DNA of 64,000 nucleotides from Dimargaris cristalligena (Eukaryota > Kickxellomycota > Dimargaritomycetes > Dimargaritales > Dimargaritaceae): positions 1 through 64,000 of the forward strand of contig JANBQC010000026.1 in NCBI GenBank assembly GCA_027576995.1, read 5' to 3'. The translations under genes were made by a program, and so were the position numbers. Under the pieces are notes generated by a model. It had not been told where the DNA came from and did no database searches. It saw only the letters and a list, made by a program, of their open reading frames with translations. Below, in pieces: positions 1-64,000 of this stretch (position 1 is its first letter; each line of letters starts with the position of its first letter).

Positions 1-51
1 CTTGGTGGGTGAGGACTGGGACTCACCCAAGAACTTCCTTTTTCCCTTCCC

Positions 52-486
52 TTATTCAGTGGGCTGGGGAACCAAGGGTTCTTTGTCATTGTCATCATCT
101 TCCTCATTATTTTCATTCTTGGAGGGTGGGAAAATACAAGACAAGCCAAATGAGATGATGTGGTTTTCCCCATCAATGCTAATGTCCATGTTGGCATTGG
201 CTACTTTCAGGCTGCTAACTTGTTGGTGCAGGTGGACATAGTGCACTGGGGGAACCTGAGTTTAGTACATATCATGCACCACATAGTCCTCAGATTGGAG
301 TCTGAACTTATTGAGTACAAATTCATAGACAATCTCAAGCAGATTGCTGGTATTAGTTGAAATGCTGGATTCCTGCATGGAAGTGTTGTAGTGGTAGTAT
401 CCCAGTTTGGGGTCAAAACTGATGGTGCAGCCCATGTCTTCATCAAAGGAAAAAGCCTGGGTGATGTTGAGGTTGAGTAGCAGCAA
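52..486 (-). pseudogene. Decayed gene for a small secreted protein
   Basis: I do not recognise the family. One minus-strand frame runs from a hydrophobic segment (residues ILGLLLLNLNITQA, signal-peptide-like, probable cleavage after TQA) through a globular-looking stretch to an acidic tail (NENNEEDDDNDKE). A TAA at 262-264 interrupts the frame, which then continues open for about 69 codons to a TAA at 52-54. No ATG precedes the hydrophobic segment: the codon before QFFTT is GTT, directly preceded by TGA. The start may therefore be lost, or lie in an upstream exon, since a possible TTCAG acceptor sits there. Two cysteines are visible. The similar codon character on both sides of the stop suggests a recently broken gene. 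Calling this a pseudogene is an inference. Confidence 0.4.
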
Positions 487-1670
487 GCCCAGAATGGTTG
501 TAAAGAACTGAACTCAAATCCTTGAAAACTGAACTTTATTTAAAAAAATAGATGATAAAAGGGAAAGGTGATGATAGACTTGCTGTTCCAAGAGGTGGCA
601 GCAAGTGGGAGTATTTATATAGTGCCATCCGGAGGTCGGCACTTATCCCCGGACTATGGATAGCCAGTCCTCATTGTCAGAGGGCGGAACATGCCGTGAC
701 ATGCAATGGCGGTATCACTCCCTCCATTTACCCACAAAAAAATATATAAATATGTACCGCCTACACTGTGGCACATATAAAAAACCAACAAAATATTATT
801 CATTTCTTTATACTCATGGTTTGCATTAAAAAGCCCACCATTTTCTTCCTTGCATTTAAAAGTCCGACCTGTTTTTCAGTGGATTCCTTATCATTCCATT
901 TTATTCTATTCTTGACCTTCCTTTTATGTCCCTTCTCTTGTATCCAGCGGCCCCTAAGGCCCACAGGATGGCTGCATAAGTAGCCAGCGAATTCCCACTC
1001 ATTTAAGAGAAGAATCATCACTCATATCATTTTGAAACTCATAACTCTACCACCCCTTAAGCCCAGTCCCGAATTTTTTATTGATCATTTTTGTATTGTT
1101 TACCACTACTGTCTCTGTTCATTTTATTTATTCTCAATAAAACCTTCGTATCACTTGTCATATCCTGCCCCCCCATCCTCTGTCTACTCCACCAACCACT
1201 CGCCTCCTCCAAAACCCCACTATGTCAACATCCAATTCTGCCCCAGTCTCCTCCCACTCCGCGAACCTCCCATCTTCTGCCGCCAGGGAACCGGCTGCCG
1301 CAACTTTAGGCCATGTTGATAAGGAGGCTGCTGCCTCCTCGTAAATCCCAAAGGATGTCAACAATTGGTCAGACATCCCAGGTAGTACATTTATACTTGA
1401 AAGAGGAAGCCTAAATGAAAAGATAGATGGATAATAGAGAAAGGGAGAGAAGGTCTCAGAATATTGGATGACTAAGCAGAGGGAAAGGGAGGGGAGTTCC
1501 CAGATAATAATATTAGTTATTACAAAGGATAGGTAATAATTATGTAACCAATAAATTCAATGTGAAACAATAGAAGGGATAAAAAGAAAAAGAGAAAGCT
1601 ATTGTTAGCTATTCTTTGAACAGGGGTGCAGTCAGGCCAGGGACAGTGTGAATGCAGGGGTAAAGTCCAG

Positions 1671-2111
1671 TCAGGGGCAGGGGTGCATCATAGTTAAGGG
1701 TGTACTTCTGATAAGTACAAAAAATAGATAAAAAATAAAAGTAGGTAAAAATGTGGTAAGTTTACCACACCTAGGTATTAGGTTGGTATTTTGAGGGGCT
1801 CTAATCTTAGGACTGAGGGTTAGGCTAATGTCCTTGCCTTTATTTAAAAAAAGAGGGTGGCTGGACATCAGTTTTGAGGGGCCAGTACCTGGAGTGGTCA
1901 TGGGGTATTTGGGAAATGGACCTTCAGCTATCCTGAATCCATTGGAGCTGCTGTTGGGGTTTGTACCAAGATAAGGTGTAAATGTTTCTGAGGGCACAGA
2001 TCCTGGGCTCTTGTTGTTTGGGTCCCAGAATGGATAAGGCATGGTAGCTAAAAAATAATAATAAAGAGTGAATAAAGAAATAAAGAAAACTAGACTTCTG
2101 CTAGAAGTCAT
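1671..2111 (-). CDS. Doubtful 146-residue ORF, possibly secreted or spliced
   Basis: The frame starts MTSSRSLVFFISLFTLYYYFLA, which could be a signal peptide. It continues with a Pro/Ser/Thr/Asn-rich stretch and ends in a second hydrophobic patch. The DNA under the first segment (TTTATTATTATTTTTTAG followed by CTACC) looks just like an intron 3' end, so the real exon may begin at about 2046 with upstream coding sequence I cannot find. No family is recognised. It lies in the AT-rich left region near two decayed secreted-protein genes and may be another remnant. Confidence 0.18.
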   Translation of the reverse strand: MTSSRSLVFFISLFTLYYYFLATMPYPFWDPNNKSPGSVPSETFTPYLGTNPNSSSNGFRIAEGPFPKYPMTTPGTGPSKLMSSHPLFLNKGKDISLTLSPKIRAPQNTNLIPRCGKLTTFLPTFIFYLFFVLIRSTPLTMMHPCP

Positions 2112-3101
2112 TGGCTAAAACTGGGTAAAACACTGGGTGAAGTTAAGGACAGATATATATTCTGATGTATCTTGAAGATAACTTGCTGTTTTAAGGGCCA
2201 AAAGTGGGGGTATATATATATATAGGTTTGGAGAGTCCACTAATCTAAACTATAACTAAAGAAGTTTGATGGTAGAAATTAAACTAGGGGCCATAAAACC
2301 CTCAAAAAGGGAAAACTGGTTGGACTACTTGGAATGCTTCACACAATAATTACTTGGAAGAAAAAAAATAGTTGTTGGTAGTTAGAAGGTCCTTGGATTC
2401 TCTGAGATCTTCATAGTGATGTGGCTTAAGGAAGATAAGTGGGAGACAAAGGAGGCTTTGACACCTCTTGACATATTCTAGTGTGTGAGGTAGGATCCTT
2501 CCACTTGACAAGATAGCAGATAATAGCTCCATGAAGGCAAGTGGTGTGAGATGATTGGGGATCTACAGGGATGCAGCTGTGTTGGTTGCCCTGCCAAGGG
2601 AGTGGACTAGGGTTAACACTTTAGTTCAGGAGCTACTAGTGTAACAGGAGGTGGGGTTAAGTTGGATTGGGGGATTTACCACTTAGCACTTTGCTCTGAG
2701 TAGGGAAAGGGGGAATCTGGGAGATTCCTAATAGAACTAAATTAGTAAAGGTTATAAATTATTATTTTACTGAAACATGATCTTTTTCTGCTTTTGGGTT
2801 AAATTTATCATTTTATACTTCTAGTTCGGTTTTGTCTTCTGTGACAATGGTTATTGCTTGTGCTCTGCTTAGTGTTGGCCTGAATAGGTTCAAGTTATGT
2901 GATGGGGGAATTTGTCGGGATGGGGACACATTGTGCAGTTGTACTAGGAGGTGTTGAGGCATTAGCTCATCAATCTGCTTGATTGAAAGGAGGAACTCAT
3001 CCTTACCAAAGGCAGTACAGTAGGCTGGGTACCATAGTTACCCCATAGGCTATTCCTATTGGCTGGTACAGTATATCCCATATATATAGAAGGATCTACT
3101 G

Positions 3102-3758
3102 CTAGATAGCCCAGTGCCTATTAAGGATGGTCAATATGACTGTAATAATATTGTAACTAATTAAGCTGAGTGGGGCCAGAGAATGGTATAAATTACTAAA
3201 GGCCGAGTAGGGCAAATAACTAAACAAAATGTAGTAGATAATAATTATTATATTGAAATACATGGGATCCTGGTCTGCCACTCGGGGTGGCCTATAGTAT
3301 TCCTCTGGGATGAGGTGTGGTTCTTGTGCCATTGGGGTGGGGCCATCTTCATCCATGGTGGGGGATAGATGAGTCACAGCATGGTTCCTTGGTTCCTCCT
3401 CACTTGAGTACCATGTACTGTGGGGAGGATTGACCTCTCACCCATGAGTGGTGGATGCCTCCCCTGGTTGCAATAACAAGCAATTGTAGTCAAGGCTACT
3501 CTTTGGGGCTTGAAAGTATTGGCTGTACTTGCCATCCAGACACAATTATACCATAGCATTCCTCCTAGTATGACCAGTGCAGAATATGATATATATGGTT
3601 AAAATAATTTCTTCAATGACAAATAGCAAAGGATCCAAATACCAAAACCAATTAATAAACACGATATTTAACCTTCCTGTGCTAAGCAGCAATACAATAA
3701 CCATTGACCAGCACCGGCTGGGGAAAGGATGGTCTATTAGGAAATAATCTAAGTACAT
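3102..3758 (-). other. Cluster of short overlapping ORFs, possible gene remnant
   Basis: Three short minus-strand frames follow one another with small overlaps. The last contains a Pro-rich acidic segment around PHLIPEEYYRPPRVADQDP. They do not splice into one frame at any donor and acceptor I could find. This may be a decayed gene or chance; no family is recognised. Confidence 0.12.
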
Positions 3759-4342
3759 AAATCCACACTCAGGGGGACTATTACTATCAGGACTTCAGAC
3801 AGGGATACACTGGGCAAAGGGGCACACATTATCAAGTATCAGGAATATAAATAAAATTACATATGGTGTAAAATTGCCAAAATTTATTGAGAGGATACCT
3901 GCAGGGAATTTATAAGGAAATGGTAAATAGGAAATAAATTAAGCATAGCTAACTAGCAGTAGCCGGGGCCCAACTTGCCAGTGGGTGGAGGCTAGTACTG
4001 CTAATATGCCGGAATATTCAGCCAGACAGCAAAGAATACCGAAGAGAAACAACTAAATCGATAAACAAAATATAGAAGGCCACTAATGATGGTGACCATG
4101 GGGCACACGGGCCGGGCTACATCCAGCCTACCACAACTGGGAAAACCAAATCAATTGAGGTCAAACTGGGGTATATATTGGCTGGGGACATCAAACTCTA
4201 GTTGGTTCTCCATCATACCCAGGATAATATTCTGACTCTCTATAATGGGGGCATCCAAATGGAGGTTTACACCGGGGAACTGATCAACAAAAGCCCCCTT
4301 CTTAAAGCTGTCTGATAAGTTGTTCAAGATATAACTATGCTG

Positions 4343-5479
4343 CTAATCCCTGTCCGCCAGGCTCTGCATATCCCACCAGTAAATAAGGTGAGGCTTAAGT
4401 TTGTGCAGGGCCAGTGGTAAATCCTCATAGTCATCCAGTTTGGCCATTAAAAGCCGGGCAGTGGAAGGGTGCTTGAACCAAAAGGCCCACATAGCCGACG
4501 TAAATATTCCAGTTGGAGTCAGGGTAGCGAGCCCTTTCATTTTGAGCAGTTGCTCCAGGGAGACATCGTTGCCGTTGACGGCTAGCACTTTAACGGATGT
4601 GTCCATTTGAGCCAGCCATGAATTTAACAGGGCTGGAAATGTTTCCGGTAATTGACCTGCAATACCACGGCCATTGGGAGAGACTGTCTGGACTAGCTGC
4701 CCATACTTGGAAATCAGAGCCATGGCTAAATCCACATTGGTGGAGCGGAAAAGTGTTGGGAAAATACTGTGACTGTGAACCAGTCTGGCCTTAGATACGC
4801 CTTGATAGATAAGTATTTTGAGGCCACAGTTCTCTCCAATAAGGTATAATTCCAGTAAATCAAGGGCCTTCTTATCTGAGAGTGACCGAAACAGGCTCTG
4901 AATAGAACTGCTTTGAGTGTCTGTTAGATCATTGCTAAGCACATGAGCCCAGAATCGGTTTGCCATCTGCTCCATAATAAATATGCATCAATAAGTTGCA
5001 TGCCGATACTCAGAATTACTAGGTTAGTAGGGATGTAATGTAACTTGTAGTAAAGGTATTCTATTGACATTAGCAAAAACAGTTACTAGTGTTTATTTGA
5101 CATGTGAGATACTTACATCTTCAGTGACGGTGGCGGTGTTAAGGATATCTTGTAGGTTAAAGGGTTCATGCCCAAGGTCTGCCGATTATTTATTATGTTC
5201 CTCTACTTCATCCAAATCGGCCTGGAGTACATCTCTCAATGCATTCATTTCCAATCCAGCATTCCCTGCACCCGCTGGCTGAGCATCATCATCAACTCCC
5301 TGGATCAGGCGTAAAATTGCTGCCTCAAGAGCAGCAACTGGAAAGTCTTGATCAATCTGCGGCAAGGGATCATCTCGGTTTTCAAGTGGAGGTCGATTGG
5401 GACTGGGCAACCCCCTGGTAGAAGGGAAAATGAGGCCAATGGCGGGCAACACCAACAAGAAATAGGTTAGCTTAAACAT
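4343..5479 (-). pseudogene. Secreted protein gene broken by one in-frame stop
   Basis: Family not recognised. Exon 1 (5479-5117) starts MFKLTYFLLVLPAIGLIFPS, a good signal peptide, followed by a Pro- and Asp-rich stretch and helical sequence. A TAA at 5186-5188 (codon 98) interrupts it. The same frame continues SADLGHEPFNLQDILN to a GTAAGT donor at 5116. After a 150-nt intron, exon 2 (4966-4343, acceptor GCAG) adds 207 residues beginning MANRFWAHVL, with no further stop. Exon lengths 363 and 624 are both multiples of three, so the gene would give about 328 residues apart from codon 98. No alternative intron removes the TAA in frame. Other genes here end in TAA, so the codon is not reassigned. 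A recent nonsense mutation is the simplest reading; stop readthrough or a base error are alternatives. Confidence 0.55.
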
Positions 5480-5629
5480 ACCGGGCCGGATTCACTAGGA
5501 TTATTCGACTTGGAAGGGAAGGGGACGACAAGATGCTGGCAAAAATATTTAAAGCCAAGTAAGGTAAGTGACAATGAAGGGGTGACTAATGGCAGGTTTT
5601 TATACTCATATGGGATACATAGCAGGTGC

Positions 5630-5644
5630 GGGTTAGAGGGTTAG
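5630..5644 (-). promoter_or_regulatory. Doubled telomere-like box CTAACCCTCTAACCC
   Basis: On the minus strand the 15 bases read CTAACCCTCTAACCC, two CTAACCC units separated by T, about 150 nt upstream of the ATG at 5479. The identical 15-mer occurs at 30341-30355 in the same orientation relative to the kinesin gene. Fungal Myb-type factors of the Tbf1/TRF class bind TTAGGG-like sites in promoters; whether that applies here is inference. Confidence 0.4.
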
Positions 5645-6654
5645 ATACTCAATTTAGCAGAAAAAATATCATGACTGAATCTACCAACTGCTGTTTAGCC
5701 CAAAATCTTGGTGATGGACTTTTACCGTCCTGCACCCAACTTATCAATGGATCACGTCGCTATTTAGGGTTACACGCCTAAGGTATAGCTAATAGAATCA
5801 CTCTCAGCCTTGCAAAAATTAAACGGGGGCAACAGGTAACGCCGTAAGTTGAAATGATTGGTGGCTTTCAACAACCCCAACTAGCGACTCAGCTACTAAT
5901 ATATACTACAGTGAGCTTTTTCTAACGCTCATTGCTGGGGCTCAATGGCCGATGATTGTCTCCAATTACTGGCCACTGGATATTTCCAAAAGGTACACAT
6001 TATGGCTGGGTGGTTTCACTAATTATATTACATCTATAACCTGCTGTGCCGGTTAGGTGTGATGGTAACTTCCAGGGTGATATAAGTGTAACCAAACCAT
6101 GTTCTATAGAGAAAAAGCTATACCCCATATAATTCGGTGGTTATCTTCAAGCCGGGTGAAAAAAAAATGGAATTGGAACTGGTCAGTGACAACTCGGTGG
6201 TCCCCTAGACCTACCCACTGCCCCGTGGAGCGACCGTTTGAGGGATTGTGCGAAAAAACAAACTAATACTATCATACAATAGGGTAGCAGAGGTAAATTT
6301 AAACTAAGTTATTAAGTTGTCACCAGGAACTCCGTGCTATAGATTTGTCTACCAAAGTGGTTAGTAAGTGGCCACTGGAGCTGAGCATGTCCCAATTATT
6401 ATAGGTACCACGGTACTTTAACAGGGAACCTGGAGTGTTATTACGAGTAGGTCCCCCGGGCATGCCCTGCCAATGCCCACAACCCATCAATAAATAATTA
6501 GAGCAGAATATGGGAGAAGTTCATCCAAGCTGTATAACGAAAAATCCATTAGATTCGGCCAATATTACTAGTTAAAAATACATTTCCCATATATTCTCCC
6601 ATACACATATAATGCAAGCCCTTATATAGCTGGGCAGAATTTCACCCATATGTT

Positions 6655-6660
6655 TTTATT
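6655..6660 (-). terminator. Putative poly(A) signal of the sulfhydrylase gene
   Basis: The minus strand reads AATAAA about 150 nt downstream of the stop codon at 6808, in the usual range for 3'-end formation. Confidence 0.35.
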
Positions 6661-6807
6661 ATTTTAAAGAGTTAAACGTCGCATTGGGTATAGGCGTGAT
6701 GAAATGGGAGAATTATAAACCTACTGGGTCTATTTTGGAAATGGGGGAGGCATCATTGGAAGCCAGGCGGCTCGAATCTAGTAGAAAAGCCGGGAGTGTG
6801 GTGAAGC

Positions 6808-8118
6808 CTAAGATTCCATGACTGCCTGCTCGAGGGCCTGGGCGAAATCGGTCTTGATATCTTCAATGTGCTCAATCCCCACGCTGACCCGGACCATCTC
6901 CGGGCTGACCCCACACAGGCGCGCCTCCTCTTCGTTGAGCCGGGAATGGGTAGTTGTGAACGGATGAATGACCAGAGTTTTGGCATCGCCCACATTAGCC
7001 AGGTGCGAAGCAAGTTGAACCGCATTGATAAATCGCATAGCAGCCGGAGCCCCACCCTGAACCCCAAAGGTCAGCATACTGCCAAATCCATGGTTAAGGT
7101 ATTTGCGGGCCAGGGCGTGGTAGGGGTGCTGGGGTAGTCCTAGGTAGGAGACAAAACTAACTTGGGGCTGCTGTTCCAACCATTGAGCCAAGGCCAGGCC
7201 ATTGGACAAATGCCGTTCGGCCCGCAAGGATAAGGTCTCAAGACCTTGGAGCAACAGAAATGCGCCAAAGGGATTCTGACAGGCCCCTACACCGTACTGG
7301 GTGTCACAGCGGGCCATCATGGTAAAGCACGAGTTGAGTCCTCCCTCGATGGCGGCCTTGTCCCAGTAGGACGCGCCGTCGGGGCCGGGGGTGGTAAGGG
7401 CGGGAAATCGGCCGCTGGCCTTCCAGTTGAACCGACCCGCGTCCACAATGACCCCGCCAATTGTGGTCCCGTGCCCGCCAATCCACTTGGTCGCCGAATG
7501 AACCACGATATCAGCCCCATGATCCAGGGGACGGATCAGATACCCGCCCATCCCAAAGGTATTGTCCACCAGCAGGGGAATACCCTGGCTATGGGCGAGG
7601 TCAGCCAAGGCCCGGAGATCGGGCACGTTGAATTTGGGGTTCCCGATGCTTTCCACGAACAGCGCCTTGGTACGGGCGTCGATTAGGCGGGCCATGGTCA
7701 GCGGGCCATCATCACAGGCGAAACGGACTTCGATGCCCAGCCGAGCCAGCAGTTCCTTAAACATAACGTAGGTTCCCCCGTATAGATTCGGAAGGGATAC
7801 AATGTTATCCCCCGCGCCGGCGATGGTAATAATGGCCATAAATTCGGCGGCCTGACCACTGCTGGTGGCCATGGCGGCTACGCCGCCCTCCAGCGCAGCC
7901 ATGCGTTCCTCAAAGACAGCGTTGGTGGGGTTGGCCACCCGGGTGTACAAGTAGCCCTTTTTCTCGCCATTAACGAGTTTAACGGCGTCCTCGGCACTAT
8001 CGAGGATATAGGACGATGTCGCAAAGATAGGGACGGCCCGGGCACGACTGGGCTCGTCCTGGGCACCTCCCTGACCAGCGTGGACCTGAAGGGTTTCGAA
8101 GCGGAGTGGCGGGGGCAT
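6808..8118 (-). CDS. MET17: O-acetylhomoserine sulfhydrylase (Met17/Met25 type)
   Basis: A PLP enzyme of the Cys/Met metabolism family. It condenses O-acetyl-L-homoserine with sulfide to make homocysteine, the main sulfur-entry step of fungal methionine synthesis, in the cytosol. The 436-residue frame is intronless and close to the yeast enzyme's 444 residues. Visible landmarks are the opening FETLQVHAGQ with SRAVPIFATSSYIL, the substrate-binding YTRVANPTNAVFEERMAALEGG, the cofactor region SSGQAAEF, VDNTFGMGGYLI, and the Schiff-base lysine in VVHSATKWIGGHGTTIGG (about residue 208). The C-terminal LVIHPFTTTHSRLNEEE and VRVSVGIEHIEDI are typical of O-acetylhomoserine rather than cystathionine enzymes. 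I chose the first ATG because it precedes the conserved N-terminus by only a few residues. No CACGTG Cbf1-type site was seen in its 350-bp upstream region. Confidence 0.95.
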   Translation of the reverse strand: MPPPLRFETLQVHAGQGGAQDEPSRARAVPIFATSSYILDSAEDAVKLVNGEKKGYLYTRVANPTNAVFEERMAALEGGVAAMATSSGQAAEFMAIITIAGAGDNIVSLPNLYGGTYVMFKELLARLGIEVRFACDDGPLTMARLIDARTKALFVESIGNPKFNVPDLRALADLAHSQGIPLLVDNTFGMGGYLIRPLDHGADIVVHSATKWIGGHGTTIGGVIVDAGRFNWKASGRFPALTTPGPDGASYWDKAAIEGGLNSCFTMMARCDTQYGVGACQNPFGAFLLLQGLETLSLRAERHLSNGLALAQWLEQQPQVSFVSYLGLPQHPYHALARKYLNHGFGSMLTFGVQGGAPAAMRFINAVQLASHLANVGDAKTLVIHPFTTTHSRLNEEEARLCGVSPEMVRVSVGIEHIEDIKTDFAQALEQAVMES

Positions 8119-9073
8119 GGCAAATGGGAAGACGGCCGAGGAAGCGGGGTAGGAAGGTAAATGAGCAGAAGGGGAAGGGGGTTTAGTGGCTAATAAGGTG
8201 GAGAAAAGGGAGAGTTAAGCTATCAAGCGCAGCCATCCTATGCCTTCCGATAGAGCAGTCCATGACATCCCACCCAGGCTGAGATACCCCCCGCCCGGGA
8301 TGCGGCACTCAGTGCATTTCAGATGAGGTGACTCCTCAACAAAATGGCCCGACCTACTTGGCAGGAGCGCCGCTCTGTGCAGCCGACTTTGAGCCAGGTG
8401 AGGCTGGCGCACTTTCCTGCCCCCTTGACCGAAAATAAACCTCATGATTCATCAGTATTCCGCATTCTGACTCACTACCAATGTACATTCTAGGGCATAG
8501 AGCCACTGGGGAGGGATCCCGTTGGGCCGAACCGTCCAGCAGCAGGTACTTAATTCCGGAGGAAAGGGAAATGGGGAGCCCCCGCGATGCTAATTGCGAT
8601 TATCAAGACCGAGTACCGGTCACAACACTGACGATGAAGCACACATTTATTAGACCCAATGCAAACGGCACACTAAAAGCAGAGAATGCGCACATCAGTC
8701 CAAGTAGGCACGGATACCAAAACTAACTCCAATCCCAGCTACCAAATTGGCATACGGACAGCTAAAAGGGGTATTAGAAGGGGGGGGGGTCGAATGATTG
8801 TCCATAAAAGCAATAAGAGCATAAGGAGGGAAGAATAGCAAAAAAAAAAGCAATCGGAGCAATAAAAATAAAATGCAGGGTGAATCGAAACCAAATAACC
8901 AAATTGAGACCGACGCGACAGGGATGGGTTTCGCGAATGATGAAAATAAATAACAAATACCTATAAAAACAACCAAAAACTGACGCAGCCCCAGCGGGAG
9001 GGGGGGGGCAATACTACTGACGCGGCGCGAATAGCCCAGCACCGTCCCATCTACACTGAGCAACGGGGGCTCT
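8119..9073. other. Spacer between sulfhydrylase and antiporter genes
   Basis: About 950 bp serve as the 3' region of the antiporter gene and the upstream region of the sulfhydrylase gene, both on the minus strand. It contains homopolymer G runs near 8780-8789 and 9001-9008 but no gene or clear motif. Confidence 0.5.
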
Positions 9074-12000
9074 CTATTTTTCCACATCGTGTCTAAATGA
9101 TACGGTGGAATTGCGGTGGCGGGGGTGGTCGTTCAACGGGGATGGCTGGCGCTGAGGGACAATGTCTGAAGGAGAAAGATATGGGGAGCCACTGCGCGTG
9201 GTGGGATTCGAGTCCTCGCGCGCGGGAGGGGTGGAAGTCGGCTTGGGTGTCCCTTCCGCCCCGGGCTCTTCGAACCGCAGGGTGGGGTTCGTGGGTGGCC
9301 GCCGATCCATTTCGTCAATTTTAATTTCCAGGTACTGCGGGTCGTCATCGTCTCCATTATAATACTGAGAGGACTGTGACGAGCGTGACCCGTGTCGGTT
9401 ACGGTCGGCCTCAATCAAGGTCTCATGGATCGCATGGCGGGGTACGCTGGTGTAGTCCGGGCCCTTGGCCCCGACCGTGGCCTCGCCGGGGGGGAATGCT
9501 GGCCCACCCTCGTCACTCTCGTCGAGACGCTTCACTGAGGTGACCGTATACGAAGCATCATCACTCCCGTCGGGCCGCTGAATGACAATCTGCTGGCCGG
9601 ACCGGACCATGGGGAGGCGACTGACAAAATTACCAATCATGGAGTTGTTGGTCAGGGTACGGGTATTGATGCGGCTGCCCAAGTGGAAGAGGGGGATGGT
9701 CACACCGTGGACCAGCACCGAACTCATCACGACAAAGGTCACGATGGGGTAGATCACGTCGTAGGCCGGGGGGTTGATTTGGTGACTCTCCATATAACTG
9801 CGGGCCACCATGATGTAGTAAAGGGCCCCGACCCCAATGGGGCCGAACCAGCCAGCAAAGATGGCCTCCCGCCACGTTTTGACCGCGGGGATAAACTTAC
9901 AGAGGGCGATGAGAATGGGGAGGCGCCGGAAGATCAACACGCAAATCGCCGTCACAAAGAACCGCCACAGGTGCAGGTTCATGGACGGGATATTGAACAT
10001 GTTCCACGGAATAATGGTTCCAAAGTAAATGAAGAACGTTACATTGAACAACATATCAATCACCTCCTGTAGGTGGGCCTCCTTGGTTTCCTTGCGGAAC
10101 CAGTCGTCCCAGGCAAAAGCGGTACCGGCACAAAACACCGAAAGCAGGTCGTCACTGGCGATGAGACCCACCACACCCAGCAGGAATATGGTCAGGGCGA
10201 TGCTATAGGACAGGAACGATTCCTTATCAATGAGACACCGGCCCTCGGCGAGGTACAGGAGTTTGCGGGCACCATAGCCCACCACGGAGCCAATCACCAC
10301 CGATAGGAGGACTTCGTATGCCCAGGCCATATAGAACCACTTGCCAATAGCCTTACCCGTGTTGTCGGGGTAGATGAGCAGATAAAGGGCCAGGTAGAGA
10401 AGGGGGAACCCCAGGCCTGGAGGAGGAGAGAGAGAGAGAAGGAATGTAAGACAGCAAGGGGTTGGGGTTAAAAAGGGGTCGCGCTAGTCAAGTAAGGGAG
10501 TGGGATGGATGTATACAGGGAGCGTTGCAAAGGCCGGGGAGAGGGCAGGTACAGGCAGAGGTGTGAACTTACCATCGTTGGATCCACTTTCGGCCGCTAA
10601 AATATTACGGAGATTTTTGGGTACCCGCTTCTCAGCAAACCGACCCTTGATGACGGAGTTGGCCAAGATCTGGTAGCAGTCACGAATAAACGAGGGGAAA
10701 AGAGAGGGGCATTAATGATCACGAGATTAAGGGTGGGGGTGATATGCCCAATATGAGACTGGCTACCCCCCAATGGCCGGATAAAGAATGATCCTAAAAA
10801 CGGAAAAGGGAGATATATTTTGGGGGTAGAGGCACATTGTGGACTTACGGGATCAGTAGGAGTAATGCATGCGGCCACGACGAGTGAGTCAAGCTATATC
10901 CGGAATTGTTAAAAGAATACAATAGAGGCAGGTGGTCCGAATGGTTAGAGTTAGACAGTGCGGAGTTATGGAAGGTAGAGCAAAATAAAAATCAATCGGC
11001 CCAGCCATTCCACGGAATACATCACCGGGTAACGAAGGGGGGAGAGGCGTGGTGGCAGTGGGTAATAACTTTGGTAGAATATAAGTACTGTGTACCAGAA
11101 ACAAGTAGGCATATGGCGCACCTACCCATGGGAGTTGAAAAACTAAATGGATGATAATACCGGAGATTACCCACATGCAGCCCATGACGGGTAATAGAAG
11201 CATGAAGAGGGATTTCCATTCCTTGAATACGTAGGCTCTGGATTGGATGTGACGAGGTGAGGGGCAAGAAGGAAGCACATCAAAAATGTCAGACTCGCAG
11301 GAAGGGGAGAGAAGCGGGCAGTAGGCTCAATGGCAGCAGTATAATTATGTGGTGAGATAGGAGGGGGTACTTACTTTGGTAATTCGATACCGGCGGCCAT
11401 AACCTAAGTGCGGGTCAATGGTGGTAGAGATAGAGGGAGTTAGTTGGCAAGCCAAACAAGGCAAAGTTATATTATTATATTAGGTATGCGCTCAAGTGAC
11501 CAGGGGTTTCTGGAGGTTAGGGCGGTGATAATACACCCCCCCCAGAAAAAGAAGTATGGAGGGGTTAGTTAGAGGGTTAAGGCGCTCCATTCGACCCATC
11601 CCACTGAATCCGGGGGAGATCGTCAGGATGCAGGGCCATCTCATTGGAACGAAAATCAGCGCCAAATCAATGCAAGGCTAAGAAGACTGCACACTCATAA
11701 TCCTCGCTCTGTTCCGCTGAGACACCAATTCGACCATTTTTCTGATACCCAATGAGCAGTTAGGGGTGGGCGTTTCAACCTTCCCCATCTATAACCCCTT
11801 CCCCCCCCTCCATTCATCCACCAACGCCTCCCCCAGAAATAATAGGGGGAGCTTAATCGCCAAGGCCCCTGAAGAGGGCGATGAGTGGCTGGAGGAGGAG
11901 GAGGATGCAGGCCCCGCCGCGATTAGGAGAGAGAAATTTGGGGAAATCAGGGAAAGGAAGCTGGGGGGGGATTATCGTATCCACAAGACCGCCTTGATGG

Positions 12001-12763
12001 GTGTAGTAGGCCACAGAGAAGGAGAGGCGCGCCAAGAGCCATAATATACAGTCAGCCAGCCTCGTTTAGAGTGATGGACTTACCTGGAGGGCAATGACGT
12101 ACCGGGCGAATTCCTTGGTAAATGAATCAATGTCAAATAAATTAGAGGGGTCCACCAAGCCAATGCAGATGGGCCCGATAATAATACCATAAAGGGTTGC
12201 TACCACTGATACCCCGGAATTGAGGGGCATTACGGAATAGGTGGGCAATGACGACAAATTCCCCCGACCAAAATAGCATAGATTGCGATTAATAATAATG
12301 GATCGGTGTGATTATATAACAGCTGGGTTTAAATGGCCCAGACGGCCAAAGGGAAAGAGGGAGACAATCGCGGTCAGGGTTGAGTGGGAGGGGATTTTTC
12401 CGCGGATGGGACAAGGACCCGAGGGACATGATGGTCCACAATACCCGCGCTCTTTCTTGAATCACGGCCATTATCCCCCATTTGGAAAAGTGGGGATGAT
12501 AGGCCAGATTCAGTCCAAGAGGGGCAGGAGAGTGGCCAAATTGGGCCAGAGTGTCGAGTAAATTAGGCGTTCCCCGGGCGAGATAAATATGACCACAAGA
12601 CGCTACATGAAAATGATAAGAGGGACATATTGTACTTACAGGCTTCCGATAAAAACAGCCGCTCCTTAATGAACATGGAAACGAGGCCATAAATGATAAT
12701 GAACCCGCCCAACATGGCCGGAATGATGTTGGTCGGGACGGCGAGGACCAGGCTGGACGTCAT
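9074..12763 (-). CDS. NHA1: Plasma-membrane Na+(K+)/H+ antiporter, Nha1/Sod2 type
   Basis: A monovalent cation/proton antiporter of the fungal CPA1 family, exporting Na+ and K+ in exchange for protons at the plasma membrane. Seven exons fit in phase: 12763-12640, 12205-12084, 11403-11375, 11237-11126, 10893-10849, 10669-10573 and 10416-9074, giving 623 residues. Joined segments follow yeast Nha1 closely: YGLVSMFIKERLFLSEA, LVATLYGIIIGPICIG, VMAAGIELPKAYVFKEWKS, MLLLPVMGCMWVISG, DSLVVAACITPTDPILANSV, RFAEKRVPKNLRNILAAESG. The transport-essential acidic region is present (ASDDLLSVFCAGTAFAWDDWF), as is SWREAIFAGWFGPIGVGALYY. Exon 3 is only 29 nt. The cytosolic tail, about 200 residues and rich in Asp, Ser and Pro, is much shorter than the roughly 550-residue tail of yeast Nha1. 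A further intron may lie in the 5' leader near 13410. Confidence 0.93.
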
Positions 12764-14274
12764 GGCGGGCGATGAATGACGCAGGACCCGGGGCTGGTGG
12801 AGCAGCGGGTGGGAGACTATATGTATGGCGAATGAGTGAGTATGCAGTAATACAGGGCCTTCACGAGAAGGCAGGCCAGTGGAGCAATAGTAGTGCTTGG
12901 GGCTGGCAATCTAAAATTGGGAATGCGAAGGGCAGTAGTAGTGGGAAGTGCCGAAGAGTAAGGTATATGAGGGGTGTGAATAGAGTACAGGGAGAGGGGG
13001 TTTTAGGGTTCAGGGAATGCAGGAACCGGGAACAAGGAAGGATGAACACCCCGCAATCAGTAAGAAACATTAATAAACACAAAAAAGTAAGTGGTGGTAA
13101 CATACGGAAGAAGAGGAAGGAAGAGGAAGGAGGGAGGGGGGAGAGTGGGTGATATATTCCAAACAACCCAAGTAAAAGGAGTGAAGTGAGCATATAGCCA
13201 AGGTCTGGCGGTTTAGTAAGGGTTGACCACAAGAATGTATGCATTCATATCGCGGGGGGAGTGAAGTTCGGGGGAAAGAGAGAGCAGCAGTCTTCTCCTC
13301 GACACTTGACCCCTCCGCCTATATAGAAGGAATTTTACTGTAAGGGGGGAAGGAAAGGAGGGTTAGTTATTAAAAACTACACCTATCCAAAGGGGCAAAG
13401 GACTTACCGTTTGTGGCGAAGCGGGCGTTTAGACTCGGCCGGGGAACGCGTAAATTAATACAGGATAATAATAAAGGAACCCTAAGGCTGGTGGTGAAAA
13501 CGATAGGCAGAGAGAGATGAAATATCAAAGCAGAGAGACCCACGCGACCAAACTGACAAGAGACAAATAACCGGGGCAGGTCGGGGGTATTTATATGCTG
13601 GAGTGGGCCACAACCCTCCCTCCCCTAAACCAACGACTGCACGCCCCCCGGTTCGTCATCGTTACGGTGGCGTGCTGCTCCTGGGCGGGTCCCGTTGCTA
13701 GCCTTTATTCTCTGTGGGGGAAGGAGGAGTTGTTGTTGTACAAATGTACCACTACTGTTAGTCAATAATATACTCTCTTTCTCGCCCTTGCCCAACAACT
13801 TGTTAGGATTAGTTAAGAGGGATTGGGATGCAGCCGCAGATGCACGGCGACGGGTACAGCCAATGGAGAAAATTCCGTCCCCAACAACCACCCCCGGCGG
13901 CTGCTGTTTATAGCAACCGCCGCTTGACACTTGGTTTATTAGTGCTGCTGTAACATAATAATACAACTACCCAAACTGGCCGATTAGATAGAGAAAGTGG
14001 GTCCGTTGAGGTTGAGGTGGCGAATTATATAGGGTTGGTCGTTTGGAGCTGCTAGTATAGTGGTGGTAGTGGAGGTGACTCACTCCCCCGTTGAGATCAC
14101 CGCCGTCTCGAAGGTGTACAATCCCCACTCCCTCCCATAGTTCACCCTTCTATAATCAGCTAAACTTCGATGCCCAGTTGCATTGTCGGGTCGGATTATT
14201 ACCCGCAACAGACAAAGGTTGGTTTTTTCTGCATTGATTCTAAGCAACTTCGACTGATACAGCTAGCTGGGCAT

Positions 14275-14314
14275 ACGACTACGACTACTGCTACTGCTAC
14301 TACTACTGCTACTG

Positions 14315-14391
<77 letters not shown>

Positions 14392-14458
14392 GCTACTACT
14401 ACTACTACTGCTACTGCTACTACTGCTACTACTGCTACTACTGCTACTACTACTACTA
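14275..14458. repeat. Interrupted (ACT)n trinucleotide microsatellite
   Basis: About 184 bp of near-perfect ACT units with scattered ACG and GCT variants toward both ends and a pure core around 14320-14390. In one plus-strand frame it would read poly-Thr, and on the minus strand poly-Ser, but no credible gene surrounds it. The variant units at the ends suggest an older array that is decaying outside a younger pure core. Confidence 0.9.
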
Positions 14459-15869
14459 GCTGGCCTTTTCTGCGCAGGCCGGTCCGTCAATACAAAGAGG
14501 GGCCATCGTCGCCCACCACAGCCCATCGTTATACTCAGTCGATGCACACTACTAGGCTAAAATCTCGCACGCCGTGACTTGCAAGTAGTGGTCTATTTTA
14601 TCACTGGCACTGCAAGGAGGAGGTAATACATTCACACGGCTGAAATTCCGATTCCCCCTCGTGTTGCTGAATTGTTGGTTTCCTTCCCAACTAAATACGC
14701 TTGCGGGATTCCCCACAGCACCGGTCCCCAGACCCTCCGGAATGATCCGACCTTATAACCTTATCAGATGACCAGGCACACCCATCCCTGGTTGCAGTAA
14801 CCGTCGACCCAAGCTTCGCGCGTCCAAATTCCACGGCCCTCACCAGTCACGAGCTCAGCGGGCGTTGGCCATATCCCTAGTTTTCTTACTTCAATTATTA
14901 TTATTATTATTTAAAAAACGAGAAAAAAAAACACCTCCAGAATTAAGGTAACATCGGGATATGGAATTAGTCATCAATGGCACGCTGCCTTTCCATTGTC
15001 CCCTGCTGCACTCGTTGGAAATTGGCATCATTGTTTAATCTTGTGCGACCAGCCGAAGTAGTACCAGGCCAACCGTAGGGGCTGATGGGTGCCTGGACTA
15101 ACCATCGAACTCTCCTCAGTCGAGCAACTGTACTTTGCAGAAATGATTGACAATCACACTAAAAAAGCAATTGGGTGCCAGTCCACACGCCACATTAACG
15201 AGCCAAAACACCCCTCAGTTCGCTGGTCATCATTATCACAGATATCCAGCCCAACCCTACACCCACCAGTCAAAATAACAACCACATAATTGCCCCGCCT
15301 TTATTTAAATAAAAATAAAAATTAAGCATCAGTCGGGAGGACAGCGTATTCGACAAACTCGCTGTAGTTCCGGATGGCAGGGTTGTACTATTTTTAAGGA
15401 AAGTGGCTCGCTTTCCTCAGAGGCCGAATAATTTAACAATATCTACCAAATCTATCCATTGTTTCAACCATATTACCTGCACGATTTTTCCGACTTTCCG
15501 ACGTATGAGCAACGCACATTAGAAATGGGGGGTTTCACAGATTATCGGGTCGGGCTCGGTTCCGCAATGATAAATGTCCTCCCTCTTCATGTATATATAT
15601 ATATCTATATCTATATCCATTAGTTCCCAAATTCAATAATGCATCGCCCAATTCAAAAATATGGCCCGACTAGTCCACCCGTCTCACTCACGAGTCAAGT
15701 CACATGCATGGGGTTCACAGTGGATATTTGGCCCAATCCCACAGTCACCAGGTAATCGGCCCAATCCAGTAAGAAAGAGGCCAGCAAGTAGTTTACTGGA
15801 CTTTATTCGCCTCACTGCATCCACCCAAATAGAGTATAGGCCACCACTGTAAAGGATTGAAGTTAATTT

Positions 15870-15875
15870 TTTATT
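15870..15875 (-). terminator. Putative poly(A) signal of the PPP4R2-like gene
   Basis: The minus strand reads AATAAA about 110 nt past the stop codon at 15985. Confidence 0.35.
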
Positions 15876-15984
15876 TTCTAAAAAAAGCAATGATTAATCA
15901 CTCACAACCACTCTCTATAAACGCTAAAAGGCACCCTTTTAAAAAACAGAGCAAATACCGGACACTTCGTACCTCTTCAATTGA

Positions 15985-17431
15985 TTAGTTGTGGTCCGTT
16001 TCCATTGAATCGGCATCGTCCCCGACATCCATATCAGAGGTGGCATCGGCCATGGTCACCGCCATAGGTAGGTCCGTCTCGGCGGTGTCCTCGTTCATAA
16101 ATGATGGACCAGGGTCCGTCTCGAGTTGCATAGTGGACTTGTCTAGGGGTTCCGCTGAATTGGAATAGTGGGTATGCATGGGCAAGTCTTCCTGCATGAG
16201 AGTGGGGTCGGCGGTATCATCCGTGCCAATATCCATGTGAATCGGAGATGCGGGTTGGAGCTCTTGTGGGGGTGCGGGTTGTATCTCCGAGCAACTAGAG
16301 GGTGCAGGCGGACTACCCATGGCCGGGATTATTCCAGAGGGAATTGGGCCAAGCTCAGGTTCAGACTCGGGTTCAGGTTCAGGTTTGGGTGTGGGTAGGA
16401 GTGGTGGGGAGGGGGTTCGCGTATCCGAGCTGGGGGCCATGGGCGTTGGGGCGTCGACCAGGGACAGTGTCGTCGCTATTGGATCGGGGGGCGCATCCGG
16501 GGTTTCGGCCACCGGAGCATTCGTGGCGGCAGCAGCGGTCACTGGTGCGTCAGCGGGGGGCTCCACCGCCGGGCTCGGTGGGATAGATGATACCTCCTCC
16601 GGGCCGGGCGACTCCGTCAGTGGTTCGGCAGAAGTATCCGCCTTGTCCGACGCTTCAGCCGAGGCATCCGGAGATTTCGGTGGTGCACCCGCCGGGCTGT
16701 GGGAGGGTGACCGTGGGGGGGACGCGTGGCCGTTGATGGGTCCACTCCTAGTGTCTACGGTCGAAGTCACTAAAATCACCTTTTCCAGTGCCCGCAGGTA
16801 TTTAAGCGGGGTTTTGTGCTGACCCACATGGATAGTAAGTAGTTCGCAGATTCGTTGGATGGTAAATGGAGGACCGGTAAACTCCGACAGCAGCGCGGCG
16901 AACCGCTCCACTTGCGCCGTTACATCCCGCCGCTGTTCCGCCCGCTCTTCGGGTTTCAAATTCGGTAGCTGGTCAAGCTTGCGACCGAGGGCCTGGTGCA
17001 TTTCATCAACGATGAAGGTTTGGAGGGTCGCCCACTCCACATGTCGGGTTATATTGGTTTCGGCGATTTCCAGTAACTGGCGCTGGGCCTCTGTTTGGGT
17101 AGTTAACGGCAGTGGGGGGGAGGATAAAATAACACGGAATGAGAAAGGCAGGTGCTAGGCTAGTACGGCGCATTTTCCCCCCATTGTCCCAGCAACCAGG
17201 TGATAGCCGTGGGCAGCGGAAGGGCGGGTCCGCTGTCTCCGCGTAAAACCAAGAATTTATATACCTACCGGTGGGTTCGGCGGGCTCGGAAGCAGGCGAG
17301 TGGTCAGGCGTGGTGTTTGCGCCCCCGTCGGTAGACTCGGGCTCGTCAGTGGGTGGCGGTGTGAGGATGGGATCGACCTGAGCCGGCTCGATTGAGCCAG
17401 GGCTCGAGGGAACCGGGGCGCTGTCGGTCAT
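15985..17431 (-). CDS. Protein phosphatase 4 regulatory subunit 2 (PPP4R2-like)
   Basis: Core regulatory subunit of the PP4 phosphatase complex, which in fungi and animals acts in DNA-damage recovery and centrosome/spindle functions. Two exons join in phase: 17431-17269 and 17090-15985 (178-nt intron, donor GTAGGT, acceptor AAACAG), giving 422 residues. Residues 1-55 are acidic and Pro-rich. The PPP4R2 domain follows: EAQRQLLEIAETNITRHVEW, LKPEERAEQRRDVTAQVERF, GPPFTIQRICELLT, then HKTPLKYLRALEKVILVTS, which matches the family's FTIQRxCELL and FLRxxEK motifs. The remaining 250 residues are low-complexity Pro/Ala/Thr/Ser and acidic, ending with several Met-Asp-rich repeats, as in the disordered acidic tails of this family. 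An upstream in-frame ATG at 17494 would add 21 residues. Confidence 0.85.
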
Positions 17432-17494
17432 GTCACGATGGTGCCAAACAGGGAGCCGATGATGGGGCGGAAGAAAGAGGGGGGCGTTGCTCAA

Positions 17495-18393
17495 CTACTC
17501 GACAAGGCGAGGGGGAGAAACAGAACCAGATGAAGGGAATAATAAATTGGAAGTACTGGATAATAGAGTTGCAGGGGGAGGAGTTTGGAAAGAACTGACC
17601 GCGCCTCGATGCATGGACTACCACTAGTGGGATAGGCACATCTCTCCACGAGACTAGCCGTGGACCTTTTCGTGGGGCAGGTATCCCCTCTACCAAGGCT
17701 TAGGGAATTGCGCAAGGAGCCCACCACTAATCCCCGAACTAGGAAGAGGCCGAGGACTTCTTGAATTCCAACATTACAGTGTGGAGGTGGTCTCCGTTAC
17801 GGGCATTTGGCCACCTTTGTTTTCCAGGGACCCTTCCTGTTTCTAGGAGTACCGGCGGTAAGGGAATAGGGCCCATGTCATTTGGGCATCTCTCCTTGCG
17901 CGAGTTTTTTATATTAGACGCGGTGTTGATTGTTTATTGACTCCAAGTATTGTCCCAGCCACTCCACTGGAGCTGAGTAGCAATGCCCAACTGATTGCCA
18001 TCCCTCCCATAGGCCTAAACTCCGTGCCCTTACTACACCCCTCTCCCCTATTTAAACGATGACATCTCCGTTGAATGGTTTAATCAATGTATTATTTTCG
18101 TCAGCGTACATTATGCAAGTGAGAAGAAGGCGGGCCGGGCAACCCCTAAGTTATAGAAAAGCGCTCTCTGGAGGTAAACACGCCCATACTAGTCATACGC
18201 CGGTTCCACGAATGCCGTCCGAGCCGGGCTAGACAGGGGCCGTGGATCCTTTCCCCATTTTTACAGGCACTCCAAGCAGGCGACATTGGCCTAGGGGCCC
18301 CACGGATGGACCAATCTGGGATACAGGAACGCGGGGTGGCTGGCCGCGGGCTACCTGGCATGTCGGCGGCTAGTAAGATGGGGAGGTCTTCCA
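17495..18393. other. Intergenic spacer
   Basis: About 900 bp between two minus-strand genes. No gene or clear motif is seen; short minus-strand frames near 17433-17727 and 18146-18394 lack any recognisable feature. Confidence 0.45.
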
Positions 18394-20066
18394 CTACTCG
18401 TCAGTAGTGAGCAAAACATCGTTTTCGTCAAAGACCAGGAGCCCTGCCTCTAGGTTATCAATGAGCAAGGCCAGGCGCTGCTTCGAAATATCTTCTTTCT
18501 GTAGAACAATAATCGGAAAACATAAAACAAACAATACCACAGCCATACATGGGTTATTGGGAGCGGGAACAATTGAGCACATTCCTTCTAAAAATAGTAC
18601 ACCACTCTGACCGGGGTTTACATACATCCCGCCGCCCTTTCCGACGAGCACTTCCACGAAAACCCCATCCTGGGCAAAGCTACCTACCTGACGCAGTTGG
18701 TCCAATTCGTCGCCAAAGATTTCCGTCATTTGAGCCATGTAATAGTCGCGGAAGCTAGTTTGGGATTTGTGGGCAATATCGGCAAAGGCACCCGCCACAT
18801 CGACAAAGCTCTATTGGGACATGCATCCATAGCGAAGGGGATAAGGGAAAACAGTGGCCAATGTGATGGGGAAATGAGATAGGGTGAACCTGGAGGGCAA
18901 AGCGGGGGGGCAAGGTCACGGTCAGATAAGTGGTAGATACAGGGGGGCGTGGTCTTACGTGGAAGCTCAGTAGAGACCGGGCCAGAACGAGTGGCTCGAG
19001 CAGCCGGCTGGAGACACGGGCCACATCCCACCAAAGGTGGGGTGGGAAGATGGTCTGGTCAAACTTAACAGGACGCTATCGAAATTAGGGTCAGGTTCAT
19101 CAAAGCGGGGGATAGGAAGGTGTATGGTGGTAAGTCGCAAGTGGAAATCAAGGTTAAGCGCGGGCTCTAAATGCCGCCAAACCCAGCCAGTCGGGGGGAG
19201 GGGCGCTCCTTCACGGGAAATCCACAGCTGGTGTGGCTATTAAAATTGGTGGCGAATGTGTGGAATAGGGGGTTGGTGAGGTTAGGGTTACCTGATCTGC
19301 GGCGGGACGAGCAGTCCCGTCCTGGGTACCATCTATGGTATGCAGTTCGGCCGAGACTTGGGCAATACGGCTCATCATCTGTAGAAGCTTGGGTGCAACG
19401 ATACGATCAGTTGATACTTGTTCGAAACCTGCAAGAATGATTTCCAAGGGAGGTGGGTTAAAAATAGAACGGTATATACATAGATCCACCAAAAGGTAAT
19501 TAAACAATTTAAGATCTTGCCCGAAACTTGCGGTAGACAGAAGCCGGATAACCATGGGCACCCACGGCAGGGGGGTGTATCTCGGGAATGGGTTATTTAC
19601 CTTGGGCTACAACGTCGAGGGCTTCATGGAAGCGATTACCAGAGACCGAGTCTTCAGTCGATGCGGCAGATGAAATGGTGGTATTGAGTAGTTGATCAAA
19701 ATTGGCGTCCAAATGCTGGGCGATTAGGGCCAGTTGGGCGGTGATTCGGCTTTCCGATTGCGCATCGGTGACATCAATTTGCGATGGGCCGTTGTCAATA
19801 TCCATGGCATCGTCTGACCGACCTATGGGTAGTGATCATAGGTGATTTTATATAACATATTAGCTAGCTAATCGTTCCAATATCAGGCGCAGCAGGCCGA
19901 CAGGGCTCCGGGATATAATAGCGAGCCGTACAACTGTACATAGACAACACAATAGCCGACACAAGTAGTAACGAAGGATTTTTTTAAAAAATAAAAAGAA
20001 TTGAAAGAACATCAGCCGAGACTACTTACCCTTGGTTGGTGGTGGGTGGGCTTTGCGGCTGACCAT
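18394..20066 (-). CDS. Small protein with a ribosome-assembly protein 3 (Rsa3)-like C-terminus
   Basis: Six exons join in phase: 20066-20030, 19822-19601, 19428-19292, 19063-18959, 18810-18688 and 18498-18394, giving about 242 residues. The start is uncertain: the first exon (MVSRKAHPPPTKG) splices in frame, but an internal ATG at 19805 is also possible. The C-terminal 60 residues, SFRDYYMAQMTEIFGDELDQ through LALLIDNLEAGLLVFDENDV, follow the pattern I know from yeast Rsa3: a helix ending GD-D/E-I/L-x-x-LR, then LxxLxxxLxxGxxxFD. Rsa3 is a nucleolar factor of 60S ribosome assembly. The N-terminal 170 residues are mainly helical and resemble nothing I recognise, so the whole could be another family. 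The intron at 19291-19064 is 228 nt and hides an open stretch (about 19240-19070) that might be an alternative exon. Confidence 0.5.
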
Positions 20067-20377
20067 TGTAATACTAGAGTAAAGGGAATTCGGACGGGGT
20101 CGAATGCAAACGAGGAATGAATTGAGTTGGGCCGGCTGAGGATAACGAACTGGGAATAGGACGGGGGCGAAAGGAACGCAGATATGGCATGTGCATGCGT
20201 TCGTTTAGAGGGTAGGAATTGGGATTGGAGCAAACGGACCAAGTTTGGAGGGCCATAAAAAAAAATACCAAAAGAGGGGACGGATGGTTTGAAGGGGATG
20301 GGAATACTATGGAGGAGAAGCGACTAAGCGGTTAAAAGTGAAAAGGCTGAATTAGCTGAGGCCCGGCCAACTAAGGG

Positions 20378-20383
20378 CACGTG
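20378..20383. promoter_or_regulatory. CACGTG E-box in a divergent promoter
   Basis: The palindrome CACGTG, followed by ATC, lies between the divergent Rsa3-like and TBL1-like genes, about 300 bp from each start. Such sites bind bHLH factors (Cbf1, Pho4, USF families). One occurrence has limited weight. Confidence 0.25.
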
Positions 20384-20672
20384 ATCCGGAGGTAGGGCAG
20401 TAGTGGCCGCTCATTGATATAGCTAGAGGGGGGATGCCACCAACCAACTGACCAGCTTGGTTCACGCGTTTGGCAAACACCCCTCATTCGGATTGGATTA
20501 GAGGACATCGTGTGCCATTCGACGGGGTCTGGAACAACCTTTTGGTTGCATGTTCGTCAGTCCATCTAGTTCATTCCATTCCACTTTACTACATCCACTT
20601 TCCCTTGTTTACTCTCCTTAGCCTCACCCTTCTACCTACCTACCCCGTTGGACGCGCCCCCCCTAATAACCC

Positions 20673-23476
20673 ATGAGTATATCCAGTGACGAGGTGAACT
20701 ACCTCGTTCTCCGCTACATCAAGGAATCTGGTAAGCCCCGTAGCTCCTTCCATTCGCTAAACGCTGAGGGGGCCTCGCCGCCCCAGGCTCACCTCTAATT
20801 CATCCACCCCACATACCTCCCCTACAGCCCCGCCTCACCCCCCTTTCCGCTTGTACCGAGTGTTCCCTCTTCCTCCCTCCAGGCTTTATCCATTCCGCCT
20901 TCGCCTTTCAATTCGAGTCCCAGCTGAGTTTGCCCGATTTTCAGGACCGCCAAGTGAAGCCAGGGGCCTTGCTGAACCTGCTCCAGAAGGGCCTCCAGTA
21001 CCGGGACCTCGAGACCCATATTGGGGAGGATGGCAGCGTCCGATCCTGTGATGCCCCGCTTACACTATTAGGGGAACATACCTGCGAGGATGTTGGGGCT
21101 AAAAAGCGGGTCCCTCGGGGGCCTGCTGATACCACCGCTCCCGCAAACCCGGTCGGTCGCCCTCGCAAGGATGACTCCCGGCGGATCCGCTCCGAACGCG
21201 ACCAGGGCTCCCACCTCGATAAACCGGCCTCTGAGGAGCCTATTCATAGCCGCCATCGTCCCCTGGAACCGGCCGGCGAGCCCGTGTCGAGAAAACCGCG
21301 CTCCGAGTCCCCCCAACCCGATGAAATGCGCCTAGAAAAAATGCAACTGGATGACCCAGTTCTGCCACCTAGTAAGTTTATTCCGACTCCTTCATCCCAG
21401 ACCCGCTCCCCGCTGCATTGAGGCTTAGTGTGTGTGTATGTGTGTGGGTAAACCCTTGCTCCTCTTTTGTAAACATGCCGTTGACCTGATTACAGTGCTT
21501 CCCTCGTTTAACCTTTCTATGTCCCGGCCAACTGCACGCACGTCGCCTGCGCAACTAGCCGCATCTCGGGATCGATCGCGATCCAACTCCGCTACCCACC
21601 GCGTGCCTTTATCACTGGACCCCGTTCTAACGCTGCGAGGCCATACCGACCAGGTAACCCTCATCCTCTGATATGCACCTGGATATTCAATATATATATA
21701 TATATATTCCTGTATTGCCCATATACATGGGGGGCACCATGTCCCTAAACAGTCGACTCATTGCAATCCCATCTTTACCTGGAACCCATACCATGATTTA
21801 GGTTTGCACCGCCGCCTGGAACCCCACCCACCCCCATGTTTTAGCGACCGGGTAAGCCACATTTCCTACTTTGCCCTATCCATTGTCACGCAATTCCCAG
21901 AAAGGCCCTTTCCTGCAGCACAATTCTAACCACCCATTATTGCTTCCATTACCAATCATTGGCCTATCCTAACTTGCGCCCTTCGCTCTAGGTCCAACGA
22001 TTTTACCGCCCGGATATGGTCCTTAGGCTCAGATCCCCACCAGCTGGAAGGGACTCCCATCCTACTTAACCATGCGTCCACATCGGAGCAGGATCTCCAT
22101 TATGTGACGACCCTAGACTGGGATGTAAGTTAATGGTGACTGGATCCCCGATAATATTCTCCGCTAATGGCATAAACACACCGCGTGTGGATCGGATGCC
22201 GTGTTAATGGTCATCTTTGGCCACTGCCCAATTTCCTCCACCGCTAACCGATGTTTACATACTTTGTACCCCAATGCACCACTTCCGGAATACTTGCCGG
22301 GTTAGCCCTCGGGTAACTATTTAGCGACGGGATCGTTTGATGGGCATTGCCGGATATGGACCCTTCAAGGTAGGTTTATCTTGGGTACCCAAGGCCTTGA
22401 TACCCCTCCCCCTCTTTTCCTATAACCCTGGCCCACCGCATAAAACCCGGATCCTGACGATTAATGAATGGCTACGCTTCTACATTGGCTATTGACTTAT
22501 TTATAATACAGGTGACCTTCGGTATACACTCCAGGCCGGAAAGGGTCCGGTTCTGGCCCTCAAATGGGGTCCTCGGGGCAAATCCCTGGTCGGAACCTCC
22601 GCGGATGCCGGCGTAAAACTTTGGGACAGTCTGACAGGCGAACTCCGGGCCGAGTACCTTGACCACCAAGGTAAATATAACCTCGGGTTAAGCTAAATTA
22701 TTAGCCCAGTCCCTATCAAGGGCTGGTTCTCAGGATAGGCTGGCCTTCTCTGCTTTCCCCCTAACCCACTGCAACCCCTAAAACTGGACCCGCCCTCTTT
22801 TTCTAATTATATTCCCCCTTGCGGTACCGCCTTCTTTCTCTATTCAGGTGCCGTCTTGGACGTCCATTGGATCACGGCCGGGATGTTTGCCACGTGCTCC
22901 AATGATACAAAAATCCTTATTTATAGTTCAGATCAATCCGCACCACTGCATTCTCTAGTGGGTCACACCGGGGGAGTTCATGCCGTACGCTCTGACCCCA
23001 CGGGACGCTACCTTGCTTCGGCTTCCGAGGACCATACCGCCAGAATCTGGTCTTTGGCGGACGGCCAAACGCAGGCCATCCTAACGGGCCACTCCCAAGA
23101 CGTCTATGCACTGGAGTGGTGTCCAGTCGCAAAACTATCCGACTCGGTTCCGAGCCTTTTGGCGACCTGCTCGTCGGACCACACCGTCCGGGTTTGGGAC
23201 GCTACCGCGGCTGCGTGCCTATTCGTTCTGGACCGGTGCGCCGAACCAGTGTTGGGACTGTCGTTTAGTCCCAATGGGCAATACCTGGCTACCGGCTCGC
23301 TGGACCACTCGGTCCACGTCTGGTCAACCACCTCGGGCCAGTTGGTCAAACAGTACGACTACCCCTCGAGTGTGCTGGGGCTCCAGTGGAGTCCAACCGG
23401 TGACTATATTGCTTGCTGTTTAGTTGACACGACCACCTCTATCCTGGACGGTCATATGAAACCAGTGGGTACTTAG
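20673..23476 (+). CDS. LisH/WD40 corepressor subunit, TBL1/TBL1XR1/Sif2-like
   Basis: Scaffold subunit of histone-deacetylase corepressor complexes: TBL1XR1 in SMRT/NCoR, Sif2 in the yeast Set3 complex. Eight exons join in phase: 20673-20730, 20883-21371, 21496-21653, 21802-21851, 21992-22124, 22306-22369, 22512-22670 and 22848-23476, giving 579 residues. The N-terminus MSISSDEVNYLVLRYIKESG is almost the metazoan TBL1XR1 start, and FIHSAFAFQFESQ completes the LisH dimerisation motif, followed by the F-box-like LLQKGLQY and the EDG turn. A basic, Ser/Pro-rich linker (residues about 90-220) leads into about eight WD40 blades from LTLRGHTDQVCTAAWNP onward, with YLATGSFDGHCRIWTLQG, SADAGVKLWD, SEDHTARIWSL, SSDHTVRVWD and GSLDHSVHVWS. 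The last blade ends in TTTSILDGH and the protein stops soon after, as in the family. The four-nt-scale consistency of seven junctions makes the model strong. Confidence 0.92.
21690..21707. repeat. (TA)n microsatellite in an intron
   Basis: Alternating TA of about 18 bp lies in intron 3 of the TBL1-like gene. Confidence 0.8.
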
Positions 23477-24451
23477 TCCTGGGTCAAGAGGTGTTTTATA
23501 CCGAGCCACGGGCCAACCCTACTCTATTCATTTCCTGGTCCATTTTCTATTTAGATGGGGTGGTGCTTTGTAACCGCCTTAAAGTATAGGCAATGTAGAA
23601 TTATATTCATCAATTAAACATACCCAAACCCAAATCCCAATGGATCCTTGAACTGCGGGATCCAGTCCGGTGATATCCGGGAATTCAGCGGGCAATATGA
23701 ACCCACTCGTAGGCCCTTGGGCTCAGGGGGTGGCATTAGCAAACACCGGTTTGATGGGCTTTTTCGAAGCTAAGCCTGGTATCGGAGTGACTGATACACT
23801 TCCTCCCTGGGAATTCCGACATGTATGGGCGTTTTCGGTCAGGCGGGACTTCCTGGGCCCGATCCTCCCTCTACAGAATACCAGGCTAGTCACTCTTTCC
23901 TTTTTTTCCCCTGCCGCTAGTATGCGGAATGGCCTCTTAGCCGGCCAGTGTTCTACAGCTGGCTTAGAGTTAGAGGGGTTATACTATGCCAACCAACCCG
24001 AAGTGACGGCTCCCATTGCTATTTACGGTCAAGCGGTCAACCGCTTAAAAAAGCGTTATAGGATGTGCACACGGTTAGCTTTAGGGGTATTCTGCCAAAG
24101 CAAGGAATTATACGGGGTAGCTGGCCCTGGTTCAATTATCATTATTTATTAGCATGATGGGTCGGTGGTTTATAAAGGGTTCGCTACCAAGGTGTAGAAC
24201 CAGAGGGGTTGGACCACCACCAGTCCAGCTCCAGTAACCCGTGTGGACAAACACATTCCCATAGACCAAGTCTTTGAAACGGTTGGGAACCACTCCAGCT
24301 TGATATTCCAATGCCACTCTTCCCGCGTCTTTCGGTCCATGCCAGCTAATTACTTCCATTGAGTTATCCCACCCGCCTGTGACATTCGAACACTTTACTA
24401 TAGTATCCAACGAAATTCCCTCTCCTCCTCCCTGACCGCAATCCCCTCGTC
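23477..24451. other. Spacer between the TBL1-like and Ski2 genes
   Basis: About 975 bp. A plus-strand frame at 23670-24152 could encode 160 residues but has no recognisable domain, no typical codon bias and no splice context, so I do not call it a gene. It probably holds the 3' region of the TBL1-like gene and the Ski2 promoter. Confidence 0.45.
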
Positions 24452-27400
24452 ATGCCCGGCCCCTCAAAATTGCAATCGCCGGTACCCCCCGCCGAGTCTG
24501 CTACAGCACCCCTAGGTAGGTCAATGAGCAATGCAACTCTACTGCCACTGCATTCTCCGCCTCGGAATTGTCCAGCTTCCCATCCTTGTTGCATCATCAC
24601 TAACCCCACTTTGCCTTTGGCAAATTTTCTTTGGGCGGTGCTACTGGAATAGCCCCTGTCAGGCCCTCCGACTTGGTCCTTCACCGCATTCCCCCTGGCG
24701 AACTGGCCGCCTTGGCCGGTGGCCCTCTGGTCCCCCAGATCCCTTTGACCGAGCCTCTTCAATTCGACCCTTTGGTAAGTGACTTGCTCTACAATAGCCA
24801 CTGTTAAATAAATGAGGTATAAAACCACATGGCTTTGATCCGGCCCTAATTATGTTTATACCAGTGCCTTTTGTGTGATCAGTTCCCAGTTGCTGTCGAT
24901 GCCCCCATCACTAATGAAGAAATCGAGGATCAAATTGAAGCGTGCTTCCTGCGCCCCGACCCCGTTTTTCCCCAACACTGGCTCCCAACTTGCCAACGGT
25001 AAGCCACCCCTACATGCATATCCAAATCCTTCCCCGGGCCTTACAGACGTTACGGTACTGAGGCATTCCAGCGACCCAAATAAAAATCTAATTGGTAATC
25101 GACAATGTTAACCATAATTCACATTATCTCAAATACACCTGGCGATACCTAGATCCTGGCCCCGGGAGCCACAGTTGAACAACCTGCGGGATACACCGGC
25201 CTACCGCCTCACGTCCATCCTGGAACTGGATCGGGACCCCGTGTCCTTTGCCGTACAGGGTATCCATAGAGTAGGTAGACCAAGTTCCGCACCCGTCCTC
25301 ATCCCCATGCCCATCCCCATGCCCCATCCACATGACATATTCACCTCATCGGCCTATTAAATTGAATGACCATCTGATTTTTCCCATGTATCTTTAGGTG
25401 ACGACATCCGAAAACGACTCTGCCATCGACAATCCGGCCTCTTTTGCACGCAAGACGACTGGGCCCGACAGTTACGTGCGGGGACGATCCTCGGGTGTTC
25501 CTTTTGCCCCGGGTGGCCTGGTCGAGGCTGTACGCAGCGAAAACCCAGCGGTCGACCCCCTGGCCGACTTTTCCCTCTTTGAAGACAACCTGCTAGTGGT
25601 GGCGCCTGGGCTGGACCATGGTCTCGCTGTAGAACCCCCCTCGGCCTTGGCTAAATCTTCCCCCACCATGGTCGACCTCCTTCGGTCCGAGTCCTCCTGG
25701 CTCCCACAAAATGATAACAAGTCCGAAAGGGATGGGCTCGCCCCCCCTGACCGTCCCCTTCCCTTGCCCACCCCCCTACCCACAGAGAGTACTCCCATTG
25801 ACGAATTCCTGCCCAGGGGGGACTATCAGGGACTTTCGGAGAGTGATGTGGCGTTCCGTCGCCCCAAGCCCACCTATAGGCGGGAGTGGGCCCATGAAGT
25901 AGACGTGACTCGTGAATTCAGTAATTTCCATGATGTAGTGCCTGAATTGGCCCACCAGTTTCCCTTTGAACTAGACACCTTCCAGAAACAGGCCGTGTAC
26001 CACTTGGAGCAGGGCGACTTTGTGTTTGTGGCCGCCCACACGTCGGCCGGAAAAACGGCCGTCGCCGAGTACGCCATTGCCATGTCCCTCAAACACATGA
26101 CTAAAACCATCTACACCTCCCCCATCAAGGCCCTCTCCAACCAAAAGTTCCGCGATTTCCGGAAAACTTTCGGGGACGATAACGTTGGGATAATCACGGG
26201 CGACATTCAAATCCAACCCGAGTCGCCCTGTTTGGTAATGACCACCGAGATTCTGCGCTCCATGCTGTACCGCGGATCGGACCTTATCCGGGATGTTGAG
26301 TTTGTGGTGTTTGATGAAGTACATTACGTGAATGACTCCGAGCGGGGTGTCGTATGGGAGGAGGTAATTATCATGCTGCCGGCCCATATCAGTTTGATTC
26401 TGCTCTCGGCCACCATTCCCAATACGAAAGAGTTCGCCGACTGGGTGGGCCGGTCCAAGAAGCGGGACATTTACGTTATCAGTACCACCCACCGGCCAGT
26501 GCCGCTGGAACACTACCTCTTCGTGGACCGGGAGGTCTACAAGATTGTGGACCAGACGCGCTCCTTCCTGTCCCTGGGCTGGAAACAGGCCCGCGACGCC
26601 CTTGCGAATGCGATCCGAAGGGAAAAGGCATTGGTCCTGGGTCGGGGACGGGGGCGGGGCGGGCTCACCCGCAGCCAGTCCTTTCCCGACCGGATTCCGT
26701 GGACCCACTTAATTGAGCACCTTAAGAAGAAAGAGCTCCTGCCGGCCATCGTGTTTACGTTTTCACGTCGCCGGTGCGAGGAATACGCCGCGAGTCTGAA
26801 CAGTGCCAACCTCAACTCGCTGGCTGAACGCACCGAGGTTCGGGGGTTTATCTACCGGAGCCTGCTGCGTCTGAGTGTTGTCGACCGGGGTCTTCCCCAT
26901 ATTCGCCACACCAGCCGACTCTTGGAACGGGGTATTGGGATCCACCACGGTGGCCTGCTACCCATTGTAAAGGAAATGGTGGAAATTCTCTTCTCCCGGG
27001 GGCTGGTTAAGGTGCTATTTGCCACGGAGACGTTTGCCATGGGGGTCAACATGCCTGCCCGCACCGTGGTCTTCTCCTCCATCCGCAAACACGATGGCCG
27101 CACTTTCCGGGACCTGCTGCCGGGCGAATATACCCAAATGGCCGGGCGGGCCGGGCGGCGTGGACTTGACTCCACCGGGTTGGTGATGATTGTGGGTGCC
27201 AGCGACGTGCCCGACTCCCTAACCCTTCAAAAAATGATCCTGGGACCGGCCACCAAGCTGCAGAGCCAGTTCCGATTGACGTACCCCATGATACTGAATC
27301 TGCTGCGGGTCGAAACCCTCAAGGTGGAGGAAATGATCAAACGCAGTTTTTCGGAGAACACCAACCAAAAATCCCTACCCGAGGCCGAGCAAGAGCTGTT

Positions 27401-29418
27401 GCGCAACGAATCCCAGCTGGCCAAGGTTGGCCAAGCCGACTGTGTAATCTGTCAGGATTCGCTAAAGGCCTTCCACGCAACCCAGCTACAGTTGGACGAC
27501 ACCCGGCGGCGCCTCTACCTGGCTATTTCCAGCTCACCCCTCGCCAGTAAGGGATGGCAATCGGGCCGGGTGGTTATTCTAACCCCACCGGGACGATGCA
27601 ATCCCACGTTGGGCGTCATTATTCGTACCCAGAGCCACTCCCGGCTACTAGGCCCCGATGCCCTTAGTCGAATTGCGGCACATTGGACGACCACACCGGT
27701 TTCCAACCGGGCCCTGGCCTCGTCGCGCCAACTCACATGTTTAATTGTTGGCAATGAACAGGGTGCCTGGGCCGATAGTCGGGGTAAAATCGCCACCGAC
27801 TCTGAGGATGACCTTTACCCTTTCCTAGATGGCATCCGTGGCGAGGGTGATGTCGAAGTGGGCCGTTGCCCGTTTACCCTGGCTCCACTTGAAGAAGCAT
27901 CCCTCCAGTCCCGAGTAGTTACCGTGGATCTGGCCAGTGTCGCAGTGACCACCGATGTTTCCCTCAAGGTCGGACTATTTACTAGATCAGTTCTCTAGAC
28001 CCTCGTCCTATTGGAACCGCACACACCTTTCAAATCATTGACTAATCCTCTCCCCCATTGGGATGAACTTTTATCTGTGTATTTATGTCGCCTAGATTGA
28101 TGCGGGACTACTCCTGAAGAAATCCCGGACCGCCGAGACCAACCGCGTTGAAAAAGAACTAGTAGAGCTGGCCCAGTCCCATCAGAAAGGTAAGTTGGTT
28201 TTTGAAATCCAACCCCCCAACCCGACTGAATTAGGGCAGGCTCCCTGGTTTGGGCTCTGCTATTCAAACCAGCTTCTAGGTGTAGAGTAAGGGATGGTAT
28301 GGTATGGAACTTTGGGTAGCTACTTCATTCAATCACTGCATTAATCATTCATGTATTGAACACGCGCGCCCGTCTACTTTTTCCATTGATCGACAGACGG
28401 CTGGGCGGAATACGACTGGGGGGCGAAGATTAAGGAACTGGACTTCCAAATCCATCTCCGGGCCCTTGGGGAACTCCGGGGCTCCCTGACCACCTTTGCT
28501 TGCATTCACTGCCCAGACCTAGTTAGCCATGTAAGTGCCCATTGTATCTATATCTTGGGGGATATCGTTGCAGGGATTTCCAACTGTGAATACGAGACCC
28601 GAATGGTAAAAGATCCCAGATTATAATGTATTCCGCCTTAGGACAATGGCTATTCGGTGTGAAGGCGGGAGCCGACTGGTTGGGACGACACTAATGCGTA
28701 TGGGGTCTTTTTTGTCAATGATTGTGGTACATATATCGGGTGTTGGAACCGGTAGTATCGGATGGTACATAGGCAATATCAGCTGGAAGCCAAATTACAG
28801 GCCCTGCGCCACGCCCTATCGGATCAAAATCTTGAATTGCTCCCGGACTACGAACAGCGACTGGAAGTGCTGCGAACCCTGCAGTGCATTGACCAACGGG
28901 ATAATGTTCTACTCAAAGGAAGGGTGGCTTGCGAAATCAATGCGGCGGATGCGCTCATCCTGACGGAACTGATTCTGGACAATGTCATGGCGGAGTTTGA
29001 GCCTTGTGAGATTGCAGCAATGCTCTGCTGCTTCATTTTCCAGGACCGTAACGCCGGTGAACCATATCTGGTCCCCAATTTGGTCCGGGCCAAAGACCAT
29101 CTTATCCAGGCGCTGAACAAGGTTGACCAGATCCAAATGGCGTGCGGCGTGGCGGACTCCCTTGAGAATACCCTGTGCTTTGGTTTAATGGAGGTCGTGT
29201 ACGAATGGGCCCGTGGGATGACTTTTCGACAGATTATGGATCTTACGGATGTTCAGGAGGGGATTATCGTTCGGGCGATTATTCGCTTAGACGACGTCTG
29301 CCGCGAGGTCCGGACAGCGGCCCGTACCGTGGGAGACAACCGTCTGCTCGAAAAGATGGAGCAGGTATCGAGCCTAATTCGACGGGATATTGTGTTTACA
29401 GCCAGTCTCTACTATTAA
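24452..29418 (+). CDS. SKI2: Ski2-type DEVH-box RNA helicase (Ski complex, exosome cofactor)
   Basis: ATP-dependent 3'-5' RNA helicase of the cytosolic Ski complex, which feeds mRNA into the exosome for 3'-5' decay. Eight exons join in phase: 24452-24515, 24653-24774, 24865-24998, 25153-25270, 25398-27968, 28096-28189, 28397-28530 and 28756-29418, giving 1299 residues (yeast 1287, human 1246). An alternative exon 3 start at 24883 is also in frame. The N-terminal region has the family's FLRPDPVFP and EWAHEVDVT anchors. Helicase motifs: FQKQAVYHLEQGDFVFVAAH, then TSAGKT (Walker A, about residue 360), TSPIKALSNQKFRDF, VVFDEVHYVND (about 450), LLSATIPN, GIHHGGLLPIVKEMVE, FATETFAMGVNMPARTVVF, QMAGRAGRRGLD. 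An arch-type insertion with KOW-like segment follows, then the C-terminal helical domain ending LLRRDIVF-type (SLIRRDIVFTASLYY). The donor after exon 5 is GTCGGA, which is unusual. Confidence 0.95.
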
Positions 29419-29467
29419 CCTAGGCTATTGTGGCGTTTTTCGATACGGATGCGCCTCCGCATTTCCC

Positions 29468-29473
29468 AATAAA
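29468..29473 (+). terminator. AATAAA poly(A) signal of SKI2
   Basis: AATAAA lies 50 nt after the Ski2 stop codon. Confidence 0.5.
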
Positions 29474-30586
29474 GCCAAGGCAGCCCGATCGAGGGGGTAT
29501 TAGAAGACTAACTATTGGGTTGGTCAATGTGTGTGGGAATGGCTTTGTCCGAGGCAGGGGGGTGAACAGGCAGACCTGGTTTCGGGCGTACGGCCGACCT
29601 AGCCGCGAAAATCCCGGAAAAGCTGTTTATGCGCGGGTATTGATCTACCTAGGTTCACTACAGAAGGAGGCCCCGGGTGATGATCCCTGCTATCGTGCTT
29701 CTTATCTCAAGGGGTGGCTTCCGGTGGTCCGTTAATCAATGGGTGTTGGCCCCCCTGGGTAGCGCTGGTTTAGGGCAAGTTTGGGCGGCTAGAGGAAATG
29801 TCAGTTGAATCCGGGCCAGGGATGTAGGCGGAATGCCCGATTTAAACCTTCGTTGCGTAGAGTGTACCTTTAACAAACTACCGGTCGCGCTGTGCCCATT
29901 GTAATGGTGTGGGCGGACACTGGCCAGACAGTGGGCACCCAGCCCTCCTATTATATCTTACCACAGAAATGAGGGGACATTTATGTGCCTGGCCGCTAAA
30001 TTACAATCGGGGCGATCCCACACTCAGGCGGGCGGGACTATATTTGTGGCTGCCAGGGACATAAATATCCCATAGCCGCACTTGAGCCAATTGACGAACG
30101 GTATCGGCTGTGTTTACATTTCAAGGCGCCACTTAGTACGGCCAGATTCGAAAGCAGAGGCAAACACATTAGTGTGGACCACAGTAGCTAAACCATCTGG
30201 AATTAATAATAGAGTAAAAAGAGGGGTGACCGCCCACGTTCCCGTTTGGCCGGATTGAAGCTCCGCCAGCACCACGGACAGGCGTCATTTCAAGAGAGGC
30301 CTCTTTCGCTACTGTCTAGGCCCTGTATCAGTAGTAGTGGCTAACCCTCTAACCCAAGTCTTTACTTTATGCCCTTCGTAAATACGGGCGCTTATTTCCC
30401 CAAATATATTCTTTCTCTGAAGTGACTGAATGCACCTAGCGTAGGCTGTGCTATTTTATTGTTATTAATATCACTTCGGTTGGTCTTGCTCTTGTTGCCA
30501 GGCCAAGCTACCGCCACTCTCGTTTCACCAGTCGCTATCCTCCCGCAGTTCCCTGCCCCATTATACCTTTTGCACCAACCACAGCT
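29474..30586. other. Spacer between Ski2 and the kinesin gene
   Basis: About 1.1 kb with no gene. A frame at 29430-29735 overlaps the Ski2 3' end and looks like chance. A doubled CTAACCC motif lies at 30341-30355 in the kinesin promoter. Confidence 0.5.
30341..30355 (+). promoter_or_regulatory. Doubled telomere-like box CTAACCCTCTAACCC
   Basis: Two CTAACCC units separated by T, about 230 nt upstream of the kinesin ATG. It is identical, base for base and in orientation to its gene, to the motif at 5630-5644. Shorter relatives (TAACCCTCTAAC or one-base variants) occur near 11569-11579, 46788-46798 and 62404-62416. Confidence 0.45.
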
Positions 30587-33500
30587 ATGGACTGGAAGGA
30601 TCCGGTCTCCCAGGGCGACTCCGGCTCGTTCAAGGACGCCGCGGATCACATCAATGTAACCATTCGCATCCGGCCCTTAAATGCGCGAGAACTCCGTACC
30701 GGCGGCACCCTCAACGCCTGGTCTGTTCAAAACGACACCATTACCCAACTGCACTACCACACCCATGGTCGCTCGTCCATTGGTAACTCATTTACCTTTG
30801 ACCATATTTTCGACCCCCAGCGCTCAACCAAGGAGGTCTTCAATGCGGTGGCCCAGGACATTATCCACTCCACCATGGACGGCTTCAACGGAACCATTTT
30901 TGCCTACGGTCAGACCTCGTCGGGGAAGACCCACACCATGTACGGTATCCCCGAAGAACCCGGTATTATCGACCTGTCCATCCGCCGCATATTCGAACGT
31001 ATTGAGCAGACCCCGGACCGCGAGTATCTGCTACGCGTCTCGTTCCTCGAAATCTACAACGAGGTTATCAAGGACCTCCTCAACCCCGAAAACCACCACC
31101 TGAAGATCCACGAACACGCCACCCGCGGTATATTTGTGGGTAACCTGACCGAAAACATCGTCATGTCCGTCCACGACGTCAAACTACTGCTGGAACAGGG
31201 TGATCGCAACCGCCATGTGGGGGAAACCAACATGAACGACCGGAGTAGTCGTTCCCACACCATTGTGCGCATGGTGATTGAGAGTCGGGAGCGCAGCATC
31301 GATGAAAAGGCCGTCGAGGGGGTCGCCGCCACCACGTACTCGGGTGCCGTTAAGGTCTCGTGCCTCAACCTGGTCGATCTGGCCGGTTCCGAACGGGTAG
31401 CGCATACGGGGGCCGAAGGCGCCCGCCTGCGAGAAGGTGCCCACATTAATAGGAGTTTGCTGGCCCTCGGCACCGTCATTGCCAAGCTAACCGAGAATGA
31501 CGGGGACCGATCCAACGTGCATATTCCCTACCGGGACTCTAAACTCACCCGGATTCTCGAACCATCCCTCGGCGGCAATGCCAAAACCGCCATTGTGTGT
31601 ACCATCACCCCGGCGTCCACCCATGTGGAGGAAACCCTGAGTACCCTCAAGTTTGCCAACCGGGCCAAGAACGTGTGCAACAAACCCGAGATCAACGAGG
31701 AACTGACCGGCGAAGCCCTCTTACGCGTTTACCACAAGGAAATATCCATGCTAAAGAAAAAGCTGGACGAATACCGCACCATGAACGGCTCCCTCGAGAT
31801 TGAAAAGCTTACCCATCAGAAGATGCAGATTGAAGAATACAACGAGGAGATCCGGCGCCAGTTGAGAGAAAAAGAGGGCGAGGAGGCCCGACTCAAGAAG
31901 CATTACGAGGAACTGAAAATGATGATTCTTGATTCCACCCGTCTCCGTAATTCGGACATCCCCCAGGCCCGCAGGATCCGACGTCAAACGTGGTTTCCTG
32001 GTACCCGAGGTGCGCTGGAGGAATTAAAATCGCCCCGGGGGCTTGAGCCCGTAGAGCCCGCGGCCGAAGTTCGGACCGTGCCGTCGCCTTCGACAACCAG
32101 TCCAGCCCACCTTTCAGAGACGGAAACCGATCCTCCCACTCCCTCCGCCGACGCTGACGCCACTACCGATACCCGACCCCCACTCGGCCGGTGCCAAAGC
32201 ACGCGTGCTGGCAAACGCCGCGCCTCTGAAATGGAGGATGCCGGTTACCTTGATAACCTTCCCATTAGCCGCCACCAAAACACCTTCGCCAAGATTGTCC
32301 AACAGCAGCAGGTTATCACTGGGCTTCAAGACGAAATTACGCAAATCCGATCCAAGAGCCAGGAGGATGCCGCTCAGCTTACCGGCCTCTCCCAGCGGAA
32401 CCAAGGGCTACTCGAGGGGGTTCAGCGACTGATGTCGGGTCTGGACGATGCACCGATTGAATCGTTGCCCCAGGAATTAAAGGTTTGTTTTCATTCCCAT
32501 ACATCCGCGGGGCCCTACGAGTTCCCCCCCGGCCAGAACTGATTGCCTTTCATGGCCAATACCACTATTTCTAACTCATCTTGCCATATATAATTCTTAA
32601 TAATTTTACTTGCACTGTTATAGGAACTCCGGAGCTATCTCCGCAACTACCGCCAAGCCCTCAGTTTTACCAAGACTACCTTCAAGCGCAACGCTAAGCG
32701 ACAGAAAGAGAACTGCGAGTTTGTGACCCTAGAACTCAAAGCCACCCAGCTTGCTTACGAAGAACTCCAGGGCAAGCATATGCAGGTAAGCCCCCATTGG
32801 TGATTAGCAAGGTCCCCTTCGTCCCAGGACCGCTCCATAGTGATCCCACCCATGTTGCCTTTTAAACCGATTATACTCCTAATCCTCCATTGCCCTATGA
32901 TTTCCCTCTCTATGTCATGGACCATATCTTTCCCGGTGCGTAGGAGCAAGCTACCCTAAACGATAAAATCGCCCAATTGACCGACAGGTACACTAGCTTA
33001 GAGGAGCGCAGTCATATGGAACAGGGACTGCTCAACCAACAGCTGCAGGAGTATAAGAAGAAACTGGCTCAAAAGAAGGAGCTCCAGGCGCAACTGGAGG
33101 CCGCCCAGGCAAGCCAGTCCCAATCGGCCGACCGAATAGTGCAGCTAACGGAGGAAATCCAGGAAATTACAACCAATCTGCGGAATCAGCAGTCGGGTCA
33201 CGACCAGACCGTGGCGGCCCGGGAGGCCGAACTACAGGCCACCCACGATCAGGTGCAGTCCCTCCAACTCCGAATCATCGGTTTGGAATCCGAACGGGAT
33301 GATCTGAATAGCCAACTTGATGATTATCGCGATGTCCTGGGATTTATTCGCCCCGCGCTCACTGACCTGCACACCCAACGAACCGATTTCGAACAAGGCG
33401 CTCAACTAATAATCGACGAAGGTCGGGCTATAATTACCCAGTTTCAGGCCCAGCTGGCGGAAGAGCGAGCCGCCAGTCAGGCCTTGACCGCAGCGCGAGG

Positions 33501-36500
33501 CCAGCTGGCCCTCGACCTGCAAGCGGCCCAGGACCTCGTCGAGCAACTGCAGGTCCAACTCACCCGCCAGGCGGCCGCTGGAGAAGAACATCTGCGCACC
33601 AAAGTCACTGAAATTAACCACCTCCGTGACCAAGTCCAGGTGGCCACCGCCGGACTCGTTGATCTACAGGCCCGGCACGCCCAGGAATTACAACAGCTGC
33701 GCCACGAGGCCGAGGGCAACCATTCCACGGCCACTGACCAACAGGTGACCCTTCAACACCAGATTGCCACGCTTACCCAACGCCACGAGACCGAGCTGCG
33801 CACTTACGCTACCACCGCCCAGGAGACTCAAAATCGTCTGGAGGAGGCTGAGTCGACGTTAACCGAGCGGACAACCGAGCTCGAGCTGGTGCGGGGTCAA
33901 CTGATTACCACCGCTAGAGAACTAGCCCAGTGGCAGAGCCGCCATGGAGAGGTGGCTGCTCAATATGCCACCTACCGCACCGAGACCCAGAGCGAGAACG
34001 AGGCCCGTGATGCCATGGTGGTTGAGCTGCGGAATGCCCTGACGGCTGATCGCCAAATCATTCATCAACAAAACCTACACAACCAGGAGCTTACCGAACG
34101 ACTGGCCCAAAATGACGCAGTCATGGCCCAGTGTGAGTCGGAGCTGACCGCCCGGCTCGAGAAACTGGTGGAGACCTCCGCCACCCTAGAGGCCCAGCTC
34201 AACCAATGGCGGTCGGAATACTCCGACCTGGCCGAATTGCACCGGGAACTGCAGGACCGCGAGCGTGCCACCCAGGAGGCTTTGGATAACCTTAACGAGG
34301 AGGGTGGTAGCAAAGAGACCCAGTACCAGGCCCAAATCGTTGCGCAGTCGGCCAAAATCAGCGAGCTGGAGCTAACCATGTCCACCCTGGCGCAGGAGCG
34401 GGATACCTCCCGGCTAGACCATCAAATGCTTCAGAGCCAAGCGGAATCCACTCGAGCTGAAGGGGAGTTGATGCGAGCCCAATGCGAAACCCTGACGGCG
34501 GACTGTTCCCGACTAGAAACCCTTCACGCCACGGCCCTCCAAACGCTGCAGGACGAACTGCGGCTCAAGGAAACTGCCTTAACGGACTGCATAGCCAAGC
34601 ACGAGGTCCTGGTTACCCAGCACAATACGCTCCAGGCTGAACTCGTGGAGACCAAAAGCCAGTGGCAGCTTCAATTGGAGGGCTGCCGGGGCCATACCCG
34701 GCAGTTGACTGAGACTGAGGCACAGCTGCAGGCGGACCAAGCCACCGCTCAGACCCGGATTGATGAGCTGACCACGTCATTGGAGGCTATCCGAGCCGAC
34801 TCTAATCAACTGGGAACGGCCCAGGCTTCAATTGATCAGCTTAAAGCCCAGTTGGCCGTCCGCGCTGATGAACTGACCCAGGCCCGGGCAGCCACAAGCC
34901 AGCTGGAGGTCGTTAAGGCCGGGTTGGAGGAGAAGCTCGCCACTGCCGACCACAACACCGCTGAATTAGTGGCCCTTTCGAGTCGTAATATCAGCGATCT
35001 GAACAATTCAGTGGGTAGTCTCCAAGAAGAACTGGTAACGTCCTACACCCTGCTCGAAAAATCCCGCTCGGAATACGCCAGTCTCAAGACCAAATACGAC
35101 GAGGAGATGGCCACCCACCTGAATGTCACCGAACAGCTGCGCCATCTCCAGCAGACCAATTCCACCAGTAGCTCCCAACTCACCCGTGCCAATGCCAAGT
35201 TGGAGATGGCGTTGGAGGAAATCCAAAAAGCCCTGGGTCACGAAAAGACTCGCTATAGCGAGCTACAGGTTCGCTTGGATGCGGCTCGGACTGTCATTCA
35301 AACCAGGGAGCAGCAGCTTGGCCAGTTAACCGTCGAGCTACAGGCCACCCAGAGCAGGCTCGAGGAAGCGGGCCAGACTCGACAAGCCGATTTGGAAACG
35401 CAGGCTCAGTTCCGCAAGGCCCACGACGCCCAACTTGAGGAATATACGCAACTTCAGATTAGGTTGGAACAGGAGCGGGGGGTCACCCAGGCCAAGATTA
35501 AGGCGGTTCAGGCCGAGGTCCGCGCCAGCCAGGCAGTGGTGGGCGACTTACGCACGGAACTGGACCAGTCCCGGACTCAAGTCCAGGAACTGCAAAATCA
35601 GCGTAACCAGTTCGAACTCCAGTGTACCGAGCTGGGGCACGAGAAACAGCGGTTGACCAACGAACTCGACCGTGCCCGGCTGTCCAATGAAGCTACTTTG
35701 AATGGAAACACTGCGCGAATCTCGGAGCTTATTGCCCACCGTGATGCGGAACGGGGTCGGGTCGCGGAGCTAGAATGTACTCGGACTTCGTTAGAGGCCC
35801 AAATCCACCACATGTCGGGGGAGATTCGCGAGGCCCTGGCCGCTCGCGAAGAGGCCCAGTCCACGGCGGCACTGGAGCGGACTGCTGCCCAGGAAGCCTG
35901 GGATAGTCAAGCCACCGATTACGAGACTAGTATACGCGCTGCCGAGGAGCTCGCCACCCAGCGGGCCCAGGCCATTGCTCTGCTTGAGACACAGATGGCT
36001 GAACTGACGGACCATGTGGCCAGCAAGGAACAGGCGATTCAGGCGTTCAAGACAGCTAAAATCGATAGCCAGACCCAGCTCTTCGAACTCACCGAGAAGG
36101 CCAGCGCCTTTAAACAGGAGCGGAAGGCCTTGACCGAGAAATTGGCAAAGCTGCTAAGCGAGGATGCCATCCGCAAGGTAAGTCGCTGGTGTTTGCCGCC
36201 AACCTATAGTAGTTACAGATATTTTATGGAGCACCCTGAGAATGGTGATTTGGATCGATTGTATCTGCCGTCATTTCTCTTTCGCTAACTTGGACTCTCC
36301 TCCACTTGCTATTTTCCAATCCGCAGGATCAAATCGATTTTCAAAAGACCGAGCTTGATAAATGGAAGTTGGCCTTCAAGCACGAGCAAAAGATAACTCG
36401 CAAACTGGCGGAGGAGTGCGAATCCCGGATCCGTGAACAGCAGCAGTCAATGAAGGGGAAGCAAAAGCAGCTCGCCGAGCTGGAGCAACTGCTGGCGCAG

Positions 36501-37136
36501 CGGGAGGATGAAGCCGAGGCTACGGCACTCGAGTTGGTCGAGGCCAAACAGATGGTGGCCTCGTATGCCCAGCCGAGGGAGCTGTCCCCCGAGACCCTGG
36601 ATAGACATCCCTACGTACAGGCGTACCAGCAAACCATCGCTAACCTAGAGCAGGATAATCATCGCCTCCAGCGGGATTATGACGCCTCCGTCGAAACCCA
36701 AAAACAGGGAACGGCCAAGACGCGACAGCTTACCCAGGATGTCAACCAGTTGCAAGTGGACAATAAGCGCTTGCGCAGGGACTGCGAGCGCCTCCAAAAG
36801 CAAGCGGCGGCCACCGGCCCCCCGACCGCCAAAGTTCCCCTTAAACCCAGTGCCAACCAGGTGGCCATCCCTCCAACCGACTCGCTGGGGGGCAAGGATG
36901 TCTACCAGCCCAGCTTCCTACCCCCGACTGTGACCGGCCCCCCTCCCCGACGTGTCACCCGAGCCAGTTCCCAGCGTGCACAGCGCGGTGACCCCAAGGC
37001 TTCCAACCACGTGGATGAGAATGGAATGGCTATGCCCGTTCCCGTCGCCCGAGTCACCCGCCAGAGCCAGCGCCACAAGCAGGTGACCAGTGCCGAGGCT
37101 CCCCCCAATGACAACAGCGACTGTAAACAGCAGTAG
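30587..37136 (+). CDS. CENP-E-like kinesin-7 with a very long coiled coil
   Basis: A plus-end-directed kinesin; animal CENP-E carries chromosomes at kinetochores. Four exons, each a multiple of three: 30587-32482, 32624-32785, 32944-36177 and 36327-37136, giving 2033 residues. The N-terminal motor (residues about 20-375) has VTIRIRPLNARE, the P-loop AYGQTSSGKTHTM (about 105), switch I NDRSSRSHT (about 217) and switch II DLAGSERVAHTG (about 264). Closest to CENP-E are DREYLLRVSFLEIYNEVIKDLL, INRSLLALGTVIAKL, YRDSKLTRILEPSLGGNAKT and the neck LLRVYHKEISMLKKKLDEY. RRQTW (465-469) follows the neck, as RRVTW does in human CENP-E. Residues about 600-1930 are Gln/Glu/Leu-rich coiled coil. The basic Ser/Thr/Pro tail ends NSDCKQQ, a CaaX-like box; human CENP-E ends CKTQ. 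Fungal kinesin-7 proteins such as Kip2 and Tea2 lack this long stalk. Motor and length are certain; kinetochore function is inferred. Confidence 0.92.
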
Positions 37137-38274
37137 CTGATTGCGACGGGGTTGCACTTCGTATTTGGGCCACCGAATCCCCCCCCACACACACACACAA
37201 TATCAACCAAATACCGGCCAGTCTACCTGGTGAGAGTTGGTTATGGGCTGGCGTAGTGTGGGCATAGTATACCCTTAGCCAGAGACCCAGACCCGACGGC
37301 GTTTGCAATGATTAGTAGTCGCCCACCGGTATTGATACTAACGACATCCTCATCTTTCTGTCCTCCTCCGCCGTAATGATCATTGTAAATTTAAATATCC
37401 GACTCAATCACAGGACCACCTCCTCCCTTGGACGCTCCTGACTCGGCCTTAACCCCGAGATTGTTTCCTACCCAATGTATCTTTTCTCCCACTAACCCCA
37501 ATGTAGTGTGTACACTCTTCCTCCTCAATCCAAAACCTCCTTTTTTCTATACTATTATAATTGCTAAACTAATCTTGATTGAGATATACCATTCTACACC
37601 GTACCCACCTTTAATCACCTTACAATAAACTCGCTTATAATTGGCATTTGGTTAGGACCCACAACTGACCATCTCAATACTATTGATTGGGGGTTATAAT
37701 TTGGGTAACACCTGGATCCAAGGGGAATCGGTTCCGAAGTTTTGTAGCGTGCGGATTCTAACTGCTTTAAAACCTCCTTAGGTTGCTCTAGCGAATACTT
37801 CCCCACACCTCAATGAATTAAGAGAGAGGAGGAGGGGGGCGTCTTAAGGACCACCCACCATATAACTATACCCTGATGCCAATTAGCGATGGCCATTAGC
37901 GGATACCCGCCCGCCCTGGCCACACACACACATACGCCTTACCACATATGTACTGTTTAGTTCTGGGGGAGAGGGAAGGAGGGACCCGCCGCCAGTGACG
38001 TGACCTACCACGAAGGGAGTGGTGGTAGTAGTCTCGGCTCACCCCGCCCATCTACTATTTCTACGGTGTATTTCCCTGTGGCAGCTTCTACCATGTCGAA
38101 TAGCTAAAGGCACTAGGCGCCTCCTACCCCACCGGTGCTAGCCAGTTCCCACATGCCATACTCATACTCCCAGCCCGTGCAGACCCCACTTTATCCCGGC
38201 TTTCATCAGCTCCCTTACTTGGCTACCATTCCTTTTCTCCCCTACTTTTGTTTCCTTCGCCCACGATAGCCACC
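37137..38274. other. Spacer between kinesin and CAP genes
   Basis: About 1.1 kb without a gene. It contains a CA run at 37186-37199 just past the kinesin stop. The sequence directly before the CAP ATG (CCACCATG) is a favourable initiation context. Confidence 0.5.
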
Positions 38275-39989
38275 ATGTCATCCGACCAAGAACTATTTAG
38301 TTCACTTATCCGCCGTCTCGAGAGCGCAACTCAACGGCTGGAGAAATACGCCCAAAGCCAGGGTGGCGAACCGACCGCCCAGGCGGCCCCGGTACCTGAG
38401 GCACCCGCTACCCCAGTGGAAATCCCCCCGTCTGTGGAGGCCTACGACGAGTTTATAGCCGGGGCTGTCCGTAAGTACCTGGACCTATCGGCCCAGATGG
38501 GCGGGCCTGTGAACGACCAGGCCCAGGCCATGGGTCAGCTCGCCGACTTGCAGCGGGCTTTAATTCTAAGTGCATCCCAGGCTCGCAAGCCGTCGCCCAC
38601 CGCCCCCGAATTCACCAATGCCTTGCAGCCTATGGTTGAGTGCATCAACCGGGCCGATGAGCTGCGCAATCAAAACCGAGCCGACAAGGAGACCTTTAAC
38701 CGCCTGTCGGCCGTGGCCGAAGGCGCGGGGGCCTTTGGCTGGGTGACGGTTGAGCGCGCCCCTGTACCCTATGTGCAGGATATGAAGGAGAGCGCCCAGT
38801 TCTACGGTAACCGGGCGATGAAGGCCGCTAAGGACGCCGGCGAGGATTTGGTTGTCGACTGGGTCAAGAGTTACTCGGCCATGTTAACGGACCTGGCCGA
38901 CTACGTCAAGGCCCACCACAAGACCGGGCTGACCTGGAACCCCAGGGGAGAGGAATTGAAGGACGTCAAGGTCGCCGGGACCCCTGCCCAAGCCGGTGGT
39001 GCTCCTCCCCCACCTCCCCCCCCGCCGCCGCCACCATCGGCTCCTCCGGTGGCCCCCACGGAGGCCAGCCTGGCTCCCGTCGCTCCGGATATGAACGCAG
39101 TATTCAAGCAGCTCAACCAAGGCGAGGCCATCACTTCCGGTCTGAAGAAGGTCGACAAGTCGCAAATGACCCACAAGAACCCCAATTTGCGCTCGGGTAG
39201 TCCGGTGCGCGCCAAATCAGGTACATTTACTTTCCCATTTCCCCGTTGTCTACATGTAGCTGTTACCCACTCGACCGGCCCTCCCCTGGCTAATCGGTGG
39301 CAATGGACTGGTGCCGCTGGTCCGCCATGGTGTACCTTTTGAGTCTCGCTTTTAATCAACCCCGTAGCACCACCGATCCCCCCCTCTCTCTAACCTGTTA
39401 CCTTTTACACCATCTCCATCATCACTGCGTGTCCTCGTTTCCAGCCATCGCCGGCAAAGGCAAGCCCGCCCCACCTATTCCCACCAAGCCCCGTAGTCTA
39501 ACCAAGAAGCCGGCGCCTAAATTCAACCTGGAGGGATCCCGGTGGGTCATTGAAAACCACGAGTCCGGGGAACTAACCGTGGAGATAACGGACATGCGCC
39601 AAAGTGTGTATATTTACAACTGCCAAAATCTGACCGTCCAGATTCGGGGCAAGCTGAATGCCGTGGCCATTGACAAGTGTAAGAAAACGGGAGTGGTGGT
39701 TGAAACCATCATTTCTACTGTCGACGTGATGAACTCTACCTCCTTCAAATTCCAGATTACGGGTCGCTGCCCTGCTCTGCTTTTGGATAAATGTGATGGT
39801 GCCCTGGTGTACCTGAGTAAGGAGTGCGGCGATATCGAAATCACCACGGCCAAAACCTCCGAAATTAATATATCCATCGAAGGGGCCACCGAGGATGAGG
39901 ATTATAAAGAGCATCCTGTCCCCGAACAGCTTCGCACAGTCATCAAAAACGGCAAGCTGGTGACGGTCCCCGTGGAACATACCGGTTAA
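38275..39989 (+). CDS. SRV2: Adenylyl cyclase-associated protein (CAP/Srv2)
   Basis: Actin-monomer recycling factor that also binds adenylyl cyclase in fungi, linking Ras/cAMP signalling to actin. Two exons, 38275-39220 and 39445-39989, join in phase to 496 residues (yeast 526, human 475). I start at ATGTCATCC in a CCACC context. Residues 1-30 carry the cyclase-binding heptad repeat with RLESATQRLE. The helical folded domain spans about 55-235 (EAYDEFIAGAVRKYLDLSAQ, WVTVERAPVPYVQDMKESAQ, FYGNRAMK). A run of about 11 prolines (SH3 or profilin binding) follows, then a WH2-like actin site with MNAVFKQLNQGEAITSGLKKV. The C-terminal beta-helix CARP domain (about 330-496) contains FNLEGSRWVIENH, VYIYNCQNLTVQI, INISI and the final VTVPVEHTG. 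Its domain order is exactly that of the family. Confidence 0.96.
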
Positions 39990-40160
39990 CTTTACACTGA
40001 TTTGGTCCGGATGACGGCCCTGGTTTTTGCTGTGGATTAGCCATCGCTGCTGCTGTTTTTATTTCACTTGGCCCCTTGCTCCGCTCTAGTCTGATTCTTT
40101 ATAGGTACGATGCCTTCGTTCCAATTAGGGATTTCAATTATTTTTTTATTCGCCATATTC

Positions 40161-40166
40161 AATAAA
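40161..40166 (+). terminator. AATAAA poly(A) signal of CAP
   Basis: AATAAA lies about 172 nt after the CAP stop codon. Confidence 0.4.
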
Positions 40167-40920
40167 GCGTTTCCCGCCACTTGGATGTTCTACTGTTCGG
40201 CCATGCGTATTTCATTCGGCCTCCCTTCAATGGAATACAGCCCAGTCCAATATACCAGTTATTATTTTCGTCCTTATGAGATTAGATTGTTACGTGTATA
40301 AGTGACAAGAGATGATTTATAATAATAATAATTAGGGATAAGAGAAAGGCAACCTCCTGAAATCATTAGAGTGAGCGGAGGTGCTTGTATGTAGTAAAAA
40401 GAGCAGCCGTTGGGGTTCCTGGCTTATTCATCACAATACCGAAAAGTAATGATTTACACTTTACAAGATAAACAAACCATTTGTAAGAAGATGCATTAGT
40501 AATGTTTAGCTTTAAGATGTTGCAAGAGTGCGCCATGGACAAATAGGAATCATTATTGCCCACGGCCTCTGTAGCTATGCATTGTGGTACGGCATTGTTT
40601 GGGTGTTGTCTGCCCTACTGTGGATCCTCATAGCCCCCTTACATCCACCAGAGATTGCCCCTAAATCTAATGCGCGTGCCGATAGGCGACGCGTAACCTT
40701 TTTTAATGCACCATCAAAATACCCCCCCCCAACCGATTAAAAAGAAATGGCCACCAGCTTGATAAACACTTAAAGATGGTCCATTTACAAGCCTAGTTCG
40801 CCCCAACTCGATACAATGCCATGATTTATTTGCCATTGATCTTCTCTATTTGGATGTCATCACGTCTGGGGCTTCCATTGACAGCCGCTACATTGTACCA
40901 AAAGCTCGTCAACAGTGAAC

Positions 40921-40939
40921 TATATATATATATATATAT
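40921..40939. repeat. (TA)n microsatellite
   Basis: Nineteen bases of alternating TA in the convergent spacer. Confidence 0.85.
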
Positions 40940-41273
40940 GAATAAAGTAAATAAATACTTAGGCCCATCTGTCCAAAAATAGTCCGAATACACGGAGAGC
41001 TGCGCAAGAAATGGTAGATATTCAAGGGCCAAGTATAAACAGAAGGAGTACAGACACGGCAAAATACCGAAGTACTCCAAACAATAAGCACACACCGGTC
41101 CCATAGTCTCAAGATCCCAGTAGGTAACCCATAGAAATCGCCACGGGGGAGTGACCGAATGGTACCCTTCCCCGAAAAGTGGCCCATTTCTCAAGATAAT
41201 ACGGGCCGTTAACCTAATAGTCCCAATCAATGGATCTATATTAGGATATAAAAACGTATTAGAGGCTGTCGCA

Positions 41274-44200
41274 TCATATGCGGCCTCGATGCCGTTCCTG
41301 GGATGTGATAAGGTGGGGATAGTCCACTTTGCACTTCCGCTGCCATTGCTGCCACTGGGTAATATATTGGAATGGTTGAAGTCGAATGGGACAGGTCGCG
41401 AGTTCACGCTGCATCGTTTGCATTTCAGAGGTATCAACGGGGAGGGGGGCTCGGTGGCCTTCGGCCCCACGTAATACTACTATTCGTCGAAGACAGTCGA
41501 ATAAAGAAGTGCGTTGAAGTGGTAGCAGAATTAAATGGGTCGAAACCCGGGGCTGTAGATTGCCCCACGTTAGGCTCCACAGGGCAGTCTCGGAAGGTGA
41601 CCAAGGGGCACCTCGAGGCTGCGAACTTTCGCGGTTAGATATCGAGTAGATCTGGTCTAGCCTGGGCCCAGAATATCGAGGGCCCAACTGGTCGTATATA
41701 ACCATCCATTGGTGTTCAATGTCGACCCACTTGGTAAGCGACCGCATCACGATCCCAATAGTCTCGGCGTCGGGCTTCAAGCCGGCCGCAGGAAGAAATA
41801 CGTCGAAGATACGAACACATGCAGCAAAGTCCCCTTGAGACCCCAGGTACCGTAGCCACCGGTGGTAAATAAAAAGCCCCAACCGGCTTCGGGCCCCGTC
41901 GTATTGTTTAGCTCGGTGGGCCGTCTTTGTAAGGATGCCCCGTCGGTGGCCGTGCCATAAAATAAGATCGTGAAGGGCGAGGCTGCGGAAAGTGTCATTG
42001 ATGTAATCGCGAAAGCGGGGTATATCCCAGGTGCAGGGATTTAGACCAGCCGATCCAGTATCCGAATCTGCCAGAGAATGGGCGGGATCTAGGCCAACGG
42101 GTGAATTAGGGGCCGCCAGGATGGGGAGGGCGGCCAATTGGCCACGGTGAACTAAATCTAGGCCCTGATCAAGGAACCGGGTGTGTTGTTGTTCCAGCTG
42201 CGTCACAGCGGCCGCCATCCAAAACAGAGTGCGGGTATTTCCGATTTCCAGGTTAGCGGCCATCCGGGCGGCCTTATCTAGAACGTCCACTCGTACGTCA
42301 GTCACGGTGGCATCAAAGTGGTAACGGGGGCGGTTCGGCCAATGCCCAAGTCCTTGGAGGGACAGTGTATAGGCCTCAGGAAGCGCCCAGGCGTACCACC
42401 ACAGCTGGAGGGCCTGTTCGGGCCGTCGGCCTAGATAGTAGGCCTTCACCAATGTGGTATAAGTGACGACATCGGGGTGAAGCTGGGTGCGGCGAACGAG
42501 TTGATAAACCGCTATGGCACCCGTAATATCGCCCGCTTCGGCAAACGCATTGACAACGGTATTGAAAAGGGTGACATCGGCAGGTGGGCTGGGCGTAGGC
42601 GGGGCCGTTGCACCAGTAAAACGCAGTAGTTGAACTACCGGCTCGTAGTAGGCCAGTTTGCCTAGAATATGCATTACTAAAGAACGAATCACCGGGTCAG
42701 CGGGCCGAAGTGGGCCCAGGTGAAGACAGTGCCCCATTATGCGAATGACCAAAGCGGGAGACACCGGCCGGGTCAGGGCAACCAGCTCATGAGCGCCCAT
42801 GGGCTGAACCCAGTCGCGGTCGAGTATAGTGGGCCAGCCGGGGGCGTCTTCCGGAACCGCCGTATCCTTCGCATAGTACGGCCTAACGCCCTGCTGAAGA
42901 AGGGCGAATAGGCTGGGTAAACTGCGAACTACACTTTCGGCGCGGCGGACGACGGAGGGGGGTCGGCTAGGGAGCGGGGCAGTGGGGGCGGGGGGGGAGA
43001 GAGCAAGATCCCTGAGTAACGGGTTAATAATAACTCGCAAAAGGGTAGTGAGTACCCGGCCATCAACTTGGTAGTCTCGTTCGCTAATCAGCACCCGAAG
43101 GAGGTAGACAAGCTCTTCGACGTTGCTGTAGTGGGCCACTAGGTCCACAAGGGGAGCGTAGACAGAGCAGTTCGGCGGTAGCGCAGTGTCCTGGGGGATC
43201 CTTAGGGCTAACAGTTGGAGCAAAGGCCTAGAGCGACGAAATTGGACCAGCTGAAGAAGTTGTTGGTAAACCCTGGGCCCGGGTGACCATCGGGGGGAGC
43301 GTTGGTGGTCAAGAGTCTGAACCTTCCGAAGGGTCGTTTCAAGCGCGGCCAAATGGTCCGAGGGGCTTTCTTGGCAGGGAGTGGGGGTTACGGATGGGGT
43401 CACGAACAGATAGTGATGCCGCTTCAGTACCCGGGCCGCCAGTTGCGCATTGCGGTGCCGGATACTGAGGCGTAACAGGTGCTCAAAAAGAGCCGCTTGG
43501 GGAAAAATGCAAAATTGCGAAATGGGTGCCGTGAAGAAGCCAAGGGAGCCCCTCGGGCGAGACGATGCGGCCCGGGTGGACCACAGGGCGTCTAGTATTT
43601 TGACAGCTTCGGGGTGGGCAGATGGGAATGGTTCCGAAGAACGGTCGGACTGGGGACTACTGGGTGGTGGGGATCGGATAAAATAGCTCCACGGATCCAC
43701 CATCAGATCTAGATAACGGAGGAAACGGAGAGGGGATGTATCGGACGATGCCGGATCCCGCTGGCCGCAGTACTCTGTCACAATGGTAAAACTTTCCGAG
43801 TCGACTAGGCGATGGAACATAGGGGGCCCGGACGTTCGGTCGGCCGACTCCGCTCGTTGCAGAATGGCAACGAGCATTAATCGTTCCAAGTACTGAACGG
43901 CCCGCTCGGGTTGGCCTTGGGCGACAAGATCGCGCAGGCGGACATTCGTTAGGCTAGGGTGGAATACGGGTTGGTCAGCCTGGGGGTACCACCGCACCCG
44001 ATCCAGTAGGAGATCGGTGAATTGAACGGGGGTGGGGCGAGCCGACGGGGAGGCCCAGGTCGATGGGGGATAGGGGACAGCCGTACCGGCTAACTCAGGG
44101 GCGGGGGCAACCAGCGAGCGCAAGGTCACAAGTCGGTAGACTTGCTTGGCCAGGACTGGGTCGTGGATTTGCCGAGCGGCATGGAGCAAGCGGACTAGGG

Positions 44201-45575
44201 ATGTCCGGGGCAGGAGGATTTGGTGGGTTCGGACAAAGAGCCACAAGTGACTTAGCCAAGACCAGTCGCCATGGCTTTCCGCGGAGTCGAGGGCCCGGGC
44301 GATAAATTCGGGAGCGGGCATGATTCCCAGGGACCTCATACTCACTAGCAGACGGCGGTGTTTGGCGGGATCCGATCGGGGGGTTAGAGACGGATAATAC
44401 CACTGCTTGCAGCAGCGTATAAAAGCGGGATCAAAGTGCAATTCCTGGGGGAGAGACTGGTGTAATTGCTGGATAAGCAGATCAAAGAAATCGGATCGGC
44501 TGGCGTCCTGGGACGGTAAATGATGGAATACGTAAGAGGCTACAGCGCCGGCGATTAGGGTATGGAATGAAGGGCCGTCTTTTGAATCAATGGGTACTAT
44601 TGGCGGGTTGGGGTTTGGAAGTCGTGCTAAGAGAGGCCATTGTCGGACGAAGAGGTGGATAAGGGACGGGATCCGAGACAAACGGTCGCACTGGTAACAG
44701 GTACTTAGAATGACGGCCAGATGGGCCAGGGCGGGGGGCTCGCACACGGGTAATTGGGCCAGGCACCCCAATAAATAATGATAATTTTGGTACGGATCAA
44801 GAGCGGCCAATTTAATCGTGATTCGGGCCGGATCAGTCGGTGGACCCCAATGTTCGGCGGAGTCGGTTCTGCAAAGGCGCGTAAATAATAACAAGGAGGA
44901 GTCTAGATCACCCAGTCGCCGGTATACCAGTAAAAGGAGCAGGTAGGACGAATGGTCGGGGGGGATATTATGGAGTATCATGAGTTGCCAGGTCCGGAGA
45001 AATGAGTGAAGGCGCAGCCGCCGCTCTAGAAAAGTCAACACTATATTGAACAGCCGGGTTAGAGTCGAGCGAGACCCAGCGGGGCGATTCGTTGGGGCGA
45101 TATTCGCTAAAATCTCCAGCATCAGCGCGGCGTTATTGCGCCAGTGCCTCCGACTTAATAATAGAAGTAGCTCCTCGATTAGCTGGAGTGGTACGGCACC
45201 TAGCTGGTGACGAGCTCTAATTTCGTTGAAGGTGTACCAAGCAACGGCGACCCGGCCACTAGCGAGGGCGGCCGCCAGCTGGGCCTGGGGGGAATCGGTA
45301 GGAGGCTGTACCGTTGGTGAGGAGCGTGGTGGGCCGGGGACAGAGGTATGGCTTTGGGAATACAGACTCAGTGCCGAGCGCGGGCCGAACCGAGCCCTGG
45401 TACGTAGAGGAGGCGAGGGGAGCCGTATTAAATAGGGAAATAGGGAAGGCCCGAGAAAACAACGCGGGGGGCACTGGGCTCGAACTCCGGCAAGGGGCAG
45501 CCAGCCCATGGTGCCACGGCGGAGGAGCTCGGTGGAATGGTGGGGGGCAAATGCAGCGCTAAGACAAATGGACAC
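41274..45575 (-). CDS. Large pentatricopeptide-repeat (PPR) protein, probably mitochondrial
   Basis: An intronless 1433-residue protein. PPR proteins are helical-repeat RNA-binding proteins that, in fungi, mostly guide expression of mitochondrial transcripts. The clearest PPR pair lies near residues 1000-1070, with VTLFNTVVNAFAEAGDITGA and VVTYTTLVKAYYLGRRPEQA; weaker helix pairs recur, for example DHSSYLLLLLVYRRLGDLDS near 210-230 and IGIVMRSLTKW near the C-terminus. The N-terminus is rich in Arg, Leu and Ser with almost no acid. It fits a mitochondrial targeting sequence, particularly if translation begins at the second Met (45509; MGWLPLAGVRAQCPP). The TATATA at 45620-45625 is only about 45 nt upstream of the first ATG, which also favours the second. 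I cannot assign it to a named factor. Its length is large for a fungal PPR protein. Confidence 0.8.
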   Translation of the reverse strand: MSICLSAAFAPHHSTELLRRGTMGWLPLAGVRAQCPPRCFLGPSLFPYLIRLPSPPLRTRARFGPRSALSLYSQSHTSVPGPPRSSPTVQPPTDSPQAQLAAALASGRVAVAWYTFNEIRARHQLGAVPLQLIEELLLLLSRRHWRNNAALMLEILANIAPTNRPAGSRSTLTRLFNIVLTFLERRLRLHSFLRTWQLMILHNIPPDHSSYLLLLLVYRRLGDLDSSLLLFTRLCRTDSAEHWGPPTDPARITIKLAALDPYQNYHYLLGCLAQLPVCEPPALAHLAVILSTCYQCDRLSRIPSLIHLFVRQWPLLARLPNPNPPIVPIDSKDGPSFHTLIAGAVASYVFHHLPSQDASRSDFFDLLIQQLHQSLPQELHFDPAFIRCCKQWYYPSLTPRSDPAKHRRLLVSMRSLGIMPAPEFIARALDSAESHGDWSWLSHLWLFVRTHQILLPRTSLVRLLHAARQIHDPVLAKQVYRLVTLRSLVAPAPELAGTAVPYPPSTWASPSARPTPVQFTDLLLDRVRWYPQADQPVFHPSLTNVRLRDLVAQGQPERAVQYLERLMLVAILQRAESADRTSGPPMFHRLVDSESFTIVTEYCGQRDPASSDTSPLRFLRYLDLMVDPWSYFIRSPPPSSPQSDRSSEPFPSAHPEAVKILDALWSTRAASSRPRGSLGFFTAPISQFCIFPQAALFEHLLRLSIRHRNAQLAARVLKRHHYLFVTPSVTPTPCQESPSDHLAALETTLRKVQTLDHQRSPRWSPGPRVYQQLLQLVQFRRSRPLLQLLALRIPQDTALPPNCSVYAPLVDLVAHYSNVEELVYLLRVLISERDYQVDGRVLTTLLRVIINPLLRDLALSPPAPTAPLPSRPPSVVRRAESVVRSLPSLFALLQQGVRPYYAKDTAVPEDAPGWPTILDRDWVQPMGAHELVALTRPVSPALVIRIMGHCLHLGPLRPADPVIRSLVMHILGKLAYYEPVVQLLRFTGATAPPTPSPPADVTLFNTVVNAFAEAGDITGAIAVYQLVRRTQLHPDVVTYTTLVKAYYLGRRPEQALQLWWYAWALPEAYTLSLQGLGHWPNRPRYHFDATVTDVRVDVLDKAARMAANLEIGNTRTLFWMAAAVTQLEQQHTRFLDQGLDLVHRGQLAALPILAAPNSPVGLDPAHSLADSDTGSAGLNPCTWDIPRFRDYINDTFRSLALHDLILWHGHRRGILTKTAHRAKQYDGARSRLGLFIYHRWLRYLGSQGDFAACVRIFDVFLPAAGLKPDAETIGIVMRSLTKWVDIEHQWMVIYDQLGPRYSGPRLDQIYSISNRESSQPRGAPWSPSETALWSLTWGNLQPRVSTHLILLPLQRTSLFDCLRRIVVLRGAEGHRAPLPVDTSEMQTMQRELATCPIRLQPFQYITQWQQWQRKCKVDYPHLITSQERHRGRI

Positions 45576-45619
45576 GGCGACAGCGGCTCGAGAGCAGGCC
45601 GATCGGGGGGATAGTTAAC

Positions 45620-45626
45620 GTATATA
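45620..45626 (-). promoter_or_regulatory. TATA-like element of the PPR gene
   Basis: A CTATATA sequence on the minus strand, 45 nt upstream of the first and 110 nt upstream of the second in-frame ATG of the PPR gene. Confidence 0.3.
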
Positions 45627-45885
45627 GTACAAACTCGTCGCTAGAGGCGCCCTCACTAGCGATAGTCGCCAGGGCGGTAATGGGGGAGTATAAAGTGAGA
45701 CCGGATCAGCGGAAGAAAGGTACAAGTCGACATTAAGGGGAGGAGGGCTGCGAATAAAAGATTCGCCGAGGCGGGAGGGAGGAAGAACAGTGTGCATGGG
45801 CAGAGACCCAGGACTGACGAATAGAAGAGTGTAGATCTGGGGGGGGGATAAAGTAGTTGTTTTTAGGGGGTGGCCAAGCTTCCTG

Positions 45886-45902
45886 TCTCTCTCTCTCTCT
45901 CT
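45886..45902. repeat. (TC)n microsatellite
   Basis: About 17 bp of alternating TC in the upstream region of the PPR gene. Confidence 0.8.
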
Positions 45903-46776
45903 GCCTATACGCTGGAGCTGAGGGCTCGATATAGCGGCATCGAGATGACGGGCCTATCGCCACCCATTTGGCATTCCCGGATAATCGGATCAAGTTGACT
46001 AGTCCGTTGAACCTCCTCTAGATCCACCAATTCGGTAGCCGGAATAATAATCAATAATCAATCATTTCTACAGATTTTGCATATTTTTATTAGGTAGGGA
46101 ACTACTAGCTCGGTATACGATATTAGTCAGTGGGCCAGCTGCCTAACGATCCCGCTTCAACTCTGGAACCCCCCCGCTCAAACTGGGTTACCGAACCGGT
46201 GAGAAAGCGAGAGAGTCGATTATCGAATGCAAACCCGAAGTGCTGATTAAGGGGCTGTCTGCGTGTTTGGGAGCCGGGCCGAAATTGCCGAACCACCCCT
46301 CCAAAGGGGGGATATGTATAGGTGATTTAGAACTCCGGTGTTCGTCAAGGCTAGGTGGCTCCTGTACGAATGGACGATCTAGCAATCGAGACTGCGGCTG
46401 CTTCGATTGTCGGGCGTACTGATCCGATACCTATGCAGGACGCATTAAAAAGACCCAGGTTATCAGAACGGAGTGGCGTATCCCATTAATCCACGTGAGT
46501 AATAGTCGCCTGACGGTCCTGGTGTTGGCAAACTCCACGGGTCAGCCTCGTTCGACATGGGTGAAGTTCCGTTGGGCGATAAACGCACAGTTTGTGGAAT
46601 GAGTCAGTAGGCCTTACCGGCCTAAAGCTAAATATCCGACCCCGCTTTCCCTCTACATGCCCTTCACCATGCTGTATAGCGTGGAATTCTGGCACTAAAG
46701 TGCCGAGCCGGGGTGTGTGGCCTTTAAACGCAAGGTTGTTTTTACTCTATTGCGGTCATAATAATTCAGTGGTCGT

Positions 46777-46792
46777 AGGGTCATGTGACCCT
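46777..46792. promoter_or_regulatory. Inverted repeat AGGGTCATGTGACCCT
   Basis: Seven-base arms AGGGTCA and TGACCCT are perfectly complementary around a TG spacer, about 440 nt upstream of the XMAP215 ATG. The core TCATGTGA resembles bHLH sites. A telomere-like ACCCTCTAACC (46788-46798) overlaps the right arm. A dimeric regulator is a reasonable guess. Confidence 0.35.
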
Positions 46793-47231
46793 CTAACCGG
46801 CCCTTCTTATATTGTGTAAACTCCCTCCCTCCCATCCCAATTCCAAATCCCCTCTCTCCCCTAAGCCACAACAACACAGGACGCAAACTCTTCCGGTAAG
46901 CGTCATGTCGAGTGGGCAAATACACCACACACAACATACCCTTCTATTCTATGCTATTCTCTGATAGTACAGTCGTTTATCATTTTCTGTGTTTACACTC
47001 TTGCTCATTCCCTTGCTTTCTTTTAGCTGCCTTCTTCTAATACGGGTTTCCATCCCGCCATTGCTTCGTGGCCTTTATCTCCCTCGCTGTTCAGCAAGCC
47101 CCCTTCGCTCTGTAACTCCATTGGCCCATTTCCACCAACTCCTCGCCTCACCTTCGAGCCCCACTCACATCCAGCCGATCTACTTCTCCGCTCTCGTCGC
47201 CCCAGCCGCCGTGCCACAGCCCTCTCCGACC

Positions 47232-50200
47232 ATGGCCACGCAGGATGAAGACTTGGCCAATCTTCCATTGGAAACTCGGCTGACCCATAAGGTACGGCAA
47301 TACCCAACCAATACTACCCATACACTCCCTCCTCCTCTGGGATATCTGTTTGGCCCGCCCCAAACCCCCGGTCCCTCCCGTTACTCAGCTTTAACTCTAA
47401 ACAGGTCGCCCTTTTCATACATATCTATCCACTCCCTCCCATGCTCCATCAACCCGCCCCGGACCCCGGCATGTGTCATTAATGATCCAGGTCTGGAAAG
47501 TCCGAATGGGTGCCTATAAAGACCTCAACTCCGAACTTAACAAATGGGACCCTGTCTCCGACCGGGGACAGTTTGCCGATTACTCCGACATGGTCCCCAA
47601 AATGGCCGCCGAGTCGAATATGGCCGCCCAGGAAGCCGGTATGGCTACAGTTATCACCTTCATCAAATTTTCCCCCGACCCAATCCGCTCTCGGGAAGCC
47701 ACCCTGCCCATAGTCGTCGAAAAGGGTCTGGCGTCTACCCGGACGGGCACCCGCGCCAGTGCATTGGAAGTCGTCCTCATGTACGTTGAGGTAGATGTGG
47801 CCGAGCCCGTGGTTGAGGTCATTCTCCAGAATCTAGGCCACAAACAGCCCAAAGTCGTTGCCGCCTGTATTTCCACTTTGCGTGAAATTGTGACCCAGTA
47901 CGGTGCCCGAACCGCCGGGCTTAAACCTATCCTCAAGTGCTTCCCCAAGATATTTGGTCATGCCGATAATAATGTCCGGGCGGAGGCCCAGAAATTGGTC
48001 CTGGAAATTTACCGCTGGATTCGGGACGCCGTAGTCCCCCACCTGTCCGAGCTTAAGCCCGTCCAAATCAACGAGCTCAACGCCGCCTTTACAAACCTAC
48101 CCACCGAGACGCCCCGGGCCCCGCGGTTGCTGAGGTCGCAGCAAGTCGTTGAGCCCGAAGAAACCGCCACCAGTCCCGCCGATGGGGGGGCTCCAGAGGC
48201 CGAGGCCGATGATGGTGCTCCTGGTGCCGACGAATTGGACCCCTACGAACTCGCCGACCCGGTGGACGTTCTGGCCAAGCTCTCAGCGGACTTTGACGAA
48301 TCCCTCAAGTCCTCGAAATGGAAGGACCGCAAGGCGGCTCTGGAGGGTTTGTTTGCCATTGTCAACACCATCCGACTGGCTCCCCTGGCCTCGGAGTCCC
48401 TTATAGCTACTCTAGCCAAACACGTCCACGACACTAATATCATCGCCGCGACACTAGCGGTTAACTGTATTGAATGCCTGGCCAAAGGACTCCGGGGGGC
48501 CTTTGCTCCGTACAAATCCGTGGTCGTCCCTCCCCTCCTGGAAAAGTGCAAGGAGAAGAAGGCCAACGTGGTCCAGGCCCTTCGCAATGCCCTGGATGCC
48601 GTCTTTCTGGCCGCGGGTGCCAATCTCAATGACATTCAAGAAGATGTGGCCGCCGCGGCCGACCACAAAAACCCCCAGGTCAAGGCCGAGTCGCTCCGGT
48701 GGATGACTCGCGCCCTTAAGACTATCAAAGTGGCCCCCAGCAAAAAGGACCTCCCCGACCTCACTAAAATCGGACTCAAATCCCTGGACGACGGCGCCAC
48801 CGATGTGCGTGATGCCGCGGCGGATATGCTTGGCCACCTTATGAAGTGCGTGGGGGAGCCCACCCTCAAACCGTTCCTAGGAGATTTGGATAAAATCAAA
48901 GAGGCCAAGGTTACCGAGTGCTTTGAGAAGGCCGAGGTGATCGCCAAAGTGGCCCGTCCTAAACCAGCCGCCCCCACCCGTGCCCCGCCCCCTCGGTCGG
49001 CCCGGCCCGCCCCGACTAAAACTGCCAAACCTGCTCCAACGTCAGACGACGACCTAGCCGCCCTGGTCGATCTGGCCCCCGCCTCCCGACCCACCCTTCC
49101 TCCCAAACTCCGGGCCCGTAAACCACCCGGGGCTGCCCCTGCCACCGCCTCGACTCCGGCTAAACCCGCTCTGTCCTCCGCTAAACGCCCGGCTGCCAAG
49201 GCCCCTGCCGCCGCCGCTCCTCCCAAAAAGGCATCCGCTGCCGCCGCCGCTGCGTCGAAGCCAGATGAGCCCATCCGTTACAAATACTCGGATGAGCAAC
49301 TAGAAGAGCTGATAGCCGAGTATATATCTACTGAAATCATGGAGCAGATCAACCAGTCCAACTGGAAGCAGCGACTGGCCGGCATGGAAGCCCTTATAGC
49401 CGACCTTCGGGGCCGACCAGCCGACTCCATTGAGGCTGAAGTCCTGGTCCGCCAGATGCTCAAAAAACCGGGCCCCAAAGAAGTGAACTTCCAAGTCACC
49501 ACCCAGGTTTACCAGCTCTTTCAGTTCCTAGCCCAGGAGGTGCCCTCCTTTGGTAAACCGGCGGCCGCCCTGGCTATCCGCCTGGTAGCCGAGAAACTCG
49601 GGGATCTCAAACTCAAGAAACCCGCCGGGGAAACTCTGGAACTATTCGCCGAACAAATTTCCCTTGCCTTCGTTTTGGGCCAGGCCTACGATCCAATACA
49701 GAAGCAAAAGGCACCCAAAGTGCTGGCCGATACCATAACCTGGATCCACTCGGCCATCAAGGATTTTGGGGTAGGCGGCGGGCTTAATGTGCGGGCCCTG
49801 ATCGAGTGCCTCAAGAACGTGGGCTTAAATAGTAGTAGCGCCATGCCCCGCTCCGCTGCCATTCCGGTCATGGTTACCTTATGCCAATTTCTAGGGACCT
49901 CCATCCTGAGCCTGGTCCAGGATATCAACGCCAAGACCCTGGAGTTGATTGAAACTGAGTACGACAAGGTCAAAGACAACCCCGCCCCTGTACCTACCCG
50001 GGGCCCCGCCCCAGCTGCCAATGACGGCCCGGGACCTACCGGCGGGGATGCTGCGGGCGATGCCATGGACGACCTTTTCCCCCGCATTGATATCAATCCT
50101 CAGCTGAATTCCAAATTAGTCGAGAAGCTCCGCGACGATAATTGGAAGGTGCGCAAAGAAGGAATTGAGCAGGTTCAGGGTATTTTACTGGCGGCCAACC

Positions 50201-53200
50201 ACCGCATCAAGCCCAACGTCGGCGACCTGTGGTCCGTATTAAAGGCCCGCCTCGCCGACTCCAATAAAAACCTCATCATTCTGACCTGTGATTTGATTGG
50301 GGCCCTGGCCTCCGCCATGGGTAAGCCGTTCGAAAAACAGTGCCGTCTGATCGCTCCCCCGCTGTTGCAGGTGTTGGCCGACCAAAAAACCCATGTACGG
50401 GTGGCGGGCACGCGCGCTCTCAGCACCATCGCCGAAGCTTGCTTATCGATCGAGCCATTGGTACCCGTGTGCGGCCAAGTCTTGCCAGCGGACTCGCCCA
50501 CCCTGCGCAAGGAACTGCTGGAGTGGCTGAATGGCCAGTGTGCCGCCCTGGCTAAGCAGCACCCAGGGGGTGAACTACCCCTCCCGGACCTTTTCGCGTT
50601 AATCGGGGGGACCCTGGATGCCCTTGACGACCGGAATATCGAGGTCCGCAAAGCCGCCCAGGGCTTCCTGCGCTATTTGATGCCCAACGTCGGCTACAGT
50701 GCTGTGCGCGAGAAGGTCATGGGGGCCAAACCTAGTGCCCGCCAGGCCCTCATGGCCGCTATTGAGCCTTACCAGTCGCTAGGGGGTTCGGCCGCCCCGG
50801 GTCCCGCCGCCCCGCCCATGGTTGTCGCGACGTCCTCCCTTGTTCCAGCGAAGCGGGCCCCTACCGCTTCCCCCACGAAACTCACCAAGGCCCAGCTCTT
50901 TTCCCGAAAGGACGGCAGTGCTCCGAGTCGGGCCACGGCCACCCCCGAGCCGAGTGGCCTCCGCCGCTCCAACAGTACCCTCGCGACCCCTGGAACGGCC
51001 CCGCTGAACCCCCGCTTGTCCCTGCGCCGCCGGTTGGGACAGACCACGGGTGCCCCGCCTACCCGCTCGCTAGCTGGAGCTGGGCTGGGTCCTTCCCCCG
51101 TCGCCAACGGCCCGGGCCGTGTGACCCCTTCACCCATCATGGCCAACCACTCGGATGAGCTCCCCCCCATCACCAACGCGGACCCCCGAGCTAAGGACTT
51201 CCGCATGCGGAGGGACACGGGTATGAACAAGTGGGGTGTAGATGGTATTCGGCCCGATATGGTCCATCAATTAGCAGCCCAAATGGAACCGCATTTTAGC
51301 CCCCGCTTGATGCAACAGCTATTCAGTACCGACCACCACAAGGACCGCGACTTTCTCCAGGCTATTGGCACCCTCGATGACGGAGTCACCCAGCTGCAGC
51401 GGTTCGCCGAATTGTACCAGCTTCCGGTGGACGAGTGGGCCCAGCGGTACATTTGTCATCTCGACGTGATTCTCAGATACCTGACCGTCCGGTTCCAGGA
51501 TACCATCACCACCATTTGGATTCGCTGCCTCGATTTCCTAGACCACCTAACCACGTTCTTGGATATGCAGGGCTACCATCTATCGGAGTATGAGGCCTCC
51601 GTTTTTTTGCCTAGTTTTATCGCCAAATTTGGGGACGCCAAAGAGGCCATCCGTTCCCGCGTCATTGCCCTGTTTCGACGCCTATGCCACCTCTATCCGG
51701 TGAGCCGCATGTTCCAATACCTACTCGACCACGGCCTTCGATCCAAGAACGCCAAGATTCGGGCCGAAGTATTGGAAGAGCTGGGGGCTATTATCCAACG
51801 CAACGGTCTTTCCGTATGCCAGCCCTCTAAATTTGTGCCACTTATGGCGTCGTATATTAGCGAACGGGATGCCCACGTTCGGACGGCGTCGCTTAATGCC
51901 CTGGTTCAGGTATTCCTGCAAATGGGGGAGCCGATCTATAGCCTAATTGGTCGGCTTAATGATAAAGATCGAACCCTGCTGGAGGAGAAATTCAAGCGGA
52001 CTAAGCTGCCGCCCGGTCTAGCCCCACCCCCTTCCACTTCGGCCCCGGTTGCTTCCCGACGACTGGCGACACCGGGCGAGAGCCGCCTAGCGCGTGCCCC
52101 ACCTAGTCGAGCCTCGGGGCTTCCGGCCCCTGGATCCATGGGGGACCGCCCGTCTTCCCGGATCGGACAGCTGCGCACCCGCCCCCAATCGATCCACTTG
52201 GGGTCTCTCCCCGGGGGCCCGGAAGCCCGACTATCCCATCCCGAAGTGCACCCCCCCAATTCGGCCACTCTTCCTTCCGGGCGTTCCTACTCCGGCTCGG
52301 CCGCGGGACCCGATGACCATCCAGGTCTCCTGAACCGCCGCAAGGATTTTAGCTTAGACCTGGACCAATTGAACCTCCCTAAAATTGCGACCTTGCCTCA
52401 GCGGGGCGCCCGTGCCCCTCTCGAAAGCGGCGGCAGTCTTACCCACCGCACCCGCCCGGCCAGTGTCTATGCGGACTCCGCCACCGGGCCTTCAGCGCCG
52501 CCCACCGGTGGTAGCCAGACGTATATGCTTGACGTGATACTAGCCCAGATCACCAGTCCCGACGTGGACGAGAGTATCGAGGCACTCAAGTACTTGGAAC
52601 GGCAATGCACCCCACAGGCCATCCATGAACTACTCCCCCAAATCAACTCGTTCGTCAATGCCCTTGCCCTGCAGTTAGGGCTCGCTTTTACGTTACCCCC
52701 CGCTATGCCCCCCACGTTTGACGCCATGCCGACGGCAGCGGCGGCGGCCTACTCCACATCTAAATCCAACTTCTCCATTTCCCAGTTCCGCCTTTGCAAG
52801 CGAGTCATTCACTGTTGCATGCAGCTCTTCCAGATGTCCGACGTGGGCAAGGTTGTGGAAACGGCCTCCCTCGAGACCCTTCTGTTCCAAATCCTGAAGC
52901 GCTTGCTTGACCCCCGCCTATCGGCCGGGGAGGACAACAAACACCTCACCCGGGCCATGAACGTCCTGGTGATGCACATCCTGGATAATGGCGACCGTAA
53001 CCGGGTCTATAACGCACTCTTCTCCATTTTGGGCAAGGCCTGCGCCGACCTCCCCGTTGACAGCGATCCACGGGCCGAGGAACACGGCATGTTCGCCGAC
53101 CTGACCATGAAATGCGTCTGGAAATTGTCCAAGCGGCTGCGTGAGGATTTGGGCAAAGACCTGATCCGGTTCGACGAGTTTCTAGCCACTGTGAACGACT

Positions 53201-54057
53201 TCTTTGTCCGTTGGCCCGAGGCCTTCTGGCAGCAGCGCACTCTGGACAAAATACTATTTACCGATATGCCCTACCGAACGGTTAAATCGATTCTGTACGA
53301 CCTGGCTTCCGTTCGAGGCACCGATCTTCTTAACCACCTTGGACGCATTGAAAACCACGAGCACTCCCCACTGTATCGCTACCTGCAATCCATTCTCCAG
53401 TTGCCCGACCCGTCGGCCCGCCCAAAGCCCCTTAGTCCACACTCCAATCCCAGCAGCGGGGGTCTTTCCCTCCCCGTTGGCCTAACCGGACCCGTGGCCC
53501 CCGTCTCCATGCCCTCGGTAAGCGACAGTCTGGGCCACCTCCGAACCCGGTTACAAATGGCGGTCCAGGATGCCAATAGCAATTCCACTCAACTAGGTGG
53601 CTCGCATAATACGGGAACCCTCGATCGATCACGCCCGACGTCCATGTATGCGGATTCCCAGCGTAGTGCCCCCGACGATAGCGCGGAGCTGGCGCGGGCC
53701 CGCTCGCCTGAGGCGTATAAGCGAAACCTGCAGCAATGGCAGGAGCGTCTCGGTTACCGGTCCAACCACCCCACTCTGGGCGCCCCCCACGCCTCAACCA
53801 CCCTTCCACCCTCGGTTGCCCATTTGACCGAGTCTTCACGACCCTTTTCGATGGCTTTATCGCCTGTTATCCAAGCCAGCTTAACCCCGCTGCCGGAATC
53901 GGTAATTTCCGTGGCATCCATGGCTCCGCGGCCAGCGGAATCCAGCCCATTGGTCCCCCAGTTACGACCCATGTCGCATGTCCAGGGCCATACCGTGGAG
54001 GATCTTCGGGCCCGCCTCGCCAAAATGAAAAGCACGTTAGGGAACCGTCAATTTTAA
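47232..54057 (+). CDS. XMAP215/CKAP5/Dis1-family microtubule polymerase with five TOG domains
   Basis: A processive microtubule polymerase that delivers tubulin to plus ends and acts at spindle poles and kinetochores. Exon 1 (47232-47291) ends THK; exon 2 (47491-54057) continues VWKVRMGAYKDLNSELNKWD, matching the KLWKARLxGYEE start of human CKAP5. Total 2208 residues. HEAT-type TOG arrays can be placed by family landmarks: TOG1 about 1-215 (VEIYRWIRDA equivalent EIYRWIRDAVVPHL), TOG2 about 275-507 (SSKWKDRKAALEGL), TOG3 about 620-847 (QSNWKQRLAGMEAL), TOG4 about 885-1115 (DDNWKVRKEGIEQVQGIL), TOG5 about 1257-1525 (KWGVDGIRPDMVHQL, EWAQRYICHLDVILRYLTVR). Basic Pro/Ala/Lys/Ser linkers separate TOG2 from TOG3 and flank TOG5. 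A C-terminal helical domain spans about 1697-1990, and the end VEDLRARLAKMKSTL is a short helix, as in animal homologues. Yeast-type Stu2 and Alp14 have two TOG domains. Confidence 0.95.
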
Positions 54058-56058
54058 ATGTGGCCCAGCGCTCCTTCCTTCTTGTCTAGTTTAGGTCGAC
54101 AACAGCCACCCTCTCCCTCTCAGCTTCGCTATTCATCAATCCAAACGGGCCTAAGGGATGAGCCATTACTAGCGCTTCACTGCCAACTAAAAACCAACCA
54201 CGATATTCCCACACCCTTCATCATCCGAACCCCAGCGCTCCCCTCGTACATTTCGTGTACTTTTTACCATATTTTATATACGAACCCTAAAATTATGTTA
54301 CCATCCTTACGGACCACCCCTTTGCACCTATTACATTTATATCCTCGTATTTCTGGGCGTTATAACTCTATATTTAATACATCATAATCACACTTAGTCC
54401 GGGCCAATAATTGGCTGAGTGCCAATGTTGTATTAATGGATTCCGCCGAGGCGAGTGATGCGCACTCGAGTCAGTACGCATACCGGCCCCATCTTACTGG
54501 CGGATGTATAATTACCGCGGATAACTGCAGACTGCATCAATAATTGTCCGTATGTCAGCTGGACGTGGTTGTATTTCTGTATAGCGACAGGGGGCTGTCG
54601 AATGTTAAATGCAGTGTAAATGGGTCAGTTTTTAAGTCGCTGATTCCAATAGGCTTACCACATTGCCTCTACCCAGCTAGAGCCCATCATGCCTATTGGA
54701 TTACCTACCACCCACCCTTCCCACTACCCAACCAGTCGCATTCGCTGTCCGAGTGGTTTTCCCAGCTTGTATAGATTTCCCTAAAATCAGTTTGTGAGCT
54801 ATCCAATCGACCTGCACCGTGCTTACGCCAGGGTCTACGTCAACCGGATTGCCTCCAAGTGTTTGCTGGTTGAAGCGCCGATACGGAGGGCTCTAAAGGT
54901 GAAATCAGCCTAAAGAAGCTGTACGCCAGCATGCGAATATGGGTACTTCAATAGCTTTCCTCAAGCACAAGGATGGCGGACTCGACAATTCAGCAATCTA
55001 ATCTGTACCATGCGGCTATTTATTGAAGGGGCATATTATACATTTCTATACGACATATTCACGGGTTTAGCCATCGAGTGAATCAAGGAATCGCCATTAA
55101 TTTATTTGTAATGAGGGGGGAGGAGTGCCTTGGGCCAACTATTTGTCCGGCCCTTCTTAAGCCCCGTAGAGTCGCCAGGCAAGCCTAGACGAAATAATCA
55201 CCCCTGGATCGGCTATTCACTTTTGACTTGGCTCCACAGATGATAAGCCCGTCCAAGTCCAGTTGAAATGGTGGATGATGTGCCGGCTGTCTACCCGTTT
55301 TCTCACGAAACCTACGGGGGTGCCGCATAGGGGAGCTACGAAAAACGGATGAACCTTAAGCATGGGCTGAGGCAATGCCGGAATAGTATAGTTTCGCCCG
55401 CGGGTTACGGGACTTTGGCCTGCCTCGCCGACCAAAAGGCCGTGTAAACCAACCAGATGTGGCTTGGATTTACCTGAACATTCGAATTAGACTCCGCAGC
55501 CACTTCCTGGCAATACCCGTTCTTCAGGAATAGTTTTGCCTAGCCAGCCCGAGTGCAAATCGGACCATTGGCCAATCCCCGGGTAAAGAGGCCCGTGCAG
55601 TGGGGCGGAAGCAATGCCCCTTGGTATGTGGAGTAGCACACTGTTCCATCAGCCTGTGCCTGACTGCTCCCCGATTACCCCAAATGGACAACGAGTGTGT
55701 GAAATGGTGCGACTAGATCCTCGCCAATATCTCTAGGTAGTCCACCCAATGGATTATTCAATAGTGGATTGGTTTGGTATGTCAGGTAGATCTTGCGCGG
55801 CCCTCTGTGCATTTGAATTGGACGGAGAGAGGGTCCAATTAAATTATATGCCTGGGTTGTCACCCAAAGTAATTCTATTCTGACACTTCCCGCTTCTATT
55901 ATTTTGAAGCAGCGATTCAAATTGGTATTTATATCCCTCCCAGGGACTTCTGCCTCGTTTGACTCAGTCCCCCCTATATACAATCTAACCCATTTTCCTG
56001 GTTCCTACTGACCTTTTAATCCTCCCCCTCACTCAATATATCAACGAACCCTTGTAGT
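54058..56058. other. Intergenic region upstream of the I9-like gene
   Basis: About 2 kb with no supported gene. Several 60-110-codon frames exist on both strands without recognisable features. The right end contains the TATATA element at 55975-55980 and CTAACCC near 55985. Confidence 0.5.
55975..55980 (+). promoter_or_regulatory. TATA-like element of the secreted I9-like gene
   Basis: TATATA lies about 80 nt upstream of the ATG at 56059, followed within ten bases by CTAACCC. Confidence 0.4.
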
Positions 56059-56697
56059 ATGAAGATTACATTTGCTTTACTAGTTACCTTGGCGGCTGCC
56101 TGGGCCCATCCTGAGCTCTATCATCACAACACCTTCCCGGGCTTCCGCCGGTTGGATTACTGCCCGGCCGAGTGCACCACGACCATTGTGCAAACCACGA
56201 CGGAGACTGCACCCCCGACGACCGTAACTGATACGGCATTCGTTACCACGACCCAGACCCAGACCCAGACCCAAACCCAGACCAAAACCACCTCCGTCAC
56301 CGTCACCAAGACCAAGACTTCTTCGGTCACTGTGTTTATCCCCATAACTACCACTGTGACTTGGGCGGGCGAAACCGACGTCGACACTGCCACCGATGTC
56401 CCGACTAGTTCCACCACCACAACCGCCCCCGCACCGGGGCCTACCTTTGCTGACGGCAACCACCAAATCTACGTGGTCATATTCCAAGGGGGGTTCAGCA
56501 CCACCCAAGGCCAAACCTCCCGGGCCAACTTCTTCGATACCATCACCTCCTGGGGTCTTCCGTACGAGATCACGGCCAACTACACGGCTCTGACCAACGG
56601 GGTGGCCATTGATTTCCTCAACGATTATTATGGACAAGCCTCCCGCATTCCCGGGGTAGCCAGCATGGCCCCCAACCAGGTCAGCGGCAGTCTGTGA
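56059..56697 (+). CDS. Secreted Thr-rich protein with an I9-type inhibitor domain
   Basis: A 212-residue single-exon protein. MKITFALLVTLAAAWA is a clear signal peptide, with likely cleavage before HPELY. Two cysteines follow (CPAECTT). Residues about 38-130 are Thr-rich, with a short TQTQTQTQTQ run and repeated TKT/VTV units, suited to heavy O-glycosylation and typical of a fungal wall-anchored or stalk region. Residues about 135-210 look like the subtilisin-propeptide / inhibitor I9 fold: YVVIFQGG as first strand, then a helix through NFFDTITSWG, YEITANYTALTNGVAIDFLN, and a C-terminal RIPGVASMAPNQ matching the family's 'pGV..v.pn' end. No protease domain follows, so this may be a free-standing inhibitor or chaperone for a subtilisin-like protease. 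The I9 assignment is by pattern and moderately sure. Confidence 0.75.
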   Translation: MKITFALLVTLAAAWAHPELYHHNTFPGFRRLDYCPAECTTTIVQTTTETAPPTTVTDTAFVTTTQTQTQTQTQTKTTSVTVTKTKTSSVTVFIPITTTVTWAGETDVDTATDVPTSSTTTTAPAPGPTFADGNHQIYVVIFQGGFSTTQGQTSRANFFDTITSWGLPYEITANYTALTNGVAIDFLNDYYGQASRIPGVASMAPNQVSGSL

Positions 56698-57341
56698 GCG
56701 GAACGGGGCACAGCGATGCTAGCCCCGATCAATTGAATTTGAATTTGAATTATAATTTGATATTGGTATTCTGAATAAATGACGGATTAATTACACCCTG
56801 AACCCCTAGATTCGTTTTTGAAGGGAACTGCTATATTGGATATGGGTGGGTCCGAGTGGATGGCACTGTTGGGGCAAATCAGCCTGGGACGAGGTTGGGC
56901 TACCGCCTCGCCCGGGGCCTGCCTGGATTCCAAGCCCCTCGACCTAGGGTTAGAGCAGGAGCAGTCCCAGGCCGAACAGCCGGTTAAATAGTTTAGCAGT
57001 TATATGGTTAAATAGTTGTAAGGCTAATAAAGCCGCCATTTCCTACTGGCTTGGTGGACAAAGGCCTCTCTCCTCCTTTCCCCACACACGCATACATCCA
57101 CGCCCCGCTTTTCCACCAGCCATCTGCTTAACTTTAGGCGAAGGAAAAACCCTTCGCATTCCGCCTTGGTCATCTGTACACCCTTGTCCAACTCGCTCTG
57201 TCTCTATTCCCCATTCCTTCTCTCTTTTAAAAATACCCTCGACGCTCCTGTCTCCTAGGCTTATTTGCTCCATCTCGCCTTGGCTTATCCCCTGGTCCGT
57301 GTCGCGGCGGCTCTGCATTCCCTCCACTCCTTCACTCCGCG
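56698..57341. other. Spacer between the I9-like and Ste11 genes
   Basis: About 640 bp. It has an AATAAA signal (56774-56779) for the I9-like gene, then the presumed Ste11 promoter and a pyrimidine-rich leader before 57342. Confidence 0.5.
56774..56779 (+). terminator. AATAAA poly(A) signal of the I9-like gene
   Basis: AATAAA lies about 77 nt after the stop codon at 56697. Confidence 0.45.
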
Positions 57342-60158
57342 ATGGCGTCCTCGCCCCTCAAACACAGCTACTCCTTTACCTCCAGCCCCTCCCCGTCGTC
57401 ACCCGACTTTCAGGCCAAGCACTCTTTGGCCGACGTACTGCGCTGGGACGAGGCCCAGGTGGCCCACTGGCTACAGGAGTGCAATCTCGGCCAGTACGAG
57501 CAGCTCTTCGTTGATAACAACATAACGGGAAATATCCTGTTTGAGCTGGACTACAAACTACTGCGCCAGCTTAACATCACCACCGTGGGCGAGCGCATCC
57601 GCCTGTCGGTCGCCATCAAAAAATTCCAGCGCCAGTGCTTGGCCTACCGGGAACCCATCGCCCAGGTCCCTGCCCCCCTTCCGCCAACCGGGGGCTCCGC
57701 CAGCTCCCTGCCGTTGCCCGCCTCCGGTTCGCCCGGGCCCACTTCCCCGCGGTTCCCCCCTACCGCCCTGTACCAGCCTGACTCGGCCCCACCCCAGCCG
57801 CACCACCACCATTCCACCCCGGTTTCCCCGCGCTCCGTCCACACCCTCGACCCGCACCCGCTCTCCAACCCGTCCTTCGTGGGTTCGCCGCGTCTTGGTC
57901 CCCAACCCCCGCCCACCCTTTCCGCTTCCAGCTCCTTCCACTACGGGCAGTCGCCTGTGTCCACGCCTCACTCCCCCGCCCCCTTGTCCACCACCGCCCC
58001 CTTCACTTCCAAACGCCGCCCCCGCCCCACCTCCTCCCACTTCTCCGTCCGCTCCGAGAGATCTCCCGAGAGTATTTACCGCTTGAACGAAAACATTCAG
58101 ACCGCCTTATTGGGTTCGCCCACCGTCCCCGTCCCGCCCACCCCCAAGCCCCACCATCCACGCCGCGTTCCCCGGTCCAAAGGGGGCGGTCCTCCCGAAG
58201 CTTCCGACACCACCCTCGACAGCCTGCGTACTCAGCTGTCGGAGTTTTTCGGCACCACCAGCGGCAGCGACATTACCCACCTTGCCGATTCCCTTTCCCT
58301 CCGCAAACAACAAAACGGCGCCCGGCGCTGTGTGCGAGTCATGGGGGGTTCGAACGAGACCCGGCTGGTCGATGTCACCGATGCCCCCGATGGCCGTACC
58401 ATTCTCAACCGTATTCTCAACAGTTTCCAGATCTTCACCGATACAGATCGCTACAGCCTCTTCAGCGTCTCCGGCGTCGAAGGCTCCGCCAAGAGCCTTT
58501 CCGATGAAGAGCTCTTTGTGCTATGCTCCAGCTCCCAGCGCCTGGAAAAGGAAAAACTTATCCTGCGCATGAAACACCTACCCTACAACAACAACGACAT
58601 GCGCCGCCGCCGGGATCTCAATGAAACCATCCGAATCCTAGAGCAGATCCCCGTCGACCGCTCCGCCCCCATCACCGCCGAGGCCACCTCCCCTGGCCCC
58701 TATCCCCCCGAGCGAACCCCTAAACTCAGCAACCAGTCCCAAAAGAAGGTCGCCAATTTCTTTGGCGAGCGTCCCCCCTCCGAACTCATCTCATCCAACC
58801 TGGCCCAGTATTTCCCCGGCAACGAGGAAAAGGCCCGGTTTTCCATGTTTCGCGCCTCCACCATCCAAGACAAGCGCAAGAGCCGGGGCTTCCCCAGTTT
58901 CCTGCCCTCGACGGGCCCCGCCGCCCTGCTCCGGGCCAAAGGGTCGACCCCGTCCATGGTGGCCCTACCCCCACACCCCCCCTTACCGCTCCCCAACGGC
59001 GGGCCGCCCTCCCGCACCATGCATCCCAACCGGCACTCCCGGTCCATTTCCCCGCCGAAACCCGCCTCCTCATCCCTCACTGATTTACCCACCACCTGGG
59101 GCCCCGCCGACCACTCCATCGACACGGCTTCCCCCCGTCCCAGCACCCCGGAACCCCTTAAACGTAGTAGCTTGGGTCCCCAGCGCCCCCCCTCCCATAC
59201 GCTGTCCGACCCGGCCCCCCCGCCCGCCAATCTGGAGGACCACGATGACGATACCGGTGGTAACAGCACCGTAGAGCCCGATGCCCCTTGCTTGAGTGGC
59301 GACGATGAGCCGGTTGAGCCGGAATCTTTCGAGGCCCCCTCAAAGTGGATCCAGGGGGCCCTGATTGGCATGGGCTCCTTTGGGAACGTGTATCTGGGGC
59401 TCAATGCCCTCAGCGGAGAGCTCATGGCTGTCAAACAAGTTGATATCCCCCAGGAGAACTCCCCGAGCGAGGCCCGCAAGAAACTCATGCTGGACGCCCT
59501 GCAGTTTGAGATTAAGATCCTGCAGGACCTGCGTCACTCCCATATTGTGCGATACCTCGGGTCGCAGATGGACGACCAGCACCTGAACATTTTTCTCGAA
59601 TACGTCCCCGGGGGGTCGGTGGCCGCTATGCTGGCCAACTACGGGCCCCTCCAGGAGACCCTGGTCCGATCGTTTGTGCGGCAGATCCTTAAAGGGCTCC
59701 TGTACCTGCATGAGCGGGAAATTATCCACCGGGACATTAAGGGGGGCAATATCCTAGTGGATATTAAGGGGGGTATTAAAATCTCTGATTTTGGCATCTC
59801 CAAGAAGATTGAGAATGAGGAGGATCGCCTATCCATCATGTCCAACCGGGCGTCGCTCAAGGGGTCAGTGTTCTGGATGGCCCCCGAGGTGGTCAAAAAG
59901 ACCCACTATACCCGTAAAGCGGACATTTGGAGTTTAGGTTGCCTGGTCATCGAAATGCTCACCGGGGAACACCCCTTCCCCAACTTCACCGAAATGCAGG
60001 CCATGTTTAAGATCGGTTCCAATACCTCCCCCACAATCCCCCACGGAATCTCCGACGACGCCCACGACTTTTTAACGCAGACCCTCGCTCTGAACTTTCT
60101 GGAGCGACCCACTGCCGATGTTCTACTCAACCATCCTTTCATCCAAGAGGCCAAGTAA
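57342..60158 (+). CDS. STE11: MAP kinase kinase kinase Ste11/Byr2 type
   Basis: MEK kinase of the fungal mating, filamentation and osmosensing MAPK cascades. It phosphorylates a Ste7- or Pbs2-type MAPKK. The 938-residue frame is intronless. A SAM domain (about 29-100: VLRWDEAQVAHWLQECNLGQ and LLRQLNITTVGERIRLSVAI) would bind a Ste50-type adaptor. A long Ser/Pro-rich disordered stretch follows. A Ras-binding-like ubiquitin fold lies at about 326-412 (RCVRVMGGSNETRLVDVT, ILRMKHLP). The kinase domain (about 668-936) shows WIQGALIGMGSFGNVYLG, the lysine in MAVKQVDIP, IIHRDIKGGNILVD (about 795), DFGISKK (about 815), GSVFWMAPEVVKKTHYTRKA and the C-lobe SLGCLVIEMLTGEHPF. SAM, RBD, kinase is the diagnostic Ste11 order. 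Confidence 0.96.
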   Translation: MASSPLKHSYSFTSSPSPSSPDFQAKHSLADVLRWDEAQVAHWLQECNLGQYEQLFVDNNITGNILFELDYKLLRQLNITTVGERIRLSVAIKKFQRQCLAYREPIAQVPAPLPPTGGSASSLPLPASGSPGPTSPRFPPTALYQPDSAPPQPHHHHSTPVSPRSVHTLDPHPLSNPSFVGSPRLGPQPPPTLSASSSFHYGQSPVSTPHSPAPLSTTAPFTSKRRPRPTSSHFSVRSERSPESIYRLNENIQTALLGSPTVPVPPTPKPHHPRRVPRSKGGGPPEASDTTLDSLRTQLSEFFGTTSGSDITHLADSLSLRKQQNGARRCVRVMGGSNETRLVDVTDAPDGRTILNRILNSFQIFTDTDRYSLFSVSGVEGSAKSLSDEELFVLCSSSQRLEKEKLILRMKHLPYNNNDMRRRRDLNETIRILEQIPVDRSAPITAEATSPGPYPPERTPKLSNQSQKKVANFFGERPPSELISSNLAQYFPGNEEKARFSMFRASTIQDKRKSRGFPSFLPSTGPAALLRAKGSTPSMVALPPHPPLPLPNGGPPSRTMHPNRHSRSISPPKPASSSLTDLPTTWGPADHSIDTASPRPSTPEPLKRSSLGPQRPPSHTLSDPAPPPANLEDHDDDTGGNSTVEPDAPCLSGDDEPVEPESFEAPSKWIQGALIGMGSFGNVYLGLNALSGELMAVKQVDIPQENSPSEARKKLMLDALQFEIKILQDLRHSHIVRYLGSQMDDQHLNIFLEYVPGGSVAAMLANYGPLQETLVRSFVRQILKGLLYLHEREIIHRDIKGGNILVDIKGGIKISDFGISKKIENEEDRLSIMSNRASLKGSVFWMAPEVVKKTHYTRKADIWSLGCLVIEMLTGEHPFPNFTEMQAMFKIGSNTSPTIPHGISDDAHDFLTQTLALNFLERPTADVLLNHPFIQEAK

Positions 60159-60844
60159 TCTAGTCTCGTATTACCTGGCCCTACTCCCGGGAGCGGCACG
60201 GCCTCCGGCATTCTGCTTCTGTCTTTCATTGTATTTTTGAACCCCACCTTGCCTTTCTCGTAGATGTATCTAATCGGAATACGAGCAGTCCCATATCGCT
60301 GCCTTCACTTTAGACCCCGCCCGACTTATTGACGTGCATATTTTACGACCAGGCGTCTGTTTTTTTTGTTGTTGTTTTTTGAGCGGGGCGTCTGGTGGGC
60401 TACCAGCGTTTGCTGAGCCGATGACCTGCCATATCGCCCACTCCAGCAAACCCTCGACTGATCCCAAAACAAGACCCTGTTTCTCTCGCTATAAGCCAAC
60501 GCTGCTGCATAACGGACCTTGCGTACTACACATACAATTATTTATATTTACACGCCACCGCATAGTTCATGGATGGCCATCCCGATCCGTTTTTCTTTTA
60601 CATAATAATCATTTTTACCTCTCCTAATTCGCTCTATCCACTGGTCTCATTTAATTTTATATTCGTTGATTTGAAAACCTTTATGACTTTTTGGAATCTC
60701 CCTACCTCGCGTTAATTTACGGGTAATAAACGCCGGCATTCGGCTTGCTCCCCGACTCTCCACTAACCAGATCTTATAGGGCACGATACAAAGCCAATTA
60801 TACAGATGTAAATTAACGGCGGTGGACTAGGGAGCCAGGGTAAA
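60159..60844. other. Convergent spacer between Ste11 and RKI1
   Basis: About 690 bp of 3' region shared by two convergent genes. No gene and no clear poly(A) signal close to either stop were seen. Confidence 0.45.
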
Positions 60845-62180
60845 TCAACGAGACACCACGGTGCCATCGGCTTTTCCAAAGTAGGCCTTAGCGGCCATTC
60901 CGCAGAACAGACCCACCTCTACTACACCGGGGATTCGGATCAATTGGTCAAAGAGTTGGCCGGGGGCGTAAATCAGTCCAAAGTGGGCGTCCAGGACAAA
61001 ATTGCCATTATCGGTAATCACGGGACCAGCCTTGCGCAGGGCCATTCGCAAGGTCACGGTAGGGGCGTTTTGCTCGAATACCGCCGTCGTGGAGGTGGGG
61101 CGCAGGGTAGCAATCTGGGCCATGACGGTATTGTAAGCAAACGGGATTACTTCGATGGGCACGCCTTTAGTCCACTGGTTAGTACGGTAGGGGTAACGTA
61201 AAACAAAGGATGGGCAAGGAAAGACCATCCGGTTGGTTGGTGAATGGACATTAGTACCTCAAATGAAGATTATAGCGCTCTACAGATTGTTGGGGGCTAA
61301 GTGACAACGGGCTGCATAGGGTAATAACTAAGTAAGTTAAGTAAGCCAGGCAAGTGTAGATGTGCATCCCAAATAAATCCATCAGGCAGTGGAGGGGTCG
61401 GCGGGGAGCGCAATTAGGAGAACACGACTTACCTGTTGTCCGAGATGGGTAGAGTCCTTTCGGTGATCTGTTAACGATCAAGGTACAATTAGGTTTAGAG
61501 CGAGAAGCATCCGTAGTATCAGTGGATAACTCTAGAAAAAACGGAATTGTACCCAAATCAATGAGAAGGGAGCGGCAGTCAGGGTAGGGCTGCTGGACCC
61601 ACCACCGGTAGTCGTCGCCCTTGGGTTGCGGAAGGGCTGGCGCAGGTCCAGGATGACATAAATGCGGACTTACCGGCCACGATAACGAAGACTTTAGAAG
61701 CAGCGGCGACCACCTTCTCGCGCAGTTGGGCAGCGCCCCCGCCCTTGATGACATTGAGCTGGGCGTCCACTTCATCCGCACCGTCAATAGTCACGTCGAC
61801 TTGGGGGAATCTGGATAAGGGACAGCCGGTGAGAGAGCAATAGGAGGTGAACACGGCTTGATCCAGTGAAAAGTAATTTAACCCAATGAAAAAGGAAAAA
61901 TAAAAAATAGGTTTTCAATTGACAGGCCGACTTACTCGTCAAGGTCGCCGACCCGAAAGCCGGCTTCGATGAGCAGTTGACGACTCTGGAAACTAGTGGG
62001 TATGCACACTAGGTCCGGGTGAAGCTGGGCACGCTGTTCAGCGAGACGGTGAATGGCGTAGACGATGGTAGAGCCGCTGCCGACCCCGAGCACACGCACC
62101 TGGGGATTGACGTAGTGGTCGACGGCCTGGTAGGCGGCCAGTTGCTTGGCGGTTTCAATAAGATCGGCGGAGGACGACAT
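60845..62180 (-). CDS. RKI1: Ribose-5-phosphate isomerase A (Rki1/RpiA)
   Basis: Interconverts ribose 5-phosphate and ribulose 5-phosphate in the non-oxidative pentose-phosphate pathway, normally in the cytosol. Four exons join in phase: 62180-61936, 61810-61674, 61467-61433 and 61174-60845, giving 248 residues (yeast 258). Landmarks: [28 protein letters not shown], the catalytic [12 protein letters not shown] and [33 protein letters not shown] (across the 35-nt exon 3), [18 protein letters not shown] and [19 protein letters not shown]. The start at 62180 ([13 protein letters not shown]) fits the family's N-terminus. An in-frame ATG at 62327 would add 49 residues rich in Arg, Leu, Ser and His, which could act as a mitochondrial presequence. 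Confidence 0.93.
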
Positions 62181-62648
62181 GGGGGCGGTTAGGGTCAGAG
62201 AGTAGATTAAACGGGGTAGGTCCAGTGGGTGGAAGCGGCTAAAAGCAAGTGAATGAAGTAAGAAAGCAGCGGGGCGCGGGGAGTGACGGTGTAGCAGGGA
62301 GGACTTGAGCCAAAGGCAGCGAAGCATGTCGCCCAGTATAGAGTATAACTTGACCGGACTGTTAGAATAGGCGGCGGCTTGGGTATGGTTTAAATGCGGC
62401 GGTCAGAGGGTTAAGGCCAGTCAATAGTAATATACTAGTCACCGCCGTCACTGGACAAATGGAATGGCCTGGAGCCAGTGCTGCCGCTCTGCCCCAGCAA
62501 GAAGGGTAGAGAGCCTCTCATACTTAGTTGGAAATGTGGATTGGCCCCGTTGAATGTGCTATTCTTGTTAATGATTCGTTGCTTTCGCTCCATCTCGACT
62601 CTTTCACCCCCTCCTTTACTACCCACACCACCCCCCGTTATTTCTATC
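62181..62648. other. Divergent promoter of RKI1 and PAF1
   Basis: Divergent region of 320-470 bp, depending on the RKI1 start. It carries CAGAGGGTTAAGG (62404-62416), a one-base variant of the telomere-like motif seen elsewhere. Confidence 0.45.
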
Positions 62649-64000
62649 ATGCCGCCTAAACGGTACGCGATATTGACACCTGCCAACACGTATATACCGG
62701 TCCCAATCCTCCCTAATGGAGCCACCCGGCTACTTCGAAGGAGCCTTGCCTAACCATCACTAACCTTAACCTTCCGCATGCATCCCACCTCCTTAGAAAA
62801 CCCGGTGTCGAGTTCCTCTGTAAAACGCGTTATCTCAATCCCCTGCCCGACCTGCCCTTTCCCCCCAAGCTTCTGGCAATCGACACCAGCGAGTACCATG
62901 CCGAACTCACGCGCTACCAAACCACCACCCTCGCCCAGCAACTGCCATTCCCACTCTACGCCGATAGTGATTTGGGCATGCCCCTCGACCTGATTCTCCT
63001 TGGTGCCTTCGATTCCAAGCAGTCCCCCACTGGTAGGTGCCTAGCCCAACCCCAGGGATTTAGCACTGCTTTATTCAATCGAGATGCACCTCCACCCCTA
63101 CCCTATCGCCACTAACCCCCCACGCACTATCTTATCACCTTGCTACACGGCTCTTTTCCTCCACCTCAGCATATGAAGTCGACCCAGCCGATAGACTTTT
63201 ACTAACCTCGCCGCCCCCGGAGGGCCAGAACCTCCGGAACCGCACCGCCGCCGTCACCTGGCTGCGTCGCACCGAATATATTTCCGCCGAAATCACCCGC
63301 TCTACCTCCCGCACCGCCCAGCCCTCTCGTTCCCGGGCCCCCATCTCCGATCGAGCCGCCCCGGCCTTTGACCATTCGCGTGGTAGCCAAATCAGCTCTG
63401 TCCAACGGTCCTTTGATGCCGTGGCTGCCCAGGAGAAAGATGACCTAGCCACCTGGGTCCATCCTTCGAAGCCCAACGTTCATGCCGTGGCGAGCCTGCC
63501 CGTACTACCCAACACTGAAGCCTGGGGCCAGACCTATTCCTACTGCATTTTCGACACATTCCCGACCCTCGGCGACTCCGCGGAGGTAAACGCCCCTTCT
63601 CTTTTTGCCGTACACTACCCTAACCACTCGCGCGACCCCTGCCTTGGGCTTCGCAATTCCATCTGGGGACCGTCTTTCTTCAAACTAACCTGACCCGCCT
63701 TGGGCTTATATGTGTATATCCCCATATTCTACTTACCAGCCCACTAAACAGGTGGAAGCCGCCCTTCTCCGACCGGTAGCCAGCTCCTTGGTCGAGCAGG
63801 GCCACTATATTTCAGTATATACTCCTGACGCCGCCAGCTCTGCCATACTACAAAAACGGCGCCGCTTGGCCAACCCATCGGCTCTCAAGGATAATGAGGT
63901 AAATTACCCGTACTGTACAGCCTTGATCTACAGTATATACCTTTTTTATTATGCCCATCCTTCTCTATAGCACACCATTCTTTTCCTGGAACCAGGCTCA
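62649..64000 (+). CDS. PAF1: PAF1, subunit of the Paf1 transcription elongation complex (3'-truncated by window)
   Basis: Core subunit of the RNA polymerase II-associated Paf1 complex, which couples elongation to histone H2B ubiquitylation and H3K4 methylation. Visible exons: 62649-62662 (14 nt, MPPKR), 62797-63032, 63170-63585, 63752-63898, and probably one starting at 63996 after ACCAG; all phases agree. The first exon joins to give MPPKRKPGVEFLCKTRYLNP, the family's basic start. LPDLPFPPKLLAI, YQTTTLAQQ, DSDLGMPLDLILLGAFD and VDPADRLLL align with human PAF1 positions. AVTWLRRTEYISAEITRS is the strongest PAF1 signature (human VPWMRKTEYISTEFNRY). A later exon begins VEAALLRPVASSL. The C-terminus, including any acidic tail, lies beyond the window edge. 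Confidence 0.93.

What the first reader, a model, noticed from the sequence alone, without database searches (positions are those of the whole stretch)
37119..37136. Fungal CENP-E-like kinesin ends in a CaaX-like box, CKQQ
The last residues of the 2033-aa kinesin are NSDCKQQ. Human CENP-E ends CKTQ, a known farnesylation site needed for its kinetochore recruitment. In both, Cys is fourth from the end and the last residue is Gln, which favours farnesyltransferase. Together with the CENP-E-like motor, neck and long stalk, this suggests that prenyl-dependent targeting of CENP-E predates the split of fungi and animals. Known fungal kinesin-7 proteins (Kip2, Tea2) are short and have no such end.
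Basis: partly seen in the sequence, partly recalled or inferred. Interest (0 to 1): 0.78.

Follow-up and report, generated by a model that had tools for sequence, protein, structure and literature searches.

The report
Fungal CENP-E with conserved farnesylation tail
A chromosome-moving motor protein in a little-studied fungus ends in the short lipid-attachment signal Cys-Lys-Gln-Gln, and relatives in other early fungi and in single-celled relatives of animals end in much the same way; this fits an ancient mechanism that was already described in 2023.

Summary
Observation confirmed. The + strand gene at 30587-37136 (four exons, 2033 aa) ends NSDCKQQ-TAG. The organism is Dimargaris cristalligena. 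The motor groups with CENP-E of Capsaspora, a choanoflagellate, corals and plants. The end is conserved: 44 of 52 fungal hits end CxxQ (40 CxQQ), 0 of 33 plant/green-algal ones. CKQQ is experimentally a full FTase substrate that resists CaaX proteases. Of 64 CxQQ-stop sites examined in the genome, four close a frame of 200 aa or more: this kinesin, two Ydj1-like Hsp40s, and a Spindly-like dynein adaptor ending CNQQ. So CENP-E and Spindly, two of the farnesylated corona proteins of humans, seem to share the tail type here.

The evolutionary claim is not new: Wu et al. 2023 placed the CENP-E CaaX box near the base of Obazoa, together with RZZ-Spindly. 'Needed for kinetochore recruitment' is too strong: farnesyl-dead human CENP-E still reaches kinetochores, but without the corona crescent. 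Against: FTase beta was not found, and ROD, Zwilch and ZW10 gave nothing over cut-off (insensitive searches). Verdict: new member of a known kind.

The parts
30587..32482 (+). exon 1: start codon, motor domain (residues 27-363 = 30665-31675), neck and first stalk part
   Evidence: PF00225 E=7e-113; PDB best match human CENP-E 1t5c
32624..32785 (+). exon 2 (stalk)
   Evidence: GT-AG introns on both sides, phase 0
32944..36177 (+). exon 3: coiled-coil stalk (residues 687-1764)
   Evidence: heptad periodicity of residues 600-1885: 0 of 300 shuffles as high; no Pfam family
36327..37136 (+). exon 4: end of stalk, Pro-rich basic tail (from about 36912), CaaX-like end and stop
37122..37133 (+). CKQQ, CaaX-like tetrapeptide (proposed farnesylation site Cys2030)
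   Evidence: CxxQ in 44 of 52 fungal homologues
37134..37136 (+). stop codon TAG

Best explanation
The gene encodes the CENP-E orthologue (long kinesin-7) of Dimargaris cristalligena. Its C-terminal CKQQ is a shunt-type CaaX box: farnesyltransferase attaches a farnesyl group to Cys2030, and the last three residues are then probably kept, not cut off. The farnesylated tail, as in human CENP-E and Spindly, most likely serves as a protein-protein contact with the RZZ-Spindly layer of unattached kinetochores, holding a plus-end-directed motor there, and not as a membrane anchor. Shown here: gene, motor class, conserved end, Spindly-like protein with the same tail type. Shown elsewhere: CKQQ is farnesylated and uncleaved in yeast reporters; human CENP-E needs its site for corona expansion. 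Inferred: modification, retention of the last three residues and corona role in this fungus. My confidences: CENP-E orthologue 0.95, farnesylated 0.85, uncleaved 0.7, corona role 0.55.
For: Motor tree: a 30-row CENP-E/KIN-7O clade with support 100/99 holds the window kinesin; 9 of the 10 other kinesins found in this genome fall outside. PDB best match human CENP-E, 317.8 bits, against 282.8 for KIF3B. CxxQ end in 44 of 52 fungal, 4 of 11 named holozoan, 6 of 20 unnamed, 0 of 3 Amoeboaphelidium, 0 of 1 fungal kinesin-3 and 0 of 33 plant/green-algal rows; a2 is Gln in 40 of the 44 fungal ones (groups assigned by me from the names). Chytridiales sp. and Mycoemilia end CKTQ, as human CENP-E does. 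[quoted passage not shown] Yeast Pex19p, human and plant Nap1, and LKB1 carry CKQQ, and human Spindly CPQQ is predicted to be shunted (PMC9231725, passages). Spindly-like protein in the same genome: AAEIG, LLGEM, end CNQQ; 5 of 6 homologues incl. itself end C[NK]QQ, the sixth is labelled partial and lacks the tail.
Against: FTase beta was not found: the two PF00432 genes are GGTase-I beta and Rab-GGTase beta; a FTase-beta fragment found only these two, a second fragment found nothing at all, not even them, and a pattern search found them and no third one. Intron breaks, a gap in the 779-contig assembly or masked letters could hide it. ROD, Zwilch and ZW10: nothing over the cut-off; KNTC1_N gave three sub-threshold matches (E 0.02 to 0.31), the best a WD-repeat protein, the other two not read. 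The control genomes did not ring in any of these five searches, so this is no proof of absence. The Spindly assignment rests on short motifs, which also match elsewhere in the same proteins; a profile search did not reach any named Spindly. Human data differ on how much the farnesyl matters for recruitment. No expression or localisation data.
Confidence: 0.7

Rival explanations
1. The tail is farnesylated but serves something other than the kinetochore corona, for example binding to the nuclear envelope or spindle microtubules, or folding of the tail.
For: Two Ydj1-like Hsp40s in the same genome also end CxQQ, so the motif is not specific to kinetochores. ROD, Zwilch and ZW10 were not found over cut-off. 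The tail before the box is Pro-rich with net charge +5, as a microtubule-binding tail could be.
Against: A Spindly-like adaptor with the same tail type is present; Wu 2023 reports high co-occurrence of the CENP-E CaaX box and ROD/Zwilch/Spindly orthologues in Obazoa.
Confidence: 0.25
2. The end is not prenylated; Cys at -4 is a relic or is used otherwise.
For: a2 is Gln, not aliphatic, so classical rules would call it weak; FTase beta not found.
Against: Cys and the last Gln are kept in 6 of 6 Dimargaritales while neighbours drift; CKQQ is a proven substrate tetrapeptide in reporters.
Confidence: 0.1
3. Chance or gene-model artefact.
For: Exon ends not checked by RNA.
Against: Same kind of end in the separately predicted proteins of five related species; only 4 of 64 CxQQ-stop sites examined in the genome end a long frame.
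Confidence: 0.02

Closest known systems
Human CENP-E (KIF10, kinesin-7), CaaX box CKTQ
   Same: N-terminal CENP-E-class motor, long coiled coil, Cys at -4 and Gln at -1, non-aliphatic a2
   Different: 2033 aa against 2701 (human numbering); the human corona-targeting loop, sought as GGG[ST]G in the last 450 aa, is absent from 55 of 55 CxxQ-ended kinesins examined; a2 is Gln, not Thr
CENP-E CaaX boxes of Obazoa (Wu et al. 2023, JCB, PMC10630089)
   Same: Same phenomenon in fungi and animals, tied to RZZ-Spindly
   Different: There the box is defined by Cys at -4, and the words CPQQ and glutamine do not occur in the main text; the CxQQ bias shown here is a refinement. Its figures and supplements were not seen
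Human Spindly (CPQQ)
   Same: CxQQ tail; farnesyl-dependent binding to the RZZ complex
   Different: A dynein adaptor, not a motor; its likely counterpart here is P0121
Yeast Pex19p and Ydj1p (CKQQ, CASQ)
   Same: Shunt-type, farnesylated and uncleaved end; Pex19p has the identical tetrapeptide
   Different: Unrelated proteins
Fungal Kip2/Tea2/KipA kinesin-7
   Same: Same kinesin family
   Different: Shorter (Tea2 628, KipA 889, Kip2 706 aa); the second kinesin-7-like gene of this genome (L085) ends LKHKLHNV in the last open frame I saw, without Cys at -4

Membership tests
CENP-E (kinesin-7) | motor groups with CENP-E rather than with other kinesins | tested here: met
   clade support 100/99; best PDB match human CENP-E. 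Named Kip2/Tea2 sequences were not in the tree; only the unnamed paralogue L085 was, and it joined the clade
CENP-E (kinesin-7) | long coiled-coil stalk | tested here: met
   heptad periodicity, residues 600-1885, 0 of 300 shuffles as high
CENP-E (kinesin-7) | kinetochore targeting through the BUBR1 pseudokinase | tested here: inconclusive
   two Mad3/BUB1-region-1 genes; the C572 one is followed by a sub-threshold kinase match, the 474-aa frame of the C272 one has none; full genes not read
CENP-E (kinesin-7) | corona-targeting loop of human CENP-E | tested here: not met
   GGG[ST]G absent in the last 450 aa of 55 of 55 CxxQ kinesins. The loop is described as highly conserved from Xenopus to humans; I take it for a later, non-defining feature
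CENP-E (kinesin-7) | localises to kinetochores | not testable with these tools
   needs microscopy
Shunt-type CaaX protein | Cys at -4 with a tetrapeptide accepted by FTase | tested here: met
   CKQQ in sequence; that the tetrapeptide is a full substrate is from print (PMC11152559 passages)
Shunt-type CaaX protein | FTase present in the organism | tested here: inconclusive
   FTase beta not found, GGTase-I beta and Rab-GGTase beta found
Shunt-type CaaX protein | farnesylated in vivo and uncleaved | not testable with these tools
   needs mass spectrometry
Spindly (P0121, partner candidate) | CC1 box AAxxG and Spindly motif | tested here: met
   AAEIG at 102, LLGEM at 380; both motifs in 6 of 6 homologues; the patterns are short and match a second place in some of them, P0121 included; definitions from PMC9481740 passages
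Spindly (P0121, partner candidate) | C-terminal farnesylation motif | tested here: met
   C[NK]QQ in 5 of 6, the sixth (labelled partial) lacks the tail
Spindly (P0121, partner candidate) | sequence homology to animal Spindly | tested here: inconclusive
   profile search found only the same six proteins; Pfam gives only sub-threshold matches, HAP1_N among them
RZZ complex (context) | ROD, Zwilch and ZW10 genes | tested here: inconclusive
   nothing over cut-off, controls silent

The most novel reading that the evidence does not exclude
CENP-E and Spindly of early fungi and unicellular holozoans share an ancestral, uncleaved C-x-Gln-Gln farnesyl tail that a common receptor (for example the ROD propeller) reads as farnesyl plus the retained Gln-Gln carboxy end. 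Human Spindly (CPQQ) would keep the ancestral form, and human CENP-E (CKTQ) a slightly changed one.
Probability: 0.27. Interest if true: 0.6.

Novelty: new member of a known kind. Interest (0 to 1): 0.38.

Why it matters
It supports, with a dozen genera of early fungi, the published view that a farnesyl-dependent CENP-E/Spindly corona module is older than the fungus-animal split. It adds one testable refinement: the tail is mostly CxQQ, a kind of motif that FTase modifies but CaaX proteases leave alone, in both CENP-E and the Spindly-like adaptor. That points to recognition of the intact tail by a protein and could explain why an unusual tetrapeptide was kept for so long.

Tried and rejected
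Rejected: chance tail; membrane anchoring as first choice, because CKQQ resists cleavage; L071 as ROD, because its frame reads as a WD-repeat protein that I took, from recall, for an Utp15-like one (the weaker KNTC1_N matches L072 and L073 were not read); the C56, C219 and C593 pattern hits as FTase beta, by eye. Led nowhere: Pfam searches for Zwilch, Rod_C, KNTC1_N, ARM_KNTC1_2nd and Zw10_N, with silent controls; the Spindly profile search; PF28219, the precomputed domain on all six Spindly-like proteins and also on one chytrid CENP-E (P0046), is not in the library held. I made no structure prediction; for coiled coils and a disordered tail it would say little.

Dropped or limited: the homologue table shows 120 of 7857 matches, ranked by motor, so the tail counts are of those 120 only. 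Rows are not independent: by my count, 25 of the 44 fungal CxxQ rows are Coemansia and 5 are Batrachochytrium dendrobatidis. The 44 rows span 12 named genera plus one Chytridiales sp.; three more fungal genera (Gonapodya, Nowakowskiella, Bifiguratus) have only rows without CxxQ. The 8 fungal rows without CxxQ are kept in the count; three are labelled partial (P0014, P0027, P0106), the other five are not (P0032, P0033, P0037, P0051, P0100), and P0033 ends CLYL. The 7 named holozoan rows without CxxQ are Acanthoscelides, Notodromas, Oculina, two Stylophora, Papilio and Rodentolepis. Of 101 CxQQ-TRR sites one was not listed by the tool; 36 of the 100 listed end TGG, which is no stop; the 64 others were all examined, and one of these reads C-stop-Q-Q. 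Genes whose last exon is short would be missed by the 200-aa limit.

Full report
Gene and organism. The reported end is present. Four exons with GT-AG introns and phase 0 give 2033 aa ending NDNSDCKQQ. The window is contig C26 of a 27.09 Mb, 779-contig assembly. I take it for Dimargaris cristalligena: another gene of the same assembly is identical over 1000 aa to H4R33_002846 of that species, whose contig length, 51055, equals that of C152; lineage Kickxellomycotina, Dimargaritales.

Motor class. Pfam Kinesin E=7e-113. Best PDB match human CENP-E, 317.8 bits, then another CENP-E, then KIF3B 282.8. In a tree of 42 motors the protein lies in a 30-row CENP-E/KIN-7O clade, support 100/99, with proteins that sources name CENP-E from Capsaspora, Salpingoeca, corals and plants; of the ten other kinesins of this genome only L085 joins that clade. 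The tree warns of long branches among the other paralogues; the window row is not one of them. L085 looks like a second, short kinesin-7 whose last open frame ends LKHKLHNV. Residues 600-1885 show strong heptad periodicity (0 of 300 shuffles as high). The last 74 residues are 13.5% Pro with net charge +5.

The end is conserved. Of the 120 listed homologues, ranked by motor alone, CxxQ ends occur in 44 of 52 fungi, 4 of 11 named holozoans, 6 of 20 without an organism name, 0 of 3 Amoeboaphelidium, 0 of 1 fungal kinesin-3 and 0 of 33 plants and green algae (groups assigned by me from names). In 40 of the 44 fungal ones the end is CxQQ. Of the 44, 25 are Coemansia; 12 named genera and one Chytridiales sp. 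are represented. In the six Dimargaritales, Cys and the last Gln are invariant while the stretch before them drifts. Two fungi end CKTQ, the human CENP-E sequence. The residue before Cys is D, E, N or Q in 60 of 60 CxxQ-ended proteins, 55 kinesins and 5 Spindly-like; the two Hsp40s have E and Q there as well, so this may be a general preference.

Unbiased scan. C-x-Q-Q-TRR occurs at 101 places in the genome, 53 + 48 on the two strands, against 57 for the reversed control pattern. Of the 64 listed sites with a real stop, all examined, four close a frame of 200 aa or more: the kinesin (295 aa, last exon), a DnaJ-type Hsp40 (439 aa, L010; DnaJ domains), a second one (388 aa, L070, read by eye as Ydj1-like, no domain scan) and a coiled-coil protein (L033/L069). 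The last has 1000 aa, AAEIG at 102 (CC1 box), LLGEM at 380 (Spindly motif) and the end CNQQ; homologues in Tieghemiomyces, Dispira simplex, D. xerosporica and Basidiobolus have all three features, and a partial D. verticillata model lacks the tail. The motif definitions come from d'Amico 2022 (PMC9481740, passages). The motifs are short, and each pattern also matches a second place in P0121. I call it Spindly-like, because neither a profile search nor Pfam linked it to animal Spindly.

Prenylation chemistry. In PMC11152559 (passages and section 9; [quoted passage not shown] the human CENP-E and Spindly boxes were completely modified in the same reporter. PMC9231725 (passages) lists CKQQ on Pex19p, human and plant Nap1 and LKB1, and predicts Spindly CPQQ to be shunted, suggesting a role in protein-protein contacts. 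So CKQQ is a good farnesylation signal and its last three residues probably stay.

What the farnesyl does. Wu 2023 (PMC10630089, passages only; [quoted passage not shown] Of the last 12 residues only Cys and the final Gln were needed, and a KRAS4B box could replace the native one; both speak against a strict need for the inner residues in humans. Ciossani 2018 (PMC6028960, passages): the unfarnesylated human construct still reaches kinetochores, at lower levels and without the crescent. Weber 2024 (PMC7617963, passages and section 7): the last 100 residues may contribute modestly.

Novelty. Wu 2023 already states that the CENP-E farnesylation motif arose near the fungus-animal split together with RZZ-S. 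Literature searches: 'Dimargaris' + 'kinesin' gave no paper; 'Spindly' + 'CENP-E' + 'fungi' + 'CAAX' gave only Wu 2023; 'Spindly' + 'CPQQ' gave only PMC9231725. I made no further search for the shared CxQQ tail, and the figures and supplements of Wu 2023 were not seen.

Results against. FTase beta was not located. The pattern search did recover the two sister subunits, while one of the two fragment searches found nothing at all. ROD, Zwilch and ZW10 gave nothing over cut-off, with controls silent; ZW10 is called omnipresent in eukaryotes by Wu 2023, so the failure probably says more about the search than about the genome. Two Mad3/BUB1 genes are present.

Noticed in passing
L069 (G000:C152), minus strand 3329-3038 and 2873-163: Spindly-like dynein adaptor (P0121, 1000 aa, end CNQQ), annotated only as hypothetical protein. 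Three of the five complete homologues (P0122, P0123, P0125) have R[AP]PKQT starting 14-17 residues before the Cys; D. cristalligena itself does not.
   Followed up: partly
L010 and L070 (G000:C2 and C714): Two Ydj1-like Hsp40s ending CNQQ and CAQQ.
   Followed up: partly
L085 (G000:C409): Second, short kinesin-7-like gene in the same genome, apparently without a CaaX box.
   Followed up: partly
G000 as a whole: FTase beta not found although GGTase-I beta (C158) and Rab-GGTase beta (C6) are; probably missed, but worth checking in a complete proteome.
   Followed up: partly
L088 and L089 (G000:C272 and C572): Two genes with Mad3/BUB1 region 1; only the C572 one shows a sub-threshold kinase match downstream, so a BUBR1-type pseudokinase anchor for CENP-E may be lacking.
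   Followed up: partly
last residues of the CxxQ-ended proteins among P0002-P0126 and the window: The residue before the Cys is D, E, N or Q in 60 of 60; reason unknown.
   Followed up: no
window 28756-29418, 38104-39989, 41274-45614: Neighbours: a DSHCT helicase end, cyclase-associated protein CAP, and a PPR protein; no evident link to the kinesin.
   Followed up: partly
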